Source: a virus
Reading direction: 5' to 3' (one strand)
Virus record (IMG/VR): IMGVR_UViG_3300033148_002107
Coordinates: 1 to 37,480 of that record
Length of the DNA: 37,480 bases
Within the stretch, counting starts at the first letter, position 1. The number at the start of each line of letters is the position of its first letter. Below are positions 1-37,480 of the stretch, in pieces. Under the pieces are notes generated by a model. It saw nothing but the letters and a program-made list of their open reading frames with translations, was not told the DNA's origin and searched no databases. The position numbers were made by a program, and so were the translations under genes.

Positions 1-114
1 GCCGCAGACATTCACTGCAATAGATTAAATCCCTTAGAGCTTGCGCGGTTTATAAGTGTTAACATGGCCGATGAAGGTTTCGATCAAGTGATACACGAAT
101 TCGGTCGGTGGGTG
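1..114. repeat. Terminal direct repeat, left copy
   Basis: These 114 bases are identical to 37367..37480. The repeat lies inside the M15 peptidase gene, and joining the ends through it restores one uninterrupted frame. It is therefore an assembly overlap of a circular or circularly permuted genome, or a true short terminal redundancy. The sequence alone cannot separate these. Confidence 0.97.
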
Positions 115-207
115 CATATTGGTTTGTGTATTGGATTACCAAGATATGAAGAGCTAACCGCCATAAAAGAAGACGGGAAAACCAAATACGTTTCTGGGTT
201 AATTTAA
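1..207 (+). CDS. M15-family peptidase (endolysin), C-terminal part
   Basis: This is the second half of the lysis peptidase that begins at 37112. Joined across the terminal overlap, the two halves give a 153-residue protein without a frame change. The fragment opens inside the metal-site signature SxHxxGxAxD (AAD, D88 of the joined protein) and carries the second zinc histidine, H124, in WVHIG. M15 enzymes cut peptide bonds in peptidoglycan, which fits a phage endolysin. No signal peptide is seen, so release would depend on the holin at 1239. The stop codon (205-207) overlaps the possible ATG at 207 of the next gene. Confidence 0.9.
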   Translation, partial: AADIHCNRLNPLELARFISVNMADEGFDQVIHEFGRWVHIGLCIGLPRYEELTAIKEDGKTKYVSGLI

Positions 208-224
208 TGACAAAAGGATCAAAA

Positions 225-515
225 ATGGGCGGGATAGAAAAGAAGATTACAATTCTTGACGTGTTTGCTGTTATTTCAACTATATTAATCAGCGTGATTG
301 GGTATTTGAACATCGCCACCCAAAACAGAATTATTACCGGTCAAGCACAAACAAACTCTGAACTCGGAAAAATGAGAGAAGAAGCGAACGAGGACAGAAT
401 ATTTTTACGCCTGCTTGAGGGAAGGACATCAAGAGTGGAGATGGATGTAAAAAAGTCCCTACGGTTGTCACAAGACAACAGAGAAAGCATTGTTAAACTA
501 GGAGGATTGAAATAA
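225..515 (+). CDS. Inner-membrane coiled-coil protein (i-spanin-like)
   Basis: The 96-residue product has one hydrophobic segment near the N-terminus (about residues 8-30) and then a charged, helical, coiled-coil-like tail rich in E, R and K. This N-in, tail-out layout and the place right after the endolysin resemble an inner-membrane spanin, but I see no family signature. The frame is open from an ATG at 207 that overlaps the peptidase stop. I chose 225 because AAGG lies seven bases before it, while 207 has no ribosome site. The outer partner could be the protein at 586. Confidence 0.6.
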   Translation: MGGIEKKITILDVFAVISTILISVIGYLNIATQNRIITGQAQTNSELGKMREEANEDRIFLRLLEGRTSRVEMDVKKSLRLSQDNRESIVKLGGLK

Positions 516-589
516 TGACCACTAAGAAAAAACCATGTAAAGACAAGAAAAAACCTAAACCTAAACCTAAGAAACGGATGAATGCATGA
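515..589 (+). CDS. Lys/Pro-rich microprotein, 24 residues
   Basis: This very short gene makes a strongly basic peptide: a run of K and P with repeated KP units and a single cysteine. Support is positional. A full GGAGG site (501-505) stands nine bases before its ATG, the ATG overlaps the upstream stop by one base, and its own stop overlaps the next ATG (ATGA at 586). Function is unknown. Binding to nucleic acid or to acidic surface polymers is only a guess from charge. A similar 18-residue peptide is at 20716. Confidence 0.6.
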   Translation: MTTKKKPCKDKKKPKPKPKKRMNA

Positions 590-936
590 TTAACTTCATA
601 AAAGAGAATAAAGTCATATCGGTGTTTATTATTTTCGCCGTTCTTTTCTTCTCTGCAAATATCGCTTACTCGTCTGGGTATCATCAAGAGCCGGATGTGG
701 TAAATAACACAACGATAAACCTACACGGCATAGCTTCATCCATTGCCGCGTCCCAGCACCAGTTTTATTGGGGAACGGACTCATGGCAGGGTTCAGTCGG
801 AATAGGTGCGCATGACGCAACAACCGCTTTCTCCTTTGGGATGGCAAAACGATTTAATAAAACACTTATAAACGGCAACATCACCCAAGAAGAAGGGAAG
901 TTTGGCGGCGGTGTGGGTGTTAATTTCTTATTCTAA
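586..936 (+). CDS. Secreted protein with YadA-like outer-membrane anchor
   Basis: The 116 residues start with a signal peptide (basic start, hydrophobic residues 8-23, likely cut near residue 28). Residues 48-116 resemble the C-terminal anchor of YadA-type trimeric autotransporters: a GIASSIAA helix, then short amphipathic strands with alternating glycines (GSVGIG, FSFGMAKRFN, GGGVGVNFLF) and a terminal phenylalanine, as outer-membrane beta-barrel proteins have. There is no stalk or head, so only a minimal anchor is present. It lies between a coiled-coil inner-membrane protein and the holin, which suggests a role in disrupting or modifying the outer membrane during lysis. It has no lipobox cysteine, unlike a normal o-spanin. 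The fold call is by pattern only. Confidence 0.65.
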   Translation: MINFIKENKVISVFIIFAVLFFSANIAYSSGYHQEPDVVNNTTINLHGIASSIAASQHQFYWGTDSWQGSVGIGAHDATTAFSFGMAKRFNKTLINGNITQEEGKFGGGVGVNFLF

Positions 937-945
937 GGCGGATTT

Positions 946-1233
946 ATGGCAAAGGATAAATGGGATAAAATAAAAGTTATATCTGATGTGGTTAAGGATA
1001 ATAAGCTGTTTGTTGCTATGCTGTTTACTTCCCTTGGCTCTATGGCGACAAACGCCAATCAATATATGAATAATTCAGATTTAGAAATATCAAGCCAGCA
1101 AGCCGTCCATGATGTTGCAAAAGGCTTTCAAGCCGTACTTGCGGAAAAACAGGATAAACCGCAAGTTAAAGTACGTACTTGCAGCAATTGCAGTAATTTA
1201 ATAATCTCACATGAATCAAGGTATCACAGGTAA
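946..1233 (+). CDS. Small protein of the lysis cassette, one hydrophobic segment
   Basis: The 95-residue protein has a lysine-rich start, one moderately hydrophobic stretch (about residues 19-37), a soluble middle part and a C-terminal end with CSNCSN. It sits between the YadA-like protein and the holin, so a lysis or envelope role is likely by context. I do not recognise the family. The CxxC pair near the end could bind metal or form a disulfide. Confidence 0.6.
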   Translation: MAKDKWDKIKVISDVVKDNKLFVAMLFTSLGSMATNANQYMNNSDLEISSQQAVHDVAKGFQAVLAEKQDKPQVKVRTCSNCSNLIISHESRYHR

Positions 1234-1238
1234 ACATT

Positions 1239-1610
1239 ATGGGAATACTATCAATTATAGGTGGTTTTTTTAGTTCAGGCGGAATGAGTGCGATTGAAAG
1301 AATCGCATCAGAAGCAATCGAAACCGATATGGAGTCAGCAGAGGCAAAGGCGTTAATGATTAAAACGCTTGACCCTAATGGTAAAATGAGACGGGACTTG
1401 TCACAGTTTGCAAGCAAGGCTTACGGCTTTTATTTAATCGCTACCACTATATTAATATTCATGCATTCGTTTGGCTTAGGCGATGTCACGCAGTCTGAGT
1501 CGGCTATTGAAGCTATGACGGGACTATTCCTTCCAATAACCTCTGCATGGGGCGCGATTGTCACGGCTTCGTTTGGAGTTAATGGGGTTAATGCTCACAA
1601 GCAGCAATAG
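1239..1610 (+). CDS. Holin of the 3-TM (gene-transfer-agent) type
   Basis: This 123-residue protein has an N-terminal hydrophobic patch (residues 3-15) and two clear membrane spans (about 61-82 and 94-115). The conserved run RRDLSQFASKAYGFYLIAT, then LFLPITSAWGAIV and FGVNGVNAHK, is typical of the 3-TM holin family that releases phages and gene transfer agents. It would open the inner membrane to let the M15 peptidase reach the cell wall. Its TAG stop directly abuts the stop of the leftward gene at 1611, with no spacer or terminator. Confidence 0.85.
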   Translation: MGILSIIGGFFSSGGMSAIERIASEAIETDMESAEAKALMIKTLDPNGKMRRDLSQFASKAYGFYLIATTILIFMHSFGLGDVTQSESAIEAMTGLFLPITSAWGAIVTASFGVNGVNAHKQQ

Positions 1611-1808
1611 CTATTCGCTCGACTCGTCGGATTTAAAGTCGCCATCAGCATCGCAGTGTTCAGGTGGCCACCCGTGTTTTCTTATGTTCATAGCCCTTAG
1701 TGGTCTACTAATGCAGTAGATTAGCAAATACTTAACTAGCTCAACAAACCCCACAGCAAGGAAAAACGATATAAAAGGACTTCCGCCTATAAATTCATAA
1801 ATACTCAT
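1611..1808 (-). CDS. Small single-TM phage protein
   Basis: The 65-residue product has one long hydrophobic helix (about residues 10-32) followed by a soluble tail with HGWPPEHCDADGDFK. This tail motif recurs, as I recall, in small membrane proteins of other phages, but no function is known. Its ATG overlaps the stop of the 37-residue gene upstream (ATGA), so the two are probably translated together. It is the last gene of the leftward operon. Confidence 0.75.
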   Translation of the reverse strand: MSIYEFIGGSPFISFFLAVGFVELVKYLLIYCISRPLRAMNIRKHGWPPEHCDADGDFKSDESSE

Positions 1809-1918
1809 TTCACCTTCTCCCTACACTTAAACCACACTACAACCCAACACCACACAATAATCCCTATTACAAGATACCTGTATTCGTGGAGGTTGCCGCT
1901 TAGATAAAACTCGATCAT
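1805..1918 (-). CDS. 37-residue single-TM protein
   Basis: A short frame fills exactly the space between two accepted genes. Its ATG overlaps the stop of the upstream gene (1915-1918, ATGA) and its stop overlaps the ATG of the downstream gene (1805-1808, ATGA). The product starts polar and then has one strongly hydrophobic segment rich in V, I and W, ending in a basic tail. This is a membrane microprotein of unknown role. The double overlap is the main support. Confidence 0.7.
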   Translation of the reverse strand: MIEFYLSGNLHEYRYLVIGIIVWCWVVVWFKCREKVK

Positions 1919-2124
1919 CTTTCAAGATAGTCGTGAGCTATAACCTTTTCCCGCCTAGCTTTTATTTCTGCTTTACTGGTATCAATATCATTTAGCGTTT
2001 CTGCCAACCTAGTTAGTGCTCTACGCATTTCCGAGGGCTTATAGCTTTTTATATCCCTTAGTAATATTTTTAAGTTTTTTCCGATGTAATGGACATCTAG
2101 GCCATATTCATTTTTCCCGCTCAT
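1915..2124 (-). CDS. Small conserved phage protein (helical)
   Basis: The 69-residue product is charged and mostly helical. The YGLDVHYIGKNL start and the MRRALTRLAETL helix look like a small protein type I have seen in other phages without assigned function. AGGGAG stands eight bases before the ATG. The stop overlaps the ATG of the 37-residue membrane protein, so the gene belongs to a tightly coupled leftward group. Confidence 0.72.
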   Translation of the reverse strand: MSGKNEYGLDVHYIGKNLKILLRDIKSYKPSEMRRALTRLAETLNDIDTSKAEIKARREKVIAHDYLER

Positions 2125-2163
2125 AATCCACTCCCTTTAATCTTTATTAACTCTTAATACTAA

Positions 2164-2343
2164 TTAGCCTTTACCACACAAAATATCTTGGGCGGCTTGA
2201 ATTTGGTCTTTAGTAAAAAACACCAATAAATTATCTTTTATCTCCGATGATTTCATTTCCTCGGTTTTTTCGTTACTCATAGCACAATAATGCAGCATCT
2301 CTACACAAAGGCGCAGCGGGTATGGAACATCACTTATTTTCAC
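2164..2343 (-). CDS. Small hypothetical protein ending in LCGKG
   Basis: The frame is open from an ATG at 2358, but a long purine stretch, GGAGGAGAGGGAA, sits directly before the GTG at 2343 and would be its ribosome site, so I chose the GTG (59 residues). The product is acidic in the middle and shows no recognisable domain. Its last residues, LCGKG, are the same as those of the unrelated protein encoded at 2443..2673. Confidence 0.6.
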   Translation of the reverse strand: MKISDVPYPLRLCVEMLHYCAMSNEKTEEMKSSEIKDNLLVFFTKDQIQAAQDILCGKG

Positions 2344-2442
2344 TTCCCTCTCCTCCATTAGTCTGTTATATCTAAAACCACCCTAGTTCCCGATATAGTT
2401 AAATTCTTATGTCGGTTAAGGTGTCCTATTGCCTAGTTATAT

Positions 2443-2673
2443 TTATCCCTTGCCACACAAAGGGTAGCCGCAAAGATTCGCTACCTCCAAACCCCATTGG
2501 TCTGTGATGTGAGGAAGCTCGATATTAAAAGTATCCTTACAATGGTTTTGAGCTACACGGTGTAACTCTGCAAGTGTTAATGTGCTTTCTTCAACGAAGC
2601 CGCTTTCACGCGCTCCAATCATCATAGAAACAAACTCATTTATTGCGTCCACTTTAATTTGTTCTTCTGTCAC
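2443..2673 (-). CDS. Small hypothetical protein ending in LCGKG
   Basis: The 76-residue protein uses a GTG start with AAGGAG nine bases upstream. It is a soluble, largely helical protein with no domain I can name. The C-terminal LCGKG matches the end of the next gene in the operon although the rest of the two proteins does not align by eye. Confidence 0.68.
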   Translation of the reverse strand: MTEEQIKVDAINEFVSMMIGARESGFVEESTLTLAELHRVAQNHCKDTFNIELPHITDQWGLEVANLCGYPLCGKG

Positions 2674-2709
2674 AACTTTATCTCCTTAATAAAAAATATA
2701 ACAAAGCAA

Positions 2710-2787
2710 TCAACTACCTCGCTTTGCTCGTGGACGCGATAAAGCCGCGCCAGTTATTTCAGCCGTTATAAACCACTCTCCCGACAC
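2710..2787 (-). CDS. Possible 25-residue peptide or gene remnant
   Basis: The 160-base space between 2674 and 2836 holds a short frame from a GTG at 2787 that reads VSGEWFITAEITGAA and then a basic tail. The composition looks protein-like, but there is no ribosome site before it and no overlap with a neighbour. It may be the tail of a lost gene. I see nothing else in this gap. Confidence 0.2.
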   Translation of the reverse strand: MSGEWFITAEITGAALSRPRAKRGS

Positions 2788-2836
2788 CGGTAAAATGGTT
2801 AGTTATTTAAAGCTCGTCTAGCAAATTAACTAGTGT

Positions 2837-3142
2837 TTATTGTTGGGTTGTTATATTGTCAAGTGCTTTTTCAATATCCCTAAAGCCTTGATAATCAACC
2901 TCTGATCTGTTGTGCCAAAGAAGTATTTGCTCGCTTAGTAAAACAATCTCTTGCTGCTTCTCAAGTTGGTTGAGTAGGGGTTTAGTAATATCTTCGATTA
3001 AATCATCAACTAACTCTTGTAAATCATCAGGCGTGAAACGACACCAATCTGAGAGGCAACCGCTTCTATCTTCTCCATCCCAAATATTAGCGTTAATAAA
3101 TAACTTAGATTGCTTCTTAGCCTCTGCTATAACATCATTCAT
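2837..3142 (-). CDS. Hypothetical acidic helical protein
   Basis: The 101-residue protein is acidic and predicted to be mostly helical, with a leucine/glutamate-rich middle (residues 38-75) that could form a coiled coil. I do not recognise it. Its ATG follows the upstream TAG directly, and the ribosome site AGAGG lies within the last codons of that gene. Confidence 0.65.
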   Translation of the reverse strand: MNDVIAEAKKQSKLFINANIWDGEDRSGCLSDWCRFTPDDLQELVDDLIEDITKPLLNQLEKQQEIVLLSEQILLWHNRSEVDYQGFRDIEKALDNITTQQ

Positions 3143-3155
3143 CTATTCATCCTCT
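3137..3155 (-). repeat. 19-base repeat at a gene junction, copy 1
   Basis: The plus-strand sequence ATTCATCTATTCATCCTCT is identical at 3362..3380. Read leftward it carries AGAGG, a TAG and the ATG of the following gene, so the same translation-start cassette is used twice in one operon. Confidence 0.85.
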
Positions 3156-3367
3156 TCAAAAGCAATCCATTGGCCATCAACCCTTTGCTCAACATAGCCA
3201 ATATTTGAGTGATCGATCATTAAGTCTTCTTTATGTAAATGCAGTGTGTATTTAGCTACTTCATCAAGCATGTCGCTCGCCAAGTCATAACTTTTGACCG
3301 TTTGGCTGTGGTACGGCTTAATTCCGTCGTCTGGAAATATCGGCAAAAATGTAAACCTGAAATTCAT
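3143..3367 (-). CDS. Hypothetical protein, 74 residues
   Basis: A small soluble protein with an aromatic N-terminal strand region (NFRFTFLPIFPDDG) and an acidic end (EEDE). No family is recognised. Its start lies in the second copy of a 19-base junction repeat, and its end overlaps the first copy. Confidence 0.62.
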   Translation of the reverse strand: MNFRFTFLPIFPDDGIKPYHSQTVKSYDLASDMLDEVAKYTLHLHKEDLMIDHSNIGYVEQRVDGQWIAFEEDE

Positions 3368-3380
3368 CTATTCATCCTCT
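3362..3380 (-). repeat. 19-base repeat at a gene junction, copy 2
   Basis: Identical to 3137..3155. It supplies the AGAGG ribosome site and ATG of the gene that starts at 3367. Here no upstream gene ends in the motif, so it was probably copied as a start signal. Confidence 0.85.
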
Positions 3381-3389
3381 ATAGCGTTA

Positions 3390-3602
3390 TTAAGGCTTAA
3401 CATCGCCGTTTTTATCAAATTTAGGTGGTTTATACCGCTTTGTTTTAAGCAGCGCATCCTCAATGATTCTCGTTCGGCTCACGCCTTTTATTTTTTTATC
3501 CTTCGCCTCGCTTACCTCAGCATTAACTTGAATATTAAGCCACTCAAGGACTCTTACGCCTCTTGTGTTTCTCATTAATAATGGGTGTTTCGTTTTTCTC
3601 AT
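3390..3602 (-). CDS. Ribbon-helix-helix-like DNA-binding candidate
   Basis: The 70-residue protein has a short strand-like region (VRVLEWLNIQVNAEV, 16-30), a charged helix, a KGVSRTRIIEDALLK turn-helix (39-53) and a basic tail. This order fits a ribbon-helix-helix (Arc/MetJ-like) fold, so it could regulate the phage promoters. The frame is open from 3614, but GGAG stands before the ATG at 3602, which also overlaps the upstream stop (TAATG), so I chose 3602. The fold call is pattern-based and moderate. Confidence 0.5.
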   Translation of the reverse strand: MRKTKHPLLMRNTRGVRVLEWLNIQVNAEVSEAKDKKIKGVSRTRIIEDALLKTKRYKPPKFDKNGDVKP

Positions 3603-3832
3603 TAATATCTCCAAGTATATAATTCGTCTTTCCAGTTTTTAGGTGGCTTGCCTTTGTAAAGCTCAAGGCAGTCGATCGAAGCCTGCCTACTCCCATCCCA
3701 AAACCCCGCGCCACCCAAAACATTATCGAGCGACTTAGGTTTAACATTAAAAGCGACACACATTCCGTCCTCATCAACCGCTATCCACTTACACCAACTA
3801 GGCACATCTTTCTCATTAAATTTAGTTTTCAT
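3602..3832 (-). CDS. Hypothetical protein, first gene of the leftward operon
   Basis: The 76-residue protein is rich in W, K and G and has no motif I can name. The GGGGGA ribosome site lies three bases before the ATG. It is the first gene after the leftward promoter at 3853..3881, with a leader of only about 15 bases. Confidence 0.7.
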   Translation of the reverse strand: MKTKFNEKDVPSWCKWIAVDEDGMCVAFNVKPKSLDNVLGGAGFWDGSRQASIDCLELYKGKPPKNWKDELYTWRY

Positions 3833-3852
3833 ATTTCCCCCGTTAAACCCTA

Positions 3853-3881
3853 ATTGTATTACACCGCATTACACAAAGCAA
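3853..3881 (-). promoter_or_regulatory. Leftward early promoter with TGTATTACA operator core
   Basis: Read leftward, a -35 box TTGCTT (3876-3881) and a -10 box TACAAT (3853-3858) are 17 bases apart. The palindromic core TGTATTACA (3855-3863) covers the -10 box, and a partial copy (CATTACAC) lies in the spacer. The promoter drives the operon from 3832 down to 1611. Confidence 0.65.
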
Positions 3882-3903
3882 TACATAAACATAATTAATT
3901 GTG

Positions 3904-3931
3904 TTGCAATAGTGAATGTATATGCTAAAAT
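3904..3931 (+). promoter_or_regulatory. Rightward promoter of the leaderless 52-residue gene
   Basis: TTGCAA (3904-3909) and TAAAAT (3926-3931) are 16 bases apart, and TGC before the -10 box gives it an extended form. Transcription would start at about 3938, which is the first base of an ATG. The promoter is divergent from the leftward one 23 bases away. Confidence 0.6.
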
Positions 3932-3937
3932 ACTTAT

Positions 3938-4099
3938 ATGATGATTAATTCCACATTACAGCTTAACGAATTCAGAGAGAAGAACCGTATAAAAGATACG
4001 GCGAACATAATCCCTGCGCTTGTTAAAAGTGGTGAGCGAATCTCGTTCGAGATGGCTAAACTTGTTCTCCGACAAAATCCTCAGAACAGTCTTTCATAA
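3938..4099 (+). CDS. Leaderless small protein, candidate regulator
   Basis: This 52-53 residue frame is the only rightward gene between 1611 and 6800. Two ATGs in a row (3938 and 3941) lie right at the predicted transcription start of an extended -10 promoter, and there is no ribosome site, as in leaderless phage repressor mRNAs such as lambda cI. The product is charged and helical (NEFREKNRIKD, then ALVKSGERISFEMAKLVL), without a clear helix-turn-helix. It converges with the leftward gene at 4056 and overlaps its end by 44 bases. A control role is inferred from position only. Confidence 0.5.
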   Translation: MMINSTLQLNEFREKNRIKDTANIIPALVKSGERISFEMAKLVLRQNPQNSLS

Positions 4100-4241
4100 T
4101 GTCAGAAAATGATTTGTCTGATTTTGTGTGAGGCCAACATTTATCGCTATGCAAGGAAAGACATATTCTATTTGTGCAACCTTTAATTGGACACATAGGC
4201 CAGAATTTAATTTTACCGTCTATTAAAATGTAGTCACTCAT
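4056..4241 (-). CDS. Small Cys/His-rich protein
   Basis: The 61-residue protein contains CPIKGCTNRICLSLHSDKC followed by WPH, a dense Cys/His set that could hold a zinc ion. I have seen this kind of short phage protein but know no function. GAGGAG lies before the ATG. It is the last gene of the tRNA/rtcB operon, and its 3' end overlaps the convergent gene at 3938. Confidence 0.68.
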   Translation of the reverse strand: MSDYILIDGKIKFWPMCPIKGCTNRICLSLHSDKCWPHTKSDKSFSDIMKDCSEDFVGEQV

Positions 4242-4260
4242 TCCCTTCTCCTCTAAACCC

Positions 4261-4455
4261 TTATAAGTTAATTGGCGGCTCTGGCAGAAAAGCCCAATGT
4301 GTTATTTCCTGGCCTGTTTTCACTCTAACGTCACAAGATAGAAACTTACCAGTTAAAGCCCAGAACTTTGCTGTGCTAATTATGCCTTCAGATAAAGTAA
4401 GATATTCCCTATTATCTTCAGGTAATTCATCCTTAATACTTATCCACTCGCTCAC
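4261..4455 (-). CDS. DUF551-type small protein
   Basis: The 64-residue product begins with EWISIKDELPEDNREYL and ends with THWAFLPEPP, the two signatures of the DUF551 family found in many phages and prophages. No function is known. It starts with GTG, preceded by a full AGGAGGTGA site, and this start overlaps the upstream stop (GTGA). Confidence 0.8.
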   Translation of the reverse strand: MSEWISIKDELPEDNREYLTLSEGIISTAKFWALTGKFLSCDVRVKTGQEITHWAFLPEPPINL

Positions 4456-4634
4456 GATTCACCTCCTATTCTATTATTTAAGATTTCACGCTCAACAACA
4501 TCACATAATATCGAAGCATCAATCCATTTTGCAGGTATAGTTATCTCGCCACCGCTCCAACAATAACTCTTCTTAACTTGCTCCCTTACTCCTTCGATAA
4601 GCCTAATTAAGTAATCCCTGTCAGCTTCATTCAT
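4452..4634 (-). CDS. Hypothetical protein, 60 residues
   Basis: A small soluble, mostly helical protein with an LIRLIEGVREQVKKS helix and no recognised domain. AGGGGG lies about eight bases before the ATG. It is coupled to the DUF551 gene by a GTGA overlap. Confidence 0.62.
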   Translation of the reverse strand: MNEADRDYLIRLIEGVREQVKKSYCWSGGEITIPAKWIDASILCDVVEREILNNRIGGES

Positions 4635-4673
4635 TCCTAACCCCCTTTAAAATATCACGTATACCGCCAAGCC

Positions 4674-5042
4674 CTAGCGAGCCTGAGCGATTCGTCTTTG
4701 CCAAGCATCCATTGACTCACCAACTTTAGCGGGCATATTTAATCGTATTCCTTTTTGCTCGTTTGTTTCCTTAATCTCTTTTACAGGCAATTCCCAATCT
4801 TCATCCCAGCTTTCAGTATTAACAGAGAAGAACGTACTAGCCTGCATAACGAACGGAGTGTTTAACATACCCATTCCTTTGCAATAAGCGTAATAACGCA
4901 GCACACCCGCCTGTAAGTCGCTGTAAAGCACCTTATCCTTGAGTCTTGCGGTAAACGCTTTGAAGGCTAGTGGTTTTTTCCTGCCGCCTGCTCGCTTTGG
5001 ATAGATAGCCCATAGCTGTTCGAAATCTTCTGAATAATTCAT
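4674..5042 (-). CDS. Short DnaT/replication-O-like protein
   Basis: The 122-residue protein opens with FEQLWAIYPKRAGGRKKPLAFKAF, the W-x2-YP-K/R pattern seen at the DNA-binding end of phage replication proteins and DnaT-like proteins, followed by a helical segment (ARLKDKVLYSDLQAGVLRYY). These proteins help recruit the host helicase to an origin. No N-terminal winged helix is present, so it is shorter than lambda O-type proteins. It is the only replication gene I can find in this genome. Its ATG overlaps the rtcB stop (ATGA). Confidence 0.65.
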   Translation of the reverse strand: MNYSEDFEQLWAIYPKRAGGRKKPLAFKAFTARLKDKVLYSDLQAGVLRYYAYCKGMGMLNTPFVMQASTFFSVNTESWDEDWELPVKEIKETNEQKGIRLNMPAKVGESMDAWQRRIAQAR

Positions 5043-6250
5043 CCTTTTACGTTCACGACTTGACGCAGCGTGTGGACGATTTCCACTAAGTCAGATTGAT
5101 TATCCATAACCTTGTCAATATCTTTATAAGCAGAAGGGATCTCGTCAACTCTGGATTCATCTTTCGGGCATTCAATACCTTTTGTTTGCTCTGCTAAGTC
5201 TTCGGCTGTATAGAGCCTATGAGCCTGCTTGCGCCCTAGTTTACGTCCCGCGCCATGAGAGCAAGAACAAAACGACTCTTTATTTCCTTTCCCTCTAACG
5301 ATGAATGATTTTGCACCCATAGATCCGGGAATTATTCCCATATCGCCATCGCGAGCACGAATAGCACCTTTGCGGGTAACAATCACATTCGATCCAAAGT
5401 GGTTTTCTTTTGAAATATAATTATGATGGCAATTTATAGCGGTTGCTTCGGTTGAGAAGTTTCCATAATGCTTGTGCATTACCTTTAAAACAGCCTCCAT
5501 CATTGCTTTCCTGTTCTCTTCTGCGAAATCTTGCGCCCACTCAACAGCGTTGCAATAATCATCGTATATTTCCGTGTATTCAACCAAGTAAGACAAATCC
5601 TTATCTGGCAAATAAGGCGTTATGTGGTAGCGCTCCATTTCTTCCTTGGCTTTCTGGATGAAGTAACTACCAATTTTATTTCCCGCCCCTCTAGATCCAG
5701 AATGAAGCATTACCCACACAGAATCGTTTTCATCCAAGCAAACCTCGATAAAGTGATTGCCTGTACCTAGAGTCCCCAAATGATTTGCATTATTGAATCC
5801 CTTTGCTTTTGGGTGTTTTTTAATTATTTCATCATATCGCGCAGCTAGACCAGCCCAACGAACAGCTATATGAGCAGGTAGCTCGCTCCATCCTCCAACA
5901 TCATTAGCTCGCCCGTTGTCGGTTCGACCATGAGGCACAACTGTCTCAATGTCGTTTCTTAATGACCGCAGGTTGTCAGGTAGGTCGTTAGCCGTTAAAG
6001 ATGTTTGCACAGCCATCATTCCGCAACCCAAATCTACGCCAACAGCGGCAGGAATAATTGCGCCCTTTGATGCTATTACCGATCCGATTGTCGCGCCCAT
6101 TCCCCAATGAACATCTGGCATTGCCGCAATGTGCTTATGAATAAATGGCATTTGAGCCATGTTTTCAAGTTGGGTTATAGCGTTATCATCAATTTCATCT
6201 GTCCAAATTTTAACTGGAAATTTACCCATGATTACTTTTTTAACCGTCAT
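5039..6250 (-). CDS. rtcB: RNA ligase RtcB
   Basis: The 403-residue protein is a full-length RtcB. It has the metal-binding GVDLGCG with C76, NHFIE with H166, LHSGSRG with H183, the CHHNY pair (H275/H276) and SHGAGR with H332, the histidine that takes GMP. RtcB joins 2',3'-cyclic phosphate (3'-phosphate) ends to 5'-OH ends with GTP and Mn2+ and repairs cut tRNAs. No archease gene is seen. It is the first protein gene after the tRNA-Pro gene and its promoter, with GAGGGG before the ATG. In a phage the likely job is to reseal RNAs cut by host ribonucleases during infection. Confidence 0.95.
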   Translation of the reverse strand: MTVKKVIMGKFPVKIWTDEIDDNAITQLENMAQMPFIHKHIAAMPDVHWGMGATIGSVIASKGAIIPAAVGVDLGCGMMAVQTSLTANDLPDNLRSLRNDIETVVPHGRTDNGRANDVGGWSELPAHIAVRWAGLAARYDEIIKKHPKAKGFNNANHLGTLGTGNHFIEVCLDENDSVWVMLHSGSRGAGNKIGSYFIQKAKEEMERYHITPYLPDKDLSYLVEYTEIYDDYCNAVEWAQDFAEENRKAMMEAVLKVMHKHYGNFSTEATAINCHHNYISKENHFGSNVIVTRKGAIRARDGDMGIIPGSMGAKSFIVRGKGNKESFCSCSHGAGRKLGRKQAHRLYTAEDLAEQTKGIECPKDESRVDEIPSAYKDIDKVMDNQSDLVEIVHTLRQVVNVKG

Positions 6251-6274
6251 TATTTTCCCCTCGTTTTTTAAAAG

Positions 6275-6352
6275 TGGTCGGGATGGTAGGATTTGAACCT
6301 ACGACAACTCGCTTCCAAGGCGAGGACTCTGACCAAACTGAGCTACATCCCG
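6275..6352 (-). tRNA. tRNA-Pro (UGG anticodon)
   Basis: A complete cloverleaf can be folded: acceptor CGGGATG/CATCCCG, D-arm GCTC/GAGT, anticodon stem CTCGC/GCGAG with loop CTTGGAA (anticodon TGG), T-arm GTAGG/CCTAC with loop TTCAAAT, discriminator A and an encoded CCA. It reads proline CCA codons, which are common in the phage structural genes. It is transcribed leftward together with rtcB from the promoter at 6361..6389 and begins within a few bases of the predicted start point. Confidence 0.95.
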
Positions 6353-6360
6353 ATAAACTA

Positions 6361-6389
6361 ACAATACAACAATGTATTACATTATGCAA
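6361..6389 (-). promoter_or_regulatory. Leftward promoter of tRNA-Pro/rtcB with palindromic operator
   Basis: Read leftward, TTGCAT (6384-6389) and TATTGT (6361-6366) are 17 bases apart. The spacer contains the perfect palindrome AATGTATTACATT (6371-6383, six-base arms around one central base), placed where a bound protein would block RNA polymerase. Confidence 0.7.
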
Positions 6390-6431
6390 CCACTAACGGG
6401 TATTATTTTACTCTTTATATATGATAGGAAT

Positions 6432-6468
6432 AAAAAAACCCGCATTACCGAGGGAGCAGTAAGCGGGC
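6432..6468 (-). terminator. Leftward rho-independent terminator
   Basis: Read leftward: a GCCCGCTTAC / GTAA-GCGGG hairpin followed by seven T (plus-strand A run 6432-6438). It would end transcripts that enter from the right before they reach the tRNA promoter. The same hairpin read rightward is the 5' stem of the candidate structured RNA. Confidence 0.6.
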
Positions 6469-7318
6469 TAAGATGCTTTGATTGAATCTACGTAGCATAG
6501 GACGTAGTTTGCAGTCTACGTGTTTTAAGCGTAAACTTAAGTCATCTGGAAACTTTAGAGGTCAACCAGATGGGATAACTTATTATATATTTATATTTGT
6601 AAAAAGTACAACCTATCATTTTCTACCACCTCGTAAATTGTATCTAGATCGGTACGGGTACACCAACAGTTCCGTTAATACGTGGCGCACCAGAAGTAAA
6701 CAGTCATATCGGTACACCCTTAAGATATGGTTGACGGCGTTAGAGTGTTACTAAGCGTCAAAAGGTATTTGGTTAAATGGGTGGAACGTGAGGTGACATA
6801 TGGAAAATATGACTAAAAATGAGAAACGATACTTATCTAAGCGAGAATGTGGATGGTGTGGACAAACGCTCGACCGTGATGGTTGTGGTGGTATTTATGG
6901 CCCAGCATGTAGTTCTGATGAGCTGAAAAAGCGCCGTGATGATTGTTTGAAGAATTATAAACCAAGAAACATTAAGCAGACACAGACCAAAGCTGGATAA
7001 GTTAACACCGTTATGCGGGTATTAGTATTACAGTAAGAGTATTTAGATGAGAGGTTGTAGCGGTGTGGAGCATCAGCGCATTGCTTAATGGACACACATC
7101 TCGACTGAGGTTAGAGCTTTTCGGTGAAGCAGCTAACTAGAGAACCGTAAGTAGAATGGCAAGCTACCTACAGCCTTTCTTCTAAGTACTTTTATTAATA
7201 AGTAATATGGATACAGTGATAGGACATTAAAGGGTGAAGTACAAATAAACAGCCCGCCCTTCGTATCGGGGCGTTTTAAAACAGAGTTAGTGGACAAGTG
7301 GTGTTGCTGACGGGCTTA
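6437..7318 (+). ncRNA. Candidate large structured RNA region (with a small ORF inside)
   Basis: About 340 bases (6437-6790) and 320 bases (7001-7318) without a convincing gene flank the small ORF at 6800. Both are full of stems: CATCTGG/CCAGATG (6543, 6566), CATATC/GATATG (6705, 6724), ACACCG/CGGTGT (7005, 7061), GTTAG/CTAAC with inner GCTTT/GAAGC (7110-7137) and AGCCCG/CGGGCT (7251, 7311). The 5' GCGGGCT (6463-6469) is fully complementary to AGCCCGC (7251-7257), which would close the whole region. A G-U pair at 7117/7127 favours the rightward strand. The size and place beside a tRNA recall the GOLLD/ROOL kind of phage RNA, but I cannot match either. Strand and borders are uncertain. Confidence 0.4.
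6800..7000 (+). CDS. Small Cys-rich (zinc-ribbon-like) protein
   Basis: The 66-residue protein has CGWC followed by two more cysteines (GYxPACSS-like spacing, here DGCGGIYGPACSS) and a basic helical tail. It could be a small zinc-binding protein. GAGGTGA stands before the ATG at a good distance. It lies alone between two stretches of structured, non-coding sequence, so it may act on or depend on that RNA. No function is known. Confidence 0.6.
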   Translation: MENMTKNEKRYLSKRECGWCGQTLDRDGCGGIYGPACSSDELKKRRDDCLKNYKPRNIKQTQTKAG

Positions 7319-7444
7319 AATGGATTTTGACCGTTTCTGATAATTGTTTGTTTATTTGATTAATAACATAAGGCTAGTAACTAGGTTATATATGGGTTGT
7401 CCCTAAGATACATTAGTCGAGTATTGCCTAAAGGAAAATAAATC

Positions 7445-7768
7445 ATGTATGTATACGTATTGAGACACCGTAAAGACTGCAATGCGCCAATAAAGATTGG
7501 TAAAGCTAAAGATCCATCAAAAAGAATAAAAACGCTTCAAACGGGAAGCGCGGAGAAACTAACCATTATCCACTTAGTTAAATGTAGAAGCGAAATGCAC
7601 TCTAGGGCTATTGAGTCAGAATTACACGCTAGGCTTAAGAGGTTTAAAAAAACCGGAGAATGGTACAAAGCAGACGCACTACCGAAGTTTAGAAAAATAA
7701 TGGATTCAATGATTTATCTAACCAAGAAGAGGATAGAGCCCGCCATTAAAGGATGTTGGACTTTATAA
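7445..7768 (+). CDS. GIY-YIG-superfamily nuclease, T5orf172 type
   Basis: The 107-residue protein follows the T5orf172 pattern of the GIY-YIG superfamily: VYVLRHR strand, PIKIGKAKDPSKRIKTLQTGS with the basic residues of the active site, and a later E-x-LHARLKRFKKTGEWY with the metal-binding glutamate and the final WY. Such single-domain proteins are DNA-cutting or DNA-binding accessory genes that move between phages. AAAGGAAA lies before the ATG. The region from 7319 to 7444 holds no gene, only AT-rich leader sequence. Confidence 0.8.
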   Translation: MYVYVLRHRKDCNAPIKIGKAKDPSKRIKTLQTGSAEKLTIIHLVKCRSEMHSRAIESELHARLKRFKKTGEWYKADALPKFRKIMDSMIYLTKKRIEPAIKGCWTL

Positions 7769-7843
7769 CCCTTGGTAGAACTATGTCTAACATACGAGAT
7801 ATTCGGTTATATATCATTAAAGGATCTTAATAAGGGGTTAATT

Positions 7844-8113
7844 ATGAGTAGAGCATCAAAATGGAAGCTTCTAGTATTCAGAAGAGCCGAAAAACAATCA
7901 CTAGATACTGCTCCATGCTATTTTTGTGGTAAAAACCTAACTTTTGATGAGGCAACAGTAGATCACTTTTTCCCAAAATCAAAGGGCGGCAAAAGTAACG
8001 CCAGTAATTTTGAAATATCCTGCCACCCTTGCAACCTGAAAAAAGGCGATACAGTGATGGACGGAAGATATAAACCAGAAAAACTGCGGATCAAAAAAAG
8101 AAAACGAAAATAA
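7844..8113 (+). CDS. HNH endonuclease
   Basis: The 89-residue protein has a complete HNH core: CYFC (C25, C28), VDHFFPKSKGG (D40-H41), N52/N55 and CHPCNLKKG (C60, C63, N64), ending in a lysine/arginine tail for DNA binding. The frame is open from 7772, but AAGGGG directly before the ATG at 7844 fixes the start. It is likely a free-standing homing-type nuclease, paired with the GIY-YIG-type gene upstream. Confidence 0.85.
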   Translation: MSRASKWKLLVFRRAEKQSLDTAPCYFCGKNLTFDEATVDHFFPKSKGGKSNASNFEISCHPCNLKKGDTVMDGRYKPEKLRIKKRKRK

Positions 8114-8157
8114 ACCACCCACCTATAAACAAAGCATAATAAGAGGTATAATTAATT

Positions 8158-8310
8158 ATGCATAAACCATTTTTAACGAAGCGAACCACAGAAGATAAGC
8201 TGTTTAAGTGGGCGGATAATAATAATCATTACCCATCTATTCGACTTAAATCTTTTGGGTGGTGCAGATGTGTATTTAAACCGAGGCGAATATTTACAGA
8301 ATCAAGATAA
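8158..8310 (+). CDS. Hypothetical 50-residue basic protein
   Basis: A short basic protein with a WCRC pair near residue 34 and an aromatic, arginine-rich end. AGAGG lies upstream at a rather long distance (about 13 bases). Its last codons overlap the -35 box and spacer of the ncRNA promoter. No family is recognised, and the call rests on an open frame and composition. Confidence 0.4.
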   Translation: MHKPFLTKRTTEDKLFKWADNNNHYPSIRLKSFGWCRCVFKPRRIFTESR

Positions 8311-8320
8311 GCGCTATAAT
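8293..8320 (+). promoter_or_regulatory. Promoter of the 8327 structured RNA
   Basis: TTTACA (8293-8298) and a consensus TATAAT (8315-8320) are separated by 16 bases. Transcription would begin near 8327, at the edge of the stem-rich stretch that ends in a terminator at 8712. Confidence 0.7.
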
Positions 8321-8326
8321 AGAAAC

Positions 8327-8712
8327 ACACAGCCGTTAGTCTAAATCGAACCGACACCGTATGGTGTACCTGCATTTGCTAGATTGGATTAACGCATTAA
8401 TAAGGCTTCTCCTCTAATCTTAGGGTTCGAGGTCACATAAACTCCTTTCAGTGGGAGCGAGCCTAAATATTCTGAAAGAGTGCATACTTCAAAGATGCAA
8501 ACCCTCTCACACCAATAAACTAATAGATGCGATTATTCGCAGGGTGCAAAAGAGAGGTTACTAATTCCGCTCACTAGCCTCAGCAACAGGCGTAACGGAC
8601 AGCTTGCTAGTGGATATGTCCTAGCCTCGCACCTAATCAGTGGAGGCGAACTTACTACTCCCCCTTAACCCAAAAGGTCTAGGTCTAAGCCACTTTAACG
8701 AGTGGCTTTTTA
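8327..8712 (+). ncRNA. Structured noncoding RNA, about 385 nt, unknown class
   Basis: This stretch has its own promoter and terminator and no convincing gene. It folds into many stems: a 12-pair stem with G-U pairs and one bulge (8335-8347 with 8382-8393) around hairpin ACACC-GTAT-GGTGT, CTTTCAG/CTGAAAG (8445, 8472), TGCAT/ATGCA, TGCGA-TTAT-TCGCA, CACTAGC/GCTAGTG (8572, 8606) and CCTAG/CTAGG. TCCG (8566) can pair with CGGA (8596) inside the CACTAGC loop, which would form a pseudoknot. The G-U pairs only work on this strand. It is not tmRNA, 6S or RNase P RNA by their known end or core sequences. The role is unknown. Confidence 0.65.
8688..8712 (+). terminator. Rho-independent terminator of the structured RNA
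   Basis: AGCCACT (8688-8694) pairs with AGTGGCT (8701-8707) around a six-base loop, followed by a run of T. It separates the RNA gene from the early operon. Confidence 0.85.
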
Positions 8713-8749
8713 ATTTCCGCAAATAAACCTAAAATAACCCTCAAATGTA

Positions 8750-8780
8750 TTGCGTTTAGTATATCAATGTGCAATAGTAT
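8750..8780 (+). promoter_or_regulatory. Possible early promoter before 8802
   Basis: TTGCGT (8750-8755) has only a weak -10 candidate (TAGTAT, 8775-8780, 19 bases away). The box sits in ATGTATTGCG, a degenerate form of the TGTATTACA core seen at three other promoters. The early operon must start in this gap, because a terminator lies just upstream. Confidence 0.35.
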
Positions 8781-8801
8781 TAAAAACAACGAGGGGAAAC
8801 T

Positions 8802-9062
8802 ATGAAATATATTAGAACAGCAGATGAAAACGGGAAACATGAAATATTTGTATTCCCTGAATCGGTAAATCATGACGCTATGGCGGAAGTTTTAGATCGA
8901 ATTAAAAACCAAACTAATGAGCCTTGGCAAAGATTACGTAGAGAGCCTGTTTCGGCTGGCTTTGTAAGTAAAGATGGAAAGTGTTTTGGCTCAAGTATGA
9001 CGCTTGGAATTAAATCCGACCAATCCGATACAGGATTATTATTAAGTCAGTACGAAACATAG
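8802..9062 (+). CDS. Hypothetical early protein, 86 residues
   Basis: A soluble protein with an N-terminal strand-rich part and a GFVSKDGKCFGSSMTLGI segment. I recall similar phage proteins only as hypothetical. It is the first gene of the rightward early operon. GAGGGG within the recurrent AACGAGGG leader precedes the ATG. Confidence 0.68.
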   Translation: MKYIRTADENGKHEIFVFPESVNHDAMAEVLDRIKNQTNEPWQRLRREPVSAGFVSKDGKCFGSSMTLGIKSDQSDTGLLLSQYET

Positions 9063-9095
9063 TAATAAAAAAGAAAACAACGAGGGAGAATGATT

Positions 9096-9449
9096 ATGAT
9101 TGACACGCTACACACTAGAGGCAAGCACACTAAATCATCCGAAAAGCTGAGAAGGGCGCGAAGACTCTATATCTTTTTGGTGGTACGTAATTTTGGAATA
9201 TCAAACAACGGTCTGTTTGACCGCGCAGCAGAAAGAATGATTGAGTCAGGATTGTATGCAAAATCAGCGAATAAGAGAGCTATCCGGTTTTCCATAATTA
9301 AATCAATGTTTAGATTTGAGCATCCGAGATTCAGGGTTGGCGATCCAGTTTACCGCGAATGGTTGTTTTCAAAAGGGCTTGATTGTCATTCTGGATACTT
9401 CAAACCGATTATGGACAACATTACACCGCTAGTTCAAAAAATAGCATAA
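9096..9449 (+). CDS. Hypothetical basic early protein
   Basis: The 117-residue product is basic, with an arginine-rich helix near the start (EKLRRARRLYIFLVV) and several aromatic residues. No domain is recognised. Two in-frame ATGs exist (9090, 9096). GGGAG lies one base before the first and seven before the second, so the second is the likely start. The first 20 bases of its leader are identical to those of the gene at 9474. Confidence 0.65.
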   Translation: MIDTLHTRGKHTKSSEKLRRARRLYIFLVVRNFGISNNGLFDRAAERMIESGLYAKSANKRAIRFSIIKSMFRFEHPRFRVGDPVYREWLFSKGLDCHSGYFKPIMDNITPLVQKIA

Positions 9450-9473
9450 AAAGGAAAACGAGGGAGAATGATT

Positions 9474-9692
9474 ATGAAATACGAAAGCGTAAAAGAATTT
9501 ATATGTGATTTAATCGACAATAAAGACGTTTGTTTTTCTGATAATTATGGTCGTCACTGGATGTATACAGATTACGAGTTTAAGCATAAAGACTTGGGTG
9601 ACGAGGAGTGGGTTAAAGGCTTATTCTGCTTGCATTTATATGGCTCAGGTATAAACAAAGAAAAAAACAAAAAAGGGATAAATAATGTCTAA
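9474..9692 (+). CDS. Hypothetical early protein, 72 residues
   Basis: A small acidic protein with many aromatic residues (DNYGRHWMYTDYEFK) and a lysine/asparagine tail. No family is recognised. As at 9096, the spacing from GGGAG favours the second of two ATGs (9474 rather than 9468). Confidence 0.6.
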   Translation: MKYESVKEFICDLIDNKDVCFSDNYGRHWMYTDYEFKHKDLGDEEWVKGLFCLHLYGSGINKEKNKKGINNV

Positions 9693-9846
9693 TCAAAAAC
9701 AACAAAACGAAAACGAACTAGCCCATCTCCGCGCAGCAATAGAAAGCATATCAGCTTGCATGGACACAGGCAGAGTAAATTCTGATGGGGATTTAGTGCT
9801 TGAAGATAATCAAGTGACTTTAATTAGATTAATACTTGAGGCTTAA
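9685..9846 (+). CDS. Small hypothetical protein, 53 residues
   Basis: This short frame starts within the end of the previous gene (eight-base overlap) with AGGGAT nine bases upstream. The product is acidic with a glutamine/asparagine-rich start and two probable helices. Function is unknown. Confidence 0.55.
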   Translation: MSNQKQQNENELAHLRAAIESISACMDTGRVNSDGDLVLEDNQVTLIRLILEA

Positions 9847-9847
9847 G

Positions 9848-9946
9848 ATGAAAACTTATCACATGAAAGAGTGTAAGCACTTAAAAAGAAAATCATGGGT
9901 TGAACGACTCATAGACTTTTTAATTATTCCACATAAGGAGTTTTGA
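9848..9946 (+). CDS. Small basic protein, 32 residues
   Basis: A 32-residue frame begins one base after the previous stop. The peptide is basic at the start (HLKRKS) and has a hydrophobic helix (ERLIDFLIIP). Its last codons contain the AAGGAG ribosome site of the YopX gene. The call rests on fit and packing, not on homology. Confidence 0.4.
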   Translation: MKTYHMKECKHLKRKSWVERLIDFLIIPHKEF

Positions 9947-9947
9947 T

Positions 9948-10328
9948 ATGAGAGAGATTAAATTCAGAGCGTGGTGTAACAATATGAAAGCTATGGTTGA
10001 TGTTATGGATGTTCACTTTTCTAAAAATAATGGGTACATAAAAACCCCTAGCAGCGGATTCTCTAAAAACTTCACCTTGCTGCAATACACCGGCCTAAAA
10101 GATAAAAACGACACAGAGATTTATGAGGGGGATATTGTAGGGTTTAACAATCACGCGCACCTAGTAGATTTTAGAGGCGGTAGCTTTGTTGTTGTTTATC
10201 CACCAGAGAACAGAAAGGAAATTGAAGGCGAGTGCCTGACGGATAATTTAGATGTATTTTTTAAATGCTTTAAGGGTGAAGTTATAGGAAATATTTACGA
10301 AAATCCAGAATTAATCGAGAACAGTTAA
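9948..10328 (+). CDS. YopX-family phage protein
   Basis: The 126-residue protein shows the YopX pattern: MREIKFRAW at the start, LLQYTGLKDKND-EIYEGDIV in the middle and EVIGNIYENPELI at the end. The family is widespread in phages and its function is unknown. AAGGAG stands seven bases before the ATG. It has the usual family length. Confidence 0.88.
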   Translation: MREIKFRAWCNNMKAMVDVMDVHFSKNNGYIKTPSSGFSKNFTLLQYTGLKDKNDTEIYEGDIVGFNNHAHLVDFRGGSFVVVYPPENRKEIEGECLTDNLDVFFKCFKGEVIGNIYENPELIENS

Positions 10329-10493
10329 ATGCAATCCATAAAAATAGAGATTCACCACATAATACTAATAGCCGGAGTACTCATATTATTTATGGGTCTA
10401 GCATGGCAACCCTTCTATATTCTAGGCGGTATATTTTGTTTATCGGCTTATTGTATTGATGTGATTAAAAGAATGAAGGAGGAAAAGGTATGA
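10329..10493 (+). CDS. Two-TM small membrane protein, 54 residues
   Basis: The frame starts directly after the YopX stop and ends in an ATGA overlap with the next gene. The product has two hydrophobic segments (about residues 9-24 and 28-45) and a basic tail, so it is probably a small inner-membrane protein. No family is recognised. Confidence 0.65.
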   Translation: MQSIKIEIHHIILIAGVLILFMGLAWQPFYILGGIFCLSAYCIDVIKRMKEEKV

Positions 10494-10861
10494 ATAATCA
10501 AAAAGAAATATATGAAGCGTTGTTAGCGGGTGAAACTTTAATTAACGTTAAGTTTAATAAGGTAAAAATGATAGACAGCTTTATTTATAATGAAAGAAAT
10601 GAAGGGATAAATCCAAATTTTATAAATCCGAACGTATGGCAAATATACAAAGAGCCAGAATGGCACGAGAATATTCCTGATGGCGGGGTGCTTTGCTGGT
10701 GTAAAGATTTAGAAAGCGAAAAAGAGGTTATAGATCAAATACGCTCGGAGGGCGCAAATAATGGGTATTATTCTTCAAGCTATAAGCACTGGTGCTACGC
10801 AAAACCACTAACAAAACGAGAAATACAAACCTTTGTGGATAATGCGCCGGAGGAAGTATAA
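10490..10861 (+). CDS. Hypothetical phage protein, 123 residues
   Basis: A soluble protein with NVWQIYKEPEWHENIPDGGVLCWCKD in its middle and PLTKREIQTFV near its end, a type I have seen in phage early regions without function. GGAGG lies upstream and the start overlaps the membrane-protein gene by four bases. Confidence 0.68.
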   Translation: MNNQKEIYEALLAGETLINVKFNKVKMIDSFIYNERNEGINPNFINPNVWQIYKEPEWHENIPDGGVLCWCKDLESEKEVIDQIRSEGANNGYYSSSYKHWCYAKPLTKREIQTFVDNAPEEV

Positions 10862-11059
10862 GTGCACGACGATAAACAAAGATTAAAGGTAGCTTTAGCT
10901 ATGGCCAAAGATTTCTTAGAAATAAGCCGAGCATGTAGCTATAAGAATCTAACCGATATTGAAAGGGAGAATATGAAAAATGTTGAGGTATTGGCAAAGC
11001 AGGTGCTTGATGACCCAACAGCATATAACCCGCTTGAAGATTTTGAGATTATTAAGTGA
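10862..11059 (+). CDS. Hypothetical protein, 65 residues
   Basis: The gene begins with GTG right after the previous stop, with GGAGG about six bases upstream. The product is helical and acidic at the end. Its stop overlaps the GTG of the methyltransferase (GTGA), which suggests coupled translation. Confidence 0.62.
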   Translation: MHDDKQRLKVALAMAKDFLEISRACSYKNLTDIERENMKNVEVLAKQVLDDPTAYNPLEDFEIIK

Positions 11060-11922
11060 AGGTTCTCGACCTCTTTAGCGGAATCGGTGGATTTTCTTTA
11101 GGTTTAGAAAGAGCGGGAATGGAAACGATTGCTTTTTGCGAGATTGAGAAATTCCCCCGGCAGGTTTTAGCCAAGCATTGGCCTAATATACCAATTTATG
11201 AGGATGTGAGAAATGTCACAAAAGAAAGGCTCGACGCAGATGGAATTTACCCGGACGTTATTTGCGGAGGATTCCCCTGTCAAGACATCTCAGTTGCAGG
11301 AAAGCAAACCGGCATTAACGGCGAAAGATCGGGGTTGTGGTCAGAGTGCGCCCGTATTCTTGGGGAGTTTAAGCCAAAATTCGCCGTCTTTGAAAACGTC
11401 ACAGCACTGCTTAACGGAGAGCGGGGAGATTGGTTTAAGCGAGTTTTGTGGGACATTTCCAAGGTCGGGTATGATGCGGAATGGCATTGTATCCCAGCTT
11501 CCGAATTTAGCGCGCACCATCACAGAGATAGGGCGTGGATTGTATGCTACCCCAAGGAGCTGCTCGGCAATGGCGGCGAGGCTAACAGAGAAAACGGCAA
11601 ACGCGAAATTCCCAAACTTAGAAACGCAAATTGCGAGGACGCTATGGCCTACTCCTACGGCGAGCGACAGCAAAGGGACGAGGAAACTAGAAACGCTACA
11701 GAAATCTGGCCGAGGGTTTACGAACAGCTTAAACGATGCATTGACAGTGACAAACGGAGAGCATGGGAGTTTGAACCCGGAGTGGGTCGAGTGGCTAATG
11801 GGATTCCCGGTAGGGCACACAGACTTAAAGGATTAGGAAACGCTGTTGTCCCCCAAATACCAGAATTAATAGGCCGAGCAATTATGAGCGTAGAAAATGA
11901 GCAAAATAACAAAACACGCTAA
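11056..11922 (+). CDS. dcm: DNA (cytosine-5) methyltransferase
   Basis: The 288-residue enzyme has the C5-methylase motifs in order: VLDLFSGIGGFSLGLE (SAM binding, 3-18), GGFPCQDIS with catalytic C75, ENV (113-115), HHRDRAWIV (155-163) and GNAVVPQ near the end. The target domain between 165 and 260 is short. It methylates cytosine in phage DNA, most likely to escape host restriction. It starts with GTG. A second frame of 207 codons (11213..11836) is open inside this gene and reads as a recognisable protein, so much of the gene appears to code twice. Confidence 0.92.
   Translation: MKVLDLFSGIGGFSLGLERAGMETIAFCEIEKFPRQVLAKHWPNIPIYEDVRNVTKERLDADGIYPDVICGGFPCQDISVAGKQTGINGERSGLWSECARILGEFKPKFAVFENVTALLNGERGDWFKRVLWDISKVGYDAEWHCIPASEFSAHHHRDRAWIVCYPKELLGNGGEANRENGKREIPKLRNANCEDAMAYSYGERQQRDEETRNATEIWPRVYEQLKRCIDSDKRRAWEFEPGVGRVANGIPGRAHRLKGLGNAVVPQIPELIGRAIMSVENEQNNKTR
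11213..11836 (+). CDS. Methyltransferase-nested companion protein (alternate frame)
   Basis: A 207-residue frame lies wholly inside the methyltransferase in the +1 frame. It has its own ATG with GAGG nine bases upstream. Its sequence carries signatures I recall from separate phage proteins near C5 methylases: TLFAEDSPVKTSQ, the cysteine region CGTFPRSGMM, LWPTPTASDSKG and LNPEWVEWLMGFPVGHTDL. The last one is coded by the same bases as the EPGVGRVANGIPGRAHR segment of the methylase. Function is unknown; a role in target choice or as a partner of the methylase is a guess. Expression needs proof. Confidence 0.55.
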   Translation: MSQKKGSTQMEFTRTLFAEDSPVKTSQLQESKPALTAKDRGCGQSAPVFLGSLSQNSPSLKTSQHCLTESGEIGLSEFCGTFPRSGMMRNGIVSQLPNLARTITEIGRGLYATPRSCSAMAARLTEKTANAKFPNLETQIARTLWPTPTASDSKGTRKLETLQKSGRGFTNSLNDALTVTNGEHGSLNPEWVEWLMGFPVGHTDLKD

Positions 11923-12178
11923 AGATATGTCTTGTATCCGATGCGGGATGGAGTACGAAACAAGAGCCTGCCATTATAATGGTGTTCGTCAACTAGCTTT
12001 TGGTAAGGGGCGCGGGATTAAGTGCTCGGATGTGGCTACGGCTGAATTCTGCCATCGATGTGACCAAGACTTTACGGAGGGCAGCGTCAGCGAATCATGG
12101 CTAAATAAGTGGGAGAGAAGCGAGGAGTTCATGTACTGGGTAATAATGACGGCAATTAGACGAGAAAAAGATTATTAA
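11897..12178 (+). CDS. Zinc-binding phage protein, four CxxC-type ligands
   Basis: The 93-residue protein has CIRCG near the start, the block ACHYNGVRQLAFGKGRG and then CHRCD, followed by a helix with ERSEEFMYWVIMTAIRR. This pattern is a recurrent phage protein, as I recall, located near recombination genes; no function is established. It overlaps the methylase end by 26 bases. Confidence 0.72.
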   Translation: MSKITKHAKDMSCIRCGMEYETRACHYNGVRQLAFGKGRGIKCSDVATAEFCHRCDQDFTEGSVSESWLNKWERSEEFMYWVIMTAIRREKDY

Positions 12179-12184
12179 ATAAGC

Positions 12185-12213
12185 TTGCACAATGTATTAC
12201 AATTTACTATAAT
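12185..12213 (+). promoter_or_regulatory. Rightward promoter of the recombination genes with operator core
   Basis: TTGCAC (12185-12190) and a consensus TATAAT (12208-12213) are 17 bases apart. The spacer begins with AATGTATTACAAT (12191-12203), one base different from the palindrome in the tRNA/rtcB promoter. Confidence 0.8.
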
Positions 12214-12242
12214 TACTTACATTGAAACGAGGGAGAATAAAA

Positions 12243-12443
12243 ATGAATAACCTAGACCAATCAATGCAAATAATCGACAAGGTTACAGAAAAGATGGCTG
12301 AAAACCGCAGAGAAGAAGCGTTAACCAGAAAGCTAGAAAATAATGATATTTACGCAGACAAAGAAAGAGATATGGATTTAGAGGATAAGCCGCGCCAAGC
12401 AGAAAAGTTGCGCGAGATAGTAAAGGCTCGATCTATTTATTAA
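12243..12443 (+). CDS. Hypothetical charged helical protein, 66 residues
   Basis: The product is highly charged and helical (many E, K, R and D), with no domain I know. The frame is open from a TTG at 12222, but the GAGGGAG leader places the start at the ATG 12243. It is the first gene after the promoter at 12185 and precedes the ERF recombinase. Confidence 0.65.
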   Translation: MNNLDQSMQIIDKVTEKMAENRREEALTRKLENNDIYADKERDMDLEDKPRQAEKLREIVKARSIY

Positions 12444-12458
12444 AACGAGGGAATAGAA

Positions 12459-13148
12459 ATGGATAAGAACGAAATAATAGAAATACAGCCGCAAGAATCA
12501 AACATCATAAAGGTTGATTATGTTGCGCTGGCAATCGAAAAAGGTGCTGATTTAGCAACGATTGAAAAGTTTATGGATTTAAGGGAGCGTCAAGACGCAA
12601 CCGAGGCTAAAAAGGCTTACGTTGTCGCTATGGCAAACTTTACCGCCAATAAGCCAACGATTGAGCGAACTAAAAAAGCGTATAACTCAAATTATGCGGG
12701 ATTAGCAGAAACCATCGAGGAAATAAAAGACGTGCTTTCAGGTTGCGGCCTATCGGTATCATGGAAAACAGGCCAAGAAGGTACGCGAATTTCTGTGACT
12801 TGCTATGTGACTCATATATTAGGGCATGCCGAGTCCACAACATTAAGCGACGAACCAGACAAAGCGGGAAGCATTAAGGGAATACAAGCGATTGCCTCCG
12901 TTGTTTCGTATCTTGAGCGGTACACCATGTACGCAATATTAGGATTAGCTTCTAAAGATGCCGATACCGATGGCGGCACAAGGGTTTCATTTGAGCAAGC
13001 AGAGGAAATCGAAAAAGCAGCGACTAAAGCAAATGTTGATTTACCTAAATTCTTAGCTTATTTCAAATGTGGAAGCTTTAACCAGCTACCCGCTAAAGAA
13101 TATAAAAACGCACTGGCGGCAATTAAAGCGAAGGTGAAAACAAAATGA
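12459..13148 (+). CDS. ERF-family single-strand annealing protein
   Basis: The 229-residue protein matches the ERF family of phage recombinases: YAGLAETIEEIKDVLSGCGL, SVSWKT, ISVTCYVTHILGHAEST and IQAIASVVSYLERYTMYAILGL, followed by the acidic DADTDGG. It anneals complementary single strands in phage recombination and probably in genome circularisation. A basic C-terminal part follows (KAALAAIKAKVK-like). The gene overlaps the YqaJ exonuclease (ATGA at 13145), the classic partner. Confidence 0.92.
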   Translation: MDKNEIIEIQPQESNIIKVDYVALAIEKGADLATIEKFMDLRERQDATEAKKAYVVAMANFTANKPTIERTKKAYNSNYAGLAETIEEIKDVLSGCGLSVSWKTGQEGTRISVTCYVTHILGHAESTTLSDEPDKAGSIKGIQAIASVVSYLERYTMYAILGLASKDADTDGGTRVSFEQAEEIEKAATKANVDLPKFLAYFKCGSFNQLPAKEYKNALAAIKAKVKTK

Positions 13149-13774
13149 TTTATTTAGAAGACGAATACCCGCAGGGGAGCGAGGCTTGGCAATCTATCAG
13201 GGCAGGCAAAGTAACTGCCTCAAAGATTACCGACATTATGGCAAAACTAAAAAGCGGAAAGCCAAGCGCAGGCCGCACAACATACATGGGTCAATTAATC
13301 GCTGAGAGGCTTACAGGCGTTAAATCAGACTCTTTTAGCAATACAGCTATGCAATGGGGTGTCGAGACAGAGCCACAGGCTATCGCGGCCTACGAGTTTC
13401 TGAATGATGTTGAAATAAAAAGATATGCTTTTGTTGACCATCCAATTATTGAGTTTTCAGGTATGAGTCCAGATGCAGAGGTTAGCGACAAAGGAGGGCT
13501 AGAAGTTAAGTGTCCCAACACCGCTACGCATATCGAATATCTAACGACTCAAAAAGCGCCAAAGAACTACTATAATCAAATGATGTGGCAAATGGCCTGC
13601 AAGGGGTGGGAGTGGTGCGACTTTATGAGCTTTGACCCGCGTATGCCAGAACGCTTAAATAAATTAATTATACGTGTCGAGCGAGACGATAAGTATATCG
13701 AAGAAATGGAAATGGAAGTAATTAAATTTAATCTTGAAATTAACGAAAAATTAGAAATATTGGAGAAATTATAA
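13145..13774 (+). CDS. YqaJ-type (lambda-exonuclease-like) recombination nuclease
   Basis: The 209-residue protein has the YqaJ fold signatures: GSEAWQSIRAGKVTASKI at the start, MQWGVETEPQAIAAYE, SGMSPDAEVSDKGGLEVKCP with the D...E-x-K metal site (around residues 111-122) and NYYNQMMWQMACKGWEWCDF. It would resect 5' ends to give the single strands used by the ERF protein before it. Start and stop overlap or touch both neighbours. Confidence 0.92.
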   Translation: MIYLEDEYPQGSEAWQSIRAGKVTASKITDIMAKLKSGKPSAGRTTYMGQLIAERLTGVKSDSFSNTAMQWGVETEPQAIAAYEFLNDVEIKRYAFVDHPIIEFSGMSPDAEVSDKGGLEVKCPNTATHIEYLTTQKAPKNYYNQMMWQMACKGWEWCDFMSFDPRMPERLNKLIIRVERDDKYIEEMEMEVIKFNLEINEKLEILEKL

Positions 13775-14068
13775 ATGGCAAAGCGAATCGTAGTAAAAGT
13801 AGGTTCATACACAAACGCGCAAGGTGAAACTAAAGGCGAATACGTAAAAGTAGGCGTTATCCTACAAAACGACAACGGCGAGTTTATCCTTTTAGACCCA
13901 GCAATTAATCATGCTGGCTTGCTTTTAAAGCAGCAAATTAACGGGATTGCTAAAAACGGCTCAGATTCCGTGATTGCCTCAATTTTTACAGATGAAAATA
14001 ACGCGCCACAGAAGGCGGCGGTAATGTCGCAAAACAACCAGCCAAATAATGATGCACCAGACTGGTAG
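13775..14068 (+). CDS. Single-stranded DNA-binding-like protein
   Basis: The 97-residue protein begins with strand-rich RIVVKVGSYTNAQGETKGEYVKVGVI and LLDPAINHAGLL, a pattern seen in small phage proteins that sit beside exonuclease and annealing genes. The C-terminus is polar and ends in NNDAPDW, similar to the acidic-hydrophobic tip of SSB proteins. A role as the phage SSB is inferred from this tip and from the neighbours. Confidence 0.7.
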   Translation: MAKRIVVKVGSYTNAQGETKGEYVKVGVILQNDNGEFILLDPAINHAGLLLKQQINGIAKNGSDSVIASIFTDENNAPQKAAVMSQNNQPNNDAPDW

Positions 14069-14130
14069 AGGCGACATGCAAGGCTTATCCAAAGCAAGAA
14101 AGAATTTCAGCCGCAGCGAGAGGATATAAG

Positions 14131-14448
14131 ATGACAGCAAAAGAGAAAAATACCGAATTGGAAGAAATGTTCTCCCATAAATACGCGCTTGAGGAAAAAG
14201 TAAATTGGAATCGAGCTTTATTATTTAAGGTAGAAAAAGCTATGGAGAAGGGAGGGAGCATAGAAAACCCTATTTCTGAGCTGATAAAAAAATCATTAAT
14301 GGGCGAAAAATTGCTATCCATTCAAACGACAGAGCTAAACAAGCTAACAGCCCAGAAAATAGCCGACCAGCTTGGATTAAGCATCAACGCAGTGAACTAC
14401 GGCTACCGACGGCACATAAAAGCGCAAACAGAAAAGGTAGCGGCTTGA
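14131..14448 (+). CDS. Helix-turn-helix protein
   Basis: The 105-residue product has a helical N-terminal part and a C-terminal helix-turn-helix (LNKLTAQKIADQLGLSINAVNYGYRRHIK, about residues 69-97). It may bind DNA as a regulator of the early or late genes. GAGAGG precedes the ATG. A 17-codon frame at 14076 lies before it but is not convincing. Confidence 0.7.
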   Translation: MTAKEKNTELEEMFSHKYALEEKVNWNRALLFKVEKAMEKGGSIENPISELIKKSLMGEKLLSIQTTELNKLTAQKIADQLGLSINAVNYGYRRHIKAQTEKVAA

Positions 14449-14753
14449 GCAAAAACAGATTTTCAGCGAGAACAGATGCTAACGAAGCCCAAATAGTCAA
14501 AGACCTAAGAAGAATGGGCTTTAGCGTTCAAACAAGAATGGATGACATCTTAATTGGGGTCGATAATCGCAATTACTGGATAGAAATAAAAGACCCTAAG
14601 CATGTCGGAAAGGATGGAAAGATAATAAAGTCGGCCAAAAAGGTTGGCCAGATTATTCTTGAAAGCACATGGAAAGGCAATTATCACATTGTTTCGTCAT
14701 TAGATGAAATATTAGAAATAATTAACGAGGGGGTAGATTATGGCAAAAAGTAA
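14445..14753 (+). CDS. VRR-NUC/PD-(D/E)XK-like nuclease
   Basis: The 102-residue protein reads as a minimal VRR-NUC-type nuclease: an N-terminal helix with DANEAQIVKDLRRMGFSV, DDILIGVDNRNYWIEIKDP with the D...E-x-K site (about residues 34-50) and a later LESTWKGNYHIVSSLDE. Such small enzymes act on branched DNA or act as nickases in phages. It starts with TTG overlapping the previous stop (TTGA). Confidence 0.75.
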   Translation: MSKNRFSARTDANEAQIVKDLRRMGFSVQTRMDDILIGVDNRNYWIEIKDPKHVGKDGKIIKSAKKVGQIILESTWKGNYHIVSSLDEILEIINEGVDYGKK

Positions 14754-14871
14754 ATACGCAGTTAATCGGATTAAAGAAATAAAGAGTAAGCAATCTAGCT
14801 TAATTAAGAGAAAGCAAAAGCCAAGCGATACTGAGGTTGACAGGTTATTCTTTCTTAAGTTTAGATTTTGA
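14740..14871 (+). CDS. Small basic protein, 43 residues
   Basis: A short, very basic frame (many K and R, with a hydrophobic end LFFLKFRF). The full GAGGGGG site eight bases before the ATG, in the recurrent AACGAGGG leader, supports it. It overlaps the nuclease gene by 14 bases. Unknown function. Confidence 0.6.
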   Translation: MAKSKYAVNRIKEIKSKQSSLIKRKQKPSDTEVDRLFFLKFRF

Positions 14872-14893
14872 GATAATAAACGAGAGATAGATT

Positions 14894-15157
14894 ATGAAAG
14901 ACTGGATAATACGGAAGCTAGGAGGGAAAACAAAAGCAGAAGACGCAGCATTTAGAAAAAAATGTGCTGATTTTTCGATGAGATACCTAAACGGGAAAAG
15001 AGGCGAGATTATACCGGATTGCTCCATATACATTCCTTTTGATGGCGATGATTTATGTATATTAAGGGGTGATATTACGGTTGCAAGCGGCAGAATAAAA
15101 GAAATAAAAGTTGCTCCGTGGTGCGGTAACGTCGTGCTTAGCGGGCTAATAAAATGA
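14894..15157 (+). CDS. Hypothetical protein, 87 residues
   Basis: A soluble protein with a basic first half and a strand-rich second half (CSIYIPFDGDDLCILRGDITV). No family is recognised. The AACGAGAG leader lies before the ATG, and its stop overlaps the next start (ATGA). Confidence 0.65.
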   Translation: MKDWIIRKLGGKTKAEDAAFRKKCADFSMRYLNGKRGEIIPDCSIYIPFDGDDLCILRGDITVASGRIKEIKVAPWCGNVVLSGLIK

Positions 15158-15441
15158 CCGTTAAATGTACATCTAAAGCGAGCCTAAGAGATGAGAAGGA
15201 AAAAGGAAATATATTATCTCAGGCGCAAAAGATATTCTCCCTAATGTCTATAGGGGGTGATTTTTCACTTCAAGAGATAATGGCTATTTACCGAGGCAGG
15301 TATGGCGCAATCGAATATGGGTCAATCTCAGGCCGATGCAATAAACTGAAAAAAGATAAGCGGATTTTCGAGGTAGGCACAAGACGCTGCTCAATTACTG
15401 GTAAAATCATAAATTGCCTATCTATACGGGAGGCAAGATGA
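15154..15441 (+). CDS. Winged-helix-like DNA-binding protein
   Basis: The 95-residue protein has FSLQEIMAIYRGRYGAIEYGSISGRCNKLKKD, a helix-turn-helix of the kind in phage winged-helix proteins, followed by a strand pair with GTRRCSITGKIIN that would form the wing. A regulatory or replication role is possible. Both ends overlap neighbours (ATGA). Confidence 0.62.
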   Translation: MTVKCTSKASLRDEKEKGNILSQAQKIFSLMSIGGDFSLQEIMAIYRGRYGAIEYGSISGRCNKLKKDKRIFEVGTRRCSITGKIINCLSIREAR

Positions 15442-15596
15442 TCTCAGAACTAATTATAATACTAACAGACCAGCAGCAAGCTATTTTAATAGAGAAAGCT
15501 ACAGCAGCGGGTAATGACGACGACCACGCTTATCTTCAAGAGCATATTAGCGAATGGTTGAAGCCAGAAAGAGATAAAAGCCACTGTGAAAAATGA
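15438..15596 (+). CDS. Hypothetical acidic protein, 52 residues
   Basis: The frame is open from 15414, but GGGAGG before the ATG at 15438, which overlaps the previous stop, gives the likely start. The protein is acidic and helical with a DDDHAYLQEHISEWL segment. Its stop overlaps the next ATG. Function unknown. Confidence 0.62.
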   Translation: MISELIIILTDQQQAILIEKATAAGNDDDHAYLQEHISEWLKPERDKSHCEK

Positions 15597-15910
15597 ATAG
15601 AACGCCATTACAGAATCGGTCACTCCATAAACTATGCAGCATGTATGCCGAGCAACTAAACGATGCTGGTTTTGATCAAATGGCAGTAATGGAGAAAAAA
15701 GTATTACCCACCCCTAATACGATGGAGTCAATAAAGGGTATTTTTAGGTTAATTCAAGCTGCAATGTATCCTGTGGCCGAGGGTGAAAAGGTATCAACAT
15801 CAGATTTAGACAGCAAACAAATCCAAAAAGTGTATTTGGTATTAGATAAATTTATAGCTGAGAATTTTCAAATCACGATAGATTGGCCTCACGAAGAAAA
15901 TAAACCATAA
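15593..15910 (+). CDS. Conserved phage protein, NinB-region type
   Basis: The 105-residue product has LQNRSLHKLCSMYAEQLNDAGFD at the start, then SIKGIFRLIQAAMYP, the STSDLDSKQIQKVYLVLDKF helix and ITIDWPHEE at the end. I have seen this layout in many phages near recombination genes, always as hypothetical. It is not a clear NinB match, so I leave the function open. Confidence 0.68.
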   Translation: MNRTPLQNRSLHKLCSMYAEQLNDAGFDQMAVMEKKVLPTPNTMESIKGIFRLIQAAMYPVAEGEKVSTSDLDSKQIQKVYLVLDKFIAENFQITIDWPHEENKP

Positions 15911-15921
15911 ATGGGTAATAT

Positions 15922-16056
15922 ATGAACAATGTAATAGGTATACTCGATTGGAAGGTGCAGAAAATAATTAAAGCTAAAGCAGGTCTTAAACGGCTCTCAG
16001 AGGGAAAGTTAAGCAAAAAGGCTTTAGAGAGATTAGAGAAGGATTTGAATAAATAG
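15922..16056 (+). CDS. Small basic helical protein, 44 residues
   Basis: A short frame encodes a lysine-rich helical peptide (QKIIKAKAGLKRLSEG...ALERLEKDLNK). Its ribosome site is weak (GGGT). It is supported mainly by composition and by filling the space before the HNH gene. Confidence 0.45.
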   Translation: MNNVIGILDWKVQKIIKAKAGLKRLSEGKLSKKALERLEKDLNK

Positions 16057-16058
16057 GG

Positions 16059-16152
16059 TATAATATATTTGACTAGGGGGATACCCCGAAAAGCCGCCAC
16101 GCACAGCGGCCTGTCAATCCTAAATGTGTGATTACTAAAGGCGATTAGTAAC
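16059..16152 (+). promoter_or_regulatory. Structured leader of the HNH gene with hairpin over the ribosome site
   Basis: A TATAAT box (16059-16064, no clear -35) is followed by three hairpins: GGGG-GATA-CCCC (16076-16087), GCCGC/GCGGC (16093, 16106) and TTACTA/TAGTAA (16132, 16146) with AAGG in its loop just before the ATG. Translation of the HNH nuclease could be held in check by this leader. Confidence 0.45.
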
Positions 16153-16656
16153 ATGAAAGAATTAACGCAAGAAGAAGTAAGGTGTTATTTTAACTATGAC
16201 CCTCAAACTGGCGCGTTAGTAAATAAAAACCAAAGATGGTTTGGTTGCCCCGTCGAAATCGGTGCTGAAGCAGGCACTTTTTATCCCGATACGCGGTTTA
16301 TTAGGGTTATGGTTGATGGAAAATCATACTTAGCTCATAGGTTAATATGGCTTTATGTCTACGGCTCATGGCCTGAGTATGTTGATCACATAGATCAAGA
16401 CAGAACAAACAACAGAATAAATAATCTTAGAGATGTTACTCACGCAGTAAATACGAGAAACAAACCAAAATACAAAAGCAACAAGAGCGGCGTAACTGGT
16501 GTAAATCTATCTAGATCGGGAAAGTGGTTTGTTATTATAAATAAAGAGGTCGGAGTAAGAAAAAACATGGGAACATTTAGCGATAAGTTCGAAGCAATCT
16601 GTTGCCGTAAGTCAGCAGAAAACAAATACGGATACCATACAAATCATGGAAAATAA
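16153..16656 (+). CDS. HNH homing endonuclease with AP2-like DNA-binding end
   Basis: The 167-residue protein has YLAHRLIWLYVYGSWPEYVDHID (residues 59-81), N86-N87, NNLRDVT and the following asparagine-rich segment, the standard phage HNH_3 core. Residues 112-160 (SGVTGVNLSRSGKWFVII...) resemble the AP2-like DNA-binding domain common in such enzymes. It is probably a free-standing homing endonuclease. It lies at the border of early and late genes behind its own structured leader. Confidence 0.9.
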   Translation: MKELTQEEVRCYFNYDPQTGALVNKNQRWFGCPVEIGAEAGTFYPDTRFIRVMVDGKSYLAHRLIWLYVYGSWPEYVDHIDQDRTNNRINNLRDVTHAVNTRNKPKYKSNKSGVTGVNLSRSGKWFVIINKEVGVRKNMGTFSDKFEAICCRKSAENKYGYHTNHGK

Positions 16657-16810
16657 AAGCTTTCGATGTGGTAAATGCCTTAGAATAAAAAAGGGTAGCT
16701 TATTCGGCTTCGAGTACAAAGTAGGAAAAAGCACCAGAAAAGCTTGCGCTAACTACAAGAAAGAGATCGATGAAGCAGAGAAAAAGCGAATAAGTGAATT
16801 AATAGTGTGA
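16646..16810 (+). CDS. Small Cys-containing basic protein, 54 residues
   Basis: The frame starts inside the end of the HNH gene (11-base overlap). The product has FRCGKCLRIKKGS with a CxxC pair, a third cysteine, and a charged C-terminal helix. It may be a small zinc-binding protein. No clear ribosome site stands before the ATG, so coupling to the HNH gene is needed. Confidence 0.5.
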   Translation: MENKSFRCGKCLRIKKGSLFGFEYKVGKSTRKACANYKKEIDEAEKKRISELIV

Positions 16811-16813
16811 TGG

Positions 16814-16822
16814 TGGTATAAT
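16814..16822 (+). promoter_or_regulatory. Extended -10 promoter of the late genes
   Basis: TGG directly before TATAAT (16817-16822) makes an extended -10 box; no -35 box is clear. It lies 28 bases before the first late gene and would drive the adhesin and packaging genes. Confidence 0.55.
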
Positions 16823-16849
16823 CTTGTTATTAATTAATTTGGCGGGATT

Positions 16850-17323
16850 ATGGCAATACAAGACGCAAAGAAACGCAGAATAGGTCGAGAGCTAGTCGAT
16901 TGGATTCATCTAGGTATTCGCACGGGCGCAAGACGAGCTGTTGCTAATTATCGCCAAGAGAAAGCAAACGGCAATCAAGCCCAAGCAATAGAACAAATTA
17001 CACGCGCAGTTAATATGCCCCGCAGAGCAAGAGAGCGCATCAACGAAACTATCCGATTATACGAATTAAAAAATGGGGCAAATACAGCCAACCCCTTTTT
17101 GATTAGCTGTTTAGCTTTAGCGGGCTCAGTTACTTTAGGTGAAATCAACTCAGACTTAACCACATTAGAAAACCAAACAGCCAATTTAATTGCTAATAAT
17201 GCAGCAGGTGGAACGCTTGATGAAATGGCAACCGCTATTGAAAACGCCTTAGATAACGAGGCTAATGAGTGGCAATTCCCCTTCCCTGATGGCTATACCG
17301 ATGTAGGCTTATTGGATAACTAA
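16850..17323 (+). CDS. Hypothetical virion-associated protein
   Basis: The 157-residue protein is basic and helical in its first half and acidic in the second (DNEANEWQFPFPDGYTDVG). It has no domain I can name. It opens the late operon and overlaps the next start by one base, which suggests a structural or adhesin-assembly role. Confidence 0.62.
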   Translation: MAIQDAKKRRIGRELVDWIHLGIRTGARRAVANYRQEKANGNQAQAIEQITRAVNMPRRARERINETIRLYELKNGANTANPFLISCLALAGSVTLGEINSDLTTLENQTANLIANNAAGGTLDEMATAIENALDNEANEWQFPFPDGYTDVGLLDN

Positions 17324-18018
17324 TGACTACCGTTGTTATAGGCGATAATACTGGCGACGATTTTTCAGGCACAGAAGACGTGCATATGTACGAGGCCGCA
17401 GCAACAACAAACCAAGATACAAATGGGTTTGATATAGGTAAATATGGATCGGGAAGCCACAGACACGGGTTAATTCGTTTTACGGGTATATCATCCCTCC
17501 CTAGCTCGCTAACAGTCAGCTCATCTACGTTAAACTTGTACCTTCACACATCCAGCGGATTAGCGCTTCAAGACTTTGATTTTAGAAAAGCCTTAAGGGC
17601 ATGGGGTGAAACAACAGCAACATGGAACACGTATGACGGCTCAAGTAGCTGGACAACAGCAGGGGCTTTATCAAGCGGTAATGATATATCCGCAACCGTA
17701 ACGGGGACTTTGGGTGGCGTAGCAAAAGCTACGGGGACATGGCATAACTTTAGCTCCGCCCAACTTGCGGCAGATGTCGAAGACTTTGCTGACGGCACAT
17801 TAACTAATGACGGTTGGCACTCAGAGCGAACTGATGCGGCGAATGATGGTGCATGGCGCGTATTCAGAGAGCATGGCGGCACAGACGGACAAAGACCTTA
17901 TTTAACGGTTATTTATACAGCAGCACCACCAACAGGCGCAATAATTAACCTAGTAGGAAGCGGCGGATTAGTTGGCTCTGGAATGTTAGCAGGAAACGGC
18001 GGCGGATTATGCGGATAA
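17323..18018 (+). CDS. DNRLRE-like carbohydrate-binding virion protein with Gly-rich tail
   Basis: The 231-residue protein matches the DNRLRE/CBM96-like beta-sandwich pattern: STLNLYLHTSSG, FRKALRAWGETTATWNTYDG, then VEDFADGTLTNDGWHSER and RPYLTVIYTA at residue about 200. After it comes a glycine-rich tail built from repeats of the type LVGSGG. These domains are found in surface and cell-binding proteins, so a role in host contact is likely. It is placed upstream of the terminase, far from the tailspike. Confidence 0.7.
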   Translation: MTTVVIGDNTGDDFSGTEDVHMYEAAATTNQDTNGFDIGKYGSGSHRHGLIRFTGISSLPSSLTVSSSTLNLYLHTSSGLALQDFDFRKALRAWGETTATWNTYDGSSSWTTAGALSSGNDISATVTGTLGGVAKATGTWHNFSSAQLAADVEDFADGTLTNDGWHSERTDAANDGAWRVFREHGGTDGQRPYLTVIYTAAPPTGAIINLVGSGGLVGSGMLAGNGGGLCG

Positions 18019-18037
18019 ACAAAATAGGAATAAAAGC

Positions 18038-20152
18038 ATGAGTGATTTAGGCGACTATACAGAGGATTATGCGGCTTTAAACCTCAAATTCACATCAAGA
18101 ACAGCAGCAGGAGTTCCTTTTACATTAGCGGGAACACCTGTTATTAGTGTTTATAAAGCTAATAGCTTAACGCAAATAACAGCAGGCATTACTTTAACAG
18201 TAGATTTTGACGGAGTAACAGGGTTAAATAATGTCCTTGTTGATTTATCTTCTGATGCCGCTTATGCGATTGCTAACGATTATCAAATGATCATCACCAC
18301 AGGCACGGTAAATTCTGTCTCAGTCGTTGGCGAGGTTGTTGGGTTATTTAGTATTGAGAATAGATTTGATAATGACACTGCAAAAGCAGCAGCATTAACC
18401 ACAGCACAAGACGACCTAGACACAATAACAGGCTCAGACGGCGCAACACTCGCAACCGCTCAAGGGTTATACGCTCCTGCTAAGGCTGGTGACGCGATGG
18501 ATTTAACCACCCAAGGTGTTGATGATGTTTGGGATGAGCCTCTAACTGGCGCAACCCATAATGTAGCAACGAGTGGCGGGCGGCGTATGCGCGCTATTGG
18601 TGACGTTGTTAGCGGAACGGTTAATGATGTCTCTGCGACAACAACATCTTTTATTAGCACACTGACAGGCGGACATGATGATCATTTTGCTGACCAAACA
18701 TTATATTTTACTGATGGCAGTCTTTCGGGAATGTCGAGAATTATAACTACATATACATCGGCCACCAAAGAAATTACTTTTGACGAACCCTTACCAGAAG
18801 CCCCCAGCAACGGCGATGCTTTCGATGTTAATCCAGTCCATGTACATACGCAGTCACAGATTGCTGATGTAGTATGGGATGAAATATTAACAGGCGGTAC
18901 TCATAATATTGCTAATTCATCTGGTAAAATATTAAGGAATGTTAAAGAGCTTGGCGTATATCAAAATGGCGGTTTATGGTATGACACAACAGGGCGTGGA
19001 GCGGCAGGCTCTACTGCTTACGAGAACGGTACTGTTGATAATCCAGTAGATAATGAAGCTGATTTAAGATCGCTAATTACGGCCACTGGTTATAATACTG
19101 TCTTCATATCTCCGGGTTCAAGCATTACATTAGCCGGCACTTATACTAATACCGCCTTTCTAGGTAAAAACTGGGCATTAGCATTAGGCGGCCAAGTAGT
19201 CACAGGTTTGGTTGCCGCTGGCGCTTTCATTACTGGTATTTGTAGTTCAGGTTCGCTAGTTCGTATTGAAGACTGCAACCTTGGGGCTGTCACGATGCCT
19301 GCAGGTAAATTTGTTAATTGTGGTATCGGTAATGCCAGCGGAACATTCACAGGGGCGGCTGCTGGTGAATATATCTTCGATCAATGTTACTCAGAAGTGC
19401 CTGGATCTGGTTCGCCTAACTTTGTGTTTACGGGTTTAGCTGCCGCAACAGGGATTAATAATCGAGGTTGGCTAGGCGGAGCAACTTATACGCTTGATAG
19501 TGATTGTACTTTAAGTCACGAAGTTGTTGCTGGTGGTGGAACTACTGTCACAACTGGCGGCGCTGATGTAGAAGTACGCGGTACTACACGCTCACTCACT
19601 CTTACATTAGGGACAGCATCATCAGAAACGGTTCAATTCTGCGGCACAACAGGCCCAATTAGTATTTCTGGAAGCCCAACAGCGGCAATAGTTAATTTAT
19701 ACGGTGTTGGTGATGGATTAACTGATACATCCACAGGGTCTACTGTAACCAATAAAACCGTTAGCGGCTCAAATGTTAATACTATATTAGCAGATACTAA
19801 TGAGCTGCAAACAGATTGGGCTAATGGAGGGCGCTTAGATTTAATCTTAGATTCTACGCTTGCCAGCTCAGTATCTATTGGTGTAACCAAAAACGCATCC
19901 TTTGGAAATCTTGAGTTCTTAATGGTTGACGCAACAGATCACATTACGCCAGAAACAGGATTAACAGTAACAGGGCAAATGAGTATTGATGGCGGGGCGT
20001 TTGCTTCTGTAAATGGCGCAATCGCAGAAGTCTCTAACGGTATTTATCAAGTAGACTTAACCGCAGACGACACAAATGGTGATGTGATTACTTATCGCTT
20101 CTCGGCAGCAGGTGCAGCGGATAGATTTATCACAATTAAGACAAGAGCATGA
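18038..20152 (+). CDS. Large beta-rich virion protein (fibre/adhesin-like)
   Basis: The 704-residue protein starts with an Ig-like strand domain (1-110), has a repeat around DDVWDEPLTGATHN and ADVVWDEILTGGTHN (about residues 160-290), then a long stretch of short strands with small residues (about 335-585) that resembles a beta-solenoid, and a C-terminal beta domain (620-704). There is no sign of a baseplate or tape-measure protein. A fibre, neck decoration or adhesin is the best guess. It overlaps the next gene by four bases. Confidence 0.6.
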   Translation: MSDLGDYTEDYAALNLKFTSRTAAGVPFTLAGTPVISVYKANSLTQITAGITLTVDFDGVTGLNNVLVDLSSDAAYAIANDYQMIITTGTVNSVSVVGEVVGLFSIENRFDNDTAKAAALTTAQDDLDTITGSDGATLATAQGLYAPAKAGDAMDLTTQGVDDVWDEPLTGATHNVATSGGRRMRAIGDVVSGTVNDVSATTTSFISTLTGGHDDHFADQTLYFTDGSLSGMSRIITTYTSATKEITFDEPLPEAPSNGDAFDVNPVHVHTQSQIADVVWDEILTGGTHNIANSSGKILRNVKELGVYQNGGLWYDTTGRGAAGSTAYENGTVDNPVDNEADLRSLITATGYNTVFISPGSSITLAGTYTNTAFLGKNWALALGGQVVTGLVAAGAFITGICSSGSLVRIEDCNLGAVTMPAGKFVNCGIGNASGTFTGAAAGEYIFDQCYSEVPGSGSPNFVFTGLAAATGINNRGWLGGATYTLDSDCTLSHEVVAGGGTTVTTGGADVEVRGTTRSLTLTLGTASSETVQFCGTTGPISISGSPTAAIVNLYGVGDGLTDTSTGSTVTNKTVSGSNVNTILADTNELQTDWANGGRLDLILDSTLASSVSIGVTKNASFGNLEFLMVDATDHITPETGLTVTGQMSIDGGAFASVNGAIAEVSNGIYQVDLTADDTNGDVITYRFSAAGAADRFITIKTRA

Positions 20153-20523
20153 TCCAGCACTGGCTAACAGAGAAATATACAGCGCATCAATACTTCGGCA
20201 TAGGTGGCGTTGGTGACATTGAAACTTATGTTTCCAGCCCCACGGAAACAATCGAGGAAGAGGCGTTAGTTGGCGGCGTAAAAGCTCGCAAGATTAAGTT
20301 CCAAGACATTGACCCTGTTTGGAAGCAAAAAGAACAGGATTGGATTGATGTTGAGATACAAAAAGAGCGTAAAACACTCAAACTCCATAAACCTGCTATA
20401 ATTGACGTTAAAGAAACCATCGACGAACAAATAAGAGAAGTTTACGCAGCCCAAGCCGTTAAGGCGCGGATTAAGAAGAAACGTAAGAATAAAGCCCTTG
20501 CAATGATATTAATGAGGATGTGA
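20149..20523 (+). CDS. Hypothetical late protein, 124 residues
   Basis: The protein has a glycine-containing start, an acidic middle and a highly basic helical end (KARIKKKRKNKALAMILMRM). I do not recognise it. It follows the large adhesin by ATGA overlap and precedes the packaging genes, so it may be a virion or head-assembly accessory protein. Confidence 0.6.
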   Translation: MIQHWLTEKYTAHQYFGIGGVGDIETYVSSPTETIEEEALVGGVKARKIKFQDIDPVWKQKEQDWIDVEIQKERKTLKLHKPAIIDVKETIDEQIREVYAAQAVKARIKKKRKNKALAMILMRM

Positions 20524-20525
20524 TT

Positions 20526-20723
20526 ATGAAATCTAGTATAAATGTATGGGTTGGTAATTATGGAAATTACACTATTCCTGATGGATTATTCTCAACTGTA
20601 AGAATGACAGCACAAGGGTATCCAGACAAAAGATCGATACTGACTCACAATAAATTTATGGAGTGGGTTAAGCAGATGGAAGACAATAAGCAGCTAGAAT
20701 ATAAAGGAGACTGTTATGAGTAA
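20526..20723 (+). CDS. Hypothetical protein, 65 residues
   Basis: A small soluble protein with NVWVGNYGNYTIPDG at its start. No family is recognised. The frame is open from a GTG at 20520, but GAGG is eight bases from the ATG at 20526 and too close to the GTG. Its last codons hold the start of the 18-residue microprotein. Confidence 0.55.
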   Translation: MKSSINVWVGNYGNYTIPDGLFSTVRMTAQGYPDKRSILTHNKFMEWVKQMEDNKQLEYKGDCYE

Positions 20724-20772
20724 GAAGAAGCCAAAGAAAACTAAGAAGCCACCTATGAAAAAGAGTTATTAA
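20716..20772 (+). CDS. Lys/Pro-rich microprotein, 18 residues
   Basis: A frame for an 18-residue peptide made almost only of K and P with a C-terminal SY. The full AAGGAGA site five bases before the ATG and the overlap with the preceding stop support real translation. The composition is close to that of the 24-residue peptide at 515. It is followed by the hairpin and start of the packaging gene. Confidence 0.55.
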   Translation: MSKKKPKKTKKPPMKKSY

Positions 20773-20778
20773 TTAATA

Positions 20779-20804
20779 TTAGCCAACTCTAATAGGAGAG
20801 CTAA
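20779..20804 (+). promoter_or_regulatory. Hairpin over the ribosome site of the small terminase gene
   Basis: TTAGC (20779-20783) pairs with GCTAA (20800-20804), enclosing CTCT and the GGAG ribosome site (20795-20798), which can pair with each other. It may tune translation of the gene at 20809. Confidence 0.35.
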
Positions 20805-20808
20805 AGAA

Positions 20809-21174
20809 ATGACAGATACTAAAGTAGTAAAAAGTACAAAGAAGGGTGGGAGAGTCAAAGGAACGCCCAACAAGAAGACTCAAGACGTTATAGACCGCCT
20901 CAAAGAGCTAGATTGTGACCCTATTGAGGGGATGGCAAAGATAGCCATGAACGACGTTACATGCAGCGTGTGCGAAGGCTCTGGAAAGATGGATGACGAT
21001 GAAGGGTGTGAGCCTTGTTATGGATCTGGAAAACTTCTAGCAACTATTGAGCTTCGGGGTCAAATGTATAAAGAGCTTGCTCAATACGTTGCACCTAAGC
21101 GGAAAGCAATAGAGGTAACTGGCGCAAATGGTGAGGATTTAATCCCGCCTTCAATCACAATCATTCATGAATAA
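20809..21174 (+). CDS. Probable small terminase subunit with DnaJ-like zinc finger
   Basis: The 121-residue protein has a basic start of the KKGGRVKGTPNKKTQDV type found in small packaging proteins. The middle has two CxxCxGxG motifs (CSVCEGSG, C52/C55, and CEPCYGSG, C67/C70), as in the DnaJ zinc finger, and LRGQMYKELAQYVAPKRKAIE follows. It ends in ITIIHE and overlaps the large terminase by eight bases. The position supports TerS; the fused zinc finger is less common. Its exact role in DNA recognition is inferred. Confidence 0.7.
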   Translation: MTDTKVVKSTKKGGRVKGTPNKKTQDVIDRLKELDCDPIEGMAKIAMNDVTCSVCEGSGKMDDDEGCEPCYGSGKLLATIELRGQMYKELAQYVAPKRKAIEVTGANGEDLIPPSITIIHE

Positions 21175-22501
21175 TGTTAACGCCAAATTCCCCAAAGCCT
21201 ATAAAGAGCTAGATAATCCCTACCGGTACAAAATGATATGGGGTGGTCGAGGTAAGGGCGCTAGTTGGTCGGTAGCTAGAAAGCTATTAATTCGGGGAAC
21301 AGAAAGACCTTTAAGAATCCTTTGCACCCGTGAACTACAGAAATCTATTAAGCAATCTGTCCATAAGCTGTTATCAGACCAAATCTATAATCTATCCCTC
21401 CAAGGGTTCTACGATATTCAACAACAAGGTATCTTCGGCAAGAACGGCACAGAAATATTCTTTATTGGCGTAAAAGCTAATCCAGATGAAATCAAGTCAA
21501 TGGAGGGGATTGATATATGCTGGATTGAGGAGGCTCACGCTTTAACTGAGTCTTCGTGGGATATTATCGACCCAACAATCCGAAAAGACGGCTCAGAAAT
21601 ATGGGCTACATGGAACACAAGATTTAAGTTTGACTGTTTGCATGATTTATTTGTGATGAATGCCCCGCCCCCTAGCTCGTTAGTCCTTAATATTAACCAC
21701 GACCAAAACCCTTATTTTCCTCAAGTCTTACAAGAGCAAATGGAGACAATGAGAGAGAAAGACTACGAGAAGTATCTTAATATATGGGAAGGCCAGCTTA
21801 AACAGTTAGCCGAAGGTGCGATATTTGGCAAGCAGGTTACGGCGCTAAAGAAAGACCATCGAGTGACTAATATCCCAATACAAAAGAATTGTGACGTTAA
21901 CACCTATTTTGATCTAGGGAAGAACGATCAAACTGCAATCTGGTTTATCCAGAGGGTCGGTAAGGAGTATAGATTAATTGATTACTTTGAAGGCAGGCTT
22001 GAGGATATTGAATACTATACTAAGTTCATTAAAAAAATAGATTACTTATACGGCACACATTATCTACCCCATGATGCTGACCATGACCGGCTTGGAATGA
22101 CGAAAAACATTAAAGAACAGTTTGAGGAAATCATCAAACCTATCGAGATAGTACCAAGAACACCAGACAAGACGGCGGCCATTCAGCTTTCCAGAGATAT
22201 TCTCTCACGATGCTGGGTTCATAAGAGAGAGCAAGACCTCCCCGACGAAGAGTGTGAGGGCTATTACGAGTGCGATGACCCAAATATGACCACAAGACAC
22301 AGACGGGTAGAGCGCGGTTTCGAGGCTCTTTGTAATTACAGATATAAGTATAACGAAGAAAATAAGGTGTTTGGCCAAAACCCACATCATGATTGGGCAA
22401 GTAATGGGGCAGATGCTTTTATGGGGTTTGCTCAGTCAGATAAGAACGAAGATAAGGGCTGGGGCAGCGCTATTGTATACCCAGCGAGAAATCGCGCATA
22501 A
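21167..22501 (+). CDS. terL: Terminase large subunit (Terminase_3/PBSX type)
   Basis: The 444-residue motor has Walker A GGRGKGAS (26-33), Walker B ICWIEEAH (117-124), a coupling motif at WATWNTR, and a nuclease domain with DLGKNDQTAIW, LPHDADHDRLG and the final DWASNGADAFMGF. It pumps DNA into the prohead and cuts it. This subfamily is mostly seen in headful (pac) packaging phages, which fits a circularly permuted genome. It overlaps the small subunit gene. Confidence 0.95.
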   Translation: MNNVNAKFPKAYKELDNPYRYKMIWGGRGKGASWSVARKLLIRGTERPLRILCTRELQKSIKQSVHKLLSDQIYNLSLQGFYDIQQQGIFGKNGTEIFFIGVKANPDEIKSMEGIDICWIEEAHALTESSWDIIDPTIRKDGSEIWATWNTRFKFDCLHDLFVMNAPPPSSLVLNINHDQNPYFPQVLQEQMETMREKDYEKYLNIWEGQLKQLAEGAIFGKQVTALKKDHRVTNIPIQKNCDVNTYFDLGKNDQTAIWFIQRVGKEYRLIDYFEGRLEDIEYYTKFIKKIDYLYGTHYLPHDADHDRLGMTKNIKEQFEEIIKPIEIVPRTPDKTAAIQLSRDILSRCWVHKREQDLPDEECEGYYECDDPNMTTRHRRVERGFEALCNYRYKYNEENKVFGQNPHHDWASNGADAFMGFAQSDKNEDKGWGSAIVYPARNRA

Positions 22502-22509
22502 TAGTGTGT

Positions 22510-22547
22510 TATAATCATATAACATAATTAAACTGTCGTGAGGACAG
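22510..22547 (+). promoter_or_regulatory. TATAAT box plus CTGTC-GTGAG-GACAG hairpin before the portal gene
   Basis: TGT-TATAAT (22510-22515) gives an extended -10 box. The hairpin CTGTC/GACAG (22533-22547) follows, with the loop GTGAG. GAGG, the ribosome site, is in the loop and stem, and the ATG comes one base after the stem. The same module is found before the scaffold gene. Confidence 0.65.
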
Positions 22548-22548
22548 C

Positions 22549-24837
22549 ATGGCCAAGAAATTAGTAGATTCTGAAATAGTCGCAATTCTCAACTCTCAAA
22601 TTGACAACGCTCAAGGCTCAGACCTTTCTAGCGTAGAAACCCAACAAGCTAATGCTTTAGATTATTACTACGGCGATAAATCTATTATCAGCACAGAAGA
22701 CGGGGAATCATCCTTTATCAGCCGAGAAGTGCTAGAAACTGTTGAGCGTGAACTCGGGAGGCAATTAAAGGTATTTTGCTCTGGCGATAATACGGTTAAG
22801 TTTGACGCAACCGGCAAAGAAGATATTGAGCAAGCCCAGCAAGAAACTGACTTTATTAACTACGTGTTCAACAAAGAGAATAAAGGCTTTAAAATAATGC
22901 ATGATTGGATTAAGTCTGCATTACTAGAAAAAAATAGCTATGTTAAAGTCTGGATTGACGAAGAAGAAGAATTTGAAACAGAAACTTATTCAAACCTTAA
23001 CGACGCAGAATTAGAATATGTTATGTCTCAAGAGGGCGCAGAAGCCATCGAGCATGACGAGCAACAGATTTTAGATGAAGTATCACAACAACCTATCACC
23101 CTCCACGACATTAAAATTAGAACTAAATCCACAAAGAAGCAGGTTAAGGTTATTGTTGTTCCTAATGAGGAAATAGGCGTAGCAAGAGGCCATTACGAGC
23201 TAGACCTCAAAGACTGTCCTTTTGTGTACCATAAGCCAACATCTTTAACTGTTTCAGATTTAATTGAGGCGGGATTTAATAAAGACTTAGTAACAATGCT
23301 CCCCTCTCGTACCGATAATGAGAACACATTAACCAATGCTAGAGCCTCAGACGCAGATAACGATCGAGACTTTAACGAAGAAGCGGACGACTCAATGCGC
23401 GAGGTTGAGGTTTACGAGTGCTATATTCGTATGGATTATGACGGCGATGGTGTTGCAGAATTAAGAAAGATTACCATTTCAGGCAACGAAGTCTTAGAAA
23501 ACGAAGAGTGTGATTTTATTCCTATTGCTGTTATCTCTCCCATCCCTATGGCACATAAGCATATTGGTTTAAGTTATGCTGATTTAGTAATGCCATTACA
23601 GGACGTGAAGACCGTCTTAATGCAGCAAATGCTAACCAACCTCTATATGACAAACTCCCCAGAACGAGAGATTGTCGAGGGGCAGGTTAATATTGATGAC
23701 TTATTAACAAGCAAATCAGGCTCACTTAAACGAGTTAAACAGCCTAATATGATTAGAGATTTAGCCGTCCCATTCACTGCGGGGGCTTCATTGCCTATGC
23801 TGGATGTTATTGACGGCATGATTGAGGGCAGAGTAGGAAGAACACAGCCATTAGATCCTAATGTTCTCGCACAAAGCACCGCAGGCGCATTCGCTATGGG
23901 TGTCGAGCAAGACAATCAACTGTCCGAGAAAGTAGCTAGAACCTTCGCAGAGACAGGCGTGAAAGACATGTTTGGCATGATTCACGAGCTAGTCATTAAG
24001 CATTACGATACCCAGCAGACCATCGAGCTTCGGGGTGAATACGTGGAGATTAACCCGACAGAGTGGAAGAAGCGTTATAACATGAGCATTGTTGTTGGTT
24101 TAGGTACTGGCAACAAAGACAAAGAGATGGGGCAATTAATGCAGGTCATTACAGACCAAAAAGAACATCTATTAGCAGGTAGCCCGCTAGTCACCATGCA
24201 AAACTCTTTTAATGCTTATTCAGATTTAATCGATATATCAGGACTCAAGGGCGATTACTATACTGACCCATCAAGCCCAGAAGCACAGCAAGCAGCGCAA
24301 GCAGCAGCCCAGCAGCCACCACAACCCGACCCCAATATGATTATGATTGAAGCGAATAAGGCAATCGAAGATCAAAAAGCTCAACTTGTACAACAAAAAC
24401 AAGCAGCCGAAGCAGAATTTAAGAAAGCCGAGCACGCAATTAAACTCAGAGAGCTAGAGATTAAAGAAAGCGAAGCGCAAGCCAAGGCAGCAACAGATGC
24501 GGCTAATATAGAAGTTAAGCGATATGAAGCCGACCTAAGAAGTGAAACACAACTGGCGATAGAGCAAATGAAATCAGGCGCAACCATTCAAGATGCAATT
24601 AATGAAGTATTAAGCCCAATGCAACAACAGAATGATGAAACATTATCACATATGATTAATTCCATACTGGGTGAGATACAAACATCAGCAACAGCTAATG
24701 TTGAGCAGATGCAAGGCTATAACGACAATATGGCTCAACAAATCCAAACGATGGCCTCGCAAATGAATCGTCCGAAACGTGTGATTTACGCAGAAGATGG
24801 TGAAACACCTATTGGCGTAGAAACGGTAATGGAGTAA
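22549..24837 (+). CDS. Portal protein, P22-like size
   Basis: The 762-residue protein shows a podovirus-type portal: an N-terminal crown-proximal region, an internal DYDGDGVAELRKITISGNEVL strand block (about residues 301-321), then IPMAHKHIGLSYADLVMPLQDVKTVLMQQMLTN and RVGRTQPLDPNVLAQ (about 425-440). The last 230 residues are a long glutamine/alanine/glutamate-rich coiled coil (barrel-like). The length is close to the P22 portal. It forms the ring through which DNA enters and leaves. Confidence 0.9.
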   Translation: MAKKLVDSEIVAILNSQIDNAQGSDLSSVETQQANALDYYYGDKSIISTEDGESSFISREVLETVERELGRQLKVFCSGDNTVKFDATGKEDIEQAQQETDFINYVFNKENKGFKIMHDWIKSALLEKNSYVKVWIDEEEEFETETYSNLNDAELEYVMSQEGAEAIEHDEQQILDEVSQQPITLHDIKIRTKSTKKQVKVIVVPNEEIGVARGHYELDLKDCPFVYHKPTSLTVSDLIEAGFNKDLVTMLPSRTDNENTLTNARASDADNDRDFNEEADDSMREVEVYECYIRMDYDGDGVAELRKITISGNEVLENEECDFIPIAVISPIPMAHKHIGLSYADLVMPLQDVKTVLMQQMLTNLYMTNSPEREIVEGQVNIDDLLTSKSGSLKRVKQPNMIRDLAVPFTAGASLPMLDVIDGMIEGRVGRTQPLDPNVLAQSTAGAFAMGVEQDNQLSEKVARTFAETGVKDMFGMIHELVIKHYDTQQTIELRGEYVEINPTEWKKRYNMSIVVGLGTGNKDKEMGQLMQVITDQKEHLLAGSPLVTMQNSFNAYSDLIDISGLKGDYYTDPSSPEAQQAAQAAAQQPPQPDPNMIMIEANKAIEDQKAQLVQQKQAAEAEFKKAEHAIKLRELEIKESEAQAKAATDAANIEVKRYEADLRSETQLAIEQMKSGATIQDAINEVLSPMQQQNDETLSHMINSILGEIQTSATANVEQMQGYNDNMAQQIQTMASQMNRPKRVIYAEDGETPIGVETVME

Positions 24838-24840
24838 ACA

Positions 24841-25116
24841 ATGACCGAATTAGAAGAAAAAGAGTTTGAGTTTAATGCAAAACAACTATTATCCAACCCT
24901 GTATTCCTAATCCTCCTAGACGAGGTGAACAAGGGTATTAATCGAGACATGGATATAGTAAAGCCTGATGACTTAAAAGGTATGCAAGCCCTTGTGCTGC
25001 TAAGGCAAGCATCCACTAAAATTATCAGCTATATTGCGCTAGCAGCCGAAACAAGCAAAGTGACAGAATTTAACAAAAAGCGGAACATGGCCGAAAAATT
25101 GTTTAATCGCGGTTAA
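24841..25116 (+). CDS. Small head-gene-cluster protein, 91 residues
   Basis: A helical, charged protein between portal and scaffold. Proteins of this size in this place are common in related phages and have no assigned function, perhaps head assembly. No clear ribosome site, but the start is three bases after the portal stop. Confidence 0.62.
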   Translation: MTELEEKEFEFNAKQLLSNPVFLILLDEVNKGINRDMDIVKPDDLKGMQALVLLRQASTKIISYIALAAETSKVTEFNKKRNMAEKLFNRG

Positions 25117-25153
25117 AGCATTATAATTAACATAACGGAACGTCGTGAGACGT
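25099..25153 (+). promoter_or_regulatory. Promoter plus ACGTC-GTGA-GACGT hairpin before the scaffold gene
   Basis: TTGTTT (25099-25104) and TATAAT (25122-25127) are 17 bases apart. Downstream, ACGTC-GTGA-GACGT (25140-25153) forms a five-pair hairpin with the conserved GTGA loop. TTATAAT, then AACATAA, then the hairpin is the same order as before the portal gene. Confidence 0.65.
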
Positions 25154-25181
25154 ACTTAACCCAAAGATGGAGAATAGCCAA

Positions 25182-26267
25182 GTGGATAACACAGCTAGTA
25201 TTGATGTAGCAGCAGCAGGTGACATGATCGCAGATAAAATGGATGCGATGGAGTCTATTGAAGAAGTAAAAGAACCAGAAAAAATAGAGCCTTCTATTGA
25301 GGCTTCCGAAGAAACCGAGGAATCACAACCAGAAACGGATGATGCTGAGGAGAATAAAGAGGAATCAGAAGAGGATTCTAGCGAATCAAAAGAGCCTGAA
25401 ACCGAAGAACCAGAAGAAGAGTCGACAGAAACTTACGAATCTATCGCAGATTTAGCCGAAGCCACAGGCATGGAAATTAAAGACTTCCTTGATACTGTTA
25501 AGCAGAAGGTAAAGATCAACGGCGAAGAAATGGAAGTTAGCCTAAGCGATTTAACCTCTGGCTATCAGATGGAGCAGGACTATAGACGTAAAACAACCGA
25601 GCTAGGCGAACAGCGTAGAGGTTTTGAAACAGAAAAAGAGCAAGCCGTATCGCAAATCCAGAGTAAATTCCAAGAAGCTGAGGCATTATCAGCCACGCTT
25701 GAAAAACAACTTATGGGTGAGTATAACGGCGTAGATTGGAATCAGCTTGAATTGCAAGACCGTGAAGAATGGTTAGTTCAACGTCAAAAATACGGCGAAC
25801 GCGCACAACAGCTTGAAACCACTAAGACTCAAATTCAATCAGAGCTACAGCAACGCAACGAACAATTACAGGCAAAACAGCAAGAGGAATTCCAAAGCCA
25901 TCTCGTACAAGAGAATGAGAAATTACTGCAAGCTATTCCCGCATGGTCAGATGACAATGTGAGAAGCGAAGAAGTAGCAGCAATGACGGGTTATCTTAAA
26001 GAGTACGGTTTTAGTGATGAAGAGGCTAACCAGATTTCAGACCACAGAATTATGCGGCTTATCAATGACGCTTATAAAGGCGCAAATAAGAAGCAAAAGA
26101 TCGACGTGGTTAAAAAGAAGGTTAAGACTTTACCGAAAATTGTTAAGCCTAGCGCCAAAACAAACAAACAAGCAGCCAAGAAGCGAGCAGGTAGCGAATC
26201 TTGGAATAAATATAAACAATCTGGCTCGATGGACGACTTAACAGCCCATTTAGCGAGCAAACTTTAA
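25182..26267 (+). CDS. Scaffold-like head assembly protein
   Basis: The protein (361 residues from the GTG at 25182; 366 from the ATG at 25167) has a long acidic start (residues 20-90, rich in E, S and D), a helical middle with a glutamine-rich coiled coil and a basic C-terminal part (KKVKTLPKIVKPSAKTNKQ), the usual build of podovirus scaffold proteins. It lies directly before the capsid gene. GGAG is nine bases before the GTG, while the ATG at 25167 has none near, so the GTG is preferred. Scaffold is removed after the shell is built. Confidence 0.85.
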   Translation: MDNTASIDVAAAGDMIADKMDAMESIEEVKEPEKIEPSIEASEETEESQPETDDAEENKEESEEDSSESKEPETEEPEEESTETYESIADLAEATGMEIKDFLDTVKQKVKINGEEMEVSLSDLTSGYQMEQDYRRKTTELGEQRRGFETEKEQAVSQIQSKFQEAEALSATLEKQLMGEYNGVDWNQLELQDREEWLVQRQKYGERAQQLETTKTQIQSELQQRNEQLQAKQQEEFQSHLVQENEKLLQAIPAWSDDNVRSEEVAAMTGYLKEYGFSDEEANQISDHRIMRLINDAYKGANKKQKIDVVKKKVKTLPKIVKPSAKTNKQAAKKRAGSESWNKYKQSGSMDDLTAHLASKL

Positions 26268-26281
26268 CGTCGTGATGACGT
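26267..26281 (+). promoter_or_regulatory. ACGTC-GTGAT-GACGT hairpin before the capsid gene
   Basis: ACGTC (26267-26271) pairs with GACGT (26277-26281) around the loop GTGAT. It begins in the scaffold stop codon and is followed by AAGGAA and the capsid ATG at 26294. No TATAAT box is near here, so the hairpin works in RNA of an upstream promoter. Confidence 0.7.
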
Positions 26282-26293
26282 AAGGAAAATAAA

Positions 26294-27256
26294 ATGACAC
26301 AACCTACAGGTACTTTTAGCTCATACGACGCAGTTGGTAACAGAGAAGATTTAATCGATAACATCTTTGATGTATCTCCTGTTGAAACCCCAGCGCTTTC
26401 AGCAATGAAAAAGAAGAAAGCATCTAACCGTATTCATGAATGGCAAATTGACGTACTCGCAGCCGCAGCAGCTAATGCCGCAGTTGAGGGCGACGATCAA
26501 TCTGGCACAGCCCCAGCAGCAACAACGCGCCTAAACAACTATACACAGATTTTAACTAAGTCGGTTATCGTTACAGGCACACAAGAAAGCATCAACAGCG
26601 CAGGCCGTAGCTCAGAAGTGGGTTATCAGTCAGGTCGGCGTATGCAAGAGCTTAAGAAAGATATGGAGTTTGCCATGCTGGATAACGGTATCGCAGCCGG
26701 TATCGGTAATCCAAAAATAACAGGTAATGATACTACAGCTCGCGAAATGGCATCTCTAAACACTTATATGACATCTAACGTGTCGTTAGGTACGAATGGC
26801 GTGGTTTCTACGGGTGACGGCTCAGACGTTATGACAGACGGCACAAACCGAGCATTGACAGCGGTATTGCTCGATGCTGTATTGACGGACTGCTTCACTA
26901 ACGGCGGCGACCCTAAGATGCTTTTAGTGTCTCCAACTAACAAAGGCGTGGTATCTGACTTCACAACTACAGGTGCAACTCGCTATGTAACTACAGACGA
27001 TAAGAGTTTAACCACTTCTATTGATGTATATGTTGGTGACTTCCACACATTACAGGTTACACCTTGCCGTCAATTACAAGGCGAAAATGTGTATGCTCTA
27101 GATCCAGAATACTTAGCGATTGCCGAGTTACGCGGAATGGAAATGAAAGACCTAGCTAAAACAGGCGATTCAATCCAGAAGCAAATCACATGGGAAGCGA
27201 CATTAGAAGTTTGTAATGAAGCGGCACATGGTCTGATTGCAGATACTCAAGGGTAA
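26294..27256 (+). CDS. Major capsid protein, SU10 (DUF5309) type
   Basis: The 320-residue protein starts with SSYDAVGNREDLIDNIFDVSPVETPALSAMKKKKASN, the hallmark of the SU10/DUF5309 capsid family, and has ILTKSVIVTGTQESINSAGR, a long spine helix with MQELKKDMEFAMLDN and the C-terminal ALDPEYLAIAELRGMEMKDLAKTGDSIQKQITWEATLEVCNEAAHG. It forms the icosahedral shell with an HK97-like fold. A hairpin precedes its AAGGAA ribosome site and a terminator follows its stop. Confidence 0.93.
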   Translation: MTQPTGTFSSYDAVGNREDLIDNIFDVSPVETPALSAMKKKKASNRIHEWQIDVLAAAAANAAVEGDDQSGTAPAATTRLNNYTQILTKSVIVTGTQESINSAGRSSEVGYQSGRRMQELKKDMEFAMLDNGIAAGIGNPKITGNDTTAREMASLNTYMTSNVSLGTNGVVSTGDGSDVMTDGTNRALTAVLLDAVLTDCFTNGGDPKMLLVSPTNKGVVSDFTTTGATRYVTTDDKSLTTSIDVYVGDFHTLQVTPCRQLQGENVYALDPEYLAIAELRGMEMKDLAKTGDSIQKQITWEATLEVCNEAAHGLIADTQG

Positions 27257-27264
27257 ATAATTTA

Positions 27265-27289
27265 GGGAGGGTAAAACCTCCCTTTTCTT
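27265..27289 (+). terminator. Rho-independent terminator after the capsid gene
   Basis: GGGAGG (27265-27270) pairs with CCTCCC (27277-27282) around GTAAAA, followed by TTTTCTT. It would reduce transcription past the highly expressed capsid gene. Confidence 0.85.
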
Positions 27290-27307
27290 AACCAGAAAGG
27301 AAATATT

Positions 27308-27553
27308 ATGCCAAGTCAAAAGACAGCAGAAAAACCACAGAAAGCAGCCGAGCCATTAATAGAAGTCATTGCCCTTAGAAAATTCGCAGTTGATTATTCA
27401 AAGGAAGAATTAAAAGCTATGCAGAACGGCGACAAAGAAAACCGCTCTTATGAAGGGCTTACCAAAATGATTGAAGTCGGAAAAAGCGCGGAAGTATCAA
27501 AAGAATCCGCTGAAAAATTACAAGATGCAGGCGCTATTAAAATAGTTCTGTAG
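27308..27553 (+). CDS. Small head-cluster protein, 81 residues
   Basis: The protein has a lysine/alanine-rich start and an EVIALRKFAVDY...DAGAIKIVL part, similar to small proteins that follow capsid genes in many phages. Its role is not known. AGAAAGGAAA lies before the ATG, just after the terminator. Confidence 0.65.
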   Translation: MPSQKTAEKPQKAAEPLIEVIALRKFAVDYSKEELKAMQNGDKENRSYEGLTKMIEVGKSAEVSKESAEKLQDAGAIKIVL

Positions 27554-27562
27554 GAGGTTAGA

Positions 27563-27913
27563 ATGAGAGGAAAGTCACACACATACACAATAATCCCGTC
27601 TGCTGCGAGAACAGCATCAGAGGCGTTTGATTTAAACGGGCTGGCTGGCGAATGGGACGAGATTGTCGGATATTTGGATGTAACCGCAAAATCAGGCACA
27701 ACCCCAACGCTTGATATTGACTATGAAACAACGGTTGATGGGTCGGTTTATTTTAATAACGTGTCATTTACTCAGGCCACAACCGCAACAACGGAAAAGA
27801 AAACGTTTGTCATTCCTTTTGGTATAGATGGGCGACTCAACACTGTTATAGGTGGGTCTGATACCCCAACATTTACTTATAGCTTAACGCTCGAGTGTAA
27901 GCGCAGTGAATGA
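27563..27913 (+). CDS. Beta-sandwich virion protein, head-decoration-like
   Basis: The 116-residue protein is almost all strands and small polar residues (TIIPSAARTASEAFDLNGLAG, TPTLDIDYETTVDG, FTYSLTLECKR). Small beta proteins here often decorate or close the head. I do not recognise the family. TAGGAGGT stands before the ATG. Confidence 0.65.
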   Translation: MRGKSHTYTIIPSAARTASEAFDLNGLAGEWDEIVGYLDVTAKSGTTPTLDIDYETTVDGSVYFNNVSFTQATTATTEKKTFVIPFGIDGRLNTVIGGSDTPTFTYSLTLECKRSE

Positions 27914-28214
27914 TATAGAAACAACCCACTATTTTGATGCGAAAGAAAATAGGGATGTTTTCGAGCGCGTACAAGATTGTGAGCCTGTTCTTTTAGAAGC
28001 TAAACAGCACAGAGACAGAACAGATGGGCGTGGCGACACCTCGCTTGGTTATTTTGTTGGGACAATCCCTGGGATTATTGTGGAGCAATATCTAAAAACA
28101 GCGGGCGTAACATACCGCGAGTTTATGATCGATAGAACGCACATCCATCGAATTATGAATAATCCAGACTATAAAAAGTTTAGAGTGTTTGAAGGCAATA
28201 TAGGAAAAGGCTAA
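27906..28214 (+). CDS. Hypothetical structural-cluster protein, 102 residues
   Basis: A soluble acidic/basic mixed protein with RTDGRGDTSLGYFVGTIPG and IDRTHIHRIMNNPDYKKFRVFEGNI. I have seen small proteins of this kind beside podovirus adaptor genes, without function. It starts with a GTG that overlaps the previous stop and ends directly before the adaptor ATG. Confidence 0.65.
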   Translation: MNDIETTHYFDAKENRDVFERVQDCEPVLLEAKQHRDRTDGRGDTSLGYFVGTIPGIIVEQYLKTAGVTYREFMIDRTHIHRIMNNPDYKKFRVFEGNIGKG

Positions 28215-28850
28215 ATGAATTACGGAGAGCTGAAAACAAGTATAGCTAATCATTTGCATCGAACAGATTTAACATCGATTATTCCTGATTTTGTCGTGTT
28301 TGCTGAGACAACGGTGGCGAACGATCCAACCCCTTCGGATATGGATGTGCTTTGCGGCATTCGCACAAGAGATCAAAATAATCGCTATACAGCCACAATA
28401 AACACTGAATACGTGGACACACCCACTAATATGCTAAGTATTCGTGACGCTCAAATTAACACGAATCCAAAAACTCCATTACGGTATTTAACACCACAAG
28501 ACTTAACCTTTAAATACCCAACAGAATTAACAGGAACACCAGAGCATTACACAATACATGGTGACGAGTTCCAATTTAAACCCGTACCTAGCGGCGATAT
28601 GACTTTAGAGCTTAGTTATGTTGAGCGATACCCCGCCCTAAGTGCCGACGAAGACACGAATTGGTTATTAACAAATCACCCTATGGCTTACGTGTACCCC
28701 GCGCTAGTGGCGGCGGCAAGTTACTTGGAAAACGATCCAATTAAGTGGGTAAAATTATACACATCAATCGCCAAAGGCATTAATGGCGCAAATGAAAAAG
28801 GGCAGCATCCTAACCGATTATCTGCAACAGTAAGCACAGCAACTCCGTGA
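28215..28850 (+). CDS. Tail adaptor, SU10-adaptor/P22 gp4-like
   Basis: The 211-residue protein fits the SU10-type adaptor family: YGELKTSIANHLHRTDL...IPDFVVFAETTVAND at the start, a strand-rich middle with YLTPQDLTFKYPTELTGTPEHYTIHGDEFQFKPVPSGD and LELSYVERYPALS, and a helical end with LVAAASYLENDPIKW. It joins the portal to the tail. It is directly upstream of the fibre-like and nozzle-like genes, as expected. Confidence 0.88.
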   Translation: MNYGELKTSIANHLHRTDLTSIIPDFVVFAETTVANDPTPSDMDVLCGIRTRDQNNRYTATINTEYVDTPTNMLSIRDAQINTNPKTPLRYLTPQDLTFKYPTELTGTPEHYTIHGDEFQFKPVPSGDMTLELSYVERYPALSADEDTNWLLTNHPMAYVYPALVAAASYLENDPIKWVKLYTSIAKGINGANEKGQHPNRLSATVSTATP

Positions 28851-28854
28851 GGAC
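28844..28854 (+). promoter_or_regulatory. Weak GTGA-loop hairpin before the fibre-like gene
   Basis: TCC-GTGA-GGA (28844-28853) is a degenerate form of the GTC-GTGA-GAC hairpin found before the portal, scaffold and capsid genes. Only three pairs form; the shared GTGAGGAC supplies the GAGG ribosome site. Confidence 0.4.
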
Positions 28855-28857
28855 GTT

Positions 28858-29637
28858 ATGACCGTAGAAAGCGTTACATATATTTCAGATTTGAATCAAA
28901 GCAACCCCGCAGGGACAGACCCTAAAAGCGAGGGCGACGACCATATTCGCAACATAAAAAAAGGCATAGATGGCTCTTTCCCTAATTTTGCTGGCATCGC
29001 TATGACCTCAACGGAGGCGGAATTAAATATTTTGGATGGATGCACAGCAACAACCGCAGAGTTAAATATAATCGACGGCGTAACCGCGACAACCGCAGAG
29101 CTAAATTATGTTGATGGCGTTACATCAGACATTCAAACCCAGCTAGACGCTAAAATGACGGGTTCTAGCAACTTGTCGGACGTTGATAACGCAAGCACAT
29201 CAAGAACAAATTTAGGGCTTGGGTCTTTATCGACTCTTTCTCAACTATCTTCACCAGATGAGCTGCCTGACTACACAGCAGGTGGGTTTTTGGTTCACTC
29301 AGTGGACACAGTTAGAACAGCGACCACCACAAGCCCTCAGAAAATTAAAGAAATAACCGTTGCTAAAGGGGGAACGCTAACCGTTAAATTCGACCTTGCC
29401 CATACTTCTGGTGGGCAGACGGCTTACGGGCAAATCTACGTGAACGGGTCGCCATCTGGCACTCTTCGATCTGTTGCTGGCACAGCTTACTCTACTTTTT
29501 CGGAGAGCATAGCGGTGTCCACTGGTGATTTGCTTCAGTTATACAGCTACACACCATCAACAACGGCCAACGTGAAAAACTTTAGAATTTATAAAGACGA
29601 TAATGAGCCATCAACAACTCATGACGCTAATTACTAA
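28858..29637 (+). CDS. Tail-fibre-like protein with AELN-DG repeats
   Basis: The 259-residue protein starts with a fibre N-terminus (DLNQSNPAGTDPKSEGDDHIRNIKKGI), has three repeats of the form TxAELNxxDGVTAT (residues 51-90), a short coiled-coil linker (QTQLDAKM) and a beta-rich C-terminal domain (about 140-259). Such repeats are common in fibres of many phages. It probably attaches to the tail through its N-terminus. Whether it binds the host or is a chaperoned tail part is not visible. Confidence 0.78.
   Translation: MTVESVTYISDLNQSNPAGTDPKSEGDDHIRNIKKGIDGSFPNFAGIAMTSTEAELNILDGCTATTAELNIIDGVTATTAELNYVDGVTSDIQTQLDAKMTGSSNLSDVDNASTSRTNLGLGSLSTLSQLSSPDELPDYTAGGFLVHSVDTVRTATTTSPQKIKEITVAKGGTLTVKFDLAHTSGGQTAYGQIYVNGSPSGTLRSVAGTAYSTFSESIAVSTGDLLQLYSYTPSTTANVKNFRIYKDDNEPSTTHDANY
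29011..29128 (+). repeat. Tandem in-frame repeats of the fibre gene
   Basis: Three imperfect repeats of about 39 bases encode A-T-T-A-E-L-N-x-x-D-G-V-T units. They vary at third positions, so they are old rather than newly copied. Confidence 0.75.
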
Positions 29638-31194
29638 ATGATTAAATCCTTTAGAGATTTAGGTTCTATTGGTGTAATTTATGACACCGACCCCCGCAAT
29701 ATTCCCGATAATGCGTGGACATCTATTCGTAATGTGCGGTTTATAGATAACGCTGTTGAAAAATCAAAAGGGGAATCTAGTGTTTATACTACCCCCGCTA
29801 TCGATCCCCAGTGGCTTTTGCCTGTTCAAACCGACTCTAGTTATTACTGGGTCTACCCGTCCCTGACAAAATGCTATGTCACGGACGGAACAACAAACAC
29901 CAATATCACGCGCCAAACATCAAGCGTCGATGTTGATTATTCTGCAACAGCAGATATAGGATGGAATGGAGGCGCAATCGGTGGAGTCCCTATTATTAAT
30001 AATGGTGTTGACGATCCGCAAATGTGGACACCAATAGGAACATCAACAAAACTTCAATCTTTAACATGGTCAAGCGGCACAACATGGTCAAGCGAAAGCA
30101 AAGTGGCTAGAGTTATAAGGCCGTTTAAGCAGTTTCTTGTTGCTTTAGATATTACATCTGGCGGGACAAGAAGCCGTCAAGAGATCAGGTGGTCGCACCC
30201 AGCAGACAGCGGAACAGTGCCGAGCACATGGGATGAAACAGACACAACAAAAGATGCGGGGCAACATTTTTTAGATGAAAACGGCGGATCGCTAATTGAT
30301 TGCCTGCCTTTAGGTGATACAAATATTATTTATAAAGACTCTCAGACTATCGGGATGCAGCATATCGGCGGCCAATATGTTTTTAGGTTTTATAATATCT
30401 TTGAGGAGTCCGGCCTTTTAACTAGACGCTGTGCAAAACCTTTTTACGGAAAACACTTTTGCGTAACAAATGGCGACGTTATAACGCATGACGGAAACTC
30501 TATCGACCCAGTTTTTAATCATAAAACTAGGGATTGGCTATTTGGCGCAATAGACTCCGATAACTACGAACGAACATTTGTTAGCCCGAATTACCAAAAA
30601 GACGAAATGTGGGTTTGCTTCCCAGAAAGCGGCGCAGACTTCGCCACTCTTGCGCTTGTTTGGAATTATCGAGACAACACAACAACCGTAAGAGAATTGC
30701 CCACCGTTAAGCATATTGGCTACGGGTTAGTCGATCCAGCAGGGGCGGCGAATTGGGATGCAGACAGCGTGGCATGGGATTTAGATACCGAGCAATGGGG
30801 TGAAACAGATTATTCCCCGACCGTTATCAAGAATTTATTTGCTGGGTCAACAAAATTCTATCTTGGCGACGACACCGAGCAATCAGACGGCACGAATATC
30901 ACAGCAACAGCAGAAAGGGTGGGGTTAGACTTTGATGAGCCTAACCTTGTCAAATACGTAAAACGAATATGGCCTAGAATAGAAACAACAGGCGACATTA
31001 CGTTTTCCGTAGGACAGCAGATGGAAAGATCCGACGCAATCACTTGGACAGATTATACGTTTTCAAGCGGAGACTCGAAGATTGATTGTGATGTTTCAGG
31101 CCGGTTTATCGCTATAAAAATATCATCAAATACTGATGTCTCATGGTCTCTAAAAGAATACGACGTTGACTATGAGTTAAGGGGTCAATTTTGA
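29638..31194 (+). CDS. Tail nozzle-like protein (P22 gp10-type role)
   Basis: The 518-residue protein begins with SFRDLGSIGVIYDTDPRNIPDNAWTSIRNVRF, typical of the podovirus stabiliser or nozzle proteins with a beta-propeller-like body. It has VIRPFKQFLVALDI, RQEIRWSHPAD, WVCFPESG and a final beta domain. It forms part of the tube under the adaptor and keeps packaged DNA from leaking. It follows the fibre-like gene with no gap, and the next gene overlaps its end. Confidence 0.8.
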   Translation: MIKSFRDLGSIGVIYDTDPRNIPDNAWTSIRNVRFIDNAVEKSKGESSVYTTPAIDPQWLLPVQTDSSYYWVYPSLTKCYVTDGTTNTNITRQTSSVDVDYSATADIGWNGGAIGGVPIINNGVDDPQMWTPIGTSTKLQSLTWSSGTTWSSESKVARVIRPFKQFLVALDITSGGTRSRQEIRWSHPADSGTVPSTWDETDTTKDAGQHFLDENGGSLIDCLPLGDTNIIYKDSQTIGMQHIGGQYVFRFYNIFEESGLLTRRCAKPFYGKHFCVTNGDVITHDGNSIDPVFNHKTRDWLFGAIDSDNYERTFVSPNYQKDEMWVCFPESGADFATLALVWNYRDNTTTVRELPTVKHIGYGLVDPAGAANWDADSVAWDLDTEQWGETDYSPTVIKNLFAGSTKFYLGDDTEQSDGTNITATAERVGLDFDEPNLVKYVKRIWPRIETTGDITFSVGQQMERSDAITWTDYTFSSGDSKIDCDVSGRFIAIKISSNTDVSWSLKEYDVDYELRGQF

Positions 31195-31445
31195 GCTATA
31201 TAAGAAACCCATTATATGACAACACCGATCTAGGTAAATACTTAGATAAAGAGCTTCGGAAAATAGAAAGTCAACTCTTAGTAAATGATATTGAAAGCCT
31301 GTCTTTTAAGGTTTGGCACACAGAGCCAGACAAACCAAGAGCTGGCCAAGTTTATTATGCTGATGGATCTGATTGGAATCCAGTATCAGGCGGCGAAGGA
31401 CTATATCGATACAGTATAGGTGGCGCATGGGTCAAATTAGGGTAG
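31191..31445 (+). CDS. Small virion-cluster protein, 84 residues
   Basis: This small protein (helical start YLDKELRKIESQLLVNDIESL, then a short beta part with QVYYADGSDWNPVSGGEGLYRY) is, as I recall, a regular neighbour of podovirus tail genes. Function is unknown; it may be a small tail or fibre adaptor. It starts with a TTG that overlaps the previous stop, with AAGGGG upstream. Confidence 0.72.
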   Translation: MSYIRNPLYDNTDLGKYLDKELRKIESQLLVNDIESLSFKVWHTEPDKPRAGQVYYADGSDWNPVSGGEGLYRYSIGGAWVKLG

Positions 31446-31846
31446 AAGCCATAAAGCCGTGTGAGATAAACGATAAATGGGCTATACTAAAGCCCTACAT
31501 AGATAAAGCCCTAAGCTACTCAATGGGTGAAATGACCGCTAACGAGGTTAGGCGGAACGGAGTAAATGGAGAGTACTTGTTTTTAGTGTTTCATAGAGAT
31601 AATGAGATGCTTGGAGTGACAACAGTTGAATCAGTTGTTTATCCGACAAAAACAATTATTTTTTGCCCTCAAGTAGCAGGGAAAGACTTCGATGAGTGGT
31701 CAGACAAATTATGGGATGTGTTGCAAAATCTAGCGAAAGAGAAAAACGCCAAAGAGATAGCGATACACGGACGAAGGGGATGGCTGAAAAAACTAGCCCC
31801 TTATGGATTTAAAGAACAGTACACAACAATGGTAAGTAAATTATGA
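31427..31846 (+). CDS. GNAT-like acyltransferase fold protein
   Basis: The 139-residue protein has the layout of a GNAT domain: a start strand, helices, the strand pair YLFLVFHRDNEMLGVTTVESV, a helix (DEWSDKLWDVLQNLAKEKNAKEI) and the end GRRGWLKKLAPYGFKEQYTTM. The frame is open from 31373, but AGGTGG before the ATG at 31427 fixes the start. Such genes lie between tail and ejection protein genes in many phages; whether it is in the virion or acts in the cell is not known. The acetyl-CoA loop is not clear. Confidence 0.65.
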   Translation: MGQIRVEAIKPCEINDKWAILKPYIDKALSYSMGEMTANEVRRNGVNGEYLFLVFHRDNEMLGVTTVESVVYPTKTIIFCPQVAGKDFDEWSDKLWDVLQNLAKEKNAKEIAIHGRRGWLKKLAPYGFKEQYTTMVSKL

Positions 31847-32514
31847 GCATCGGCGGCGGTCAGACACAATCAAGTCAATCAAGCAGATCAAACCAAGATA
31901 TATGGGGAGAGCAAAGCCCTTATTTAAAAAACCTATACGGGTCAGCGCAATCGATGTTTGATAACCCAAATCAAGACCTTGCGGCAGGGTATGATATGCA
32001 GCGTCAATACGCGCAATCTCCTGAATTACAGAAAACGATTGGCGGTGCTCAAGGGGCTTTAGCTTTTAATTTAGACCCTCGAAACGCAGGAAACAACCCT
32101 TACTTACAAAAAGCAATGCAATCTGCAATTAGACCTTTAACCCAGAATTATCAAGAAAATGTTTTATCGGGAATAACCGATCAAGCCGTTCAGTCAGGAC
32201 AATCCGGCTCAAGCCGTCAAGGTATCGCAGAAGGTATTGCAGGTAGAGGCTATTTAGATCGGGTCGGCGACATTACAAGCCAAATGGCCTACCAAGATTA
32301 TGGTGCGGGCATGGATAGAATGGGGCGGGCAATCGATCAGTCTGGAGCAGTTGCTAATCTAGGTATGTTGCCGTCAAGCATTCAGCGTGACGTTGGATTA
32401 CAGGATTGGGCGAACCTACAGAGATTGCAGGGCGTTATTGGTGCACCAACCGCATTAACAGATTCAAGTAGTGCCGGCGGGTCAAGCGGCTGGAATCTTA
32501 AGGCGGGAATCTAA
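31843..32514 (+). CDS. Ejection/internal virion protein, gp7/gp14-like
   Basis: The 223-residue protein has a serine/glutamine-rich start (GGGQTQSSQSSRSNQ), PYLKNLYGSAQSMFDNPN and alanine/glycine-rich helices with NPYLQKAMQSAIRPL. This composition is typical for small ejection proteins that leave the virion with the DNA. Position between tail and larger ejection genes supports this. Confidence 0.72.
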   Translation: MSIGGGQTQSSQSSRSNQDIWGEQSPYLKNLYGSAQSMFDNPNQDLAAGYDMQRQYAQSPELQKTIGGAQGALAFNLDPRNAGNNPYLQKAMQSAIRPLTQNYQENVLSGITDQAVQSGQSGSSRQGIAEGIAGRGYLDRVGDITSQMAYQDYGAGMDRMGRAIDQSGAVANLGMLPSSIQRDVGLQDWANLQRLQGVIGAPTALTDSSSAGGSSGWNLKAGI

Positions 32515-32852
32515 TGTATAACCTAGGTATGCAGCAGCCCCAAAACTATCAGCGGCAGCCTATAGCCTCAAATTATCAGATGCCGCCAAACTACATGACC
32601 GATCAACAGCGAGCCATGCAAGATGCTCAGATGATTCAACAGCAGCCCCAAGGGCTAATGAGTGCGGCATGGGATAACTCGATGGGTCAATACCAGAATG
32701 CCTATAACGACATTAATGATTCGTGGGATAATTCTAGCGGGTTAATGCAGTTTGCTGAAAACATGAGAAATAAGGGCTACCGCGACACAGAGCAAAGCCA
32801 AATGCCGCAACAAGCCTCGCTTGAAAGTATTGGTTACAGGAGATACGGATAA
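32514..32852 (+). CDS. Glutamine-rich virion-cluster protein
   Basis: The 112-residue protein is rich in Q, M, N and Y, with no clear domain. It sits between two probable ejection proteins with one-base overlaps on both sides, so it is likely part of the same set. GGCGGGA precedes the ATG. Confidence 0.62.
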   Translation: MYNLGMQQPQNYQRQPIASNYQMPPNYMTDQQRAMQDAQMIQQQPQGLMSAAWDNSMGQYQNAYNDINDSWDNSSGLMQFAENMRNKGYRDTEQSQMPQQASLESIGYRRYG

Positions 32853-33760
32853 TGCAAAATCCTCAAGACATGGGTTTTTTCGAAGGCTTATGGAATATGA
32901 AGCTAAAGCAAAGCGGGCTACTTGACGCTTACGAAAAACAACAAGGCCGTGACCGCGCATTAGAATTAGTCGGCACAAAACAAACGCCTTATGAAGACCC
33001 AGCACAAATGTTTGACGCTACCAGCTCGCTTCCAGAAGGATTAATGACTAAAGGCACTGGCTTAGTTGGTAAAGAGCTAACGCCACAAGAATTTTACGGC
33101 GGGCTAATGGGTGTTAGCGGATACCAAAATATTGGCGCTCAAGGGTTGGCCAACATATCAGCGCAGAGAGGGCTAATGGATAGGCAGACATCCAAGCTTG
33201 CGTCGGAATCTGGGAAATCGGGATTTAAGAGGGAGAAGGAATTAAGATCTGCTTTCGAAGGTCAAGCTAAGGACTTTGTTAAGGTTCGCGATGCCAATCG
33301 AAGAATAGGCGCAGCGGCGGAAAACCCAACAGCAGCGGGCGACATGGCTTTAATCTTTAACTTCATGAAGGTTTTAGATCCGGGATCTACTGTCCGTGAA
33401 GGCGAGTTTGCAACAGCGCAAAACGCGACGGGCGTACCGAGTAGAATCACAAATCTATATAACAACATTATGAGCGGACAAAGGCTAAACCCAAACCAGA
33501 GGCTTGATTTTGTAAGTCAGGCCAACAACCTTTATTCGGCGCAGCTTGGTGGCTTAGAGCAGCTTGAAAGCCAATATACTGGACTAGCTAAAAATTACGG
33601 ACTTAACCCCAAAAACATTATTGTTGATTACCGAGTAAAGCCAAAAGACAAGAAAATGAGCGCAAAAGACAAAGAGGCGATGGAGTGGGCGAAAGCAAAC
33701 CCATCCGATCCAAGATCGGCCTTAATACTAAAAAAGCTTGGAGGTAAAAATGGCCTTTGA
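32852..33760 (+). CDS. Ejection/internal virion protein with conserved FMKVLDPGSTVREGE motif
   Basis: The 302-residue protein has IFNFMKVLDPGSTVREGEFA near residue 170, then NLYNNIMSGQRLNPNQRLDF. This motif is common in large internal virion proteins of podoviruses. A basic C-terminal end (KPKDKKMSAKDKEAMEWAK) follows. It probably enters the host with the DNA. No lysozyme or transglycosylase site is visible. Confidence 0.75.
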   Translation: MQNPQDMGFFEGLWNMKLKQSGLLDAYEKQQGRDRALELVGTKQTPYEDPAQMFDATSSLPEGLMTKGTGLVGKELTPQEFYGGLMGVSGYQNIGAQGLANISAQRGLMDRQTSKLASESGKSGFKREKELRSAFEGQAKDFVKVRDANRRIGAAAENPTAAGDMALIFNFMKVLDPGSTVREGEFATAQNATGVPSRITNLYNNIMSGQRLNPNQRLDFVSQANNLYSAQLGGLEQLESQYTGLAKNYGLNPKNIIVDYRVKPKDKKMSAKDKEAMEWAKANPSDPRSALILKKLGGKNGL

Positions 33761-35168
33761 TCCAGACGCTTACTTGGGTGGCGCGGCCGCTCCGTATGTC
33801 CAACTTAAAGCTGAATCACAGCCAGATGATGTGGATTTTTCTTTAGGTGAAATGATTAGCAATATACCATCTAGCGCAGCTCAGTTTGGGCGCGATATTG
33901 TCCAGCCTATTATTCACCCTGTAGATACGGCGGAGAATCTAGGGAAACTAATCACTGGCGGAGCGAGTAATATCGCTAAGTATGCTAGAGAGCAAGGATT
34001 CCCGCTTGTGCCTGAGCCATCAAAGGAGCAGTTACAGGCTCACGGCGGGTATTACCCTTACGAGCAAGAGGCTGATATTGCGGGTGAAGCGCTAAAAGCT
34101 CGATATGGATCTGTTCCCGCATTAAAGCAAACATTAATGACTGACCCAGTTGGATCGTTAGCCGATGTTGCAACCTTAGCTACTGGCGGCGGTGCGCTAA
34201 TGTCTAGAATGCCATCATTAGCGGGTAAAACAGGCGGCGCAATCAAAAGTCTAGGCATGGCAGCAGAACCATTGAATATATTAAAAGGTGTGGCAAAAAC
34301 AGGTGTCGGCATGATGACCCCCAGATCTATGCCGGTCAGCATGTATAAAAGCGCAGCTAAATTCCCTACTACTATAGATATAAAGCACGGCATGGGCGCA
34401 AGAACAAGCCTAGCTGAAACAGCATTAAAGCATAAGCTCTTACCTAGCGAGAAAGGGATATTAAACCTTGCTAAATACGAGAAAGAGCTTGGGATGAAGA
34501 TAGGTAAGATTATTGATTCATCCGAAGGTGGGGCAGTACCTAAAAGTAAAGTATTCAGATTATTAAAGGATGCCCGCAGAGAAGTTGGAGGCGTAAGAGT
34601 TGGCGCAGCAAAAAACACCCAGCAAATAGATAAAATAGCTAAAGAGCTTAACACCCAGCTAAAAGGGATTAAAGGTAACACTTTAACTGTTAGGCAGCTT
34701 CAAGATTTAAAAATAAGCGCACAAAAAGCGGCTAAATATGACGTTGGGACGGTACGTGAAACCGGCACAGAATTAGGAAGCGAAGCTATTGCTAAAGCAG
34801 CCAAACAAGAAATAGAAGGGTTAATCCCAGAAATACAAGCAATCAATAAAGAGTTAGGCGCATTAAAAGAGTTAAAAGATCCATTATTAAGATCTGCGGC
34901 AAGAATTGAGAATAAAGATTTTGTTTCGCTAGGTTCGCCGGTCAAGGTTATGGCTGGTGAGGCGGTTGGTGGTGCGGCCGGCGCTGGCGCTGGATTCCTT
35001 GCGGGAATGTATGAAGGTAATAAAGCAAAGCTGGCGGTTAAGTTAAGGAGAATACAAGACGCTGGATTGGGTAATTTAATTGACCAAAGCCTTATCCCTA
35101 CACTAATCAAACAGGGTATGTGGCAGTCTGGCAGACTACAGCCAGAAGACGAAAGCGTAAGCCAGTAA
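33750..35168 (+). CDS. Large ejection protein with Gly-zipper membrane segment
   Basis: The 472-residue protein has alanine/glycine-rich helices, a long charged central region (about 205-380) and near its end EAVGGAAGAGAGFLAGMY (about residues 410-430), a glycine-zipper-type segment that can enter a membrane. It probably helps carry DNA across the envelope. The frame is open from 33738, but GGAGG five bases before the ATG at 33750 gives the start. It overlaps the previous gene by 11 bases. Confidence 0.7.
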   Translation: MAFDPDAYLGGAAAPYVQLKAESQPDDVDFSLGEMISNIPSSAAQFGRDIVQPIIHPVDTAENLGKLITGGASNIAKYAREQGFPLVPEPSKEQLQAHGGYYPYEQEADIAGEALKARYGSVPALKQTLMTDPVGSLADVATLATGGGALMSRMPSLAGKTGGAIKSLGMAAEPLNILKGVAKTGVGMMTPRSMPVSMYKSAAKFPTTIDIKHGMGARTSLAETALKHKLLPSEKGILNLAKYEKELGMKIGKIIDSSEGGAVPKSKVFRLLKDARREVGGVRVGAAKNTQQIDKIAKELNTQLKGIKGNTLTVRQLQDLKISAQKAAKYDVGTVRETGTELGSEAIAKAAKQEIEGLIPEIQAINKELGALKELKDPLLRSAARIENKDFVSLGSPVKVMAGEAVGGAAGAGAGFLAGMYEGNKAKLAVKLRRIQDAGLGNLIDQSLIPTLIKQGMWQSGRLQPEDESVSQ

Positions 35169-35218
35169 AGTGATGATTTGTGATAAATATACTTCCATAA
35201 CTCAATACTAGACTAAAT

Positions 35219-35407
35219 ATGACAACATATACAGAACAAAGCGGGAATAATACAGAATATAACGAGGCTAACCCCTCTCAATCTGTATGGGATAGCGGGA
35301 CAACCGCGTGGGATTTTACAGGAAACGTGAATATCTCTTTATGGGATACATCAACAATAGATTACTCTGGTCAAGCAGAAAACACGGTAATATGGACTGA
35401 ACAATGA
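35219..35407 (+). CDS. Small WTEQ-type structural protein, 62 residues
   Basis: A short beta-rich protein made of repeats with T, N, W, Y and Q (TTYTEQSGNNTEY at the start, VIWTEQ at the end). Similar tiny proteins are common next to tail genes in phages. No ribosome site is clear before its ATG. It overlaps the tailspike start by four bases. Confidence 0.6.
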   Translation: MTTYTEQSGNNTEYNEANPSQSVWDSGTTAWDFTGNVNISLWDTSTIDYSGQAENTVIWTEQ

Positions 35408-37059
35408 GCACAATAGACACCACAAATATTGACAGCACAAAACCGATTGAAGGTAGCCCAACCACTCAAAGTGTTAGAGATAACTTTTCCGAGATTATCG
35501 CCCAGCTAGATAATGCCGACACAAGCATTAATTTAGCCGCTAAGGGCTACGCTAATATTGCTGCATTAAGAGCTATAACAGTCGCGCCAGATGAAGTCCG
35601 CGCAACAACAGACGGCTACTACACCGACAACGACGGCGGCCAAGGAAGTTGGTTGTGGGACTCCACATCAACAGCCACAGACAACGGCGGAACGATTATT
35701 AAGGCTACTGCTATTACTACGGGTCGGTGGTTAAGGCTTTATAGTGGGATAGCCGATCCCGTATGGTTTGGCGCTAAATTCGACGGAACAACAGATGATA
35801 GTGCTGCGCTATCAGCCACAGCCACAGCAAATACGTTTACGATACCAACAGACTTCCCAGATTTACAGGTTGCTATGAATAACCTTGGATCTAGGAGCAA
35901 CAAACAAGATTCAGATGTAATCTTAACCGTTGAAACAGGCCACGCACTAACGTCTGGGTTCAGGGTTGAAAACGGCGATTATTCGTATATTACTATTAAT
36001 TCTGTTGACGCGACGGTAAATGTAAGTGCGGGTATGACAATGGTAAGTAATGCTGATCTAGATGCTGCTGTGCCAAGAACGGCAGCGTTAGGATTTTTAG
36101 CTGTAAATGCAAAAATGCCTAAATGGGATTTCCTTTGTGATGTATCAGCACAAACATCAATGGTCACTGCTTATGAATTAGATCATGGTTCTGTTGGTAT
36201 AGTTACGCCGGTTTCTGGTATTAAAAATTGTGCTGTAACCAATGTCAGGATTTCAACCGATTCACGATTTCATGCTTATCAATCTGACTTTAGAGGCGGC
36301 GATGTTAACGTTTCTGTAACAATTAGCGCAATAGCCTCAGTTCCAGAATGTATTATGTCAGGAGCAGGGACAACGGGTTTAGATGTGAGCCGTGGTTCAA
36401 TGGTGTATGCAAATCAAGCCGACTTAACTGGTTCGTCAGGCAATGGAGTTTATGTTAGGCGCTCATGGTTGTCTGCTGATGCGGCTGATTTTACTAATTC
36501 AGTGCAGGCAATATGGGCTACGATTGGAAGCCGAGTAGAAGCAACTGATGGTGTTTTTACTGGGTGCACAACAGACGTTAAGTGTGAAAACGGGTCTTTA
36601 GTTGATGTTTCTGGCGGATTGCGAACAGCGACAATCCTAGACGCTGCTAATATGACGTTATCAGACTTTAATCGTGTAACCCCAGAGGGGCTAGTAACTA
36701 ATAACGATCACCCGTCAGGCAGTGTAGACTATTTAACGGCTACATCTCCAACCATAACGCAAGATATTGGCAGCGGAGTTAGTGTTGCGACAGTTTCATA
36801 CACTACCGCACTCACATTAACGGGCGAATATACCGTGCATGGCGGTTCGATTTATGGCGCAGACGTTGGCGTTAAAATAACAATAGATGGAACAGTTGTT
36901 TTAAATGATGGTAATAGAGCCATAGGTCAAGATGGTGGCGCAAATGATATGTCTGTTGCAATTATCCCACCATGCAAATGCAAGGTTAGCATTCTTATAG
37001 AAGCTTATAACCGAGCTGGAACAACTAAATTACTCGGCTGGAAGATCCACAGAAGCTAA
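35404..37059 (+). CDS. Tailspike/receptor-binding protein
   Basis: The 551-residue protein has a fibre-type N-terminus (TTQSVRDNFSEIIAQLDNAD), a head-binding-like part (NIAALRAITVAPDEV...GQGSWLWDS), then VWFGAKFDGTTDDSAAL at residues 120-136, which usually starts a beta-helix enzyme. But right after it comes TFTIPTDFPDLQVAMNNL, the usual start of another fibre domain, so two module starts are fused. The rest is a beta-solenoid-like body and a C-terminal beta-sandwich (about 430-551). No catalytic pair is clear. It would bind the cell surface. Confidence 0.85.
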   Translation: MSTIDTTNIDSTKPIEGSPTTQSVRDNFSEIIAQLDNADTSINLAAKGYANIAALRAITVAPDEVRATTDGYYTDNDGGQGSWLWDSTSTATDNGGTIIKATAITTGRWLRLYSGIADPVWFGAKFDGTTDDSAALSATATANTFTIPTDFPDLQVAMNNLGSRSNKQDSDVILTVETGHALTSGFRVENGDYSYITINSVDATVNVSAGMTMVSNADLDAAVPRTAALGFLAVNAKMPKWDFLCDVSAQTSMVTAYELDHGSVGIVTPVSGIKNCAVTNVRISTDSRFHAYQSDFRGGDVNVSVTISAIASVPECIMSGAGTTGLDVSRGSMVYANQADLTGSSGNGVYVRRSWLSADAADFTNSVQAIWATIGSRVEATDGVFTGCTTDVKCENGSLVDVSGGLRTATILDAANMTLSDFNRVTPEGLVTNNDHPSGSVDYLTATSPTITQDIGSGVSVATVSYTTALTLTGEYTVHGGSIYGADVGVKITIDGTVVLNDGNRAIGQDGGANDMSVAIIPPCKCKVSILIEAYNRAGTTKLLGWKIHRS

Positions 37060-37061
37060 AG

Positions 37062-37115
37062 ATGGTTGAAGAATTAAAACAATTACTCATAAAGCATGAT
37101 GGTGAAAAACAATGA
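37062..37115 (+). CDS. 17-residue leader peptide before the endolysin
   Basis: A 17-codon frame starts two bases after the tailspike stop and ends in an ATGA overlap with the peptidase ATG. The endolysin start has no good ribosome site of its own, so translation of this small ORF could couple the endolysin to the upstream message. The peptide is charged and not otherwise informative. Confidence 0.35.
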   Translation: MVEELKQLLIKHDGEKQ

Positions 37116-37480
37116 ACTTCCCTCCACATTTTAAGCTTGAAGAGTTTACTCGATCTCAATCTGCTACAAGAAACGGTATCGACAACATACCGAACGATAC
37201 CCAGCTAAGTAATTTAATACGGCTGGCATGGTTTTTAGAGACGTTACGCGCTTTGATAAAAGAAGCGCATCCAGATGCTTTTATCACCATTTCGTCTGGT
37301 CTTCGGGTCGAATTATTAAACACCTTAATCGGCGGGTCGAAAACATCCGCTCATATGAAAGGGTTGGCCGCAGACATTCACTGCAATAGATTAAATCCCT
37401 TAGAGCTTGCGCGGTTTATAAGTGTTAACATGGCCGATGAAGGTTTCGATCAAGTGATACACGAATTCGGTCGGTGGGTG
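37112..37480 (+). CDS. M15-family peptidase (endolysin), N-terminal part
   Basis: The first 123 codons of the lysis peptidase: FKLEEFTRSQSATRNGIDN at the start, as in phage M15 enzymes, then a helix and SGLRVELLN, and SAHMKGLAADIH, which holds zinc ligands H81 and D88. The frame continues at base 115 of the window and ends at 207. The joined protein (153 residues) has the usual length of small phage M15 endolysins. It cuts peptidoglycan cross-links once the holin opens the inner membrane. Confidence 0.92.
   Translation, partial: MNFPPHFKLEEFTRSQSATRNGIDNIPNDTQLSNLIRLAWFLETLRALIKEAHPDAFITISSGLRVELLNTLIGGSKTSAHMKGLAADIHCNRLNPLELARFISVNMADEGFDQVIHEFGRWV
37367..37480. repeat. Terminal direct repeat, right copy
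   Basis: Identical to bases 1..114. See the left copy: the two ends join in frame through the endolysin gene. Confidence 0.97.

Follow-up and report, generated by a model that had tools for sequence, protein, structure and literature searches.

A GNGA-loop hairpin with a covarying stem precedes virion genes in tailed and single-stranded RNA phages and is a candidate element of translation initiation

Several described systems place a short RNA hairpin where it can control a nearby gene. The coat-binding operator of the leviviruses MS2 and Qbeta, a hairpin that in the MS2 type has a bulged A and an ANYA loop, mediates protein-RNA control of translation at the replicase start, and the lambda-type boxB (nut) hairpin, about 15 nt long with five stem pairs and a GNRA-like loop of four or five bases, acts on RNA polymerase in early leaders. 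The autogenous operators of T4 genes 43 and 32 lie upstream of the ribosome binding site and carry a specific loop (UAAC in the gene 43 operator; PMC3014915), each serving one gene of one phage group through a phage-encoded reader. On the host side, ribosomal protein uS2 contacts helices h35-h37 of 16S rRNA and, together with bS1, represses the translation of its own mRNA (PMC10931766). Finally, structured-RNA catalogues for phages and microbiomes also predict structures immediately upstream of genes, one of them listing 508 within 25 bp of genes (PMC8040213).

The hairpin described here came from an IMG/VR virus record of 37,480 bases (hereafter, the window, meaning this whole stretch), whose head cluster runs in the order terminase, portal, a 91-aa open reading frame, scaffold and major head protein. 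A first-pass annotation had placed three hairpins directly before the portal, scaffold and major head protein genes and a weak form before a fibre-like gene; the sequence and the PHROG matches bear out these coordinates and genes, and the weak form is present as well (Table 1). Each of the three full sites stands in a different register relative to its gene. In hairpin 1, a Shine-Dalgarno-like GAGGA lies within the loop and the 3' strand and only 1 nt separates the stem from the start codon, an arrangement that recurs in G005 near 30751 and in L092 near 1785, where it precedes the gene following terminase. Hairpin 2, which scores 25.3 bits against our covariance model R1 (of whose training set it is a member), is followed by a second module that parallels the TCC...GGA pairing of most sites of this register in relatives and in the single-stranded RNA (ssRNA) phage SRR7976301_9. 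Because ATG 25167 falls within the Shine-Dalgarno motif, and because of the spacing seen in relatives, the scaffold probably starts at GTG 25182 instead. Hairpin 3 abuts its Shine-Dalgarno sequence, and its first base is the final base of the scaffold stop codon. Relatives L013 and L197 (record G003) have a full hairpin, CTGTC-GTGAT-GACAG, upstream of their homologue of the fibre-like gene; on sequence comparison, the weak fourth site is a degenerate version of it.

Table 1. Positions of the hairpins, associated signals and genes in the window.
Feature	Position	Strand	Sequence or match	Remark
Hairpin 1	22533..22547	+	CTGTC-GTGAG-GACAG	upstream of portal; register C
Portal gene	22549..24837	+	phrog_1216, E 8.6e-130	
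Hairpin 2	25140..25153	+	ACGTC-GTGA-GACGT	upstream of scaffold; register B
Register-B second module	25160..25172	+	CCC..GATGGAG	Shine-Dalgarno GGAG; upstream CC able to pair with GG
Scaffold gene	25182..26267	+	phrog_3927	GTG 25182 is the probable start
Hairpin 3	26267..26281	+	ACGTC-GTGAT-GACGT	upstream of major head protein; register A
Shine-Dalgarno	26282..26286	+	AAGGA	ATG at 26294
Major head protein gene	26294..27256	+	phrog_1328, E 5e-94	
Weak fourth site	28844..28853	+	TCC-GTGA-GGA	Shine-Dalgarno in 3' strand
Tail/fibre-like gene after weak site	28858..29637	+	phrog_6465, E 1.6e-8	

In the window, GTGA loops closed by five Watson-Crick pairs occur only at sites 1-3, the remaining hairpins listed having fewer pairs or G-T pairs. 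The motif GTCGTGA occurs five times vs. 1.8 expected, a count reached in 3 of 100 shuffles, and a search for the 15-mer allowing three mismatches gave no significant excess inside the window. The signal within the window is thus only mildly unusual and, therefore, the case rests on comparison with related sequences. The same comparison bears on the first-pass claim that TTATAAT, AACATAA and hairpin follow in a shared order: the order is indeed present before sites 1 and 2, with spacing that differs (5 and 1 nt), but the two motifs show no excess and are not conserved among relatives, which carry a conserved CTA just 5' of the stem instead.

Relatives were gathered by portal and capsid searches of IMG/VR, with capsid identity reaching down to about 40%. 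The hairpin lies between the scaffold stop codon and the capsid Shine-Dalgarno sequence, or before the scaffold, in L001, L009, L010, L013, L015, L019, L022, L023, L193, L197, L198, L200, L203 and others, with stems that include ATGTC/GACAT, ACGTC/GACGT, CTGTC/GACAG, ACGCT/AGCGT, TCGCC/GGCGA and ATGCC/GGCAT. The covariance model R1, built from 12 sites (which match by construction), recovered the hairpin sites with few extras, and most whole records carried between 1 and 7 sites. Such a model and a search of related phages had been proposed at the outset, with a lack of conservation or covariation in the relatives as the refuting outcome; both were found. To quantify the latter, we used sites with a G[TA]GA loop, Y/R beside the loop, a G/C third pair, a downstream Shine-Dalgarno sequence and ATG, and every frame closed by stops; sites that had served to fetch contigs were excluded, and pairs 2 and 4 (numbered from the loop outward) were left unconstrained by selection. 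These two pairs were Watson-Crick in 35/35 and 34/35 sites, which upholds the claim that the stems covary. Sites with four- and five-base loops were treated separately (MAFFT had misplaced the fifth loop base); among 23 tetraloop sites, pairs 1 and 2 were Watson-Crick throughout and pair 4 in 22, all 12 pentaloop sites had Watson-Crick pairs at these three positions, and CG/TA swaps occurred. Alignment A4 had 92% of cells paired and 28 double changes (score 0.63 vs. 0.30 shuffled), and alignment A5, which takes in window site 1 and four hand-added ssRNA phage sites, had 98.8% paired and 17 double changes (0.47 vs. 0.18); neither score was reached in any of 500 shuffles, and slid controls scored far lower.

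A scan of the whole of IMG/VR with a Y/R pattern that did not force pairing gave the same picture. Sites close to a start codon were nearly all paired (outer pair of five-base-loop sites: CG 21, TA 13, CA 1, TG 0), whereas mismatched or wobble combinations were mostly found among matches away from start codons, and a wider count showed the same contrast. G-U pairs before genes were absent from tetraloop stems and rare in pentaloop stems. It is important to note that part of the sites were fetched by hairpin patterns, the main counts using sets free of that selection, and that the gene calls simply took the longest ORF. Among phages with related capsids, the hairpin was absent from the stretches examined of HTVC106P, Venkman, Cronobacter Ss1, phiM5, PaP4, a Bradyrhizobium prophage and the Manatee Spring phages.

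The element can be written as nYGYY-GUGA(U)-RRCRn', that is, a stem of 4-5 bp with strict Watson-Crick Y-G-Y-Y / R-R-C-R pairing, and a constant G-C third pair, closed by a loop GNGA that is in most cases GUGA or GAGA and is often extended by one U; individual sequences fold into the hairpin as drawn. Loops of the GNGA(N) type made up 26 of 205 hairpins upstream of Shine-Dalgarno sequences at loci not fetched by hairpin, vs. about 3 expected. The CTA conserved 5' of the stem in register A (C in 72, T in 95 and A in 109 of 115 sites) and a two-pair CU/AG extension over an A-A mismatch, the latter with modest support, complete the consensus. The 4-bp core keeps a narrow spacing to the start codon, with a mode of 12-15 nt. 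In the commonest arrangement, register A, the stem is followed immediately by AAGGA, with the start codon 11-14 nt beyond the stem; in register B, the hairpin sits about 25 nt upstream and the Shine-Dalgarno sequence is inside the TCC...GGA pairing; in register C, it is inside the loop and 3' strand, with the start codon 1-5 nt later.

Pattern scans across IMG/VR returned 25, 50 and 71 contigs, and with duplicates removed the majority of matches sit a few nucleotides ahead of a start codon. The 156 compiled sites with a downstream open reading frame lead into 64 protein families, some of them probably by chance. These include, in unrelated tailed phages, major head proteins of eight non-homologous PHROG families (1328, 10, 283, 334, 1357, 29, 9953 and 247), as well as major tail proteins (584, 158 and 1407), tail sheath (23), portal (1216), scaffold and protease. 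The first-pass proposal of a shared RNA signal for head genes was therefore sound in kind and too narrow in range, the tail sheath, major tail protein and fibre-like genes being preceded by the hairpin as well and its occurrence reaching far beyond this one phage; a shared signal for virion genes with a covarying stem and a constant loop is strongly supported by these comparisons. In one contig group, tandem hairpins stand before a 91-aa exported-looking protein.

The hairpin was also found in ssRNA phages, which have three or four genes and no DNA stage, the genome being the mRNA. One pattern-scan match, L183, is an ssRNA phage by its maturation protein (PF03863) and replicase (PF03431), and carries TTA-CCGTC-GTGAT-GACGG-AAGGAG directly before the coat gene. 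The same position is occupied by a register-B form in SRR7976301_9 (BK013723), by CTA-CCGTC-GAGAC-GACGG in BK013744, by TTA-CTGTC-GAGAT-GACAG in L427 and by ACGTT-GTGA-AACGT in BK014139. The last three were found through polymerase (RdRp) homology and the other two through the hairpin itself; in the RdRp-homology set, 3 of 13 genomes carry the pre-coat hairpin, with 3 sites in 780 nt of pre-coat sequence vs. 3 in 48 kb elsewhere (p = 8e-5). Two further ssRNA records, retrieved with short BLAST queries, have the hairpin within the replicase gene rather than before the coat gene and appear chance-like, and no hairpin was seen before the replicase in the ssRNA carriers. The element is missing from many relatives and from the majority of ssRNA phages, and so does not seem to be needed in general.

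What ssRNA and tailed phages share at these sites is the translation of virion genes, which argues against promoters, terminators, antitermination and cleavage. Hence, we think it reasonably probable that the hairpin acts in cis, as an RNA element, on the initiation of translation of virion genes, being probably read by the host and more likely enhancing than repressing. Under this hypothesis, the hairpin at the edge of the Shine-Dalgarno sequence would act on the mRNA by setting 30S initiation, with the 30S subunit or a host RNA-binding protein as its reader, and the net effect would be raised or secured synthesis of abundant proteins (capsid, coat, tail tube, sheath and scaffold). A host reader is suggested because no phage protein is common to the carriers, and enhancement is favored because the products are abundant. 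However, in registers B and C the Shine-Dalgarno sequence is in part tied up in pairing, which fits repression as well as activation; weak pairing of that sequence in these registers would let the same factor act as a switch. Among the three meanings offered by the first-pass annotation, the comparisons thus favor a start-site element and disfavor a binding site for a phage-encoded protein and an RNA-processing site.

Alternatively, the hairpin could be a passive insulator without a specific reader, which frees the ribosome binding site from upstream pairing or separates it from the preceding gene. Its location, after the stop codon of the upstream gene and before the Shine-Dalgarno sequence, and the stability of GNRA-type loops fit such a role, as does L430, another ssRNA phage, which has a different hairpin, CCAGC-TACGT-GCTGG, at that place. 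Yet the loops are concentrated on GNGA and not on the equally stable GAAA or UUCG, the third pair and the CTA flank are conserved, and register C puts the Shine-Dalgarno sequence within the hairpin. Loop and stem thus look too specific for a mere insulator, and we regard this explanation as unlikely.

A phage-encoded RNA-binding regulator of late translation, with proteins that differ or evolve fast between phages, would account for the sequence-specific loop and stem and for a Shine-Dalgarno sequence partly within the hairpin in registers B and C, and would be analogous to the MS2 coat and T4 gp43 operator hairpins (PMC3014915). By BLAST, however, whose sensitivity could let a remote homologue escape, terminase alone recurs widely among the element-bearing records, and the ssRNA carriers encode only maturation protein, coat, replicase and perhaps a lysis protein. 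The presence of the element in ssRNA phages makes a common phage-encoded reader unlikely, and we consider a regulator of this kind quite unlikely overall.

That the hairpin stabilizes 5' ends or is a processing site that protects or generates late mRNAs is highly improbable: hairpins near 5' ends can protect mRNAs, and sites 1 and 2 of the window, like position 47860 in G006, have a TATAAT upstream, but the ssRNA phage site is internal, where cutting would destroy the genome, the promoter excess sought in the region was absent, and RNase III requires a longer stem. A DNA-level site (an inverted-repeat operator or promoter part), which the near lack of G-U pairs in tetraloop stems, as in DNA palindromes, would fit, has a next to negligible chance of being correct given that half-site changes are paired and not independent, that the loop is constant, asymmetric and 4 or 5 long, that a single strand orientation is kept relative to the gene, and that the element occurs in ssRNA phages.

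The view that no element of this form has been described holds for the sources searched. No Rfam 15 family matched at the hairpins, whether the whole window was searched to E 1 or the portal site to E 5, and literature searches returned no description of the hairpin; a catalogue of viral structured RNAs reportedly published by Fremin and colleagues in 2023 was outside the reach of these searches. Judged against Rfam 15, the literature searched and general knowledge, the element appears to be undescribed. Strict hairpin forms occurred in none of 369 bacterial genomes of the class of G001; among 399 genomes of its phylum, G001 alone had them, in its phage contig (the sets have a few genomes in common and amount to about 750, and looser host sites are possible given the strict patterns). 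This suggests that a host factor would be used differently in bacterial genes or would be mainly employed otherwise. Short hairpin queries run by BLAST on 50,697 phage records gave no convincing copy in any tailed isolate.

We know of no other RNA control element that tailed DNA phages have in common with RNA phages. Should it act via host translation, the hairpin would show that one host handle is used, through convergence or exchange, to favor virion proteins. It would also offer a concrete test of how structured RNA beside a Shine-Dalgarno sequence alters initiation. It could serve as a portable expression signal and, as a mark of virion genes, help find structural genes in unannotated phages.

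Compared to the known systems, the hairpin resembles the MS2/Qbeta operator as a short hairpin at the ribosome binding site of a phage gene; it differs in preceding the coat gene, with none seen before the replicase in carriers, in its GNGA loop without a bulged A, and in occurring in DNA phages that lack such a coat protein, and we reject an MS2-type coat operator on these grounds. The likeness to boxB in stem, loop and length is close, but our sites lie directly before virion starts, several per genome, and occur in RNA phages, where antitermination is meaningless; with no boxA, upstream columns that conserve CTA only, and sites that precede ssRNA coat and late virion genes, neither the lambda N boxB/nut element nor its action on RNA polymerase in early leaders is retained. 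A CsrA/RsmA site (GGA in the loop) is rejected given the GNGA loop and the register-A AAGGA outside the stem, and an intrinsic terminator (GC-rich stem plus T run) because none of hairpins 1-3 was listed as one on the + strand. The T4 gene 43 and gene 32 operators share the hairpin upstream of the ribosome binding site and the specific loop, and, unlike the hairpin here, are confined to one gene and one phage group with a phage-encoded reader. Among the structured-RNA catalogue entries examined, no hairpin of this form was found.

The remaining likeness is to the operators of ribosomal proteins. The 16S rRNA of a G001-related genome contains TGTC-GTGA-GATG, with the 5' strand and loop of the hairpin and a differing 3' strand; R1 scores this segment at 5.5 bits (E 9.6, not significant), and we take it to be helix 36, inside the uS2-contacting h35-h37. 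The resemblance is real on one strand and is offered as a suggestion only, a lead for further work. A broader reading, conceivable if doubtful, is that ssRNA Leviviricetes and dsDNA Caudoviricetes, phages of two realms, use one general translation signal whose reader is the initiation machinery of the host, with the hairpin possibly acting as a strengthened copy of 16S UGUC-GUGA-GAUG through which uS2/bS1 or the 30S subunit is engaged; if true, virion mRNAs would win ribosomes by this means. As with the uS2 (rpsB) operator, a host ribosomal protein could read an rRNA-like hairpin at the ribosome binding site.

The scaffold gene of the window probably starts at a GTG rather than at the upstream ATG (see table), the latter sitting within the GATGGAG ribosome-binding motif of the same gene. 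Immediately 3' of the major head protein gene lies a strong terminator-like hairpin with a T tail, and the window also holds two matches, both scoring below the gathering cutoff, to other RNA families, one of them (int-alpA-like) directly upstream of an HNH endonuclease gene.

Positions of features in the window and in other loci
Sequence	Feature	Position (strand)	Details
Window	RtcB-type RNA ligase gene	5039-6352 (-)	adjoins tRNA-Pro(TGG) gene
Window	DUF3800-IX RNA match	8335-8397 (+)	sub-threshold, 32 bits vs gathering 36.8
Window	int-alpA-like RNA match	16069-16117 (+)	31.2 bits vs gathering 35.8, E 1e-4 (local search)
Window	HNH endonuclease gene	16153	
Window	ATG in GATGGAG motif	25167	
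Window	GTG, probable scaffold start	25182	
Window	terminator-like hairpin	27264-27283	
L023	interrupted head gene	2900-4907	
L059	interrupted head gene	1390-2380	
L229	loop-hairpin copies (examples)	9981, 10971, 14306	
L430	CCAGC-TACGT-GCTGG	about 20-40 nt upstream of coat	

In other loci, the major head protein gene of L023 and L059 is seemingly split after its first codons by ~1-2 kb; these interruptions appear intron-like, and the hairpin still precedes the first exon. Tandem hairpins occur in four records, G009, G012, G013 and G017 (L176, L179, L186 and L187), the first being CGCC-GTGA-GGCG or CGCT-GTGA-AGCG and the second CGTC-GTGAT-GACG, followed by a gene for a 91-aa exported-looking protein, with an Hsp20-like gene adjoining. 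Contigs L085 and L229 each carry several GAGA-, GCGA- or GTGA-loop copies, preceding head and other genes; their IMG/VR ids, which lack the 33000 metagenome prefix, may represent isolate genomes, which would make both possible laboratory models. Finally, the ssRNA phage BK013371 (L430) is without the GNGA-loop element, and a different hairpin occupies the equivalent site before its coat gene.
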